A stretch of DNA of 48,383 nt. It comes from Blastococcus tunisiensis. GTDB lineage: Bacteria > Actinomycetota > Actinomycetes > Mycobacteriales > Geodermatophilaceae. Below the pieces are notes generated by a model. The model saw only the letters and a list, made by a program, of their open reading frames with translations, was not told where the DNA came from and made no database searches. Numbering within the stretch: the first letter of the stretch is position 1; every line of letters begins with the position of its first letter. A program made the translations under genes and the position numbers. The DNA is taken from positions 1-48,383 of the forward strand of contig NZ_FOND01000029.1 in assembly GCF_900112815.1 (NCBI RefSeq), given 5' to 3'. Below are positions 1 through 48,383 of the stretch, piece by piece.

Positions 1-144
1 GCAACGGAGCAGGAGCAGGAGCAAGCCGACCCATCACAGACCTGGCTCGTATCGGGCACCGACGGGCAGCAGCGCGAGGGGCCGAACCGGCGATTGGGCT
101 GTGAGCCACGACGCCGACCCACCAGTACGGTTCGACGAGCGTGA
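1..144 (+). CDS. Possible C-terminal end of a protein cut by the window edge
   Basis: Frame 1 is open from the first base to a TGA at 142-144. It would encode about 47 residues, rich in Glu/Gln at first (alternating EQ) and in Arg at the end. Third codon positions are mostly G or C over the first 30 codons and less so afterwards, so only part of it may be coding. No family is recognised. Bases 145-278 hold no gene that I can see and are less GC-rich than the rest of the window; a 7-bp palindrome (136-150) spans the stop codon. Confidence 0.3.
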   Translation, partial: ATEQEQEQADPSQTWLVSGTDGQQREGPNRRLGCEPRRRPTSTVRRA

Positions 145-278
145 CGCTCGACCTCAGACACGCCGAAGCGCCCCCGCCGAACGCCGTCCTGCGGAACCAA
201 CCCGCGAATATCAGCATCGACCGCGCGTCGCACCGACACGCTCACCCCGTCGCACCGCCGATCCGAGCCAGCACAAAA

Positions 279-319
279 GCGAGGCGCCGCCAGAGCACCC
301 AGCCCCGGCGGCGCCTCGC
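279..319 (-). terminator. Rho-independent terminator of the RsbA-like gene
   Basis: A perfect 13-bp stem (279-291 with 307-319) encloses a 15-nt loop. Read on the minus strand it is followed by TTTT (275-278), and it lies 30 bp beyond the stop codon of the minus-strand gene ending at 350. This is a classic intrinsic terminator layout and is unusual in having a real U-tract at this GC content. Confidence 0.8.
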
Positions 320-349
320 CCTGCCCTCTTGACAGCGAGGGACTACATA

Positions 350-1324
350 TCAGCCCAGGCGGACGGTGAGCCGCACGCGCGCGCCCCCGTCGTCCCCGGA
401 GATGTCGACGTGGTCGCACAGCTGGCGGGCCAGCCACAGCCCCATGCCGCCGCGCGACAGGTCCTCCCCGTGCGCCGGGCCGTAGCCGGCGAACGGGTCG
501 TCGAAGCCGGGGCCCCGGTCGTCGATCGTGCAGACGACGCGGTCGGCACCCACCCACAGCCGCAGGCTCACCGGCGGCCCGCCGTGCCGGACGGCGTTGG
601 AGGTCATCTCGTCGACGGCGAGCAGGTAGTCCTCGACCGTGTCGGAGGACGCGACCACGGTCGACAGCTCGGCGGCGACGGCGTGCCGCAGGCCGACGAA
701 GTCGCCGACGTCCCGGGCCCACAGGCGGGGCGGCGTCTCCTCCAGGGGCTCGGCCGGCACGGGCAGGGAGCGGAGGTAGTCCGCCGGGGCGACGAACTCC
801 GGGTTGGGGCGGCGTCCGCCGGGCCCGGTCAGGCAGGAGTGCGTCCGACGGGCCGTCTCCAGGAGGGGGTCGGGCAGCCGCTGTGCGTCGAACACGCACA
901 GGCCCCACAGCGGCCACTCGCCGAGCGCCACGTTGATCACCGACTCGTAGCGCTGCCACTCCAGCCAGTCGCGCTCGGTCTCGCCGAAGTCGACCTCGCC
1001 GACGACGCGGACCCGGCTCACCCCTTCGGCGGCGCGCTGCTCGGCCAGCCGCCGGAAGGCCGTGATGGCCGTGGGGGTGCGGGCCCGGTACACGTCGTCG
1101 CGGTCGAGGACGTGCACCCGGGGGTCGCTGCCGAGGGCGTCCCGCAGGACCGTCGCGGTCTCGTCACGGGTGACCACGACGGCCGCCTCCCCGGCGGCCA
1201 GGCCCTCGAGCAGGAAGGGGACGGCGGTGGCGGCGAGCTCGTCGGGACCGTCGTGGATCAGCGCGTCGTGCAGGTAGCGGTCGGAGGGCAGGCCTGCCCA
1301 GTCGACCACCGACGACCCCGTCAC
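350..1324 (-). CDS. RsbA-like regulator: MEDS sensory domain plus anti-sigma-type ATPase
   Basis: The protein is 324 aa from a GTG start at 1324. Residues about 15-170 match the MEDS (DcmR sensory) domain found in actinobacterial RsbA-family proteins. Residues about 205-322 form an RsbW/SpoIIAB-like GHKL ATPase with an N-box (E239 and N243), a DRGPGF G1 loop (269-274) and a GGMGLWL G2 loop (292-298). There is no phosphoacceptor histidine box, so it should act as an anti-sigma or switch kinase on an unlinked partner; no sigma factor or antagonist is nearby. It is followed by a strong terminator, so it is probably monocistronic. The GTG is chosen because the MEDS homology starts just after it; an in-frame extension upstream has low-complexity Arg/Pro-rich sequence. 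Confidence 0.82.
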   Translation of the reverse strand: MTGSSVVDWAGLPSDRYLHDALIHDGPDELAATAVPFLLEGLAAGEAAVVVTRDETATVLRDALGSDPRVHVLDRDDVYRARTPTAITAFRRLAEQRAAEGVSRVRVVGEVDFGETERDWLEWQRYESVINVALGEWPLWGLCVFDAQRLPDPLLETARRTHSCLTGPGGRRPNPEFVAPADYLRSLPVPAEPLEETPPRLWARDVGDFVGLRHAVAAELSTVVASSDTVEDYLLAVDEMTSNAVRHGGPPVSLRLWVGADRVVCTIDDRGPGFDDPFAGYGPAHGEDLSRGGMGLWLARQLCDHVDISGDDGGARVRLTVRLG

Positions 1325-1489
1325 TGCCCACCCCGAGAACTCGCGTTGCCACCCGACGCGGGTGCTGCCGCTCCACGGTAGGCGATCGGCGCCGCGGTGG
1401 CTCCCGTGCGGGCCCGCTCCGTCGTTTGACGGCGGAGCGGGCGGGGGACGGGGAGGGGAGCAGCGAGCACCACCGACGGGAGAGCACCC

Positions 1490-2914
1490 ATGGCCATCGC
1501 CACCATCAACCCCGCCACCGGCGAGACGCTGAAGACCTACGAGCCGCTCACCGACGAGGCGCTGGAGCAGCGGATCGCCCGCGCCGCGGCCGCCTGGGAG
1601 GCCTACCGGAGGACGTCCCCGGACCAGCGTGCGGGCTGGCTGCGGGCGGCCGCGGACGTGCTGGACACCGACCGCGATGCCGTCGCCGAGCTGATGACCA
1701 CCGAGATGGGCAAGACGCTCGCCGCGGCGAAGGCCGAGGTGGGCAAGTGCGCCAAGGCGCTGCGCTGGTACGCCGAGCACGGTCCCGCGCTGCTCGAGCC
1801 GCAGCCCTGCGACGCCGAGGCGGTCGGCGCCACCGACGCCTACGTCGTGCACCAGCCGATCGGGGTGGTCCTGGCGGTCATGCCGTGGAACTTCCCGCTC
1901 TGGCAGGCGATGCGGTTCGCCGCCCCCGCCCTGATGGCCGGCAACGTCGGCCTGCTCAAGCACGCGAGCAACGTGCCGCAGACCGCGCTGTACCTGGAGG
2001 AGCTGTTCCGCAAGGCCGGCTTCCCCGACGACGTCTTCCAGACCCTGCTGATCGGGTCCTCGACGATCGAGCGGGTGCTGCGCGACGACCGGGTGGCCGC
2101 CGCGACGCTCACCGGCAGCGCACCCGCCGGGCAGTCGGTCGCCTCCATCGCCGGGGACGCGCTGAAGAAGACGGTGCTGGAGCTAGGCGGCAGCGACCCC
2201 TTCATCGTGATGCCGTCGGCGGACCTGGAGAAGGCCGCCGAGGTCGCCGTCACCGCCCGCAACCAGAACAACGGGCAGAGCTGCATCGCCGCCAAGCGCT
2301 TCTTCGTGCACCGCGACGTGGCCGAGGAGTTCACCCGGCTGTTCGCCGAGAAGATCGGGGCCCTGACCGTGGGGGACCCGATGGACGCCGACACCCAGAT
2401 CGGGCCGCTGGCGACCGAGTCCGGTCGCGACGACGTGGCCGGCTACGTCGACGACGCGGTGCGGAAGGGCGCGACGGTGCTGGTCGGCGGCTCGCGCGTC
2501 GACCGGCCCGGCTGGTTCTACGAGCCGACGCTGCTCACCGGGATCACCCCGGAGATGGACCTCTACGCCGAGGAGGTCTTCGGCCCGGTGGCCGCGCTGT
2601 TCACCGTCGACTCGCTCGGTGAGGCGATCGAGATCGCCAACAGCCATCCCTACGGCCTCGGGGCCAACCTGTGGAGCGAGGACGAGGGGGAGCGCGCGCA
2701 GTTCGTCCGGGACGTCGCCTCCGGCATGGCCTTCATCAACGGGATGGTCACCAGCTATCCCGAGCTGCCCTTCGGCGGCGTGAAGCAGAGCGGCTACGGC
2801 CGGGAGCTGACCGAGCTGGGCATGCGGGAGTTCATGAACGCCAAGACGGTGTGGGTCGGCCCGCCGAGCAGCGCGCAGGGGGACGGCGACACCGCGGGGG
2901 CCGCCTCCGAGTGA
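1490..2914 (+). CDS. gabD: NAD(P)-dependent succinate-semialdehyde/aldehyde dehydrogenase
   Basis: A 474-aa ALDH-superfamily protein of normal family length, oxidising an aldehyde (most likely succinate semialdehyde) to the acid in the cytosol. It shows the catalytic Cys265 in NGQSCIAAKR, the general base Glu231 in LELGGSDPF, the PWNFPLWQ segment (132-139) and a cofactor-site lysine at K157. NNGQSC resembles the GabD/YneI-type subgroup, but substrate specificity cannot be proven from sequence. The ATG at 1490 follows a GGGAG ribosome site. The gene stands alone, convergent with the UBP zinc-finger gene and separated from it by a hairpin. Confidence 0.88.
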   Translation: MAIATINPATGETLKTYEPLTDEALEQRIARAAAAWEAYRRTSPDQRAGWLRAAADVLDTDRDAVAELMTTEMGKTLAAAKAEVGKCAKALRWYAEHGPALLEPQPCDAEAVGATDAYVVHQPIGVVLAVMPWNFPLWQAMRFAAPALMAGNVGLLKHASNVPQTALYLEELFRKAGFPDDVFQTLLIGSSTIERVLRDDRVAAATLTGSAPAGQSVASIAGDALKKTVLELGGSDPFIVMPSADLEKAAEVAVTARNQNNGQSCIAAKRFFVHRDVAEEFTRLFAEKIGALTVGDPMDADTQIGPLATESGRDDVAGYVDDAVRKGATVLVGGSRVDRPGWFYEPTLLTGITPEMDLYAEEVFGPVAALFTVDSLGEAIEIANSHPYGLGANLWSEDEGERAQFVRDVASGMAFINGMVTSYPELPFGGVKQSGYGRELTELGMREFMNAKTVWVGPPSSAQGDGDTAGAASE

Positions 2915-2950
2915 GGGCCGCCGGGCGCGCGGCTCTGGTGCTCGCGCGCC

Positions 2951-2974
2951 CACCCGGCCAGACTCGGCCGGGTG
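2951..2974. terminator. Bidirectional hairpin between convergent genes
   Basis: A perfect 9-bp stem (CACCCGGCC at 2951-2959, GGCCGGGTG at 2966-2974) with a 6-nt loop sits in the 66-bp gap between two convergent stop codons. There is no U-tract. Confidence 0.6.
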
Positions 2975-2980
2975 CCGCCT

Positions 2981-3325
2981 TCAGTGCAGCTGCGACCGCC
3001 AGTCGGCGGGCACCCGGCCGCGGGGTCCGGGGACGGGCTGGTCGAGGGGCCGGTGCTGCGGCGGGGTCAGCTCCGGCCCGGTGACCGGCCGTTCGGCGGA
3101 GAAGTCCCAGAACCAGGCCTCACCCGGCTCGAAGCTGCGTACCACCGGATGACCGGCGTCCGCGGCGTGGGTGCGGGCGTGCTGGTTCGGCGAGGAGTCG
3201 CAGCAGCCGACGTGGCCGCACCGGGCGCAGCGGCGCAGGTGGAACCACCAGCTGCCGGTCGCCTCGCAGTCGGCGCAGCCGGGACCCGACGGTGGCGCCG
3301 TGGCATCGATCGCCGGACCGGTCAT
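2981..3325 (-). CDS. UBP-type zinc-finger protein
   Basis: A 114-aa protein that is essentially one ZnF-UBP module. Cys/His pairs are visible as CADC, CARCGHVGCC, HARTH and the late His of AGHPVV, followed by the SFEPGEAWFWDF strand typical of the fold. In eukaryotes this fold binds ubiquitin C-termini; in actinobacteria short stand-alone copies are common and their ligand is unknown. ATG at 3325 is preceded by GGGAG. It diverges from the DUF5709 gene with only 30 bp between start codons. Confidence 0.8.
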   Translation of the reverse strand: MTGPAIDATAPPSGPGCADCEATGSWWFHLRRCARCGHVGCCDSSPNQHARTHAADAGHPVVRSFEPGEAWFWDFSAERPVTGPELTPPQHRPLDQPVPGPRGRVPADWRSQLH

Positions 3326-3355
3326 CCGCACGCTCCCGTCGGAAGGACGTCCAGA

Positions 3356-3811
3356 GTGGAACCCGGGATCTACGGTACGGACGGCACCGACCCCGAGGAA
3401 GCCTCCGGGCTGCTCGAGGCGTCGGACACCCTGGACGACGTCCGCGGGGTGCGCGACGTCCTCGACACCGGTTGGTCCCCGCCGGAGCGACCGTGGGCCG
3501 TCGACGACTGGGGGACGACGGAGGCCGAGGAGTCCGCCGGGGAGAGCCTGGCCGGCCGGCTGGCCCGCGAGCTGCCCGACGGGACCGACGCGGACGGGGA
3601 CGGGGACGGGCTGGGCGACTCCTCCGACACCGACGGCGAGCTGATCGACGACGAGGTGGGGGATGCGCGGGCCGGCCGGCTGGTCGACGCCGACGACGGC
3701 GGGACCGTCGACACCGACGACGAGCTGTGGGCCCGGGACGAGGGCATCGACGGCGCAGCGGCGTCGGCGGAGGAGGCGGCCGTGCACGTCGTCCGCGACC
3801 GCGACGTCTAG
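3356..3811 (+). CDS. DUF5709-family acidic protein
   Basis: A 151-aa, strongly acidic protein (many Asp/Glu/Gly, almost no hydrophobic core). It carries the actinobacterial DUF5709 signature: a short EEASGLLEASDTL segment, then DDVLDTGWSPPERPW (the family's typical D-G-x-SPPERP block), then acidic low-complexity sequence. There is no signal peptide or membrane segment. Function is unknown. The GTG start at 3356 is preceded by GGAAGG at 8-nt spacing; upstream in-frame sequence belongs to the opposite-strand zinc-finger gene. Confidence 0.8.
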   Translation: MEPGIYGTDGTDPEEASGLLEASDTLDDVRGVRDVLDTGWSPPERPWAVDDWGTTEAEESAGESLAGRLARELPDGTDADGDGDGLGDSSDTDGELIDDEVGDARAGRLVDADDGGTVDTDDELWARDEGIDGAAASAEEAAVHVVRDRDV

Positions 3812-3918
3812 CGGGGTGCACCCCAGGTCGGCGCGGGACTAGCGTGGCGCGCGGACCCTCCGCCCCCGCCGGCCGGCGGCGGGACTCCGCAGGAGGGCCA
3901 CGACCACGGAGTCGCCGC

Positions 3919-5577
3919 ATGGGCAGACCGGTCCTCCTCAGCGTGGACGACGACCCGGGGGTCTCCCGTGCGGTCGCGCGTGACCTCCGCCGCAGGTACG
4001 GCGAGGAGTACCGCGTGCTGCGGGCGTCGTCGGGCCCCGAGGCGCTCGACGCCCTCCGGGAGCTGAAGCTGCGCGGGGACGCGGTGGTGGCCGTGCTCGC
4101 CGACTACCGGATGCCGGAGATGAACGGCATCGAGTTCCTCGAGAAGGCGATGGACCTGTTCCCGCGGGCCCGCCGGGCGCTGCTCACCGCCTACGCCGAC
4201 ACCGACGCCGCGATCGCGGCGATCAACGTCGTGGACGTCGACGCCTACCTGCTCAAGCCCTGGGACCCGCCGGAGGAGAAGCTCTACCCGGTCGTGGACC
4301 AGATGATCGAGGCGTGGCGGGAGAGCCCCGACGCGGTGGTCGAGGACGTCAAGCTGGTCGGCCACCGCTGGTCGGCGCCGTCCTTCCGGGCGCGGGACCT
4401 GCTCGCCCGCAACGCCGTCCCGTACCGCTGGTACAGCGCGGAGGAGGCGGAGGGGCGGCGGATGCTCGAGGCGGCGGAGGCCACCGCCGACGACGTCCCG
4501 CTGATCGTCACCCCCGAGGGCGTGGTGCTGAAGGCGCCCACCGAGAGCGAGCTGGCCGCCGTGGTGGGACTGAGCGTCGAGGCGGAGTCGGACTTCTACG
4601 ACCTCGTCGTCGTCGGCGGCGGACCGGCCGGGCTCGGCGCGGCCGTCTACGGCGCCTCCGAGGGGCTGCGGACGGTCCTCGTCGAGCGGGAGGCGACCGG
4701 CGGGCAGGCCGGGCAGAGCAGCCGGATCGAGAACTACCTCGGCTTCCCCAACGGCGTCTCGGGCAGCCAGCTCGCCGACCGGGCGCGCCGCCAGGCCCGG
4801 AAGTTCGGCGCCGAGCTGCTGCTCACCCGCGATTGCGTCGCCCTGGAGGCGCACGGCTCCAAGCGGGTGCTGCGGTTCGCCGACGGCGGCACCATCGGCG
4901 CGCACGCCGTCGTCCTCGCCACCGGGGTGTCCTACCGCAGCCTCGGCGTCCCCGGGGCCGACGGGCTGACCGGCCGGGGCGTCTACTACGGCTCGGCGAT
5001 GACCGAGGCGGCGGCCTGCAAGGACCAGAAGGTGATCATCGTCGGCGGCGCCAACTCGGCGGGGCAGGCAGCCGTCTTCTTCGCCCGGTACGCCGAGTCG
5101 GTGCACCTGCTGTGCCGCGGTCCGGCGCTCGAGGCCTCGATGTCGCACTACCTGATCGAGCAGCTGGCGGCGATCGGCAACGTGCACGTGCACACCTGCA
5201 CCACCGTCGCCGAGACGCACGGCAGCGACCACCTGGAGCAGGTCACCCTGCTGGACGCGCGCAGCGGGGAGCGGAGCACCGTCCCGGCCGGGCACCTGTT
5301 CGTCTTCATCGGCGGGGAGCCGCGGACGTCCTGGCTCGACGGGGTGGTCGTGCGCGACGACCGCGGGTTCATCCCGACCGGCCCGGGGCTGCTCGGGAAC
5401 GGGCGCCGCCCGCACGGCTGGGCGCTCGACCGCGACCCGTACTTCCTGGAGTCGAGCCTGCCCGGCGTCTTCGTGGCCGGGGACGTGCGGGCGGAGTCGG
5501 TGAAGCGGGTGGCGTCGGCGGTCGGCGAGGGCGCGATGGCGGTCACCCTCGTGCACCGGTACCTGGGGGAGCGGTGA
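3919..5577 (+). CDS. Fused response-regulator receiver / glutaredoxin-like / thioredoxin-reductase-like flavoprotein
   Basis: 552 aa in three parts. Residues 4-133 are a CheY-like receiver with acidic pocket D10/D11, phosphoacceptor D62 in LADYRMP, T90 and K113 in LKPW. Residues about 145-220 look like a glutaredoxin fold in which the CxxC is replaced by WSAPS. Residues 226-552 are TrxR-like, with FAD GGGPAG (233-238), NADPH GGANSAG (376-382) and a final FVAGDVR FAD block. Where bacterial TrxR carries CxxC (about 358-368) this protein reads YYGSAMTEAAAC, so the dithiol is lost and classical thioredoxin reduction is unlikely. Its TGA overlaps the GTG of the histidine kinase gene (GTGA), implying coupled expression. 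I infer a redox or NAD(P)H-linked output controlled by phosphorylation. Confidence 0.9.
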   Translation: MGRPVLLSVDDDPGVSRAVARDLRRRYGEEYRVLRASSGPEALDALRELKLRGDAVVAVLADYRMPEMNGIEFLEKAMDLFPRARRALLTAYADTDAAIAAINVVDVDAYLLKPWDPPEEKLYPVVDQMIEAWRESPDAVVEDVKLVGHRWSAPSFRARDLLARNAVPYRWYSAEEAEGRRMLEAAEATADDVPLIVTPEGVVLKAPTESELAAVVGLSVEAESDFYDLVVVGGGPAGLGAAVYGASEGLRTVLVEREATGGQAGQSSRIENYLGFPNGVSGSQLADRARRQARKFGAELLLTRDCVALEAHGSKRVLRFADGGTIGAHAVVLATGVSYRSLGVPGADGLTGRGVYYGSAMTEAAACKDQKVIIVGGANSAGQAAVFFARYAESVHLLCRGPALEASMSHYLIEQLAAIGNVHVHTCTTVAETHGSDHLEQVTLLDARSGERSTVPAGHLFVFIGGEPRTSWLDGVVVRDDRGFIPTGPGLLGNGRRPHGWALDRDPYFLESSLPGVFVAGDVRAESVKRVASAVGEGAMAVTLVHRYLGER

Positions 5578-7004
5578 CCACGACCGAGCGCCGGCTTGTC
5601 CCCGACGAGCTGCGCGGGCTCTTCCTCTTCGAGGACCTCGACGACGACCAGCTGGCCTGGGTGTCGGCCAACGGCGACGTCGTCGACTGCCCCGCAGGCA
5701 CGGACGTGTCGGTCGAGGGCGAGCCGGCGGAGTGCTTCTTCGTGCTGCTCGAGGGGACCATGACCATGGTCCGGCTCGTCGGGGGCAGCGAGGTCGAGAC
5801 CGTGCGGACGTCGCACCGCGGCGTGTACTCGGGCGCCGTGCAGTTCTACTTCGGCGACCGGCTCGAGCAGCGGTACCCCGCGACCGTCCGCGCGGTCACC
5901 GACTGCAGCTTCCTGGCGCTGCCGGCCGGGCCGTTCGCCGCCGTCTTCCGGCAGTGGTACCCGATGGCGGTGCACCTGCTGGAGGGCATCTTCGTCGGGC
6001 AGCGGAACTCCGCCGAGCTGGTCGGCCAGCGGGAGCGGCTGCTGGCGATGGGGAAGCTGACCGCTGGGCTCACCCACGAGCTGAACAACCCCGCGGCGGC
6101 GGCGTCCCGTGCGGCCGATGCGCTGCGCGACCGCTTCGCCGGCATGCGGCACAAGCTGGCGCTGCTGTCCGAGGGGAAGATCGACGGCGAGGTGCTCCGG
6201 TCGCTGACCGGGCTGCAGGAGGAGTTCGTCGCCCGCATCGGCAGCGCCCGGGAGCTGCCCACCCTGGAACGCTCGGACCTGGAGGACCGGCTGGGCGACT
6301 GGCTCGGCGAGCACGAGGTGTCCCAGCCCTGGGACCTGGCCGGGGTCTTCGTCGCCGCAGGGCTGACCCCCGAGGACCTCGACCAGGTCACCGACGCCGT
6401 CGCGCCGACCTTCCTGGAACCCGCCCTGCGCTGGCTGGCCTACACCGTCGAGACGGAGACGCTGCTGCTGGAGATCACCGACAGCACACGCCGGATCTCG
6501 GACCTCGTGGACGCGGCCAAGCAGTACTCCCAGATGGACCGGACGCCGCACCAGCCCACCGACGTGCACGCCGGGCTGGACGCCACCCTGGTGATGCTCG
6601 GCGGCAAGATCGGGCCGGGGATCACCGTGGTGAAGGACTACGACCGCGGCCTGCCGCAGGTGCCCGCGTACGCCGGTGAGCTGAACCAGGTGTGGACCAA
6701 CCTGATCGTCAACGCCCTGGACGCCATGGCCGGCGAGGGGACCCTGACCCTCCGCACCGGCCGGGACGGGGCCTGCGCGCTGGTGGAGGTCCGCGACAGC
6801 GGCCCCGGGATCCCGGCCGAACTGCGCCCGCGGCTGTTCGAGCCGTTCTTCACCACCAAGCCGGTCGGGCAGGGCACCGGACTGGGGCTGGACGTCTCGT
6901 GGCGGATCGTCGTCAAGCGCCACGGTGGCGACATCCGGGTCAGCTCGTCGCCCGGGGACACCCGCTTCCAGGTGCTGCTGCCGCTCGCCGAGCCCACCAC
7001 CTGA
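5574..7004 (+). CDS. Cyclic-nucleotide-binding-domain sensor histidine kinase
   Basis: 476 aa, soluble, with no transmembrane segment. Residues about 15-135 form a CAP_ED/cNMP-like beta-roll. A dimerisation helix follows with H168 in LTHELNNPAAAA, then a long helical insert (about 180-330) and a HATPase domain with N-box (NQVWTNLIVNALDAM), G1 DSGPGIP, F-box FEPFFTTKP and G2 GTGLGL. The start GTG overlaps the stop of the receiver/TrxR fusion by 4 bp, so the two are translated together and the kinase is the obvious phosphodonor for D62 of its neighbour. The canonical phosphate-binding cassette of true cAMP receptors is not obvious, so the ligand is open. Confidence 0.88.
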   Translation: MTTTERRLVPDELRGLFLFEDLDDDQLAWVSANGDVVDCPAGTDVSVEGEPAECFFVLLEGTMTMVRLVGGSEVETVRTSHRGVYSGAVQFYFGDRLEQRYPATVRAVTDCSFLALPAGPFAAVFRQWYPMAVHLLEGIFVGQRNSAELVGQRERLLAMGKLTAGLTHELNNPAAAASRAADALRDRFAGMRHKLALLSEGKIDGEVLRSLTGLQEEFVARIGSARELPTLERSDLEDRLGDWLGEHEVSQPWDLAGVFVAAGLTPEDLDQVTDAVAPTFLEPALRWLAYTVETETLLLEITDSTRRISDLVDAAKQYSQMDRTPHQPTDVHAGLDATLVMLGGKIGPGITVVKDYDRGLPQVPAYAGELNQVWTNLIVNALDAMAGEGTLTLRTGRDGACALVEVRDSGPGIPAELRPRLFEPFFTTKPVGQGTGLGLDVSWRIVVKRHGGDIRVSSSPGDTRFQVLLPLAEPTT

Positions 7005-7029
7005 CCGGTCGCGCTGGGACAGTGGAGGG

Positions 7030-7860
7030 GTGTTCGACGTCGACTGGATGGGCCTGCTGACCCGAGAGGTGCTCCGCGGGCGGGCCCCCGACCTCATCGC
7101 CGAGACCTGCGCCTGGGCCGTGGGCATGTCCGACCAGCCGCACCACGTGCGCTCGGGGGGCCGGATCGTGGCCACCGGGCTGACCGTGGGGGAGCGGGCG
7201 GCGCACGGCCTGCCGCTCAGCGGGGACGAGGACGGCCGGCTCGACCTGGGCGATGCCCGGCCGGGCAGCTTCCAGGCCGCGCTGAACTCCGTCGACCGGC
7301 ACGGCACGGTGGCCGCCGACCGGTTCGACGCCGACGTCCTCCACCCGTTCGTGCAGGCGACCTGCCTGGCGGCGGCCGAGCAGGCGCGGCGCACCCGTCC
7401 CGGCGCCTGGGCCGAGCTGGCCGACGACGTGGGGGAGGAGGAGGCCGACCTGGGCGACGTCCTGCGCGCTGGCGGGTGGGAGGCGCCGCTGCGGATCGAC
7501 GCCGAGCACCTGGTGCTGGCCGCCCTGGGCGACGTGCCGCTGATCGAGGTCGAGGCCGAGGGTCTTCCGCTGTCGCTGGTGCGGGCGGCCGAGGCGGTCA
7601 CCCGCGCCGCGGCGGCGCCCCCGGACCCCGGCCCGCCGCCGGAGGACCTGGCCGGCTCGCTGTTCCTCGCCGAGGCCGCGGTGACGGCGACGGGTGCACC
7701 GCTCCCGGTGGGCCCGGACTCGGCGGAGCGGCTCGTCGAGGAGATGCTCGCGCACGGGCTGGACGCCGAGGAGGTCCCCGGCGTGCTGCCGCACCTCCCG
7801 GTGCAGCAGGCCACCGCCGACGAGGTGGTGGCGATCCTCCGCGCGGCCGGGATCGGCTGA
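7030..7860 (+). CDS. Hypothetical acidic alpha-helical protein
   Basis: 276 aa, not recognised. It is Ala/Glu/Asp/Leu-rich with predicted amphipathic helices, a Pro-rich linker near residue 200 (PPDPGPPPEDL) and no signal peptide, transmembrane segment or catalytic motif. The GTG at 7030 is preceded by GACAGT (7018-7023) with exactly 6 nt between, the layout of a leaderless promoter; the overlapping GGAGG is too close to serve as a normal ribosome site. An in-frame ATG at 7048 is an alternative. It lies 25 bp after the histidine kinase gene. Confidence 0.65.
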   Translation: MFDVDWMGLLTREVLRGRAPDLIAETCAWAVGMSDQPHHVRSGGRIVATGLTVGERAAHGLPLSGDEDGRLDLGDARPGSFQAALNSVDRHGTVAADRFDADVLHPFVQATCLAAAEQARRTRPGAWAELADDVGEEEADLGDVLRAGGWEAPLRIDAEHLVLAALGDVPLIEVEAEGLPLSLVRAAEAVTRAAAAPPDPGPPPEDLAGSLFLAEAAVTATGAPLPVGPDSAERLVEEMLAHGLDAEEVPGVLPHLPVQQATADEVVAILRAAGIG

Positions 7861-7881
7861 GCCTGGGGCGGCGCCCGATCG

Positions 7882-7930
7882 TGTGCGCTCCCGCCCGGTT
7901 CCGGACGTCGGAACCGGGCCCCGGCGCACA
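7882..7930. terminator. Large bidirectional terminator hairpin
   Basis: Nested perfect stems: TGTGCGC (7882-7888) with GCGCACA (7924-7930), and inside it an 11-bp stem (7893-7903 with 7909-7919) closing a 5-nt loop. It occupies most of the 85-bp gap between two convergent genes. Confidence 0.75.
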
Positions 7931-7945
7931 TCCATGCTCGCGGCG

Positions 7946-9562
7946 CTAGAGCTGGGCGGCGACCAGGGACTCCAGCAGCAGGTCGGGGTGCTTCTCCTTG
8001 AACACCCGCAGGCCCCACTTGTCGCCGAACACCGCGACGTACTCGCCGTTGGTCCGCTGGAGCACCTCGGCGTTGCGCGCCGTCGCGACCACGGGCGCCG
8101 AGGCCTCGTCGGTGCGCATCGCGATGCTGTACGGCAACCGGTCGAGGTCGACCGCCGCCCCGAACTCGTTCTCCATGCGGTGGGTGGCCACCTCGAACTG
8201 CATCGGCCCGACGACGGCCAGCACCGGTGCGCCGTCGCCACGACGGTCCGAGCGCAGCACCTGGACGACGCCCTCGGAGTCCAGCTGCTCGATGCCGCGG
8301 CGGAACTGCTTGTGCTTGCCGGTGTCCCGGCCGCGGCAGACGGCGAAGTGCTCGGGGGCGAACGTGGTCAGCGGCGGGTAGGTCACCGGGCGCTCGGCGT
8401 AGAGCGTGTCGCCCACCCCGAGGGCGGCCGCGTTCACCAGGCCGACGACGTCGCCGGGGTAGGCGGTGTCGATGCTCTCCCGCTCGCGGCCGAACACGTG
8501 CTGGGCGTACTTGGTGGCGAACGGCCGCCCGGTGCGGGCGTGGGTGACCACCATGCCGCGCTCGAAGACACCGGAGCAGATGCGGATGAAGGCCAGCCGG
8601 TCGCGGTGCGCGGTGTCCATGCCGGCCTGCACCTTGAACACGAAGGCGCTGAACGGGTCGGTGACCTCGCGCGTCCCGCCGTCGGCGGTGGTCACGCCGG
8701 TCGGTGCGGGGGCCATCCCGACGAGGGTGTCCAGCAGTGCGCCGACGCCGAAGTTCGAGACGGCGGAGGCGAACAGCACCGGCGTGGTCACGCCGTCCAG
8801 GAACAGCGACTGCTCGTGGTCCTGCCCACTGGCGCCGAGCAGCTCCACCTCCTCGACGGCCTGCTGCCACGGCTCGCCCTCCCGGTCGGCGGCGGCCTCG
8901 GCGGACAGCGTCTCCTCGGGGGCGATGGTGGCGCCGCCGGCGGTGCGGGTGAAGCGGCGGTAGCTGCCGTCGCGGCGGTCGAGCACGCCGCGGAAGTCCC
9001 CGGCGATGCCGACCGGCCAGGTCAGGGGAGTGGGCGTGAGGCCGGTCCGCTCGCTGATCTCGTCCATCAGCTCGAGCGCGTCCTTGCCCGGCCGGTCCCA
9101 CTTGTTGACCACGGTGATCACCGGGATGCCGCGGTGCCGGCAGACGGCGAACAGCTTCATCGTCTGCGCCTCGAGGCCCTTGGCCGCGTCGATCAGCATC
9201 ACCGCGGCGTCGACGGCGGTCAGCACCCGGTAGGTGTCCTCGGAGAAGTCCGAGTGCCCGGGGGTGTCGAGCAGGTTGACGACCGCGTCCGCGTACTCGA
9301 ACTGCAGCGCGGCCGAGGTGATGGAGATGCCGCGGGCCTTCTCCATGTCCATCCAGTCCGACACCGTGCCGCGGCGGCCGGCCTTGCCGTGCACCGCGCC
9401 GGCCTGGCCGATGACCCGGGCGTGCAGGGCGAGTGCCTCGGTGAGCGTGGACTTCCCGGCGTCGGGGTGGCTGATCACGGCGAACGTGCGCCGCCGGGAG
9501 GCCTGCTCGACGACGTCCCGGGCGGTGGCGCCCGACGGTGCCTGCTGGTCCACCGCGCTCAT
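7946..9562 (-). CDS. prfC: Peptide chain release factor 3
   Basis: 538 aa, full length for RF3, the GTPase that recycles RF1/RF2 from the ribosome after termination. G1 SHPDAGKST (about 31-39), a DTPGH G3 motif (about 98) and NKWD G4 (about 152) are all present, followed by RF3-type domains 2 and 3 (QFEVATHRMENEFG near residue 470). The ATG at 9562 is chosen because RF3 homology begins within 20 residues; a longer open frame to 9676 adds unrelated Arg/Pro-rich sequence. It is convergent with the preceding gene and divergent from the sulfide cluster. Confidence 0.92.
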   Translation of the reverse strand: MSAVDQQAPSGATARDVVEQASRRRTFAVISHPDAGKSTLTEALALHARVIGQAGAVHGKAGRRGTVSDWMDMEKARGISITSAALQFEYADAVVNLLDTPGHSDFSEDTYRVLTAVDAAVMLIDAAKGLEAQTMKLFAVCRHRGIPVITVVNKWDRPGKDALELMDEISERTGLTPTPLTWPVGIAGDFRGVLDRRDGSYRRFTRTAGGATIAPEETLSAEAAADREGEPWQQAVEEVELLGASGQDHEQSLFLDGVTTPVLFASAVSNFGVGALLDTLVGMAPAPTGVTTADGGTREVTDPFSAFVFKVQAGMDTAHRDRLAFIRICSGVFERGMVVTHARTGRPFATKYAQHVFGRERESIDTAYPGDVVGLVNAAALGVGDTLYAERPVTYPPLTTFAPEHFAVCRGRDTGKHKQFRRGIEQLDSEGVVQVLRSDRRGDGAPVLAVVGPMQFEVATHRMENEFGAAVDLDRLPYSIAMRTDEASAPVVATARNAEVLQRTNGEYVAVFGDKWGLRVFKEKHPDLLLESLVAAQL

Positions 9563-9730
9563 CGGGCCCTGCTCAGGACGGCACGGAACCGGGCGGGCGC
9601 GGAGGGAAACACCCTTCGACAGTAATCCGGCCGGCGGAGCGTCCGGGGGACGCCCGGGGATCCGGAGCCGAACCACCGGCCGAGGGCAGGACGTCGCGCG
9701 AGGCGAGGACCTTCGTCCAATGCGGCTCGC

Positions 9731-9750
9731 ATACCCCCGGGGGGTACTTT
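9731..9750 (+). promoter_or_regulatory. CsoR/CstR-type operator overlapping the -10 of the sulfide operon
   Basis: The near-perfect palindrome ATACCCCCGGGGGGTAC (9731-9747) matches the A/T-flanked C-tract/G-tract operator of the CsoR/CstR repressor family. A TACTTT hexamer (9745-9750) that could be the -10 overlaps its right end, so repressor binding would block the promoter. The predicted leader of about 33 nt carries GAAGGAG (9776-9782), 7 nt before the GTG. The repressor gene itself is not in the window. Placement of the -10 is inference; the palindrome is seen directly. Confidence 0.75.
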
Positions 9751-9789
9751 CACCTCTATTGGTGGACGACGGACCGAAGGAGCGCCACA

Positions 9790-11172
9790 GTGTTCTTCAC
9801 CCAGTACTACCTCGACTGCCTGTCGCAGGCGTCGTACCTCGTCGCGGACGAGACGAGCCGGCAGGCCGTGGTGGTCGACCCCCGTCGCGACGTCGCCGAG
9901 TACCTGGCCGACGCCGAGGCCCACGGCCTGACGATCGTCGGCGTCATCGACACCCACTTCCACGCCGACTTCCTCGCCGGCCACCTGGAGCTGGCCGCGG
10001 CCACGGGAGCGTGGATCGGCTTCGGGCGGCGGGCGGAGGCCGACTTCCCCATCCGCGGGCTGGCCGACGGCGAGCGGATCTCCCTCGGCGACGTGACCCT
10101 GCAGATCATGGAGACCCCCGGGCACACCCCGGAGTCGATCTCCGTGCTGGTCTTCGAGCACGCCGACGACGAGGTGCCCTACGGAGTCCTGACCGGCGAC
10201 GCGCTCTTCATCGGTGACGTCGGCCGGCCCGACCTGCTCGCCTCCATCGGGGTCACCGCCGACGAGCTGGGCCGGATGCTCTACGCCTCGGTGCAGCAGA
10301 AGCTCATGGCGCTGCCCGACGAGGTCCGTGTCTTCCCGGCCCACGGTGCGGGCTCGGCGTGCGGCAAGAACCTCTCGACGGAGCGGCAGTCGACCATCGG
10401 CGAGCAGCGAGCGATGAACTACGCCTGCCAGCCGATGACCGAGGACCAGTTCCTCGCCATCGTCACCGAGGGGCAGCCCTCGGCCCCGGACTACTTCGTC
10501 TACGACGCGATCCTCAACCGCCAGCAGCACCCGGTCTTCGACGCGGCGGCCGCCCCGGTGCCCCTGGACCTGGCCGAGCTGCTCGAGCGGCAGGCGGCGG
10601 GGGCGTTCGTGCTGGACGCCCGCGAGCCGCAGGAGTTCGCCGCCGGGCACCTGGCCGGCGCGGTGAACGTCCCCGCCGACGGCCGGTTCGCCGAGACCTC
10701 CGGCATGGTCGTGCGGCCCGACGAGGAGATCGTCGTCATCGCCCCGCAGGACCGTGAGGAGGAGATCGTCGTCCGGCTGGCCCGGATCGGTTTCGACCGG
10801 GTCGCGGGGTACCTGCGCGAGCCCGAGGGCGCCTTCCTCGGCGCACCGGAACGCGTGGTGCGTGCCAGCCGCGTCACGGCGAGCGAGCTCGACGAGGCCC
10901 TGGAGCGGCCGGTGCCGCCGACGGTCGTGGACGTCCGCAACACCGGTGAGCTGATCACCGGGAGCATCCCCGGCGCCGTCAACATCCCGCTCGCCCAGCT
11001 GCCGAAGCGGCTGGCGGAGATCCCCCGGGACCGACCCGTCGTCGTCCACTGCGCCGGCGGCTACCGCTCCAGCGTGGCCGCCTCCGTGCTGCGCAAGGCC
11101 GGCTGGACCGACGTCTCCGACCTGCTCGGCGGCTTCGCCGCCTGGGCGCTCGCCAACCGGCTGCCCGCCTGA
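9790..11172 (+). CDS. cstB: CstB-like persulfide dioxygenase-rhodanese fusion
   Basis: 460 aa with the three-part layout of CstB. Residues 1-250 are a metallo-beta-lactamase persulfide dioxygenase with THFHADFLAGH (H56, H58, D60, H65) and later HTPES and GDALFIGDVGRPD metal-site motifs. Residues about 265-355 are a rhodanese-homology domain lacking the catalytic Cys (APQDREEE where the Cys loop should be). Residues about 365-460 are an active-type rhodanese with C421 in HCAGGYRSS. The expected role is to oxidise low-molecular-weight persulfides to sulfite/thiosulfate in the cytosol. It is followed 26 bp later by the SQR gene and preceded by a CstR-type operator, so persulfide-induced derepression is likely. 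Confidence 0.87.
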   Translation: MFFTQYYLDCLSQASYLVADETSRQAVVVDPRRDVAEYLADAEAHGLTIVGVIDTHFHADFLAGHLELAAATGAWIGFGRRAEADFPIRGLADGERISLGDVTLQIMETPGHTPESISVLVFEHADDEVPYGVLTGDALFIGDVGRPDLLASIGVTADELGRMLYASVQQKLMALPDEVRVFPAHGAGSACGKNLSTERQSTIGEQRAMNYACQPMTEDQFLAIVTEGQPSAPDYFVYDAILNRQQHPVFDAAAAPVPLDLAELLERQAAGAFVLDAREPQEFAAGHLAGAVNVPADGRFAETSGMVVRPDEEIVVIAPQDREEEIVVRLARIGFDRVAGYLREPEGAFLGAPERVVRASRVTASELDEALERPVPPTVVDVRNTGELITGSIPGAVNIPLAQLPKRLAEIPRDRPVVVHCAGGYRSSVAASVLRKAGWTDVSDLLGGFAAWALANRLPA

Positions 11173-11198
11173 ATTCCGCGCTCTCGAAGGAGTGAGCC

Positions 11199-12404
11199 AT
11201 GCCACCCACCGATGCCCACCACGAGGTCCTGATCGTCGGCGGCGGCACCGCCGGCATCAGCGTCGCCGCCCGCCTGCGGCGGGCCGGGCAGGAGGACGTC
11301 GGCATCATCGAGCCGGCGACCACGCACTACTACCAACCGTTGTGGACCCTGGTCGGCGGCGGTCGGGCACCCATCGCCGAGAGCGCCCGGCCGGAGGCGA
11401 CGGTCATGCCGAAGGGCACCGACTGGATCCAGGACGCCGCCGAGGACGTCGATCCCGTCGACCGGCGGGTGTTCCTGCGGTCGGGCCGCCGGGTGACCTA
11501 CGACCACCTGGTCGTGGCCCCCGGCATCCAGCTGGACTGGGACCGCGTGCCCGGCATGACCGAGGCCCTGGACACCCCGCAGGTAGCCAGCAACTACACC
11601 TACGGCCTGGCGCCCAAGACCTGGTCGCGGATCAGGGCGATGCGCAGCGGCACGGCGGTGTTCACGATGCCGGCAGGCCCGATCAAGTGCGCCGGCGCCC
11701 CGCAGAAGATCGCCTACCTGGCGGCCGACCACTGGCGCGAGCAGGGGGTGCTGAAGGACATCCGGATCGTGCTCGTCCTCCCCACGCCGGCGATGTTCGG
11801 CGTGAAGGTCTTCTCCGACGAGCTCGACCGCGTCGTCGCCAGGTACGGCATCGAGGTGCACCTCGACAGCGAGGTCACCGAGATCGACGGCGAGGGCCGG
11901 TCGGTGATCGTCACCGACAACGCCAACGGCACCAAGGAGGCCGTTCGCTACGACTTCCTGCACGTCGTCCCGCCGCAGTCGGCCCCGGACTGGCTCACGG
12001 CCACGCCGCTGGCCGACCCGGCCAACCCGAACGGCTACGTGGAGATCGACAAGGAGACGATGCGGCACGTCCGCTTCCCGGAGGTCTTCGCCCTCGGTGA
12101 CGCCGGTTCCTCACCCAACTCCAAGACCGGGGCGGCGATCCGCAAGCAGGCGCCGGTCGTGGTGGCGAACCTCCTGGCGGCCATGGCCGGGACGGAGCCG
12201 CCGGCCCGGTACGACGGCTACGCGTCCTGCCCGATCACCACCGCGCGCGACCGGATGCTGCTCTGCGAGTTCGACTACTCGCTGCAGCCGCACCCGACGA
12301 TCCCGTTCATCGACACCACCCACGAGCGCTACGACATGTGGCTGGTCAAGCGCTACGGGCTGCCGGCCATGTACTGGAATCTCATGCTCAGGGGCCGGAC
12401 CTGA
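11199..12404 (+). CDS. sqr: Sulfide:quinone oxidoreductase
   Basis: 401-aa flavoprotein that should oxidise H2S at the membrane face, pass electrons to quinone and deliver sulfane sulfur to a thiol acceptor. The N-terminal FAD site GGGTAGIS is at 14-21. The two redox Cys expected of SQR are plausible at C164 (GPIKCAGAPQK) and C344 (GYASCPITT); the C-terminal aromatic/basic tail (YDMWLVKRYGLPAMYWNLML) suits membrane association. It follows the CstB-like gene in the same operon with its own GAAGGAG site, so sulfide oxidation and persulfide removal are co-expressed. Confidence 0.88.
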   Translation: MPPTDAHHEVLIVGGGTAGISVAARLRRAGQEDVGIIEPATTHYYQPLWTLVGGGRAPIAESARPEATVMPKGTDWIQDAAEDVDPVDRRVFLRSGRRVTYDHLVVAPGIQLDWDRVPGMTEALDTPQVASNYTYGLAPKTWSRIRAMRSGTAVFTMPAGPIKCAGAPQKIAYLAADHWREQGVLKDIRIVLVLPTPAMFGVKVFSDELDRVVARYGIEVHLDSEVTEIDGEGRSVIVTDNANGTKEAVRYDFLHVVPPQSAPDWLTATPLADPANPNGYVEIDKETMRHVRFPEVFALGDAGSSPNSKTGAAIRKQAPVVVANLLAAMAGTEPPARYDGYASCPITTARDRMLLCEFDYSLQPHPTIPFIDTTHERYDMWLVKRYGLPAMYWNLMLRGRT

Positions 12405-12471
12405 GAGAGGGGCCGGGCGGGCGCAGGGAGCCGGGCGGCGCAGGCGGAGGGGACACGGGCAGGATGCAGGG

Positions 12472-13647
12472 ATGGCTCCTCGTCCCGCGCCCTCGTCCGG
12501 AGTCCTCGGCGCCGCCGGCCGGGTGGCCACCGCCGGCCCGGTCCGGAGCGCGGACCTGCGGCTGGCCGGCGCGTCCCTGCCGATGCTCGGGACCGCCCGC
12601 GTCTACACCTGCGGGATCACGCCCTACGACGTCACCCATCTCGGGCACGCGGCGACCTTCGTGTGGGCGGACGCGTTGCGCGGCGTCCTCGACCTGGCGG
12701 GGGTCGAGGTGGTCAGCAGCCGCAACGTCACCGATGTCGACGACGTGCTGACCCGTGCCGCGGAGGCCCGCGGCAAGCACTACGACGAGTTCGCGCTGAG
12801 CCAGGAGTACCTGTTCGAGCGGGACATGGACGAGCTGGCGGTCCACCGGCCCACACTCGAACCCCGCGCCCGCTACTACGTCACCCACGTCCTGCAGCTG
12901 ACCGCCGCACTGCTGGCCAGGGACGCGGCCTACGAGCGCGAGGGGCACGTCTTCTTCCGCGGCGCCGACGTGCCCGCCCGGGCCGGGCTGGACCGCGCCG
13001 CCGCGCTGGAGCTCTCCGCCGCCTTCGGCGACGAGCCCGGCGACCCGCTGCGCGAGGACCCCTTCGACGTCCCGCTGTGGCGTCCCTCGGGGGAGACCGA
13101 CCCCGCGTGGCCGAGCCCCTGGGGCTGGGGACGGCCGGGCTGGCACGCGGAGTGTGCCGCGATGGCGGCGGCAACCCTCGGGTCGACCGTGGACGTGCTC
13201 GTCGGCGGTGCTGACCTGAGCTACCCGCACCACGCATACCAGGCCGCCATGGTGGAGGCGGCCGTGTCCGTCGCCCCGTTCGCCCGCCGGGCGATGCACG
13301 TCGGTGCGGTGTCGCAGGACGGTGCCAAGATGTCGAAGTCCACCGGCAACCTGACGCTGGTGGCCGACCTGCTGGAGACCACGCCGGCCGCGGCCGTGCG
13401 GCTGATGCTGCTCGACCGGCGCTGGGCCGAGGGCTGGGAGTTCCGGCCCGAGCTGCTGAGCGCGGCCACGGGGAAGCTGCACGATCTGTACGCCGCCGCG
13501 GCCCGGCCCGGGGTGGCGGAGGCCGCGCAGGAGGAGGTCACCGACGCGCTGCTCGACGACCTCGACGTCCCGCGGGCGCTGGCGGTGGCCACCGAGGCCG
13601 GGGGAGCGGCCGGTCGGCTGCTGGTCCGGGCACTGTCCCTGGGCTGA
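12472..13647 (+). CDS. MshC/cysteinyl-tRNA-synthetase-like ligase
   Basis: 391 aa. Class I synthetase core with HLGH (56-59) and KMSKS (about 286-290), and the zinc/cysteine-site residues Cys47 (YTCGITPYD), a second Cys in PGWHAECAAM and His residues in SYPHHAYQ. CGITPYDxTHLGHAATF and the absence of a tRNA anticodon-binding C-terminal domain fit MshC, which joins cysteine to GlcN-Ins in mycothiol synthesis, better than CysRS. It nevertheless lacks the canonical MshC N-terminus and could be a paralogue. Only 391 aa against about 410 for MshC and more than 450 for CysRS. CAGGAT lies 6 nt before the ATG, suggesting a leaderless start. Confidence 0.68.
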   Translation: MAPRPAPSSGVLGAAGRVATAGPVRSADLRLAGASLPMLGTARVYTCGITPYDVTHLGHAATFVWADALRGVLDLAGVEVVSSRNVTDVDDVLTRAAEARGKHYDEFALSQEYLFERDMDELAVHRPTLEPRARYYVTHVLQLTAALLARDAAYEREGHVFFRGADVPARAGLDRAAALELSAAFGDEPGDPLREDPFDVPLWRPSGETDPAWPSPWGWGRPGWHAECAAMAAATLGSTVDVLVGGADLSYPHHAYQAAMVEAAVSVAPFARRAMHVGAVSQDGAKMSKSTGNLTLVADLLETTPAAAVRLMLLDRRWAEGWEFRPELLSAATGKLHDLYAAAARPGVAEAAQEEVTDALLDDLDVPRALAVATEAGGAAGRLLVRALSLG

Positions 13648-13660
13648 GCCCGGCGTCGGC

Positions 13661-14512
13661 TCAGACCTCCTCGACCGTGAACGTCCGCGTCGGGGAGACG
13701 AACTCGTCCTGCGCGGCCACGAGCAGGATCTCCCGCGAGCCGGCGTTCTCGGTGCGCTGCAGCAGGCCGAAGACCGAGGCCGCGGCCCGGCCCAGTGCGA
13801 CGTCGGCCGACCGGGTGTCGAGCCAGTGCGCCAGGAAGAGCGCCGCGATCGCGTCCCCCGCGCCGTTGACCGACAGCCCCAGGCGCGGCGTGCGGACGCG
13901 GAAGTGCCGGCCGCCCTCGGAGGCCAGCAGGTCGACGGCGTCGTCCGGGGTGTCGTCGGTGATGAGCGACGTGGTGAGGACGACGCCCGGCCCGAGGGCC
14001 TGCACCGCGGCGACCGCCTCCTCGACCTCCGGCAGCGTCCGCGTCGTCCGCCCGGAGAGCAGGTCGAGCTCGAAGTGGTTGGGCGTGACGACGTCGGCCG
14101 CCGGCACGGCGACGTCGCGCATGAACTCTGCGATGCCGGGGCGCACGAAGACGCCGCGGCCGACGTCCCCGATGACCGGGTCGCAGGCGTAGACGGCGCC
14201 GGGGCTGGCCGCCCGGACCCGCGCCACGGTCCCGACGACGGCGTGCCCGATGTCGGCCGACCCGAGGTACCCGGAGAGCACCGCGTCGCAGCTGCCCAGC
14301 ACGCCCCGGTCGGCGATGCCCTGCACGACCTCCTCCACGGCCTGCCCGTCGAACACCCGGCCGGTCCACTCGCCGTACCCGGTGTGGTTGGAGAACTGGA
14401 CGGTGTGCACCGGCCACACCTCGATGCCGAGGCGCTGGAGCGGGAAGACGGCGGCGGCGTTGCCGACGTGCCCGTAGGCGACGTGGGACTGGATCGAGAG
14501 GACGTTCACCAC
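13661..14512 (-). CDS. pdxY: Pyridoxal kinase
   Basis: 283-aa ribokinase-fold enzyme phosphorylating pyridoxal (vitamin B6 salvage). Visible PdxK/PdxY features are SIQSHVAYGHVGNAAA at the N-terminus, the FSNHTGYGEWTG substrate-loop segment, CDPVIGD and the NGAGDAIAALF anion-hole/catalytic Asp motif. Tandem GTG codons at 14512 and 14509 are both possible starts. It is convergent with the MshC-like gene (13 bp apart). Confidence 0.88.
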   Translation of the reverse strand: MVNVLSIQSHVAYGHVGNAAAVFPLQRLGIEVWPVHTVQFSNHTGYGEWTGRVFDGQAVEEVVQGIADRGVLGSCDAVLSGYLGSADIGHAVVGTVARVRAASPGAVYACDPVIGDVGRGVFVRPGIAEFMRDVAVPAADVVTPNHFELDLLSGRTTRTLPEVEEAVAAVQALGPGVVLTTSLITDDTPDDAVDLLASEGGRHFRVRTPRLGLSVNGAGDAIAALFLAHWLDTRSADVALGRAAASVFGLLQRTENAGSREILLVAAQDEFVSPTRTFTVEEV

Positions 14513-14571
14513 AGCCGGACACGGTGGCACACTGCCCGTGGCACCTGCTGCGCGGCCCCGCCGGAGCGCTC

Positions 14572-14994
14572 CTACCGCGGCCGCCCGGCCTGCTGCCCGG
14601 TGCCGGCGGCCAGGCGGGCCGCGACCAGGCCGCCGGCCACCGCGCCGGCCGCGTTGAGCAGCGCGTCCAGCGGTGAGACGACGCGGCCCAGCGGCAGCGC
14701 CCACTGCATCAGCTCGATCGCGGTCGCGCCGCCGACCGACGCGGCCGCCAGCCGGTGCGGGACCGCCAGCCCCGGCCACCGGGCCACGGCGAGCGCGGCC
14801 GACGGCGCCAGCAGCGCCAGGTTGCCGGTCAGCTGCAGCATCGCGGTCGGCGAGTCCCAGCCCGAGGCGTACCAGCGCAGCTCCGCGAGGGGCGCCCCCC
14901 ACGTCCAGCCGCTCCCGGTCGGCGCCAGGGTCAGCAGCACCACCACGGCCAGCGTCAGCAGCAGCACGAGGTCGAGCGTGCGCCGGGCCGGCAT
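14572..14994 (-). CDS. VanZ-like membrane protein
   Basis: 140 aa with about four hydrophobic helices (residues about 7-24, 50-68, 76-96 and 112-130) and the VanZ-family NLALLAPSAALAVARWP and ATAIELMQWALPLGRVVSPLDALLNAAGAVAG motif region, whose Glu and Asp are conserved in VanZ proteins. Role unknown in general; VanZ confers low-level teicoplanin resistance in its type system. Its start ATG overlaps the TGA of the upstream gene by one base (TGATG), so the two are translationally coupled. Confidence 0.78.
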   Translation of the reverse strand: MPARRTLDLVLLLTLAVVVLLTLAPTGSGWTWGAPLAELRWYASGWDSPTAMLQLTGNLALLAPSAALAVARWPGLAVPHRLAAASVGGATAIELMQWALPLGRVVSPLDALLNAAGAVAGGLVAARLAAGTGQQAGRPR

Positions 14995-15458
14995 CACGGA
15001 GCGGCCGCCCACGGCGCCTGCTCGACCAGCGCGGCGATCGCCGCCGAACCCAGCGCGTCGACCTCGCCGGCGAGGCGGCGGAGCGACACCGGCTCCCCGG
15101 AGCGCAGCAGTGCCGTCAGCCGCGCCGCGGTTAGGGCCACCCGCGCCCGCCCGTCGGCCGGTGCGCCCCCCCAGGTGGCCGGGTCGAGCGCCCACGGCTC
15201 GGCCAGCTCGTCGGCCAGCCCGGGCAGCCGCCGCAGCAGCGCGCCGCACTCGGCGGCCAGCCGCCACCACCGCCCCGACTCGACCTCGGCCAGCCCGCCG
15301 GCGTCGGCGGTCGCCCAGCGGAGCAGCCGCACCACGTCCGACCAGACCACGTCCGACACCACGTCCGGGACCACGCCGGACCCGGGGGAGGGCCGCCGCG
15401 CGAGGACGAGCCGGTGGGCGGCCGTCGGGTCGAAGAGCCAGTCGTGCGGGTCGTCCAT
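14994..15458 (-). CDS. Hypothetical protein coupled to the VanZ-like gene
   Basis: 154 aa, soluble, Ala/Leu/Trp-rich and helical, with several short repeats of a DVV/SDVV type near residues 35-45. No family recognised. The ATG at 15458 (MDDPHDW) is preceded by GGAGG about 12 nt upstream. It precedes and overlaps the VanZ-like gene, which suggests a shared membrane or envelope role, but this is inference from context only. Confidence 0.65.
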   Translation of the reverse strand: MDDPHDWLFDPTAAHRLVLARRPSPGSGVVPDVVSDVVWSDVVRLLRWATADAGGLAEVESGRWWRLAAECGALLRRLPGLADELAEPWALDPATWGGAPADGRARVALTAARLTALLRSGEPVSLRRLAGEVDALGSAAIAALVEQAPWAAAP

Positions 15459-15615
15459 GCCTCTGCACCGTCCTCCCCCCACCCGGCGACGAGCTGCGGG
15501 GTGGCTGTGGATCGACTGTGACCGGATGCACCGGGACCAGTGCCGGGCCGCACCGCGTCGGGCCGCCGACCGGGGTGCCCGCGGGAGCGGGCAGGACGCC
15601 GACGATCATGGTCCG

Positions 15616-16143
15616 GTGACGACGAACGGCCCGGGCGTGGTGCGCGACGCCGTCCCGGCGGATGCGGCGCGGTGCGCCGAGATCTACGCGCCCTACGTCC
15701 GGGACACCGCGATCTCCTTCGAGACGGAACCGCCGGACGCCGGAGAGGTGGCGCAGCGGATCGCGGCGGCCCAGCGGGAGCACGCGTGGCTGGTGCTCGA
15801 GGACGGCGGCGGGGTGACCGGGTACGCCTACGGGGGCCCGTTCATGAGCCGGACCGCCTACCGGTGGTCGGCGACGGTCAGCGTGTACCTGGACGGCTCC
15901 CGGCGCCGCGCGGGCGGCGGCCGGGCGCTCTACTCGGCGCTGTTCGACCGGCTGGCCGACCGGGGCATCCGCACCGTGCTCGCCGGGATCGCCCTGCCCA
16001 ACGAGGCGAGCGAGGGCCTGCACCGGGCACTGGGCTTCGCTCCGGTGGGCACCTACCGCCGGGTGGGCTGGAAGCTCGGCCGCTGGCACGACGTCGCCTG
16101 GTACCAGAGGGACCTCGTCGCCGAGCGGCCGCCGCCCGGGTGA
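15616..16143 (+). CDS. GNAT N-acetyltransferase, phosphinothricin-acetyltransferase-like
   Basis: 175 aa with the PAT/Pat subfamily pattern: IYAPYVRDTAISFETEPP near the N-terminus, the acetyl-CoA motif RRRAGGGRALYSALF (about 96-110), then NEASEGLHRALGF and GWKLGRWHDVAWYQRDL at the C-terminus. It should acetylate an amino group of a small amine or amino-acid analogue; the physiological substrate is unknown. The GTG at 15616 has GATCAT 6 nt upstream (15604-15609) and no ribosome site, so it is probably leaderless. Confidence 0.85.
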   Translation: MTTNGPGVVRDAVPADAARCAEIYAPYVRDTAISFETEPPDAGEVAQRIAAAQREHAWLVLEDGGGVTGYAYGGPFMSRTAYRWSATVSVYLDGSRRRAGGGRALYSALFDRLADRGIRTVLAGIALPNEASEGLHRALGFAPVGTYRRVGWKLGRWHDVAWYQRDLVAERPPPG

Positions 16144-16158
16144 CCGGCGCCGCGCGGC

Positions 16159-16983
16159 TCAGGCGGTCGCGACGCCGTCCGGGGAAGCGATCTCGGTGTG
16201 CGGCCGGGACTGCCACAGCGCCCATTCGGCGCTGACGTCGCCGGCGGTGCGCAGCAGGCGGGGGAGGTGCTCCTCCAGCAGCCGCTCCCGCGAGGTCTCC
16301 GACGCGTGGACCGTGACGTTCATGGCGGCCCGGACGATGCCGGCGCCGTCCCGGACGGGCACCGCGACCGAGCGGACACCCGGGGCCAGCTCCTCGTCGG
16401 CGAGGGCCCAGCCGCGAGCGCGCACCTCGGTGAGCTCGGCCTGCAGCTGGTCGGCGGAGCGGCCGATGTAGGCGGGCAGGCCCGCCCGGCTGGGGACGGC
16501 GAGCGTCGCCGCCAGCTCGTCCGGCGCCAGGGCGGCCAGCAGGACCTTGCCCTGGGAGGTCTGCACCGCCGGGAAGCGGGTGCCGATCTCCACCCGCAAC
16601 GCGATGATCTTCGGCACGGACACGCGGGCGACGTAGACGATGTCCGAGCCGTCCAGCTGGGCCATCGACGAGGACTCGCCGGTGCCGGCCACCAGCGCCT
16701 CCAGGTGCGGCCGCGCGATCTCCCACAGGCCCAGCGACCCGGCGTAGGCCATCCCCAGGGTGAGCACCTTCGGGGTGAGGGAGAAGGCGCCGCCGGAGCT
16801 GCGGACGAACCCCAGCTCCTCGAGGGTCAGCAGCAGCCGCCGGGCCGTCGGACGGGCGAGCCCGGCCGCGGCCGCGACCTCGGTGAGCGACATGCTGCGG
16901 TGGGCGGCGTCGAAGCTGGCGAGGACGTCGAGCCCCCGCGCCAGGGCCTCCACGAAGTCCGGCCCCGTGCCACGTCCGGCCAT
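16159..16983 (-). CDS. IclR-family transcriptional regulator
   Basis: 274 aa. An N-terminal winged helix (about 10-70: ARGLDVLASFD, LTEVAAAAGLARPTARRLLLTL) and a C-terminal GAF-like effector domain with QTSQGKVLLAAL and DEELAPGVRSVAVPVRD, typical of PcaR/PobR-type regulators of aromatic-acid catabolism. It lies downstream of the amidohydrolase on the same strand, separated by a hairpin, and is the obvious regulator of the divergent catabolic cluster. The ATG at 16983 has GAGGAGG upstream. Confidence 0.88.
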   Translation of the reverse strand: MAGRGTGPDFVEALARGLDVLASFDAAHRSMSLTEVAAAAGLARPTARRLLLTLEELGFVRSSGGAFSLTPKVLTLGMAYAGSLGLWEIARPHLEALVAGTGESSSMAQLDGSDIVYVARVSVPKIIALRVEIGTRFPAVQTSQGKVLLAALAPDELAATLAVPSRAGLPAYIGRSADQLQAELTEVRARGWALADEELAPGVRSVAVPVRDGAGIVRAAMNVTVHASETSRERLLEEHLPRLLRTAGDVSAEWALWQSRPHTEIASPDGVATA

Positions 16984-17018
16984 GCTCGTCCTCCTCGTCG
17001 GCTCCGCCGTGCTGGTAC

Positions 17019-17069
17019 GGCCACCCTTCCCCCCGTGCCGGGCGTGCGAGGCGTGGGGGAAGGGTGGCC
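17019..17069 (-). terminator. 15-bp perfect hairpin after the amidohydrolase gene
   Basis: GGCCACCCTTCCCCC (17019-17033) pairs perfectly with 17055-17069 across a 21-nt loop, starting 5 bp past the amidohydrolase stop. It probably ends that transcript before the IclR gene. A hairpin of similar composition follows hppD at 44503-44553. Confidence 0.7.
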
Positions 17070-17074
17070 CTTGC

Positions 17075-18556
17075 TCAGCGGCCGAGGACGCGGTCCTCGC
17101 CGCCGGCGCGCTTGGACTCGTCCTCGTAGTCGGAGTACTGGTACGGGTTGGCCAGGATGGACGCCTCGGCCTCGGGCATGTCGGGGAACATGCCCTGCTC
17201 CCAGACGTCCTCGCCGCAGACGCCCTTCAGGTGGTCGATCGTCGACTCGATCTCCCGGCGGACCGGGGCGAGGTCGATGCCGACCAGCTTGCCGTCGTGC
17301 TTCACCACCCGCCCGTTCACCAGCACGGTGTGCACGTCCCCGCGCTGCGCCTGGAACGCCACGTGCCCGAACGGGTTGAGCATGGGGAACGACACGGGGG
17401 AGGCGTCGTTCTTGATCAGCACGACGTCGGCCTTCATGCCCGGCTCGAGCGAGCCGATGTCGGTGCGCCCGATCGCGTGCGCGCCGCCCTTCGTCGCCCA
17501 CTCGACCACGTGCTGGGCGCGCAGCCGCAGGTGCGTGATCGTGTCGCCCTTGAGGTGGGCGGTCAGGTGCTCCGACATGCGGTCGGCGTTCAGGGTCGAC
17601 CGCATCGCGGAGAACATGTCGCCGCTCCACCAGACGCTGGTGTCCATCGACAGCGACACCGGGATCTGGTACTGCAGGACCTGTTCGGTGGGGGCGTGCC
17701 CCTGGCCGGCGCTGCACTCGGACTCGGTGGACACCGAGATCGAGCCGCCGGTGGCCGCGATCCGCTGGTAGCTGTCGCGGGTGAGCGTCGAGGCGTGCAC
17801 GTACACGGTCTCCGGCGTCATGAAGCCGTGCTCGTGCATCAGCCGGATGCCGTCGTCGTTGGTCGCGCCCCACACGCCCGCGTGCGTGGTGACCGGGATG
17901 CCCAGGTCGCGGGCCACCTCGAAGGCCGCCTTCTCGGGGAAGGCCGGGTCGCCGGTGACGTCGAAGGCGAGCTGGACGCCCATGAGGTCGTCGCCGGCGT
18001 CGCGCAGGCGTTCGAGGATCGCGCGGACGGCCGGGTCGGTGGCCCACTCCCACGGGCCGGCCTGGATGTTGCCGTAGGCCATCACGTAGCGGCCGGGCAC
18101 CGACCGCAGCGCGTCGATCGCGGCCTCGCCGTGGTCGACGGTGTGCAGGTTGTGCGACCAGTCGACGGTCGTGGTGACACCGGCGTCCAGCGACTCGATG
18201 GCCGCCAGCCGGTTGCCGGCCGCGATGTCCTCCGGGCGGAACTTCTTGCCGTGCTCGAGGTAGTACCAGACGAAGTACTGGGTGAGGGTCCAGTCGGCGC
18301 CGTACCCGCGCATCGCGGTCTGCCACATGTGCCGGTGGGTGTCGATCATCCCCGGCATGACGATGCCGCCGCTCGCGTCGATCTCCTGGGTGCCCTCGGG
18401 CACCTCCAGGCGGGGCCCCACGGCCGCGATGCGGTCGTCGACCACCAGCACGTCGGCGTCGCGGAGCACCGTGCAGCTGTCGTCCATGGTCAGGACCGTC
18501 CCGCCGCGCAGGACCACCGGGCGGCCTGGCTCGGGAGCGGGCTCGGAATGGGTCAT
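17075..18556 (-). CDS. Amidohydrolase-superfamily hydrolase (TrzA/AtzA/chlorohydrolase-like)
   Basis: 493 aa. Metal-dependent TIM-barrel hydrolase with the DTHRHMWQT HxH motif (about residue 70), TTHAG (third His), VYVHAS (fourth His) and an Asp in SMDTSVWW, followed by LEPGMKADVVLI in the closing beta-sandwich. The family hydrolyses C-N or C-Cl bonds on heterocycles and related deaminase substrates; substrate unknown. It diverges from the CoA-transferase/dioxygenase operon and has its own TTGACA promoter and GGAGGAG ribosome site. Confidence 0.84.
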   Translation of the reverse strand: MTHSEPAPEPGRPVVLRGGTVLTMDDSCTVLRDADVLVVDDRIAAVGPRLEVPEGTQEIDASGGIVMPGMIDTHRHMWQTAMRGYGADWTLTQYFVWYYLEHGKKFRPEDIAAGNRLAAIESLDAGVTTTVDWSHNLHTVDHGEAAIDALRSVPGRYVMAYGNIQAGPWEWATDPAVRAILERLRDAGDDLMGVQLAFDVTGDPAFPEKAAFEVARDLGIPVTTHAGVWGATNDDGIRLMHEHGFMTPETVYVHASTLTRDSYQRIAATGGSISVSTESECSAGQGHAPTEQVLQYQIPVSLSMDTSVWWSGDMFSAMRSTLNADRMSEHLTAHLKGDTITHLRLRAQHVVEWATKGGAHAIGRTDIGSLEPGMKADVVLIKNDASPVSFPMLNPFGHVAFQAQRGDVHTVLVNGRVVKHDGKLVGIDLAPVRREIESTIDHLKGVCGEDVWEQGMFPDMPEAEASILANPYQYSDYEDESKRAGGEDRVLGR

Positions 18557-18588
18557 CGTCTCCTCCTCGGACGTCGTCGTCCCGCATC

Positions 18589-18602
18589 CGGACGAATGTC
18601 CG
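18589..18602. promoter_or_regulatory. Palindrome in the amidohydrolase leader
   Basis: CGGAC-GAAT-GTCCG, a 5-4-5 inverted repeat 33 bp upstream of the amidohydrolase start, lies inside its predicted leader. It could be an IclR site or an mRNA hairpin; undecided. Confidence 0.35.
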
Positions 18603-18631
18603 CAGAGCGGCGAACGGGTGCGATGCAGGTC

Positions 18632-18660
18632 ACCCTCACGGGCCGGCGCCGGACTGTCAA
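18632..18660 (-). promoter_or_regulatory. Promoter of the amidohydrolase gene
   Basis: On the minus strand a perfect TTGACA (18655-18660) is followed after 17 bp by GAGGGT (18632-18637). The predicted transcript starts near 18625 with a leader of about 70 nt that ends in GGAGGAG. Confidence 0.65.
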
Positions 18661-18663
18661 GGG

Positions 18664-18675
18664 GGGAGGCCTCCC
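18664..18675. promoter_or_regulatory. Candidate IclR operator between divergent promoters
   Basis: The perfect 12-bp palindrome GGGAGGCCTCCC lies between the two oppositely oriented TTGACA boxes (18655-18660 and 18701-18706). A regulator bound here could act on both directions. Assignment to the IclR protein is inference from position. Confidence 0.45.
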
Positions 18676-18700
18676 ATCCGGAACGCCGCCGCCGTCCCGG

Positions 18701-18730
18701 TTGACAGCGCCCGCCGGGCGTGAAGAGACT
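18701..18730 (+). promoter_or_regulatory. Promoter of the CoA-transferase/dioxygenase operon
   Basis: TTGACA (18701-18706), 18-bp spacer, GAGACT (18725-18730). The start codon is 57 bp beyond the -10, leaving a leader of about 50 nt. Confidence 0.65.
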
Positions 18731-18787
18731 GCAGGGCGCATCCGCGGACGCCCGTCCGTTACCGCTGGCCGAAGGGAACGCGACACG

Positions 18788-19981
18788 ATGACTCCAGGAC
18801 CGGCCGCCGGGGCGGGAACGGGCCGCGGGCCGTTGTCCGGCATCCTCGTCGCCGACTTCTCCCGCATCCTCGCCGGGCCCTACAGCACGATGCTGCTGGC
18901 CGACCTCGGCGCCGAGGTGGTGAAGGTGGAGGGCCCCGCGGGCGACGACACCCGCACCTGGCAGCCACCGGTGCGCGAGGGGGTGGCCACCTACTACCTC
19001 GGCGCCAACCGCAACAAGCGGTCGGTCGCCCTCGACCTCAAGGACCCGGACGACGCGGCGCTGGCCCAGGAGCTCGCCCGCCGGGCCGACGTGTTCGTGG
19101 AGAACTTCAAGCCCGGGGGCCTGGGCCGCTTCCGGCTGGACTACGACAGCGTGGCGGCGGTCAACCCCGGCGTCGTCTACGCGTCGATCAGCGGCTTCGG
19201 CAGCGGGCCGGGGGGCGCCCAGCTGCCCGGGTACGACCTGATCGTGCAGGCGATCTCGGGCTTCATGAGTCTGACCGGCGACCCGGACGGCGAGCCGTAC
19301 CGCGCCGGCGTCGCGCTGTTCGACGTCATGGCCGGCCTGCACGCGACGATCGGGGTCCTGGCGGCGCTCAACCACCGGCGCGAGACCGGCCGGGGCCAGC
19401 ACGTGGAGGTCAACCTGCTGTCCTCGGCGCTGTCCGGACTGGTGAACCAGACCAGTGCCTACGTCGCCGGCGGCGTGGTGCCCTTCCGGATGGGCAACAG
19501 CCACCCGAGCCTCTTCCCCTACGAACCGCTGCCCTGCGCCGACGGCGACCTGATCGTCACCGCCGGCAACGACGGTCAGTTCCGCAAGCTGTGCGGGGTG
19601 CTCGGGCTGCCCGAGCTGGTGGAGGACCCGCGGTTCCGCCACAACGAGGACCGGACGGCCAACCGGGACGAGTTGCGCCCGCTGCTGGTCGAGCGGCTGC
19701 GCACCCGCTCGAAGATGGACTGGTTCCGCGACATCATCGGCGCCGGCGTGCCGTGCGGGCCGATCAACACCATCGACCAGGGCGTCGCCTTCGCCGAGGA
19801 GATCGGCCTGGACCCGGTGATCACCGCGGGCGAGGGGGACGCGGCGGTGCCCTCGATCCGCAACCCGATCACCTTCTCCGCCACCGCCGCCGACTACCGG
19901 CTGCCCCCGCCGGGCCTGGACGAGCACGGCGCCGAAATCCGGTCCTGGCTCAGCACCCCGGCGGAGGAGGGGCGACCGTGA
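18788..19981 (+). CDS. Class III (CaiB/BaiF) CoA-transferase
   Basis: 397 aa, normal family length. Shows GILVADFSRILAGPYSTMLLADLGAEVVKVE at the N-terminus, NRNKRSVALDLK, ENFKPGG and the catalytic-Asp region ALFDVMAGLHATIG (about residue 178, equivalent to Asp169 of formyl-CoA transferase). It should transfer CoA between carboxylic acids, activating the pathway's acid intermediate. Its TGA overlaps the GTG of the citryl-CoA-lyase-like gene (GTGA), so the two are coupled. Confidence 0.87.
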   Translation: MTPGPAAGAGTGRGPLSGILVADFSRILAGPYSTMLLADLGAEVVKVEGPAGDDTRTWQPPVREGVATYYLGANRNKRSVALDLKDPDDAALAQELARRADVFVENFKPGGLGRFRLDYDSVAAVNPGVVYASISGFGSGPGGAQLPGYDLIVQAISGFMSLTGDPDGEPYRAGVALFDVMAGLHATIGVLAALNHRRETGRGQHVEVNLLSSALSGLVNQTSAYVAGGVVPFRMGNSHPSLFPYEPLPCADGDLIVTAGNDGQFRKLCGVLGLPELVEDPRFRHNEDRTANRDELRPLLVERLRTRSKMDWFRDIIGAGVPCGPINTIDQGVAFAEEIGLDPVITAGEGDAAVPSIRNPITFSATAADYRLPPPGLDEHGAEIRSWLSTPAEEGRP

Positions 19982-20817
19982 CCGACCAGCCGGTGTACCC
20001 GACGGCGCTCGGGGCGGCGAGCCTCGAGACGATCACCCTGCTCGGCACCGACCTCGCCCGGGACGTCATGGGCACCGTCGGCTTCGGCGAGCTGTCCTTC
20101 TGGCTGGCCACCCAGCGCCGTCCCACGCCCGGCGAGACCCGCGTGTTCGAGGCGGTCCTGGCCGCCCTGGCCGACCACGGGTTCACCCCGACCGCCATCG
20201 TCACCCGGCTGACCTACCTGTCGGCGCCGGACTCGATCCAGGGCGCGCTCGCCGCGGGCCTGCTCGGCGGCGGTTCCCGGTTCCTGGGCGTCACCGAGGA
20301 CTGCGGCCGGTTCCTGCACGACGTCCTGGCCCGGACCGACGGCGGGCTGCCCACGGACGACGCCGGCTGGGACGCGCTGGCGCTGGAGACGGTGACCGCC
20401 CAGCGGGCCGCGGGACGCTTCGTCCCCGGCCTCGGCCACCACGTGCACAAGCAGGGCGACCCGCGGACGCCACGGCTGATCGAGATCGCGACGGAGGAGG
20501 GATTGGTCGGCCCGCACCTGTCGCTGTTCACCGCCATCGGCCGGGTGCACGAGCAGGTGCTCGGCAAGCGGCTGCCGCTCAACGGAGCGGGCGTGTGCGG
20601 AGCCGCGCTGGCCGACCTGGGGCTGCCGCTGGAGCTGCTCCGCGGGTTCGCCCTCCTCGCGCGCACCGCCGGCCTGATCGGCCAGCTCGCCGAGGAGCTG
20701 CGCCACCCGGTGGCCAACGACGTGTTCCTCTCGGTCGACCTGAACAACCGGCCGGTCGATCCCGACCCGTTCGAACCCGCGCCGCTGCCGGCGGCCGGGG
20801 GCGACGCGAGCGCCTGA
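19978..20817 (+). CDS. Citryl-CoA lyase-like (citrate-synthase-fold) enzyme
   Basis: 279 aa, about two thirds the length of citrate synthase, as in stand-alone citryl-CoA lyases. Retains the fold's motifs: a PGLGHHVHKQGDPRTPRL loop matching the citrate synthase PGFGHxVY active-site loop, and NGAGVCGAALADLGLP near the C-terminus. It probably cleaves or forms a 3-hydroxyacyl-CoA by a retro-Claisen reaction yielding acetyl-CoA. Start overlaps the CoA-transferase stop by 4 bp. Substrate likely is the CoA ester made by that transferase (inference). Confidence 0.78.
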   Translation: MTDQPVYPTALGAASLETITLLGTDLARDVMGTVGFGELSFWLATQRRPTPGETRVFEAVLAALADHGFTPTAIVTRLTYLSAPDSIQGALAAGLLGGGSRFLGVTEDCGRFLHDVLARTDGGLPTDDAGWDALALETVTAQRAAGRFVPGLGHHVHKQGDPRTPRLIEIATEEGLVGPHLSLFTAIGRVHEQVLGKRLPLNGAGVCGAALADLGLPLELLRGFALLARTAGLIGQLAEELRHPVANDVFLSVDLNNRPVDPDPFEPAPLPAAGGDASA

Positions 20818-20827
20818 GGAGGCCGAC

Positions 20828-21799
20828 GTGCGCGCTGCCGTCCTGTCCACGCCGGGGGAGGCCCCGGTCCACGCGGAGCACCCCGATCCCGCGCCCGCCG
20901 CGGGCCGCGCCGTCGTCCGGGTGACCGCCGCGCCGATCGTGCCGCTGGACCAGCTCGCGGCCTCCGGCACCTCCTACTTCGGCCGCCCCGCGGTCCCCTA
21001 CGTGCCGGGGGTGCAGGGCGTGGGCGTGGTCGAGGAGTCGGCCGCACATCCGGCCGGGACCCGCGTCTGGTTCGCCACGAGCGCGGGCATGGCGCCGGGC
21101 GACGGCAGCCTGGCCGAGCGCTGCACCGTCGCCGAGGCCGACCTCGTGCCCGTGGACGTCGACCTGCCCGACGCATCCCTCGCGGCAATGGGGCTCTCGG
21201 CCGTGGCCGCGTGGATGGTGCTCGCGGACCGCGCCCGGCTCGCGCAGGGGGAGACCGTCCTCGTCCTCGGCGCGGGCGGCGCGGTCGGCCAGGCCGCGAT
21301 CGGTGCCGCCCGGGTGCTCGGCGCGGGCCGCGTGGTCGCGGTGTGCCGGTCGACCGGTGCCCAGGAGCGGGCCCGCCGGCTGGGTGCCGACGCGGTGGTG
21401 CCGCTGGAGGGCGACGTCGACGCGCTCACCGGCCGGTTCGCCGACGCGTGCGGCGGCCGGGCGGACGTCGTCGTCGACCCGGTGTTCGGGATCGCGGCCA
21501 CCGCGGCCTCCCGCGTGCTCGCCGACCACGGGCGCCTGGTGAACCTCGGCGGCGCCTCGGGAGACGTCGCGGAGTTCTCCTCGGCCGTGCTGCGCAGCCG
21601 CTCGGCGGACGTGCTCGGGTACACGAACAACGCGCTGACCCCGGCCGAGCGGGCCGACGCGCTCGCCTCGGTGGCCCGGCACGCCGCGCAGGGGCGGATC
21701 TCGGTGGCGCACGAGGTCCTGCCCCTGGAGGCGGTGTCCGAGGCCTGGACCCGCCAGGCCGAGGGCCGGGCCGCGGCGCGACTGGTCCTGACACCCTGA
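20828..21799 (+). CDS. MDR-family quinone oxidoreductase/alcohol dehydrogenase-like protein
   Basis: 323-aa zinc-independent medium-chain reductase. GroES-like N-terminal domain, then the Rossmann motif VLGAGGAVGQAAIGAARVLGA (about 143-163) and a C-terminal quinone-reductase-like end (AHEVLPLEAVSEAW). No catalytic or structural zinc cysteines are visible. It could reduce a quinoid or enone/keto ring-cleavage intermediate in this operon. The GTG start follows GAGGAGG, 10 bp beyond the lyase gene. Confidence 0.82.
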   Translation: MRAAVLSTPGEAPVHAEHPDPAPAAGRAVVRVTAAPIVPLDQLAASGTSYFGRPAVPYVPGVQGVGVVEESAAHPAGTRVWFATSAGMAPGDGSLAERCTVAEADLVPVDVDLPDASLAAMGLSAVAAWMVLADRARLAQGETVLVLGAGGAVGQAAIGAARVLGAGRVVAVCRSTGAQERARRLGADAVVPLEGDVDALTGRFADACGGRADVVVDPVFGIAATAASRVLADHGRLVNLGGASGDVAEFSSAVLRSRSADVLGYTNNALTPAERADALASVARHAAQGRISVAHEVLPLEAVSEAWTRQAEGRAAARLVLTP

Positions 21800-21855
21800 C
21801 CCGACCGTTCCGCGGCCGGCGCCCGCCGACCGCACCACCACCGCAGGAGGAAGCC

Positions 21856-22719
21856 GTGCAGCTGGTCACCGAGGAGAACATCACCGACCTGGCGGTGGAG
21901 CGCTGGGCCACGGCGAAGGACCCGCGCCTGGCGGAGCTGATGACCGCCCTGGTCCGGCACCTGCACGAGTTCGCCCGCGAGGTCCGGCTGACCGAGGCGG
22001 AGTGGATGGCGGCGATGCAGTGGCTGACCGCCACCGGCCAGATCAGCAACGAGAAGCGCGAGGAGTTCATCCTCGCCTCCGACGTCCTCGGCCTGTCGAT
22101 GCTCGTCGTCCAGATGAACCACAGGCTGGACCCGGCCGCCACTCCGGCGACCGTGCTCGGCCCGTTCCACATCGAGGGCTCCCCGGACCTCGGGTTCGGC
22201 GGCGACATGTCGCAGGGCCTGGCCGGGGTGCCGCTCTTCGTGCACGGCACCGTGCGCGACCTCGGCGGTGCGCCGGTGCCGAACGCGGTGCTCGACGTCT
22301 GGCAGGCCGACGACGAGGGCGTCTACGAGGCCCAGCTGGGCGAGGTCGACGAGGCACGCCTCCGGGCCAAGTACGCCGCCCGCGAGGACGGCCGCTACTG
22401 CGTCCGCACCATCGCACCGAAGGGCTACACGATCCCCATGGACGGGCCGGTCGGCGACCTCATCGGCCGCACGGCGATCAGCCACTTCCGCCCGGCCCAC
22501 ATCCACTTCCTGATCAACGAGCCCGGCTTCGAGCCGCTGATCACCCACCTGTTCCAGGAGGGGGCGGAGTACCTCGACAGCGACGTCGTGTTCGGCACCA
22601 AGCAGGAGCTGGTGGTCCGGTTCGAGGAGCGGGAGCCCGGCCCCACGCCCGACGGCGGGTCGATCGACGTGCCCTGGATCGAGGCGCGGTACGACTTCGT
22701 CCTGCAGCGCCAGGCCTGA
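21856..22719 (+). CDS. Intradiol ring-cleavage dioxygenase (hydroxyquinol/catechol 1,2-dioxygenase-like)
   Basis: 287 aa. An N-terminal dimerisation domain of catechol dioxygenases (about 10-95) precedes the catalytic domain, with LGPFHIEGSP (101-110), VLDVWQADDEGVY, and Fe(III) ligands predicted as Y157, Y191, H215 and H217 (PAHIHF). It opens an aromatic diol or triol between the hydroxyls to a muconate or maleylacetate. The hydroxyquinol type is favoured by overall sequence, but the substrate is unproven. Last gene of the operon; a perfect hairpin follows immediately. Confidence 0.86.
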   Translation: MQLVTEENITDLAVERWATAKDPRLAELMTALVRHLHEFAREVRLTEAEWMAAMQWLTATGQISNEKREEFILASDVLGLSMLVVQMNHRLDPAATPATVLGPFHIEGSPDLGFGGDMSQGLAGVPLFVHGTVRDLGGAPVPNAVLDVWQADDEGVYEAQLGEVDEARLRAKYAAREDGRYCVRTIAPKGYTIPMDGPVGDLIGRTAISHFRPAHIHFLINEPGFEPLITHLFQEGAEYLDSDVVFGTKQELVVRFEEREPGPTPDGGSIDVPWIEARYDFVLQRQA

Positions 22720-22723
22720 TCTC

Positions 22724-22756
22724 CCCGTCGGGGACGGTCGCACCGTCCCCGACGGG
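22724..22756 (+). terminator. 15-bp perfect hairpin ending the dioxygenase operon
   Basis: A perfect 15-bp stem (22724-22738 with 22742-22756) with a 3-nt loop starts 4 bp after the dioxygenase stop. No U-tract. Confidence 0.8.
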
Positions 22757-22821
22757 TGACTGCCGTGCGGAACGGCTCAGCGGCCGGGGGCACCGTCAGC
22801 GCCGCGAGGGCGCCGGGCCGG

Positions 22822-23019
22822 TCACCGCTGCTGGCGGCGCGCGATGAGGACGAGGACGCCGAGGACGGCGACCAGCGGTGCCCACGGCGGCAGCCCGAGC
22901 GGGCCGAGGACGAGCCCGGCCACGAAGATCAGCAGCTGGAACCCGACGATGAAGGCGACGAGCACCACCACCCAGAAGAGGACGGGTCGCTCCATCTGCA
23001 GCTGGCGCAGGTAGTCCAC
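22822..23019 (-). CDS. Small two-helix membrane protein
   Basis: 65 aa with two hydrophobic segments (about 14-36 and 43-60) and a basic C-terminus (ARRQQR). The GTG at 23019 (VDYLRQLQMERP) is chosen because GAGGAG lies 6 nt upstream; a longer frame to ATG 23061 or 23145 lacks a ribosome site. Function unknown. Confidence 0.68.
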   Translation of the reverse strand: MDYLRQLQMERPVLFWVVVLVAFIVGFQLLIFVAGLVLGPLGLPPWAPLVAVLGVLVLIARRQQR

Positions 23020-23167
23020 TGACCACTCCTCGATCGTCGGTGCCGGTCCCACGGGGAGCATCGGCAGCACGGGGGTGCAGCTGAAGGCGGGCCCAGATCC
23101 AGAACGCTGCGCCCGCGGCCGGCGTTCCCGCCCCGGCGGGGTCACCCCCTCGGGACGGGACGCCGGC

Positions 23168-24853
<1,686 letters not shown>

Positions 24854-24968
24854 GGCGTGAACGTTACGGCGCCCCCCGGACGGCCCCGCACCCGCGCGCC
24901 GGAAGGGTCCCGGAAAGGCGCGGTCCGCCCGGTGCGGTCGACGTCGGACCCGGGCCGGGAAAGCAGAA

Positions 24969-25001
24969 CGGGGGCCACGGCGCGATGCGCCGTGACCCCC
25001 G
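24969..25001 (-). terminator. Terminator of cspA
   Basis: A 15-bp stem (24969-24983 with 24987-25001) with one G-U pair in the minus-strand RNA and a 3-nt loop, followed by GUUCUGCUUU. It lies 11 bp past the cspA stop. Confidence 0.82.
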
Positions 25002-25011
25002 TCCCGATGGA

Positions 25012-25215
25012 TCAGATGGGGCGAACGTTCTCCGCCTGGGGGCCCTTCTGGCCCTGCGTGACGTCGAACTCGACCTGCTGGCCCTCGTCGAGCGACTTGT
25101 AGCCGTCCGAGACGATGGCGGAGTAGTGGCAGAAGACGTCGGCGCCGCCGCCGTCCTGGGCGATGAACCCGAAGCCCTTCTCCGCGTTGAACCACTTCAC
25201 AGTGCCCTGAGCCAT
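25012..25215 (-). CDS. cspA: Cold-shock protein
   Basis: 67-aa single CSD RNA chaperone. RNP1 KGFGFI at 13-18 and RNP2 VFCHY at 27-31. The third RNP2 position is Cys29 where most bacterial CSPs carry Val or Ile, a small oddity at the RNA-binding face. Start ATG at 25215 with a modest GGAATGAGAA upstream. A long untranslated leader precedes it and an intrinsic terminator follows, so it is monocistronic. Confidence 0.94.
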
Positions 25216-25370
25216 GCTGTTCTCATTCCGTGCTGGGGGTGTCCGGACCAGCTAGTGCCGGTCCTCGGGTCGCTGCACCACCGGCAGGACCGAGAGGAAC
25301 GTCAGGCAGAAGACGACTGCGGACGTTCAAGAACGAAGCAGAGGCACAACAGCGACCGAGGAGAACCCTA
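25216..25370 (-). promoter_or_regulatory. cspA promoter and long 5' leader
   Basis: The nearest good -10 on the minus strand is TAGGGT (25365-25370), which predicts a leader of about 140 nt, similar in length to leaders of cold-shock mRNAs elsewhere. A 7-bp stem (25259-25265 with 25286-25292) lies inside it. The -35 is weak. No gene is visible in 25216-25558 and nothing else is recognised there. Confidence 0.45.
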
Positions 25371-25558
25371 CGCTGTCCGGCGCGATCGTGGGGACGTCGG
25401 CTCCCACCAGCGTGTTTCCGACCGGTCGCGTCACCCGTCCGGGGAGCGTCCGGGAGGGTGGCGCGGGCGCCGCAGGGCTGCATCGCGGCGTCGTCCGTGC
25501 CATCGTGCTGCGGAGAGCCGGGCACCGGACCCGCTCCACCGGGCTCCGGAAGGGCTGC

Positions 25559-26134
25559 ATGAACCAGCAACTGGCCGATCGGCTCCGCTTCCTCCGCGCG
25601 TTCGTCGCCAACCCGCGCCAGGTCGGCGCGATCCTGCCCACCTCACGGCTCGCCGTGCGCGACATGCTCGACATGGCGGACGTGCCCGGCGCCTCCCTGG
25701 TGGTCGAGCTCGGCGCGGGGACGGGGTCGCAGACCGGCGAGGTCCTCGCCCGCATGGGTCCCGACGCGCGGCTGGTCGCCCTGGAGATCGACCCGCGCCT
25801 GGCGGAGGTGTTGCGCGACCGGTTCGACGACCCCCGGCTGCAGGTGGTCTGCGACTCGGCCGAGAACCTCGGGGAGCACCTGGGCGGGGAGCGGGCCGAC
25901 GTGCTGGTGTGCGCCCTGCCGTTCACCTCGCTCGAGCCGGGCCTGCGCCGGCGCATCCTCCAGGCCATGCCCGCCGCGCTCGGCCCTGACGGCGTGGCGC
26001 TGGTCATCCAGTACTCGCCGCTCATCCAGTCCGAGCTGCACCGGCTGTTCACCTCGGTGCGCCGCCGCATCTCGCCCTTCAACGTGCCGCCGGCGTTCCT
26101 CTACGCCTGCCGGTCGCGCCCGGACGCCGGCTGA
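25559..26134 (+). CDS. Phospholipid N-methyltransferase-like SAM-dependent methyltransferase
   Basis: 191 aa. The N-terminal FLRAFVANPRQVGAILPTSRLAVRDML block is characteristic of the PmtA-like/COG3963 group, followed by the SAM motif VVELGAGTGSQT (about 47-58), ALEID and ALPFTSL. It may methylate a phospholipid headgroup, though this family is also annotated as an rRNA-adenine-type methyltransferase. ATG at 25559 follows GGAAGGG. Its 3' end overlaps the convergent gene by 56 bp. Confidence 0.75.
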   Translation: MNQQLADRLRFLRAFVANPRQVGAILPTSRLAVRDMLDMADVPGASLVVELGAGTGSQTGEVLARMGPDARLVALEIDPRLAEVLRDRFDDPRLQVVCDSAENLGEHLGGERADVLVCALPFTSLEPGLRRRILQAMPAALGPDGVALVIQYSPLIQSELHRLFTSVRRRISPFNVPPAFLYACRSRPDAG

Positions 26135-26600
26135 GCCCGTCGGGAGCCGTCAGGGCGAGCAGGACGCCGATGGTTCCGCCGACCGTCGCATGCCCGACGA
26201 CCCCGCGCAGGTGGCTGACCAGGGGGTAGGACGTGGCCATGGGCAGCGCGGTGCCCTCGTCGACGACGAGGAAGGCCATCGCGCCGACCGCCAGGCCGGC
26301 CGGCACCGGCCGCCAGCCGCGCTCGACGAGCCCGGCCGCGATCACCCCGTAGGTGACGCCCAGCGTCCGGTGGACGGCGACCCCCACCCGGCCGGCAGCG
26401 GCGGGGTCGAGCTCCCGGCCCGCCGCGGCACCGAGTTGCGTGCCGAGCTGGACCAGGGCGCCGCCGGGGGCGAGCTCCTGCTCGCGACGCCGTGAGGCCT
26501 CGCTCTGGCGGCCGTGGAACACCGTCGTCACGGCGTCCATCGTGCGGCTGGCGACGTATCCCGCGAGAGCCCCGGCGACTATCGACCGGTGGTTGCCCAT
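26079..26600 (-). CDS. YagU/DUF1440-like integral membrane protein
   Basis: 173 aa with about four hydrophobic stretches (residues about 6-22, 75-95, 98-115 and 130-150) and a basic C-terminal tail (SRRPGATGRRRGTPAAR). The first helix with a TMDAV motif and the VVDEGTALP segment resemble the YagU/DUF1440 group; assignment is tentative. ATG at 26600 is preceded by GGAGGG at 7 nt. The last 56 bp overlap the convergent methyltransferase gene, and the tail encoded there is low-complexity Arg-rich. Confidence 0.6.
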   Translation of the reverse strand: MGNHRSIVAGALAGYVASRTMDAVTTVFHGRQSEASRRREQELAPGGALVQLGTQLGAAAGRELDPAAAGRVGVAVHRTLGVTYGVIAAGLVERGWRPVPAGLAVGAMAFLVVDEGTALPMATSYPLVSHLRGVVGHATVGGTIGVLLALTAPDGLSRRPGATGRRRGTPAAR

Positions 26601-26640
26601 GACGGTGCCCTCCTTCGGCGGAGACGCCCACTGTCCCGGA

Positions 26641-26657
26641 TCCGGCCGCCGGCCGGA
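26641..26657 (-). terminator. Short hairpin after the UbiE-like methyltransferase
   Basis: TCCGGCC (26641-26647), 3-nt loop, GGCCGGA (26651-26657), 35 bp downstream of the stop at 26692 on the minus strand. A U-tract is absent. Confidence 0.45.
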
Positions 26658-26691
26658 AGCAGTCCGGTCGTCGTGCCCGCCGGTTTGCGGC

Positions 26692-27477
26692 TCAGGGTGC
26701 CGAGCCCCGCACGGCCCAGGCCCGCGCGGTCAGCCGGATCGAGCCGTCCTCCGCCGCGGGCAGCCGGTTCCGGACGCCGTCCCGGACGGAGTCCCGATCG
26801 GCCAGGGGCAGCGATGCCAGGTGGGCGGGTGCCGGTCCGGTGCCGCCGAGGAACGGGGACCAGAGGTCCTCGAGGTCCCGGAACGTCGTCGGGACGACGA
26901 TCGCCGTCGTCCGGACGTCGGTCAGGCCGGCCGCGGTGAACACGGCGCGCAGCGCGCCGGGGCGGCAGAATCCGAACCGTACCGCCTCGTGCGCGGCCGG
27001 ATCGGCGAGGCCGAGCTCCGTCACGGTGTCCCAGTAGGCGCTCATCAGCTGCATCCCGGCCGGGTAGTCCCAGACGTACGCGGCGACCTCACCTCCGGGC
27101 CCGACCGCCCGGCGCAGCTCGCCCAGGGCCGCGGTGCGCTCGGCCACGAAGTTCAGCATCAGCCCCGAGACGGCCGCGTCGAACGAGCCGCTCCCGACCG
27201 GCAGCGCCCGTGCGTCCCCGGCGCCGAACCGCGCGCGGGGGTCCTGGACGGACCTCCGCGCGGAGGCGAGGAAGCCGGGGGAGGGGTCCACGCCCAGGAC
27301 GGTGGTCGGCGCGGCGGCGGAGAGGACGGCCTCGGTGAGTGCGCCCGTGCCGCAGCCCACGTCCAGCCACCGGGCGCCCGGGGACCGGTCGAGCCAGCGG
27401 ACGAACTCGGCCGCGACGGGCCGGCTCCACCGCCCCACGTAGGCGTCGTAGCGCGCACCGCTGGACCAGACGTCCAT
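26692..27477 (-). CDS. Class I SAM-dependent methyltransferase (UbiE-like)
   Basis: 261 aa. YDAYVGRWSRPVAAEFVRWL then motif I LDVGCGTGALTEAVL (about 38-52), motif II GVDPSPGFL, and DAAVSGLMLNF. A generic small-molecule methyltransferase; substrate unknown. TACGGT (27486-27491) lies 8 nt before the ATG at 27477, suggesting a very short or absent leader. Confidence 0.82.
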   Translation of the reverse strand: MDVWSSGARYDAYVGRWSRPVAAEFVRWLDRSPGARWLDVGCGTGALTEAVLSAAAPTTVLGVDPSPGFLASARRSVQDPRARFGAGDARALPVGSGSFDAAVSGLMLNFVAERTAALGELRRAVGPGGEVAAYVWDYPAGMQLMSAYWDTVTELGLADPAAHEAVRFGFCRPGALRAVFTAAGLTDVRTTAIVVPTTFRDLEDLWSPFLGGTGPAPAHLASLPLADRDSVRDGVRNRLPAAEDGSIRLTARAWAVRGSAP

Positions 27478-27528
27478 GCCGCCCGACCGTAGCGGCGCGA
27501 CGCCCCGGCGGGCGGGCCTTGCGCGCGG

Positions 27529-27672
27529 TCAGCGGCGGGCGGACAGCGTGGCGATCTCGTGGGCCGACTCGACCGTGGGGGCCGAGGCCAGGGCGCGGGC
27601 GAGCGCCCGCTCCTCGCGTAGGTGGCGCCGGGCGGCGCGACGGGCGGCGAGGGAGGTGTGCAGGCGGGACAT
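27529..27672 (-). CDS. Small basic hypothetical protein
   Basis: 47 aa, MSRLHTSLAARRAARR followed by a predicted helix; strongly Ala/Arg-rich in the first half. The ATG at 27672 has AAGGAA at 6-nt spacing within a purine-rich run, a convincing ribosome site. No family recognised; a nucleic-acid-binding or DUF1127-like small protein is possible. Confidence 0.55.
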   Translation of the reverse strand: MSRLHTSLAARRAARRHLREERALARALASAPTVESAHEIATLSARR

Positions 27673-27692
27673 GGCGGTTCCTTCTTCTTCTC

Positions 27693-27915
27693 TCAGTGGT
27701 GAGCGGTCGCGAGGAGGGAGTCCGGCCGCGCGGACGCGGATACCGGCTCCGAGGGCAGCGGACCCGTGACGGTGAGGACGTCGACGTCGACGTCGAGCGT
27801 CACGGCGCCCGCCAGGCGCTGTTCTCGGCCGACCGTGTGCGACAGACGGCAGTTCCAGCGGCCAGAACTGCCGACCGCCGCACGGCGTTACCTGCGGAGA
27901 CAGCGCGATGTCCAT
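27693..27915 (-). pseudogene. Possible decayed gene between the HxlR operators and the small basic gene
   Basis: An ATG at 27915 with a perfect AGGAGG 5 nt upstream opens MDIALSPQ. The frame that looks coding further on (VTLDVDVDVLTV..., stop at 27693) is a different one, reached only past an in-frame TAA. The palindromic repeat at 27835-27880 lies in between. This suggests a gene disrupted by the repeat or by frameshift, but short length makes it uncertain; the ATG frame otherwise runs on into the 47-aa small gene. Confidence 0.25.
27835..27880. repeat. Palindromic intergenic repeat, copy A
   Basis: GTGTGCG (27835-27841), then 7 nt, then the core at 27849-27871 whose arms GCAGTTC and GAACTGC enclose a 9-nt loop; the stem extends to 9 bp (27847-27855 with 27865-27873). 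The same core with one mismatch and the same GTGTGCG at the same offset recurs at 42548-42584. Confidence 0.7.
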
Positions 27916-27928
27916 CCCGGCCTCCTGG

Positions 27929-27943
27929 GTTCGTAGAACGAAC
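27929..27943. promoter_or_regulatory. HxlR operator 1
   Basis: GTTCGT-AGA-ACGAAC, a perfect 6-3-6 inverted repeat placed 14 bp upstream of the leftward ATG at 27915 and 33 bp from operator 2. Confidence 0.65.
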
Positions 27944-27961
27944 TGTGCTCCTCCGTTTAGG

Positions 27962-27992
27962 GTTCGTCAAGTGAACCCAGCCCGGTTAGACT
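27962..27992 (+). promoter_or_regulatory. HxlR promoter with operator 2
   Basis: Operator 2 is GTTCGT-CAA-GTGAAC (27962-27976), the same 6-3-6 design with two differences in one arm. It covers the likely -35 (TTCGTC, 27963-27968). After 18 bp comes TAGACT (27987-27992), then 6 nt to the GTG at 27999, so the mRNA should be leaderless and autorepressed. Confidence 0.65.
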
Positions 27993-27998
27993 CCCGGT

Positions 27999-28460
27999 GT
28001 GAGCGACGCCTCGTTGGACCGGTCCCGCTGCTCGGTGGCCGGCACCCTCGCCGTGGTCGGTGAGAAGTGGAGCCTGCTCGTGCTGCGCGAGGCGTTCCTC
28101 GGCGTCCGCCGGTTCGCCGACCTCCAGCGCAACCTGGGCGCCCCCAAGGCCGTGCTGACCGACCGCCTGGCCACGCTCGTGGAGCAGGGCATCCTGCACC
28201 GGGTGCCCTACCAGGCCGAGGGCGAGCGTCAGCGGCACGAGTACCGGCTGACCCCCAAGGGGATCGACCTCTATCCGACGCTGGTGGCGCTCATGCAGTG
28301 GGGCGACAGGTACCTGGCCGAGGACGGCGTCGCCCCCCTGGCGCTGGAGCACCGCGGCTGCGGGGCGCCGGTGCACCTGGCCCTCGTCTGCGAGGACGGG
28401 CACGCGCTCGCCGGCGCGCGCGAGGTGCGCCCGCGCCCGGCAGCCGTCAGCTCCCGCTGA
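27999..28460 (+). CDS. HxlR-family transcriptional regulator
   Basis: 153 aa. HxlR winged helix: CSVAGTLAVVGEKWSLLVLREAFLGVRRFADLQRNLG, LTDRLATLVEQGIL, EYRLTPKGIDLYPTL. A Cys at residue 10 lies at the position used for redox or electrophile sensing in many HxlR proteins. The regulated target is probably the leftward gene or remnant across the two operators. Its last 14 bp overlap the convergent murD2 gene. Confidence 0.88.
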   Translation: MSDASLDRSRCSVAGTLAVVGEKWSLLVLREAFLGVRRFADLQRNLGAPKAVLTDRLATLVEQGILHRVPYQAEGERQRHEYRLTPKGIDLYPTLVALMQWGDRYLAEDGVAPLALEHRGCGAPVHLALVCEDGHALAGAREVRPRPAAVSSR

Positions 28461-29745
28461 GCGACTCCACCGTGCGCACGAAGTCGTCCGCACGCTCCTG
28501 GTAGTCGCGGTAGCGGCCGAAGCTCGGCGCGGCGGGGGACAGCAGGACGACGCCGTCCGGCCGCGCCCAGTCGAAGCCGGAGCGCACCCCTTCGGCCAGG
28601 TCCGCCACCTCGCGCACCTCGACGTCCGGCGCCCCCGCCTGCAGCGCCGCGGCGATCCGCGCCCCGCTGTCGGGCAGGCAGATCGCCACCAGGTCGGCGC
28701 GGCCGGTGAGCCCGTCGGCCAGCGGCGCGTAGTCGATGCCGCGGTCGTGGCCGCCGACGAGCAACGCCACCCGCCGCCCGCGGAAGGCCTCCACGGCGGC
28801 CAGGGTCGGCAGCACGTTGGTCGACAGGCTGTCGTCCACGAAGTCCACGCCGGCCACCCGGCCGACCGGGCGCAGCCGGCTGCCCAGACCGGCGAACCCC
28901 GTCGCCGCGGACGCGATCCGCCCGTCGTCGTCGGCTCCCGGGACGCCGAGCTCGACCAGCGCGGCGCGGGCGACCAGCGCGTTGCGCACGTTGTGCTCGC
29001 CCAGCAGCCCCAGGCCGCCCGTCCAGCCCGGGTCGTCGGCGGCGTGCACCCAGGTCACGGCGGGGCCGAGCAGCTCGGCGTGCGCGCGCACCAGCGGGCT
29101 GTCGCCGTCCGCGACCACCCGCCGGACCCCGGGACGCCGGCACAGCGAGAGCTTGTCGCGGAAGTAGTTCCCGGGGCCGCCGTGCCAGTCCAGGTGGTCC
29201 TCGCTCAGCGAGGTCACGGCCACGACGGCTGGGCCGAGCGTCACGTCGGTGGCCTGGTAGCTGGAGGTCTCCACCACCCACCAGTCGACGTCCTGCGGTG
29301 CCTCCGGGTCCCAGGGCGCCGTCCCGAAGTTGCCGCCCAGCAGCACCCGCTGGCCCAGCCCGGTCACCAGGTGGCCGGCGATCGCGGTGGTGGTGCTCTT
29401 GCCCTTGGTCCCGGTGATGCACAGCACCCGGTCGCGGTCGGCCTCGGCGAGCCAGAGGCCCAGCCCGCCGGTGACCGGCACGCCACCGGCCTCGAGCGCC
29501 CGGAGATCCTCCCGGGTCCGGGAGATGCCGGGGGACTTCACCACGACGTCGCAGGAGGCCAGCGCCTCGAGCCCGCCGGCCCCGGTGTTCACGACGTCGG
29601 CGGTGGCCGGCCGGTCGTCGACCATGACCCGCGGGGTCACGCCGAGAGCGGCCAGCTTCCGGAGGTTCGCCCGGCCCTCGACCCCGAGCCCCCAGACCCC
29701 GACCGCGCGGTCGCGCAGGTCAGACCAGGAGATCGTCGGCGGCAT
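28447..29745 (-). CDS. murD2: MurD2: UDP-MurNAc-L-Ala--L-Glu ligase
   Basis: 432-aa Mur ligase. P-loop TGTKGKSTT (111-119), SLSEDHLDWHGG, GEHNVRNALVA and a C-terminal VLLSPAAPSFGRYRDYQERADDF domain. The Lys in TGTKGKST (Asn in ordinary MurD) and the overlap with murL identify it as the L-Glu-adding MurD2 of the MurD2/MurL route. Its start lies inside the 3' end of murL (26-bp overlap), so the two are translated together. Cytosolic stage of peptidoglycan precursor synthesis. Confidence 0.88.
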   Translation of the reverse strand: MPPTISWSDLRDRAVGVWGLGVEGRANLRKLAALGVTPRVMVDDRPATADVVNTGAGGLEALASCDVVVKSPGISRTREDLRALEAGGVPVTGGLGLWLAEADRDRVLCITGTKGKSTTTAIAGHLVTGLGQRVLLGGNFGTAPWDPEAPQDVDWWVVETSSYQATDVTLGPAVVAVTSLSEDHLDWHGGPGNYFRDKLSLCRRPGVRRVVADGDSPLVRAHAELLGPAVTWVHAADDPGWTGGLGLLGEHNVRNALVARAALVELGVPGADDDGRIASAATGFAGLGSRLRPVGRVAGVDFVDDSLSTNVLPTLAAVEAFRGRRVALLVGGHDRGIDYAPLADGLTGRADLVAICLPDSGARIAAALQAGAPDVEVREVADLAEGVRSGFDWARPDGVVLLSPAAPSFGRYRDYQERADDFVRTVESLSGS

Positions 29746-31039
29746 ACGGCGCTTCGATGAAGTGCTCGCCCATCGGGGCGAAGTAGCGGTCGGCCGGCGC
29801 AGGTGCCGGTGGCTGCTCGGCGCGCAGCTGGGCGAGGACGGGGTTGCCGGCGCGGTCGGGCCGGGCGGCGGCCAGCTCCAGCGCGACCCGGCACTCGCCG
29901 ACGTCGCCGACGCACTCGAACGGCTTGGTGGCGGCGGTGTCGCCGAGCAGCCCGCGGAACCGCGGCAGCATCTCCGTCCGGTCCAGCGGTTCCCGGCCAC
30001 CGAAGACGGCGCGCAGCTGCTCGGCAGGGAGGAACGGCGCCAGGATCAGGTCGATGAAGGCGCACTTGTCGCACTCGCCGCACCAGGCCGAGGCGCGCAG
30101 GGCCGGGTCGACGTGGAAGGCGCGGTTGCAGCTGCGGAACACCGGGTGGTACTCGGGAAGCTGCGCGAACCGCTCGGCGACCCACAGCTCCGAGTAGGGC
30201 CGCAGCGCCGAGAAGTAGCGGAAGCCGGGCAGCACGGCGCCCAGCAGCGTGCGGAAGCCGGACTCGAAGTCCAGCGACTTCGAGTACTGGTGGTTGATCC
30301 CCCGCCCGTCCACCTCGATCGTCGGGGAGGAGGCGGACCACTCGTTGCTCATGATCACCGCGCTGCGGGAGTCGAGCACGGCGGCGAGGACGGCGATCGC
30401 GGAGAGGACCCCGGTGACCGGGACGTGCCCGTTGAGGAACCCGAGCTCGCGGCTGCGCAGCACCTGCGGGTCCAGCGTGCGGCTCGCCCGCACGATCGGC
30501 AGCCCGGTGACGGCCGCGGCGTCCTCGATCGGGTCGAACCGGCCGACGATGAAGAGGCTGCTGTCCGGGAACTGCTGCTTCGTCTCCTCGACGACCACCA
30601 CCGAGTCGATGCCCCCGCCGAACGGGATCAGCGGCCGCTCCTCGGGCAGCTGCCAGGGCACCGGCTCGGCCAGGTCGGGGCGACCGCCGACGATCTGCAG
30701 GTCGTCGATGGGCAGGTCGTTGACGTAGCTGAACTCGCCGAGGCCCTGGACGTAGAACTCGCGCAGGAAGGCGATCTCGTCCGCGGTGACCGGGGTGTCG
30801 CCGAGATCGATCACCGGCGGCGCGGCGGTCTTGTAGTAGGAGATGCCGCTCAGCAGGAACAGGACGCGGGCCGCCGCGGCGACACCCGGTGAGCCCCAGT
30901 CGAGGTCTCCCGGGAGGTGCACGACCTCCCGGAAGGGCCGGCCGTCGAGGGAGTACCGCGAGGTGACCTCGCCGGTGGCGGGGGAGATGTCCACGCCCTC
31001 GTAGGTGAACCTCTCGCCACGCCGGTCATCGCGCTTCAT
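29720..31039 (-). CDS. murL: MurL: UDP-MurNAc-L-Ala-L-Glu epimerase
   Basis: 439 aa, typical MurL length. It epimerises the terminal L-Glu of UDP-MurNAc-L-Ala-L-Glu to D-Glu in an ATP-dependent reaction. PP-loop-like PFGGGIDSVV (139-148), CNRAFHVDP and a CGECDKCAF cysteine cluster (about 316-324). It leads the murL-murD2 operon. TAGGCT (31048-31053) is 8 nt before the ATG, so the leader is at most a few nucleotides. No glutamate racemase is seen in the window. Confidence 0.88.
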   Translation of the reverse strand: MKRDDRRGERFTYEGVDISPATGEVTSRYSLDGRPFREVVHLPGDLDWGSPGVAAAARVLFLLSGISYYKTAAPPVIDLGDTPVTADEIAFLREFYVQGLGEFSYVNDLPIDDLQIVGGRPDLAEPVPWQLPEERPLIPFGGGIDSVVVVEETKQQFPDSSLFIVGRFDPIEDAAAVTGLPIVRASRTLDPQVLRSRELGFLNGHVPVTGVLSAIAVLAAVLDSRSAVIMSNEWSASSPTIEVDGRGINHQYSKSLDFESGFRTLLGAVLPGFRYFSALRPYSELWVAERFAQLPEYHPVFRSCNRAFHVDPALRASAWCGECDKCAFIDLILAPFLPAEQLRAVFGGREPLDRTEMLPRFRGLLGDTAATKPFECVGDVGECRVALELAAARPDRAGNPVLAQLRAEQPPAPAPADRYFAPMGEHFIEAPYAADDLLV

Positions 31040-31078
31040 CGCCGACGAGCCTACCCGCCGGGTGCCACCGCTCCGGGC

Positions 31079-31097
31079 GCGCGGCGGGCCGCCGCGC
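31079..31097 (-). terminator. GC-rich palindrome after the DUF5313 gene
   Basis: GCGCGGCGG (31079-31087) and CCGCCGCGC (31089-31097) flank one base. It lies 42 bp past the DUF5313 stop and 26 bp upstream of the murL -10. Confidence 0.4.
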
Positions 31098-31138
31098 AGG
31101 TCAGGACGCCCCGGGGCGGCCGGACGGCGGACGGGCGG

Positions 31139-31654
31139 TCAGCGCCCCAGCCGGGCGCGGTAGCGCTCGGCCCGGCGGCCGGCGGCGGCCCGGCGGCGCA
31201 CGCTCTCCTCGACCTCGCGTGCCTGCGCCGCCCGGTCGCGGGCGGCCGTCGCCGTGCCGGCCGGGTACCCGGCGCGCACCACCCGGTTCTCGGTGGTCTC
31301 CGGCATGTACGCGACGGAGAAGAACAGCCCCAGGAAGACCCCGCCCAGCGCGGCCATGCCGCGGATCCAGAACTCGCCGGGGACGAGCAGCAGCACCAGC
31401 GCGATCGGCACGGCCAGCTGGGTCATCGACCGCAGCACGTGCCGCACCGCCCAGGTGCGGGTCGTCGTGTCGTGCAGGACCCAGGGGGCGAACCGGGCCG
31501 GGAGTCCGCCGCCCAGGGCGTACCAGATCCAGCGGAACGGGTCGGGGCGCACGACGTCCTTCGCCGGCCCGGCCACCGGCCCGACGTCCGGACCGGGCTG
31601 CTGCGGCGACCCGCTCACCGGTGCTCCGGGGGCAGGCGGGTCGGCGGGCGGCAC
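31139..31654 (-). CDS. DUF5313-family membrane protein
   Basis: 171 aa. A Pro/Gly-rich N-terminus, then RPDPFRWIWYALGGGLPARFAPWVLHD (DUF5313 hallmark), two hydrophobic helices (about 80-98 and 102-120, LAVPIALVLLLVPGEFW and MAALGGVFLGLFFSVAYM) and a long basic Arg/Ala tail. Function unknown. The GTG at 31654 is chosen because TACGCT (31661-31666) sits exactly 6 nt upstream (leaderless layout); an internal GTG at 31618 is the alternative. Confidence 0.72.
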   Translation of the reverse strand: MPPADPPAPGAPVSGSPQQPGPDVGPVAGPAKDVVRPDPFRWIWYALGGGLPARFAPWVLHDTTTRTWAVRHVLRSMTQLAVPIALVLLLVPGEFWIRGMAALGGVFLGLFFSVAYMPETTENRVVRAGYPAGTATAARDRAAQAREVEESVRRRAAAGRRAERYRARLGR

Positions 31655-31707
31655 GTCCCCAGCGTACCGGCGGCCGGCGCGCCGACCGGTCGCTCGGGCA
31701 ACCGGCG

Positions 31708-32178
31708 TCAGCCGCCGAGCCGGTCCCGGAGGGCGCCGACGACCAGCCGGTGGTCCTCGACCTGGGGCAGGCCGGACACGACGACGACACCGATCGGGCC
31801 GACCTCGCGCACGAGGAGCGGGAAGGCGCCGCCGTGGGCCGCGTAGCGGTCCGGGTCCAGGCCGAACTCGGCCTCGAACGTCGTCCCGCGCTCGATGCTG
31901 TCCTGGCGCACGAACAGGCTGCTGTGGCCAAAGCGGTTCACCACGCGCCGCTTGCGGCGGATCCAGGAGTCGTTGTCGGGCGTCGCCCCGGGCAGCGCCG
32001 CGTGGAAGAGCTGGTGCCGGTTGCGGGTGATGTCCACGGCGACGGGCAGGTGGTCCGCGCGCGCCGTGGCGACCAGGGCGGAGCCGAGTTCCCAGGCGTC
32101 GTCGGCGGTGAACCGGGCGAACTGCAGTTCCTCCTCCTCGGCGGCGAGCTGGGCGAGGGTGGGAGCGGCGTCGGTCAT
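31708..32178 (-). CDS. UPF0303/haem-degrading-domain (GlcG/HbpS-like) protein
   Basis: 156 aa. LQFARFTADDAWELGSALV, VAVDITRNRHQLFHAALPG, NRFGHSSLF and AAHGGAFPLLV match the UPF0303 group of the Haem_degrading/GlcG-HbpS fold. The name does not prove haem turnover; small-ligand binding or redox roles are also proposed for the fold. ATG at 32178 follows GGAAGGGGGG. Confidence 0.82.
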   Translation of the reverse strand: MTDAAPTLAQLAAEEEELQFARFTADDAWELGSALVATARADHLPVAVDITRNRHQLFHAALPGATPDNDSWIRRKRRVVNRFGHSSLFVRQDSIERGTTFEAEFGLDPDRYAAHGGAFPLLVREVGPIGVVVVSGLPQVEDHRLVVGALRDRLGG

Positions 32179-32254
32179 CCCCCCTTCCTACCGGCCGGGC
32201 GGTCACGGCGAACCCGCGTCCCTCACCTTCCCCGGCGTGGAGCGCTTCCCCTGG

Positions 32255-32275
32255 CATAACGACTGTCGATATGGT
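32255..32275 (+). promoter_or_regulatory. Palindromic operator and leaderless promoter of the DUF2975/HTH pair
   Basis: CATAACGACTGTCGATATG (32255-32273) is a 9-1-9 inverted repeat matching at 8 of 9 positions. TATGGT (32270-32275) overlaps its right arm and lies 7 nt before the ATG at 32283. The placement suggests autorepression by the HTH protein encoded downstream. Confidence 0.6.
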
Positions 32276-32282
32276 CCCCGCC

Positions 32283-32906
32283 ATGCCGACGACGAAGCCG
32301 CTGCTGGGCCCCCGTGCAGCGGGTGCCTACGCAGTCGTGCTGGCGCTGGTCTCCGCCGGGGCGGCCCTCGTCGCAGCCGTTCTCCTGGTGCAGGGGCTCA
32401 TCCGGGACGCCGCCGACGTGTGGGTCGACCTGAGCGACCGGGTCCGGCTCGACCTGGACGACCGGCTCGACCTCCCCGAGGGTGCGACCCTGCTGGGCAA
32501 CCTCATCCCGGTCCGACTGCACGTCCCGGACCTCCCCCTCGGGCTGCGGCTGCTGGCGCAGTCGGGCGACGTCGTGCTGTTCCTCGCGATCGCGACGGGG
32601 GCGCTGGCACTCGCCCAGGTGCTGCGGACCGTGCGGACGGGACGGCCGTTCGCACGGCGCAACCCCACCTGGCTGGCTGTGGTGGCGGTCGCCGTGGTGG
32701 CCGGGGGAATCCTCGCGCCGGTGCTCCGCGAGGCCGCCGCGGTGGCCGCGCTCGAGCACCTGGGCGTCCTCTCGGACGGCTCCCGGTTCACGGTCGTCAC
32801 CTCGTTCTCCCTGGCGCCCGTCGCCCTCGCCGTCGTGATCCTGGGCGTCGCCGAGGCGTTCCGCCGTGGCGCGGCGATGGCCGCCGACGTCGACGGGCTC
32901 GTGTGA
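32283..32906 (+). CDS. DUF2975 membrane protein
   Basis: 207 aa with four hydrophobic segments (about 15-37, 90-110, 125-145 and 165-190), between them an external-type loop (AADVWVDLSDRVRLDLDDRLDLPEG) and a GRPFARRNPTWL loop typical of DUF2975 (YoaS) proteins. Found with a YozG-type HTH partner in many bacteria. The second ATG (32283) is preferred over 32271 because TATGGT lies just upstream. The stop overlaps the HTH start (GTGA). Confidence 0.75.
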   Translation: MPTTKPLLGPRAAGAYAVVLALVSAGAALVAAVLLVQGLIRDAADVWVDLSDRVRLDLDDRLDLPEGATLLGNLIPVRLHVPDLPLGLRLLAQSGDVVLFLAIATGALALAQVLRTVRTGRPFARRNPTWLAVVAVAVVAGGILAPVLREAAAVAALEHLGVLSDGSRFTVVTSFSLAPVALAVVILGVAEAFRRGAAMAADVDGLV

Positions 32907-33148
32907 CCGGAGGCGACACCGACACCGGTACCACCGGTCACCGCATCGTCTGCCGGCTCGACGCCGTGCTGGCCGACCGGGGGATGACGCTCGCCGAGCT
33001 CGCCGACCGGGCCGGGGTCTCGGTGGTGAACCTCTCCGTGCTGAAGAACGACCGGGCGCGTGCCGTCCGCTTCTCCACCCTCACGGCGGTCTGCGACGTC
33101 CTCGCCTGCCGACCCGGCGACCTCCTGGACATCGCGCCCCGCGGCTGA
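32903..33148 (+). CDS. YozG-like XRE-type DNA-binding protein
   Basis: 81 aa. The Cro/C1 helix-turn-helix spans about 16-75: RLDAVLADRGMTLAELADRAGVSVVNLSVLKNDRARAVRFSTLTAVCDVLACRPGDLL. This is the standard partner of DUF2975 proteins and should repress the pair through the palindrome at 32255-32273; the membrane protein may sequester it (inference). GTG overlaps the upstream TGA by 4 bp. Confidence 0.82.
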   Translation: MTGGDTDTGTTGHRIVCRLDAVLADRGMTLAELADRAGVSVVNLSVLKNDRARAVRFSTLTAVCDVLACRPGDLLDIAPRG

Positions 33149-33257
33149 CCGGATCCGCGCGCTGTCGGGCAGGAAAGTCGGTGGCGACCGCTCAGTTCGG
33201 CGAGCACCCTGCGTCTGACAGGGGACAGGAGTTGCGGGGGCGAGGGGGAGGAGACCG

Positions 33258-34238
33258 ATGACGACGCACGCACCGCTCGCGATCGAGGCCACCGGGCTGG
33301 TGAAGTCCTTCGGGGCCACGCAGGCGGTCGCCGGGGTCGACCTCGCCGTGCCCGAGGGATCCATCTACGGGGTCCTGGGGCCCAACGGCGCGGGGAAGAC
33401 GACGGTCATCCGCATGCTGGCCACGCTGATCCCGCCCGACGCGGGCAGCGCCCGGGTGCTGGGGCACGACATCCGCACCGAGGGCGACGCCGTCCGGAGC
33501 CTGGTGAGCCTCACCGGCCAGCTGGCCTCGGTCGACGAGGAGCTGACCGGCCGGGAGAACCTGATCCTGCTCGGCCGGCTGCTCGGGCTGTCGCGCCCGG
33601 GCGCCCGGACCCGGGCGGAGGAGCTGCTGGAGGCCTTCGGCATCGCCGAGGCGGCCGGCCGGCTGGTGAAGCACTACTCCGGCGGCATGCGGCGCAGGCT
33701 CGACATCGCCGCCAGCATCGTCGTGACGCCGCGGCTCATGTTCCTCGACGAGCCCACGACCGGCCTGGACCCCCGCTCGCGCGGGCAGGTGTGGGAGATC
33801 GCGCGGGCGCTGCAGGCGGGTGGCACGACGATCCTGCTCTGCACCCAGTACCTGGAGGAGGCCGACCAGCTGGCCGACGGGATCGCGGTGATCGACCGCG
33901 GCCGGGTGATCGCCGAGGGCACCCCGGCACAGCTCAAGGCCTCGGTCGGTGCCGGCGGGCTGCACGTGCGGCTGCTCGACCCCGACCGCCGCCCCGACGC
34001 CGCCGGCATCCTGGAGCGCGTCGTCGGCGCCGTCGTCCTCGAGCCCGACCCGGCCGCGCTGTCGGTGGCCTGCTCCGACGCCGCCCTGGCCGCGGACGGG
34101 GTGGCCGCACTCGCCCGCGCCGGCGTGGGCATCGCGGAGTTCTCCCTCGGTCAGCCCAGCCTGGACGAGGTCTTCCTGGCGCTCACCGGTCACCTGGCCG
34201 AGGAGCGCGACCCGACCCTCGAGGAGCAGCCGTCATGA
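33258..34238 (+). CDS. ABC transporter ATP-binding protein (DrrA-like)
   Basis: 326 aa. Walker [10 protein letters not shown] (41-49), signature [12 protein letters not shown], Walker [14 protein letters not shown] and H-loop region, plus the C-terminal DrrA-type extension with [16 protein letters not shown]. Daunorubicin-resistance-type exporters move hydrophobic drugs or lipids outward. RBS GGGGGAGGAG before the ATG. ATGA overlap with the permease gene. Confidence 0.9.
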
Positions 34239-35071
34239 GCACCGCCACCTCGACGACCGGCGGCGCCGACACCGCCGCCGTCCGCCAGGCCATCGCGACC
34301 ACCGCCCGGCCGCCGCGGCCGGGGCCGCTGTCGACGGCGCTGACCTTCGGCTGGCGCGGCATGCTCAAGGTCAAGCACGTCCCCGAGCAGCTGCTGGACG
34401 TGACCGTCACCCCGGTCATGTTCCTGCTGATGTTCACCTACCTGTTCGGTGGCGCGATCGCCGGCTCGACGAGCGCCTACCTGGACTACACGCTGCCCGG
34501 TCTGCTGGTCATGTCGGTCCTGTTCACCACCGTCTACTCCGGCGTCTCGCTCAACACCGACCTGACCAAGGGCGTCGTCGACCGCTTCCGCTCGCTGCCG
34601 ATCTGGCGGCCGGCGCCACTGCTCGGCTCGCTGCTCGGGGACAGCGTCCGCTACGTCATCGCCGGCACGGTGATCATCACCGTGGGGGTCGCCCTGGGGT
34701 ACCGCCCCGACGCCGGCGTGGGCGGCGCGGTCGCCTCGCTCGCCCTGGTCGTCGTCTTCTCGTTCGGGCTGTCGTGGGTGTTCTCGGTGCTCGGGCTGCT
34801 GCTGCGCTCGCCGAACGCGGTGATGAACGCAGGCTTCATGGGGATCTTCCCGCTGACGTTCCTGTCCAACGTCTTCGTCGACCCCGAGACCCTCCCCGGC
34901 CCGCTGCAGGCCTTCGTCGACGTCAACCCCATCTCGATCCTGGCGACGGCCTGCCGGTCGCTGATGGACGGCACCCCGGACGGCGAGGCGATCGTCGTCG
35001 CCCTGGTCGTCGCCGCGGTGCTGGCGGCGGTCTTCCTGCCGATCACGACGCGGCTCTACCGCAGCCGCTGA
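34235..35071 (+). CDS. ABC-2 type permease (DrrB-like)
   Basis: 278 aa. A hydrophilic N-terminus and six hydrophobic segments, with [33 protein letters not shown] (cytosolic coupling loop) and [35 protein letters not shown], the ABC2 signature. Forms the exporter with the preceding ATPase, whose stop it overlaps. The substrate is unknown and no biosynthetic genes adjoin it. Confidence 0.88.
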
Positions 35072-35076
35072 CCGGC

Positions 35077-35104
35077 CCGGCCGGGCGCGTGTTCGCCCGG
35101 CCGG
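35077..35104 (+). terminator. 11-bp perfect hairpin after the ABC exporter
   Basis: CCGGCCGGGCG (35077-35087), loop CGTGTT, CGCCCGGCCGG (35094-35104), beginning 5 bp after the permease stop. Confidence 0.7.
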
Positions 35105-35125
35105 ACCGCGGGTACGGGGCACGGC

Positions 35126-35308
35126 ATGGCATCGACACTGGTCAGGCCCCGGTCCGGCAAGGTCATCGCGGGAGTCTGCGCGGCGCTGGCCGATCGCTTC
35201 GGCCTCTCCCGCGGGCTCATGCGCGTGGCCTTCGTGCTCTTCGGTCTCTTCGGTGTGGGCGAGCTCGTCTACATCATCCTGTGGATCATGATCCCCAAGG
35301 CGCCGTGA
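35126..35308 (+). CDS. PspC-domain small membrane protein
   Basis: 60 aa, almost entirely a PspC domain: LVRPRSGKVIAGVCAALADRFGLSRGLMRVAFVLFGLFGVGELVYIILWIMIPK. One or two membrane helices. Actinobacterial PspC proteins act in envelope-stress sensing, but this short form has no partner nearby. Confidence 0.85.
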   Translation: MASTLVRPRSGKVIAGVCAALADRFGLSRGLMRVAFVLFGLFGVGELVYIILWIMIPKAP

Positions 35309-35318
35309 CCGGCGGGGA

Positions 35319-35717
35319 TCAGCCGCGGGGCAGCGGCGTCGAGGCGGGCAGCGGCGTAGAGGCGTAGGCCAGCAGCTGCCACTCGCCGGTGTCGCGCGTC
35401 CACACCGCCAGGGCGAGCACGTCGAGCGTCTTCGGCGTCCCCTCCACCAGCAGGTCGGCGTCCATCCGGCCCACCACGACGGCGGTGTCGCCGAGGACGT
35501 CGACCCGCTCCACCGGGTGGTCCAGGCGCGAGTAGTCGTAGTACCCGTTCTCGATCTTGGCGAGGTACTCGGCCTTGGTGTCGCGCACGCCGCTGGAGTG
35601 CGCGTAGCTGAGTCGGTCGTGGAACAGCCGCTCGAGCGCGGGCAGGTCCGGTCCCAGCAGCGCCTCGTAGCGGCGGTCCTCCGCGGCCAGCACCTCGGCG
35701 ACGACGTCGTCGCTCAT
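35319..35717 (-). CDS. NTF2-like (DUF4440-type) protein
   Basis: 132 aa. AAEDRRYEALLGPDLPALERLFHDRLSYAHSSG, an NTF2 cone fold ending LDVLALAVWTRDTGEWQLLAYASTP. The fold serves in ketosteroid isomerases, polyketide cyclases and many uncharacterised proteins. The C-terminus carries a short tandem repeat (ASTPLPASTPLP), coming from a duplicated stretch of DNA near 35325-35365. GAGGG precedes the ATG at 35717. Confidence 0.8.
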   Translation of the reverse strand: MSDDVVAEVLAAEDRRYEALLGPDLPALERLFHDRLSYAHSSGVRDTKAEYLAKIENGYYDYSRLDHPVERVDVLGDTAVVVGRMDADLLVEGTPKTLDVLALAVWTRDTGEWQLLAYASTPLPASTPLPRG

Positions 35718-35865
35718 CGCGTCCCTCGGAGCGCAGTCATGGGCGGAACCGTAGCGGCCCGGCCGGTCCCGCGCGTCCCGGCGTCCTCGCGTCCGGTCCG
35801 CCGCCCGGTGCTGGGGCTGCGGGCCGTCACCACGGGATCGCCGAAGGCGGCCCTCGGCCTCCTCG

Positions 35866-36084
35866 CTACCGCGCCCGCCGGCACCGGACGACGAGAAGGG
35901 CCCGCACCGTGCCGGCGAGCAGGAGGACGCCCGACGTCCAGCCGGCGATCTCGGCCCCCTCGGTGAGCGACGTCCCGAAGCCGGCGTCGACCATCCCGGC
36001 GAGCCAGGTCCAGACGGCGTGGCCGATCACGTAGCCGAGGACGACGACGAGCAGCACCGGCACGGCGAAGAGGAAGACGAACAC
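35866..36084 (-). CDS. Small membrane protein
   Basis: About 72 aa from GTG 36084: a first hydrophobic helix (VFVFLFAVPVLLVVVLGYVIGHAVW), a short polar loop, then GWTSGVLLLAGTVRALLVV and a basic end. The start is uncertain; the frame is open further upstream but that part is low-complexity. Function unknown. No gene is seen between 35718 and 35865. Confidence 0.5.
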   Translation of the reverse strand: MFVFLFAVPVLLVVVLGYVIGHAVWTWLAGMVDAGFGTSLTEGAEIAGWTSGVLLLAGTVRALLVVRCRRAR

Positions 36085-36130
36085 CGTGCGGTCTTCGGCG
36101 CCGGCGGCCGGGGCGGATGCGCGGGAACGG

Positions 36131-36167
36131 CGACACCCGATGCCTCGCCCTCGGCGCCGGGGTGTCG
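36131..36167 (-). terminator. Hairpin after the 42-aa ORF
   Basis: CGACACCC (36131-36138) pairs with GGGTGTCG (36160-36167) across a 21-nt GC-rich loop, 4 bp beyond the stop codon at 36171. Confidence 0.45.
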
Positions 36168-36170
36168 GGG

Positions 36171-36299
36171 CTAGACGCGGGCGGGTGTCTCCGGCTCGTC
36201 GGCGTCGCGGTCGTCGTCCTCCACGATGACGGGGGCGAGCCGCCCGACGTGTCCAGAGACGTCCTGGACGTCCACTTGCGAGACTGTGCGGAGTCGCAC
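36171..36299 (-). CDS. Small acidic hypothetical protein
   Basis: 42 aa from GTG 36299, ending in a TAG. The N-terminal half is basic and Val-rich (VRLRTVSQVDVQDVSGHVGRLAPVIV), the C-terminal half is very acidic (EDDDRDADEPE). Support: GAGGAC 6 nt before the start and a hairpin directly after the stop. An ATG at 36353 would give 60 aa. Not recognised; could be spurious. Confidence 0.4.
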   Translation of the reverse strand: MRLRTVSQVDVQDVSGHVGRLAPVIVEDDDRDADEPETPARV

Positions 36300-36402
36300 A
36301 TGCTGTCCTCGGGCGGAGCCCCGGGGACACCAGGGTTGCGCTCCGCCCGCCAAACGTCGGAGGCCGCCGCAGCGGACGCACGCAGGGACCTGCCCGATCG
36401 GC

Positions 36403-39132
36403 TCAGGTCCGCTCCGTGAGGCGGCTGGAGAGCGCGGCCCGGGAGGACACCCCGAGCTTCTGGTAGACGTGCCGCAGGTGGTACTCGACCGTCTTGGGAC
36501 TCAGGAAGAGCGCGGCGGCCGCCTCCCGGGTCGTGCGGCCACCCGCCAGCAGGGTGGCGATCTGCAGCTCCTGCGGTGTCAGGTCGCCGACCGTGTCGGC
36601 CCCCCGTCGCTGGGCCGTCTCGCCGGTCGCCCGCAGCTCTCCCGCAGCCTGCTCGGCCCACGGGGCGGCGCCGAGGGCGTCGAAGGTGTCCAGTGCCGCG
36701 CGGAGCTGGACGCGGGCGTCCACCCGACGCCGCGCCCGCCGCAGCCGTGCGCCGTAGGCCAGCTGCGTCCGCGCCAGCTCGAACCGGTCCGGCGTCCGCT
36801 CGTGGAAGTCGAGCGCCCGGGCGAACTCACGATCGAACTCCGGATCCTCGCAGGTCAGGGCCACGGCCCGGGCAGCCCGGGCGAGGGCCCACGGCTGGCC
36901 CTTCTCGGCGGCCCGGGCGGCATGGCGGGCCGCCTGCGCACGGGCCTCCCCGGTGCGGCCCAGATGGACCATCGCCTCGGCCAGCTCCGGGGCAGGGGAC
37001 AGATCGACGTCGACCAGTCCCACGCCGGCGAGCAGCGCGTCGAGGCGCCGAAGGTGCTCCAGCGCCTGCTGCGGCCGGCCGAGGGCGAGCTCCAGGCCGC
37101 CCAGCGCGGACAGCGACCACACCTGGAAGGTCGCCAGGTGCCGGGGCGCGCAGATCTCCAGCGCCTCGGCGGCGTGCGCCCGGCAGGCGGCCTCCCGGCC
37201 CAGGCGGGCCTCCAGCCACGCCAGTCCTGCGAGGCACGCGGCGAGGTCCGACGTGGAGCCGGTCTCCCGGGCGAGCTGGATGCCCTCGGTGTAGTTCACC
37301 TCGGCGAGGTCCCACCGGTCGTCCGTGGCCTGGTCGCGGGCGATCAGGAAGAGCAGGAACGGCAGCCCGCCCAGGTCGCTGCGCCGCCGGAGATCGTCGA
37401 CGACGGTGGTGACGACGTCGCGGCCCGTGCCGCGCTCGCGCAGGAACAGCACGCCCAGCACCAGCCAGGGTGCCAGCCGCGGGTCCCGCAACAGCGGTCC
37501 CTCGGGACGCAGCAGCCGGACGGCGCGGCGGATCCGCTCCGGCCCCCCGTGCCCGGTGAGGACGCCGGCCCCGCCTGTCGCCACGGCCGCCGTCCACCGG
37601 GCCGGCTCGGTGACGGCCCGGTAGACGAGCCGGTCGATCCGGGCGGCGGCGTCGGCCACGGTGGCGATGTCGGCCAGGATGAAGCAGGCGAGGATGGCGT
37701 CGGCCAGCAGCAGGATCGCCGTGTCGGGATCGGTCGGCGCGCTCAGGTCCGCAGCCGCCATGAGCTCGTCGCGGGCGCTCTCCACCGAGCCCGTGCGGGC
37801 GGCGATCGTGCCGCGCAGCCCCGATGCGCTGACCCGCAGCGCCGGCGGCTGTGGCAGCTCCTCGGCGCGCGCCAGCAGCGCCGTCGCCTGGCCGGCCAGG
37901 CCCGCGCGCCACGCGGAGTCGGCCGCGGCGACCAGCCGGTGGACGGCTCCGGCGGGCTCCGGGCTCAGCCGGGCCGCCCGCTCCGATGCGGTGGCCGCGA
38001 CCGCATGGGCGCCGCGGTCCCGGGCACGGGCGGCCGCGGCGTCGAGGACCAGGGCGGTGTCCTCGTCCGGGCCCAGGGCCGCCTCGGCCAGGTGCCAGGC
38101 CCGCCGGTCGACGTCGTCCTCGGGGAGCGCGGCGGCGACGGCGCGGTGCACGTCGCGCCGGAGGCCGGGGTGCGCCTCCGACCACACCGCCGAGCGCACG
38201 AGGTTGTGGCGGAACGCGACGACCCCGGCGGCGACCCGCAGCAGTTCCGCGGCCTCGGCCTCGTCCAGCACCGCGGCATCGATCCCGAGCAGCCCGCAGG
38301 CCCGCGCGACGACGGCGAGGTCGGCACCGCCGACGGCGGCGACCAGCACCGCGGTGCGCGCGGGCGCGGACAGCCGGTCGGCCCGCAGCGCGAAGGCGCG
38401 GGCGATCCGGGCCGGGACGGGGACCGGCGCACCCGGCGGCAGGGACTCCACGAGCGGCACGTCGTCGACCAGTTCCAGGAGGGCCAGGGGGTTGCCGCCC
38501 GTCGCCTCGTGCAGGCGCGCCGCGACGGAGCTGCCGAGTCGTCGCCCCGTCGACGTCAGCAGCTCGCCGGAGGCGGCGGGGGAGAGCCCGCCGACGTGCA
38601 GGACGGGGAGGCCGGCGTCGGTGAGGGCCGACGGTCGCCCGTCGCGGACGGCGGCCAGGAGCACCACCGGGTCGGCCGTCAGCCGCCGCGCGGCGAAGAC
38701 CAGCGCCTGCGCCGACGGCTGGTCGAGCAGGTGCGCGTCGTCCACCAGGACCACGAGCGCGCCGTCCTCGGCGAAGCGGCTGAGCAGGCTCAGCGTCGCG
38801 GCGCCGACGGCGAAGCGGTCGCTGCCGGTCCCGGGTCGCAGCGCCAGGGCCGACCCCAGGGCCTCGGCCTGCGGGGCAGGGATCCGGTCCAGGTGCACCA
38901 GCGCCGGCCGGAGGAGCTGCAGCAGCGCGCCGAAGGGCACCTCGGTCTCGGACTCGGTGCCGGTCGCGCGCAGCACCTGCATGCCCGCGGCCGAGGCGGC
39001 GGCGTCGTCGAGCAGCGTGCTCTTGCCGATGCCCGCGTCGCCGGTCAGCACCAGGACGGCGCTCTGCCCCACCCGCGCGCCCGACAGCAGGCCCGCGATC
39101 AGGGATCGCTCGCGCTCGCGACCGAGCAGCAT
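36403..39132 (-). CDS. LAL-type LuxR-family regulator
   Basis: 909 aa. N-terminal ATPase with Walker A GDAGIGKST (30-38) and Walker B-like LVVLVDDAHLLD, a long TPR-like helical middle, and a C-terminal LuxR helix-turn-helix (about 845-905: LTPQELQIATLLAGGRTTREAAAALFLSPKTVEYHLRHVYQKLGV). Such large ATP-binding regulators often control catabolic or secondary-metabolite genes. It diverges from the methyltransferase/fusion operon (103 bp apart). TAGACT (39139-39144) lies exactly 6 nt before the ATG at 39132, so the mRNA is probably leaderless. Confidence 0.9.
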   Translation of the reverse strand: MLLGRERERSLIAGLLSGARVGQSAVLVLTGDAGIGKSTLLDDAAASAAGMQVLRATGTESETEVPFGALLQLLRPALVHLDRIPAPQAEALGSALALRPGTGSDRFAVGAATLSLLSRFAEDGALVVLVDDAHLLDQPSAQALVFAARRLTADPVVLLAAVRDGRPSALTDAGLPVLHVGGLSPAASGELLTSTGRRLGSSVAARLHEATGGNPLALLELVDDVPLVESLPPGAPVPVPARIARAFALRADRLSAPARTAVLVAAVGGADLAVVARACGLLGIDAAVLDEAEAAELLRVAAGVVAFRHNLVRSAVWSEAHPGLRRDVHRAVAAALPEDDVDRRAWHLAEAALGPDEDTALVLDAAAARARDRGAHAVAATASERAARLSPEPAGAVHRLVAAADSAWRAGLAGQATALLARAEELPQPPALRVSASGLRGTIAARTGSVESARDELMAAADLSAPTDPDTAILLLADAILACFILADIATVADAAARIDRLVYRAVTEPARWTAAVATGGAGVLTGHGGPERIRRAVRLLRPEGPLLRDPRLAPWLVLGVLFLRERGTGRDVVTTVVDDLRRRSDLGGLPFLLFLIARDQATDDRWDLAEVNYTEGIQLARETGSTSDLAACLAGLAWLEARLGREAACRAHAAEALEICAPRHLATFQVWSLSALGGLELALGRPQQALEHLRRLDALLAGVGLVDVDLSPAPELAEAMVHLGRTGEARAQAARHAARAAEKGQPWALARAARAVALTCEDPEFDREFARALDFHERTPDRFELARTQLAYGARLRRARRRVDARVQLRAALDTFDALGAAPWAEQAAGELRATGETAQRRGADTVGDLTPQELQIATLLAGGRTTREAAAALFLSPKTVEYHLRHVYQKLGVSSRAALSSRLTERT

Positions 39133-39235
39133 CCGCCGAGTCTAGGGAGATCCCAGGGGGGTGCCCTGATGCGACGGCGGGGCCCAGCCGACCAGGGTCG
39201 GAAGTGACCGAACCGTCCCGATCCGAGGAGCTGTC

Positions 39236-40335
39236 ATGACCACCACCGAGCTGCCCACCACCCCCGTCCGGCCTGCCCCGCGGCCGATCGACCCGGAGAA
39301 GCTCATGGCCTTCGTCTTCCGCGCCGTCGACGAGGTGGGCGCCTCCCTCAACACCGCACTCGTCGTCATGGGCGACGCGCTGGGCTACTACCGGACCATG
39401 GCCGACGGTGCCTCGATCACGCCGTCCGAGCTGGCCGAGCGGACCGGGACCGACGAGCACTACGCCCGGGAATGGCTGGCCGCCCAGGCGGCCGGCAACT
39501 ACCTCGACTACGACCCCGCGACGCGGACCTACACCCTGCCCGCGGAGCAGGCCGCCGCGCTCACCGACGAGACCAGCCCCGCCTACCTGCCCGGCTTCTT
39601 CCAGCTCACCCACGGCACCGTCCGCGACGCCGCCGCGGTGATCGGGGCGGCGCGCACCGGCGACGGCATCGGCTGGCACGCGCACAACGGCGACGTGCAC
39701 GTCGGCTGCGAGCGGTTCTTCCGGACGATGTACAACGCCCACCTGATCGGCGAGTGGCTGCCGGCGCTCGAGGGCGTCGTGGAGAAGCTCGAGCGGGGCG
39801 CCACCGTCGCCGACGTCGGCTGCGGGCACGGGGCCTCGACCATCCTCATGGCCCGCACCTTCCCGCGGTCGACGTTCGTCGGCTCGGACTACCACGAGGG
39901 CTCGATCGCGATCGCCCGCCGGCGGGCTGAGCAGGCCGGCGTCGCCGACCGCGTCAGGTTCGAGGTCGCCCCGGCCACGGAGTTCACCGGCAGCGGCCAC
40001 GACCTCGTGACGACGTTCGACGCCCTGCACGACATGGGCGACCCGGTGGGGGCCGCCCGTCACGTGCGGCACACCCTGGCCGACGACGGCACCTGGATGA
40101 TCGTGGAGCCGATGGCCGGCGACCACGTCGAGGACAACCTCAACCCGGTGGGGCGGGCCTACTACGGGTTCTCGACGCTGTTGTGCACCCCTGCCTCCCT
40201 GTCCCAGGACGTCGGCCTGGCCCTGGGCACCCAGGCAGGCCCGGCACGGATCCGCGACGTGGCGACGACGGCGGGCTTCCGCCGGTTCGCGGCGGTGGCG
40301 AACACGCCGTTCAACAACGTCCTCGAGGTCCGGCC

Positions 40336-40339
<4 letters not shown>
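39236..40339 (+). CDS. SAM-dependent methyltransferase with N-terminal winged helix
   Basis: 367 aa, similar in layout to mycobacterial Rv2258c-type enzymes. Residues about 20-115 form a winged-helix/dimerisation part (TPSELAERTGTDEHYAREWLAAQAAGNYLDYD), then motif I VADVGCGHGAS (about 190-200) and FDALHDMGDP. Small-molecule O- or C-methylation is likely; substrate unknown. RBS GAGGAG before ATG 39236. Stop overlaps the next start (GTGA), so it works with the hydrolase-glycosyltransferase fusion. Confidence 0.83.
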
Positions 40340-44497
<4,158 letters not shown>

Positions 44498-44502
44498 GAG
44501 GA

Positions 44503-44553
44503 CCCCCTTCCTCCCCACCCTTCGCGAGCTCAGGGTGGGCCCCTGGAAGGGGG
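44503..44553 (+). terminator. Two-part hairpin between hppD and hmgA
   Basis: Outer stem CCCCCTTCC (44503-44511) with GGAAGGGGG (44545-44553), inner stem CCCACCCT (44514-44521) with AGGGTGGG (44532-44539), separated by small internal loops. It starts 5 bp past the hppD stop and may attenuate or stabilise rather than fully end transcription into hmgA. Related in composition to 17019-17069. Confidence 0.6.
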
Positions 44554-44602
44554 CCGTGGATCCGCAGACTCCCGGCGCAGAAGGTCCGGACGGAGGAGTT
44601 CG

Positions 44603-45808
44603 ATGGCGCACTACCGGCAGGTGGGGGAGATCCCGCCGAAGCGGCACACGCAGTTCCGCCGTCCCGACGGCCGGCTGTACGCCGAGGAGCTGATGGGGGA
44701 GGAGGGCTTCTCCTCGGACTCCTCGTTGCTGTACCACCGCGGCGTCCCGTCCTCCCTGGTCGACGCCCGGTCCTGGGAGCTGCCCGACCAGACGACGACG
44801 CCCAACACCCCGCTCCTGCCCCGGCACCTGCGGCTGCACGACCTCTTCCCGGGGGAAGAGCACAAGGCGGTCGACCCGGTGACCGGCCGGCGGCTGGTCC
44901 TGGGCAACGCCGACGTGCGCATCTCCTACGCGGTGAGCAGCCTGCCCAGCCCGCTCTACCGCAACGCCGTGGGCGACGAGTGCGTCTTCGTCGAGCGGGG
45001 GAGGGCGCGGGTCGAGACGGTGTTCGGTGCGCTCGACGTGGGTCCGGGCGACTACGTCGTCCTCCCTCGGGCGACGACGCACCGCTGGCTCCCCACCGGC
45101 GACGAGCCGCTGCGTACCTACGCCGTCGAGGCGAACGGCCACATCGCGCCGCCCAAGCGGTACCTCTCGAAGTACGGGCAGTTCCTCGAGCACGCGCCCT
45201 ACTGCGAGCGGGACCTGCGCGGGCCGGCCGAACCGTTGCTGGCCGAGGGCAGCGACGTCGAGGTGTACGTGAAGCACCGTGGCGACGGCCCGGGCGGGCT
45301 GGCCGGCACGGTCCACGTCGTCCCGGAGCACCCGTTCGACGTCGTCGGGTGGGACGGTTGCCTGTACCCCTACGCCTTCAGCGTGTCGGACTTCGAGCCG
45401 ATCACCGGCCGGGTGCACCAGCCGCCGCCGGTGCACCAGGTGTTCGAGGGCCCCAACTTCGTCATCTGCAACTTCGTGCCGCGGAAGGTCGACTACCACC
45501 CGCTCGCGGTGCCGGTGCCCTATTACCACTCCAACGTCGACTCCGACGAGATCATGTTCTACGTCGACGGCGACTACGAGGCCCGCAAGGGGTCGGGCAT
45601 CGGCAAGGGCTCGGTCACCGTGCACCCGGGCGGGCACTCGCACGGCCCGCAACCGGCGGCGGTCGAGGCCTCGCTGGGCGCGGAGCGCTTCGACGAGCTG
45701 GCCGTCATGGTCGACACGTTCCGGCCGCTGCACCTCGGGGAGGGCGGCACGGCGGTGGACGACGGCCGGTACGCCTGGTCCTGGTCGGGGCGCGGGCCGT
45801 CCCGGTGA
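44603..45808 (+). CDS. hmgA: Homogentisate 1,2-dioxygenase
   Basis: 401-aa cupin-fold enzyme opening homogentisate to maleylacetoacetate. The Fe(II) site is visible as PYYHSNVDSDEIMFYVDGDYE (His and Glu) and GGHSHGPQP (second His). Slightly shorter than the 430-450 aa of mammalian/proteobacterial forms, as usual for actinobacterial versions. GGAGGAG precedes the ATG. A 7-bp stem (GGTGAGC at 45804-45810 with 45821-45827) spans its stop codon. Confidence 0.93.
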   Translation: MAHYRQVGEIPPKRHTQFRRPDGRLYAEELMGEEGFSSDSSLLYHRGVPSSLVDARSWELPDQTTTPNTPLLPRHLRLHDLFPGEEHKAVDPVTGRRLVLGNADVRISYAVSSLPSPLYRNAVGDECVFVERGRARVETVFGALDVGPGDYVVLPRATTHRWLPTGDEPLRTYAVEANGHIAPPKRYLSKYGQFLEHAPYCERDLRGPAEPLLAEGSDVEVYVKHRGDGPGGLAGTVHVVPEHPFDVVGWDGCLYPYAFSVSDFEPITGRVHQPPPVHQVFEGPNFVICNFVPRKVDYHPLAVPVPYYHSNVDSDEIMFYVDGDYEARKGSGIGKGSVTVHPGGHSHGPQPAAVEASLGAERFDELAVMVDTFRPLHLGEGGTAVDDGRYAWSWSGRGPSR

Positions 45809-45881
45809 GCGAGCGTGCGAGCTCACCCGTGAACGGAGCACCTCTGGGCACGCGGCCGACGGGCGCCGGCGAGGAGAACGC

Positions 45882-47075
45882 GTGACCTGGGTGGAGCTGC
45901 CGGACGACACCGGGTTCGGCATCGACAACCTGCCGCTCGGGGTGTTCCTCGGCGGAGGGCGCGTCGGCTTCCGGCACGGCGTCCGCATCGGTGACCTCGT
46001 CCTCGACCTGTTCGCGATGACCGACGACCTGATCCACCACCGCAGCACCCTCGACCACTTCCTCGTGGCCGGCCCCGGTCTCTGGCAGGACCGGCGCGAG
46101 CAGGTCACCGAGTGGCTCACCGACGAGCGGAACCGGGTCCGCGTCGAGCCGCACCTGCTCCCGCTCGACGACGTGCGGATGTGCCGACCGATCGGGGTCG
46201 CCGACTACGTCGACTTCTACAGCTCGAAGGCGCATGCCGAGAACGTGGGCCGGTTGTTCCGCCTGGACGGCGACCCGCTGCCGCCGAACTGGCGCCACCT
46301 GCCGATCGGCTACCACGGGCGCGCGGGCACCGTGGAGGTGTCGGGGACGCCGGTGGTGCGGCCCTGCGGTCAGCTCGGTCCGCCGTCGGACGGTCTCCCG
46401 CCCTTCGGCCCGACCCGCCGGCTCGACTTCGAGGCCGAGGTGGGCTTCGTGGTCGGGGCGCCGTCCGAGCCCGGGGAGCGGGTGGCGGTCACGGACTTCG
46501 CCGAGCACGTGTTCGGGGTCTGCCTGGTCGACGACTGGTCGGCCCGCGACCTGCAGGCGTGGGAGTACGTGCCGCTCGGCCCGTTCCTCGGCAAGTCCTT
46601 CCAGACCTCCATGTCGCCGTGGATCGTGCCGCTCGCCGCGCTGGAGGCCGCCCGGCTCCCGGCCCCGCCCCGCGACACCGAACTGCTGCCCTACCTGCGC
46701 GACGACGACGCTCGCTGGGGTCTCGACCTCACCCTCGAGGTGAGACTCAACGGGGAGGTGGTCAGCAGGCCGCTCTTCCGCGACATGTACTGGACGCCGG
46801 CCCAGCAGCTCGCACACCTGACCGTCAACGGCGCCGCACTGTCACCCGGCGAGCTGTTCGCCTCGGGCACGGTCAGCGGCGCGACGCCGGACCGGTGGGG
46901 CTCGCTGCTCGAGCTGACGGCCGACGGGACGCGGCCGCTGACGCTCGCCGACGGCACGACCCGCACCTTCCTGGAGGACGGGGACGTCGTCACGGTCACC
47001 GCCTCGGCACCGGGGCCGGGCGGCAGTCGGATCGGGTTCGGTGACGTGACCGGCACGGTGCTGCCCGCCCGATGA
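45882..47075 (+). CDS. fahA: Fumarylacetoacetase
   Basis: 397 aa. Hydrolyses fumarylacetoacetate to fumarate and acetoacetate. N-terminal SH3-like domain (about 1-100), then the FAH core with VDFYSSKAHAENVG, HLPIGYHGRAGTVEVSGTPVVRP, metal-site Glu pair in DFEAEVGFVVG and Asp in LVDDWSARDLQAWEYVPLGPFLGKSF. The GTG at 45882 follows GAGGAG. No maleylacetoacetate isomerase gene lies in the cluster. Confidence 0.93.
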   Translation: MTWVELPDDTGFGIDNLPLGVFLGGGRVGFRHGVRIGDLVLDLFAMTDDLIHHRSTLDHFLVAGPGLWQDRREQVTEWLTDERNRVRVEPHLLPLDDVRMCRPIGVADYVDFYSSKAHAENVGRLFRLDGDPLPPNWRHLPIGYHGRAGTVEVSGTPVVRPCGQLGPPSDGLPPFGPTRRLDFEAEVGFVVGAPSEPGERVAVTDFAEHVFGVCLVDDWSARDLQAWEYVPLGPFLGKSFQTSMSPWIVPLAALEAARLPAPPRDTELLPYLRDDDARWGLDLTLEVRLNGEVVSRPLFRDMYWTPAQQLAHLTVNGAALSPGELFASGTVSGATPDRWGSLLELTADGTRPLTLADGTTRTFLEDGDVVTVTASAPGPGGSRIGFGDVTGTVLPAR

Positions 47076-47132
47076 GGTGAGCACCGGGCCGTCGTGCACG
47101 CGGACCGGGCCCCGGACGGCGATCATGGGCGG

Positions 47133-48041
47133 ATGCGACTCCTGGTGCTGGTCAACGGCGCGGCGGGCACGACGGACGACGAGTCGGTCGAGGCGGCCGT
47201 GGCCGCGCTGCGCCGCAGAGCCGACGTGACGGTCGCCGCGACCGCCGACGAGGCCGAGCTGCGCACCGCGGTGTCCGGCCTCGGCGACCGTCGGCCGGTC
47301 GTGATCGGCGGGGACGGCTCGGTGCACGCCGCCGTCCGCGCCCTCGACCGGGCGGGGGTGCTGGATCCCGGGCTGCCCGTCGGCATCGTCCCGCGCGGCA
47401 CCGGCAACGACCTGGCGCGGACGCTGGGCCTCCCGCTGGACCCGGCGGAGGCGGCGGCCGTGGTGCTGGACGGCACGCCGCGGCGGCTGGACCTGGTCCG
47501 CGACGACGCCGGCGGCCTCGCCGTCAACGCCGTGCACGTCGGTGTCGGCGCCCTCGCCGCGGCCGAGGCACTGCGGTTCAAGGAGCGGCTCGGCACCGCC
47601 GCCTTCCCGCTGGGCGCCGCGATCGCCGGCGTCACCAGCTCGGGCTGGCCGCTCCGGGTCGAGGTCGACGGACGGGTCGCGGTCCACGGCAGCGAGGGCT
47701 GGGCGGCCGACGGGAGCACCGACGTGCTCATGCTGGCCGTCTGCACCGGCGCCACGATCGGCGGCGGCGCCCTCCTGGCCCCCGACGCCGTCCCCGACGA
47801 CGGGCTGGCCGAGGTGGTGGTCAGCACCGCGACGTCCGCGGTGGCCCGGGCCGCGTTCGCCGCTGCCCTGCCGAGCGGGCGGCACGTCGACCGTCCCGAC
47901 GTCCTGGTGCTCCGCGGCCGGGAGGTGACCTTCTCCGGGGCCCCGGTCGACGTCAACGCCGACGGGGACGTCGAGGAGGGTGTCGACGCCCGCACCTGGA
48001 GGGTGGAGCGGCACGCCTGGTCGGTGCTCGTCCCGGGGTGA
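47133..48041 (+). CDS. Diacylglycerol-kinase-family lipid kinase (YegS/BmrU-like)
   Basis: 302 aa. GGDGSVHAAVRAL (variant of GGDGTxN), VPRGTGNDLARTLGLP and a C-terminal DVNADGDVEE segment replacing the usual LDGE loop. It phosphorylates diacylglycerol or a related lipid or sphingoid base at the membrane. GATCAT (47121-47126) lies exactly 6 nt before the ATG at 47133, suggesting a leaderless start. No obvious link to the homogentisate genes upstream. Confidence 0.82.
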   Translation: MRLLVLVNGAAGTTDDESVEAAVAALRRRADVTVAATADEAELRTAVSGLGDRRPVVIGGDGSVHAAVRALDRAGVLDPGLPVGIVPRGTGNDLARTLGLPLDPAEAAAVVLDGTPRRLDLVRDDAGGLAVNAVHVGVGALAAAEALRFKERLGTAAFPLGAAIAGVTSSGWPLRVEVDGRVAVHGSEGWAADGSTDVLMLAVCTGATIGGGALLAPDAVPDDGLAEVVVSTATSAVARAAFAAALPSGRHVDRPDVLVLRGREVTFSGAPVDVNADGDVEEGVDARTWRVERHAWSVLVPG

Positions 48042-48174
48042 GCCCTGCGCTCAGACGGTATGACCCGACCGATCCCGTGGGGAGCGGTTGCGGGTCGGGG
48101 CCTTCCACACCAGAAACGTGGGTTACCGGGGAGGAGCCCCTGCCCGGCCTATCCGACATGTGTGGGAGGCCCCG

Positions 48175-48383
48175 ATGGGTGTGGAGCGTACGAGCGTCGG
48201 GCTGGACGTGCACGCACGATCGGTGTCCGCGGCGGCGATCGACGGCGTCACGGGCGAGTTGATCAAGAAGCGGCTGGTACCCACGACCGACACCGTGATC
48301 GAGTGGGTGCGTGGCCTGCCGGGTCCGGCGGCGGTCACCTACGAGGCCGGGCCGACCGGGTTCGGGCTGGCCCGGGCACTGGC
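48175..48383 (+). mobile_element. IS110-family transposase, 5' part, cut by the window edge
   Basis: The frame from ATG 48175 (GGAGG 5 nt upstream) begins VERTSVGLDVHARSVSAAAI and continues to YEAGPTGFGLARAL, the DEDD/RuvC-like N-terminal domain of IS110 transposases (first Asp in GLDVH, Glu in YEAGPTG). The left end of the element should lie in 48042-48174; IS110 elements usually lack long terminal inverted repeats and none is evident there. Intact or decayed state cannot be judged. Confidence 0.85.

Follow-up and report, generated by a model that had tools for sequence, protein, structure and literature searches.

A receiver-bearing flavoprotein encoded beside a histidine kinase in Blastococcus tunisiensis, and the absence of both dithiols from its glutaredoxin- and thioredoxin reductase-like domains

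Enzymatic outputs of response regulators are of few kinds. In the 48,383-nucleotide stretch of Blastococcus tunisiensis DNA analysed here (contig NZ_FOND01000029.1; hereafter the window), a gene for a flavoprotein with an N-terminal receiver domain is followed by a gene for a histidine kinase, which raises the question of whether a flavoenzyme can be the output of a two-component system and how it would work without the cysteine pairs of its fold. We propose, with modest confidence but as the probable reading on balance, that the pair is such a system, its flavoenzyme being phospho-switched, NAD(P)H-using and free of a disulfide relay. If this is true, phosphorylation would act on a pyridine-nucleotide flavoenzyme directly, and a two-component system would govern redox chemistry with no transcriptional step. 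Among the matches listed from the open-licence PMC literature no study of a dithiol-less family combining receiver (REC) and thioredoxin reductase (TrxR) was found, and REC-TrxR was met in print only as a named combination. A survey of two-component systems in archaea (PMC5847659) calls it 'Mycobacterium-like', in passages that name the combination only and are silent on missing cysteines, a kinase, zf-UBP or function.

Domains of the flavoprotein and the loss of its dithiols

Table 1. Positions of the genes and domains discussed, in window coordinates
Feature	Position	Strand	Remarks
Flavoprotein gene	3919..5577	+	552 aa; order receiver, glutaredoxin (Grx)-like, TrxR-like
Receiver domain of flavoprotein	3937..4272	+	residues 7-118; D10, D11, D62, T90 and K113 intact
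Glutaredoxin-fold domain of flavoprotein	4342..4584	+	residues 142-222; W151-S152-A-P-S155 replaces WCxxC
TrxR-fold FAD/NAD(P) module	4594..5574	+	residues 226-552; G358-S-A-M361 replaces CATC, T362 replaces the acid D
Histidine kinase gene	5574..7004	+	possible start overlaps flavoprotein stop codon
cNMP-binding-type domain of kinase	5688..5951	+	residues 39-126; lacks the Glu and Arg of the canonical ligand site
Phospho-acceptor His168 of kinase	6075..6077	+	motif LTHELNN
HATPase_c of kinase	6678..6989	+	residues 369-472
zf-UBP zinc-finger gene	2981..3325	-	114 aa; divergent from flavoprotein gene; Pfam match, nearest structure, recurrent adjacency

The earlier note had described a complete receiver, a Grx-like domain without CxxC and a TrxR-like FAD/NADPH module without its redox CxxC, encoded by a gene whose stop codon the kinase gene overlaps. 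The receiver is indeed complete, with its acidic pocket, phospho-acceptor aspartate, threonine and lysine all present, and the possible kinase start at 5574 precedes the end of the flavoprotein gene at 5577. As TrxR and REC entries took up the PDB match list for the whole predicted model, the Grx-like domain was modelled and searched on its own; a glutaredoxin fold was found, with SxxS at the dithiol site. The C-terminal module has a predicted TrxR fold made up of an FAD and an NAD(P) domain, and the segment G358-S-A-M361-T362 of the NAD(P) domain has neither the redox CxxC nor the acid that follows it. The earlier note took the pyridine nucleotide to be NADPH; the module is described here more broadly as putatively NAD(P)H-binding.

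The absence of both disulfide sites withstood an alignment check for shifted cysteines. None of 61 aligned relatives has a CxxC at the TrxR site. The first cysteine position of the Grx site is serine in 36 of the 37 REC members and asparagine in the other; over all 61 members it is serine in 50 and cysteine in none. P194, which we take to be the cis-proline position of glutaredoxin-type folds, is kept in 60 of the 61, and a Grx domain whose first cysteine has become serine may now serve as a GST-like site for low-molecular-weight thiols. The glycine motifs for FAD and NAD are conserved. Eight residues (I270, Y357, Q383, M408, Y411, R530, V531 and H546) occur in all 61 dithiol-less members and in none of six dithiol-bearing relatives; in the best 80 of 540 relatives on genome contigs they are present in 80/80, except Y357 (79/80). 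These family-specific residues sit in the flavin and NAD domains, around the lost TrxR site. Because it keeps invariant residues of its own, the flavin module is not decaying. A family that drops the whole disulfide relay yet stays under strong constraint makes new chemistry directly testable.

The dithiol-less family spans four phyla, and the nearest cysteine-bearing relatives found are Grx-TrxR fusions with both CxxC pairs intact. In a tree built with the catalytic columns masked and with only six sequences (dithiol-bearing Grx-TrxR fusions) as outgroup, the dithiol-less members form one group (61/61, support 0.78) and the REC members another (37/37, support 0.90). Since the 61 group together with those columns masked, both pairs were probably lost once. 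No member lacking only one CxxC was found among the aligned sequences, which include the six dithiol-bearing fusions and exclude the fragment G084. The partial sequence L126 was used in the tree only and left out of counts; the contig-cut L096 and the interrupted copy L117, both with a kinase nearby, and duplicate records of the same loci were removed before counting. A receiver and a cNMP domain swap in front of the same dithiol-less module, an exchange that suits an input domain attached to an output enzyme.

The Actinomycetota fusions (L118, L123-L126 and L129) likewise have Grx followed by a TrxR module, are 31-36% identical to the window protein and, where complete, carry a similar C-terminal motif, GDVR..S.K..AS..GEG; unlike the window family, which has lost both CxxC pairs and has conserved residues of its own, they retain both pairs and have no receiver. 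Compared with low-Mr thioredoxin reductase, the window protein lacks the CxxC and the general acid D, has an insert before GVFVAGDVR and bears the receiver and Grx-like domain in front. AhpF also has an N-terminal extension before a TrxR-like module (PMC8945050), but it has redox-active cysteines in both parts and no receiver. TrxR-like ferredoxin/flavodoxin-NAD(P)+ reductases (FNRs) share a TrxR fold without CxxC with the window protein, which is closer to TrxR in sequence and has regulatory domains in front. Some NCBI records of receiver-less members, in which a cNMP domain stands where the receiver would be in front of the same dithiol-less module, are annotated 'thioredoxin-disulfide reductase'; the two so labelled that were checked (L163 and L165) have no CxxC, which contradicts the name.

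Kinase architecture and co-occurrence with an intact receiver

A homolog of the kinase lies downstream of the flavoprotein gene in 80/80 genome-contig relatives (best 80 of 540). Of 107 aligned rows, in which some loci are represented more than once, 106 have histidine at the position of His168 and the remaining one has a gap. The kinase, apparently cytoplasmic and soluble, had been described as having a cNMP domain. Its N-terminal domain does have the cNMP_binding fold (40.9 bits against a cut-off of 27.5), but it is probably not a canonical cNMP sensor: the cassette SGAVQFYFGD..RYPATVRA lacks both the Glu and the Arg that, from comparison of the motif with a PKA alignment, we take to be the canonical cAMP ligands. 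Among the rows listed, the L103, L104 and L105 kinases retain both residues, and the L097 kinase retains only the Glu. The absence of both residues in the window weakens a reading in which the kinase senses cAMP.

The kinase follows the integrity of the receiver. It lies just downstream of the flavoprotein in all 98 intact-receiver members of the genome samples (the 80 genome-contig relatives, best of 540, plus 18 from the window's own genome and the phylum sample, the window included) and in 4 of 5 plasmid loci with an intact receiver. Within the stretches examined, it accompanies none of 16 members with a degenerate receiver and none of 5 without a receiver. Three of the 16 (L106, L111 and L132) fail only at T90 and are still without a kinase, the stretch examined at L106 reaching only 0.9 kb downstream. 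These counts come from a recount with the fused zf-UBP part of the query removed, which found no kinase at L109, L112 or L115. At the Nostoc edaphicum locus (L160), however, a flavoprotein with an intact receiver is followed by a transposase, and a kinase-like gene 2.6 kb further along encodes a REC-HATPase protein and not the cNMP type. Gene adjacency and receiver integrity together lead us to infer that flavoprotein and kinase are coupled.

Readings of the gene pair

Co-occurrence of receiver and kinase and the exchange of input domains support a flavoenzyme as output, and a two-component system of this kind, with both dithiols lost, is the best-supported reading, as the earlier note had proposed; canonical cNMP sensing by the kinase is improbable, and the donor is written as NAD(P)H in place of NADPH. 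The kinase would sense through its cNMP-fold domain, without the canonical cAMP residues, and phosphorylate D62 of the receiver, which would alter the activity or partner docking of the TrxR-fold module. That module is predicted to keep its FAD- and NAD(P)H-binding folds, but its sequence indicates that the ancestral relay, from NAD(P)H through FAD and CxxC to Grx, is no longer open to it, so the reduced flavin would hand electrons straight to a non-disulfide acceptor, like the TrxR-like ferredoxin/flavodoxin reductases. The transfer of phosphate, catalysis by the module, its use of NAD(P)H and the direct passage of electrons are all predictions.

The direction of signalling could instead be reversed, the flavin module being a sensor that controls, through its redox or NAD(P)H state, either how active the kinase is or whether the receiver is phosphorylated, with another regulator or the zf-UBP protein as output. 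The window kinase's want of a canonical ligand site favours this, as does the genome of L139, where zf-UBP is fused to the C-terminus of the kinase and so may act on the signalling side. The 16 degenerate-receiver and 5 receiver-less members, however, keep the flavin module with no kinase in the stretch examined, and it is in the flavin and NAD domains that the family-specific residues are found; we consider a sensor unlikely. Somewhat less likely still is that the protein is in effect a TrxR-like FNR with a receiver attached. The example of TrxR-like FNRs is that this fold can support an active reductase in the absence of CxxC, and annotation at first took many of them for TrxR (PMC10294844); the pyridine-nucleotide fold is kept here as well. 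The sequence is nevertheless much closer to TrxR (best E 2.7e-44) than to FNR (best E 5.6e-15), and the closest relatives identified, Grx-TrxR fusions, still have their dithiols, so the loss of CxxC looks independent of that in FNRs. No neighbour family besides the kinase and zf-UBP recurs at four or more genus labels, in a comparison of frames of at least 80 residues that a small ferredoxin could escape.

With every catalytic cysteine and the TrxR acid gone, the TrxR and Grx folds might only bind partners under receiver control, as a pseudoenzyme scaffold. Scaffolds usually drift at cofactor sites, whereas here the glycine motifs for FAD and NAD have been kept and the lost site has gained conserved residues around it, which makes this very improbable. 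We give least credence of all to a disulfide reductase with moved cysteines, in which C367 would belong to a shifted active site: C367 is present in 80/80 genome-contig relatives (best 80 of 540), but it is the only recurring cysteine, stands single and is missing from 25 of the 61 aligned members, and no second cysteine column reaches 10/61.

The zf-UBP gene and other neighbours

The zf-UBP gene near the flavoprotein gene had been overlooked in the earlier reading. Its product matches Pfam zf-UBP (55.3 bits against a cut-off of 22.7), has 2ida as its nearest structure (E 2.5e-21) and resembles in sequence the zinc fingers of USP13, USP5 and HDAC6, a likeness that makes the C-terminal tail of ubiquitin or a ubiquitin-like protein a candidate ligand; among the open-licence PMC matches listed for zf-UBP, titles concern eukaryotic proteins or their viruses. 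Neighbours were compared at the best 80 of 540 genome-contig loci plus the window, using frames of at least 80 residues and setting aside antisense-looking or overlapping frames, and the kinase and zf-UBP alone reached four or more genus labels. Of 28 close flavoprotein orthologs in Geodermatophilaceae, 23 have zf-UBP no more than 4 kb away, and fewer do outside that bacterial family. It is nearby in 2/9 members of middling identity and in 0/25 of low identity.

Across the phylum sample, zf-UBP and the flavoprotein share 21 of 149 genomes against 6.0 expected (p 5e-12, from hand-counted sets and with kinship ignored). Within Geodermatophilaceae there is no presence/absence link: zf-UBP occurs in 30/34 genomes with the flavoprotein and 20/23 without. 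As co-presence is strong in the one sample but absent in the other, the link was rested on adjacency, and on that footing the best candidate for a dedicated partner of the flavoenzyme is the zf-UBP protein. Bacterial zf-UBP proteins would thereby gain a partner gene. Elsewhere zf-UBP occurs without the flavoprotein family (10/31 genomes), and within 5 kb of a zf-UBP gene on a Deinococcus plasmid nothing is annotated as 'FAD-dependent oxidoreductase'.

Some relatives have genes of the stress response in their neighbourhood: DnaK, ClpB and TrxA at some, Clp, Hsp20 and HdeD elsewhere, and Dps or a universal stress protein at others. They vary between lineages, and at six other plasmid loci of the family neither chaperone nor Clp, Dps or universal stress genes are seen. 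This pattern hints at a stress role for the flavoenzyme system. A broader scenario, tentative and in our view doubtful as a whole, is that one ancestral Grx-TrxR fusion dropped both dithiols together and gave rise to a separate TrxR-fold class, regulated and disulfide-independent, with interchangeable receiver, dead-receiver and cNMP inputs, a zf-UBP partner and a partial association with stress islands across phyla. Some cNMP-domain members of the family also adjoin zf-UBP, and three zf-UBP frames examined are fused to Na_H_Exchanger.

A response regulator that has lost both dithiols

The flavoprotein is best classed as a response regulator whose output would be enzymatic, in which the enzyme comes from a disulfide reductase and the cysteine pairs are lost. 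Its gene is carried on contig C7, in a genome of 5.0 Mb. In the genome_contigs scan, which found 540 relatives and retained the best 80, its nearest relatives belong to Blastococcus and other Geodermatophilaceae.

Coordinates of features in the window (W), in paralogs of the same genome (C20, C40) and at fetched locus L139
Feature	Location	Strand	Residues or Pfam content
MEDS protein	W 353-1414	-	MEDS sensory domain, HATPase_c_2
zf-UBP protein	W 2981-3325	-	114 residues
DUF5709 match	W ~3653-3811	+	
Flavoprotein gene	W 3919-5577	+	552 residues: receiver 7-118, glutaredoxin-like 142-222, TrxR-like 226-552
Kinase gene	W 5574-7004	+	cNMP_binding, HisKA (below threshold), HATPase_c
Two-protein segment	W 9772-12404	+	metallo-beta-lactamase fold with two rhodanese domains, then Pyr_redox_2 flavoprotein
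Paralog	C20 52363-54009	-	
Paralog	C40 87721-89361	+	
Kinase with zf-UBP fusion	L139 3777-5534	-	

Across the aligned family, W-S-x-x-S/T is the usual reading of the Grx site, against WCPDC in most Grx-TrxR fusions, and its first Cys is replaced by Ser in 36/37 receiver-bearing (REC) members and in 50/61 of all members. The TrxR site mostly reads G-S/A-A-x-T/S, against CATCD, with the first Cys replaced by Gly in 36 of the 37 REC members and the acid by Thr or Ser in 33 of them. No CxxC was found at either site in the 61 aligned dithiol-less proteins, which bears out the earlier note's claim that both disulfide sites are lost. The cysteines are missing rather than shifted, as C367 is the only one that recurs (36/61 members) and has no partner Cys; a single Cys close to the TrxR site replaces Y357 at locus L087. 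Both CxxC pairs are kept in all six REC-less fusions fetched from the phylum sample (L118, L123, L124, L125, L126 and L129). These actinobacterial Grx-TrxR fusions were the nearest dithiol-bearing relatives found in that sample. A tree built after masking the CxxC columns places all 61 dithiol-less proteins in one group with a support of 0.78, against a small outgroup (five Grx-TrxR fusions and one TrxR). Both dithiols are gone, and probably went together.

The flavin module is not decaying, because it holds invariant positions of its own that are distinct from the dithiol-bearing relatives. I270, Y357, Q383, M408, Y411, R530, V531 and H546 are identical in 61/61 members and R164, S247 and S267 in 60/61; all eleven differ from the six dithiol-bearing relatives, the difference at M408 being a gap in the latter. 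The same positions are conserved in 80/80 genome_contigs sequences (best 80 of 540), except Y357 (79/80). Some adjoin the lost CxxC and some lie within the NAD motif (GGANSAGQ), while others fall in a segment that we take to read RQ near the flavin in TrxR.

Receiver integrity and the kinase

The complete receiver proposed earlier from D10, D11, D62, T90 and K113 was confirmed, since these residues and D12 are all present in the window protein and invariant in 50/50 aligned sequences. The kinase gene had likewise been described as overlapping the flavoprotein stop codon, and a GTG start for its frame can sit inside that codon. The phospho-acceptor of the kinase, His168, is conserved in 106 of 107 aligned rows (repeats counted), and the other row has a gap.

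A kinase homolog lies downstream in 80/80 retained genome_contigs relatives (best 80 of 540), at a distance of ~0.2 kb or less with the exception of L047 (~1.3 kb). In a second sample, consisting of the window's own genome and 149 Actinomycetota, an intact receiver is accompanied by a kinase in 18/18 members, window included. No kinase was found near the 16 degenerate-receiver members within the available flanking stretch, both the C20 and C40 paralogs included, or near the five receiver-less members. Three of the 16 degenerate receivers fail at T90 alone (L106, L111 and L132), and the two receiver-less members scanned, of five, both carry Pfam cNMP_binding. Receiver and kinase thus go together, and loss of the pocket where the kinase is absent would be the expected trace of selection for phosphotransfer. 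In the C20 and C40 paralogs the phospho-acceptor pocket is lost, with Ala or Gly at D62 and Arg or Val at K113, and these proteins look as if freed from phosphorylation.

On plasmids, an intact receiver was confirmed at five loci (L158-L162). A gene labelled 'ATP-binding protein' lies directly 3' at four of these (Deinococcus, Caballeronia, Gloeothece and Tsukamurella), and the two scanned, from Deinococcus and Caballeronia, contain HATPase_c and cNMP_binding. The fifth locus, in Nostoc edaphicum, departs from this pattern, as a transposase follows the intact-receiver gene.

The name 'cNMP-domain kinase' is right for the fold but doubtful for the ligand, because the G-E and R of cAMP-binding domains correspond to SGAVQFYFGD..RYPATVRA in the window kinase, so that the canonical Glu and Arg are replaced. 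Among the rows printed, both ligand residues are kept in the kinases of L103, L104 and L105, and Glu alone in L097.

Proposed mechanism and related proteins

The kinase would place a phosphate on D62, which would alter the receiver face and in turn change flavoenzyme turnover or partner docking, and NAD(P)H would pass electrons via FAD to an acceptor other than a disulfide. That a TrxR fold lacking CxxC can be an active reductase is shown by the TrxR-like FNRs (PMC10294844). The flavoprotein differs from these in being nearer in sequence to TrxR than to FNR. HRRxxxR, a motif for NADPH binding, is not kept in the flavoprotein, so NADH is a possible donor.

Plasmid records of Deinococcus and cyanobacteria do hold family members, and the class is not mentioned in passages of reviews of Deinococcus thiol reductases (PMC8945050) and cyanobacterial thioredoxin systems (PMC9025218). 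No experimental study recognisable as being on this family was found in the open-licence literature.

Genomic neighbours and distribution

The earlier note gave the system no zf-UBP partner, but a zf-UBP gene is present in the window. Its product is related to the solved structure 2ida, a bacterial protein labelled 'hypothetical protein'. Such genes occur in the flanks of 16/80 loci by a strict motif and 19/80 by BLAST (best 80 of 540), in varied orientation and under nine genus-level labels, one a misnamed Bacillus. Within Geodermatophilaceae, zf-UBP lies <=4 kb from 23/28 close orthologs (window included), 2/9 middling-identity members and 0/25 low-identity members; by presence there is no association in this group, zf-UBP being found in 30/34 genomes with the flavoprotein and 20/23 without. 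Eight members of the phylum sample have zf-UBP as a neighbour; of these, five have receiver and kinase, one has a degenerate receiver (G106) and two are receiver-less (G050 = L112 and G092 = L115; the one tested is cNMP-fused).

Among the plasmid records shown (40 of 109 for the flavoprotein, 50 of 87 for zf-UBP), 18 are on both lists and the gene pair is <=2 kb apart in 17/18, although several of these pairs come from near-copies of a single Rhodococcus region; the other 22 of the 40 flavoprotein records do not appear among the zf-UBP records shown. At L139, a cNMP histidine kinase with a C-terminal zf-UBP fusion adjoins a receiver-flavoprotein gene. The domain is also found apart from the system, e.g. 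fused to Na_H_Exchanger; in three phylum-sample genomes (L145, L146 and L147) it is joined C-terminally to an Na_H_Exchanger antiporter.

A stress role is suggested for the flavoprotein system. Plasmid neighbours include DnaK, GrpE, ClpB and thioredoxin (Rhodococcus pDK2), Clp ATPase, Hsp20, HdeD and PsiE (Paraburkholderia), Dps (Rhizobium), a universal stress protein (Streptomyces) and S-(hydroxymethyl)mycothiol dehydrogenase (Tsukamurella). Six further plasmid loci with family members lack any chaperone, Clp, Dps or universal stress gene, and no single neighbouring function recurs on plasmids. The flavoprotein and zf-UBP pair of L164 (Rhodococcus pDK2) and L167 (Paraburkholderia pI) sits within DnaK/ClpB or Clp/Hsp20/HdeD regions, which we take to resemble mobile protein-quality-control islands.

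The flavoprotein gene is accessory, with a member (E 1e-70 or better) in 34/57 Geodermatophilaceae genomes. In the window, the DUF5709 match lies between the zf-UBP and flavoprotein genes, and the segment at 9772-12404, assigned by Pfam only, resembles a persulfide dioxygenase and sulfide:quinone reductase pair.
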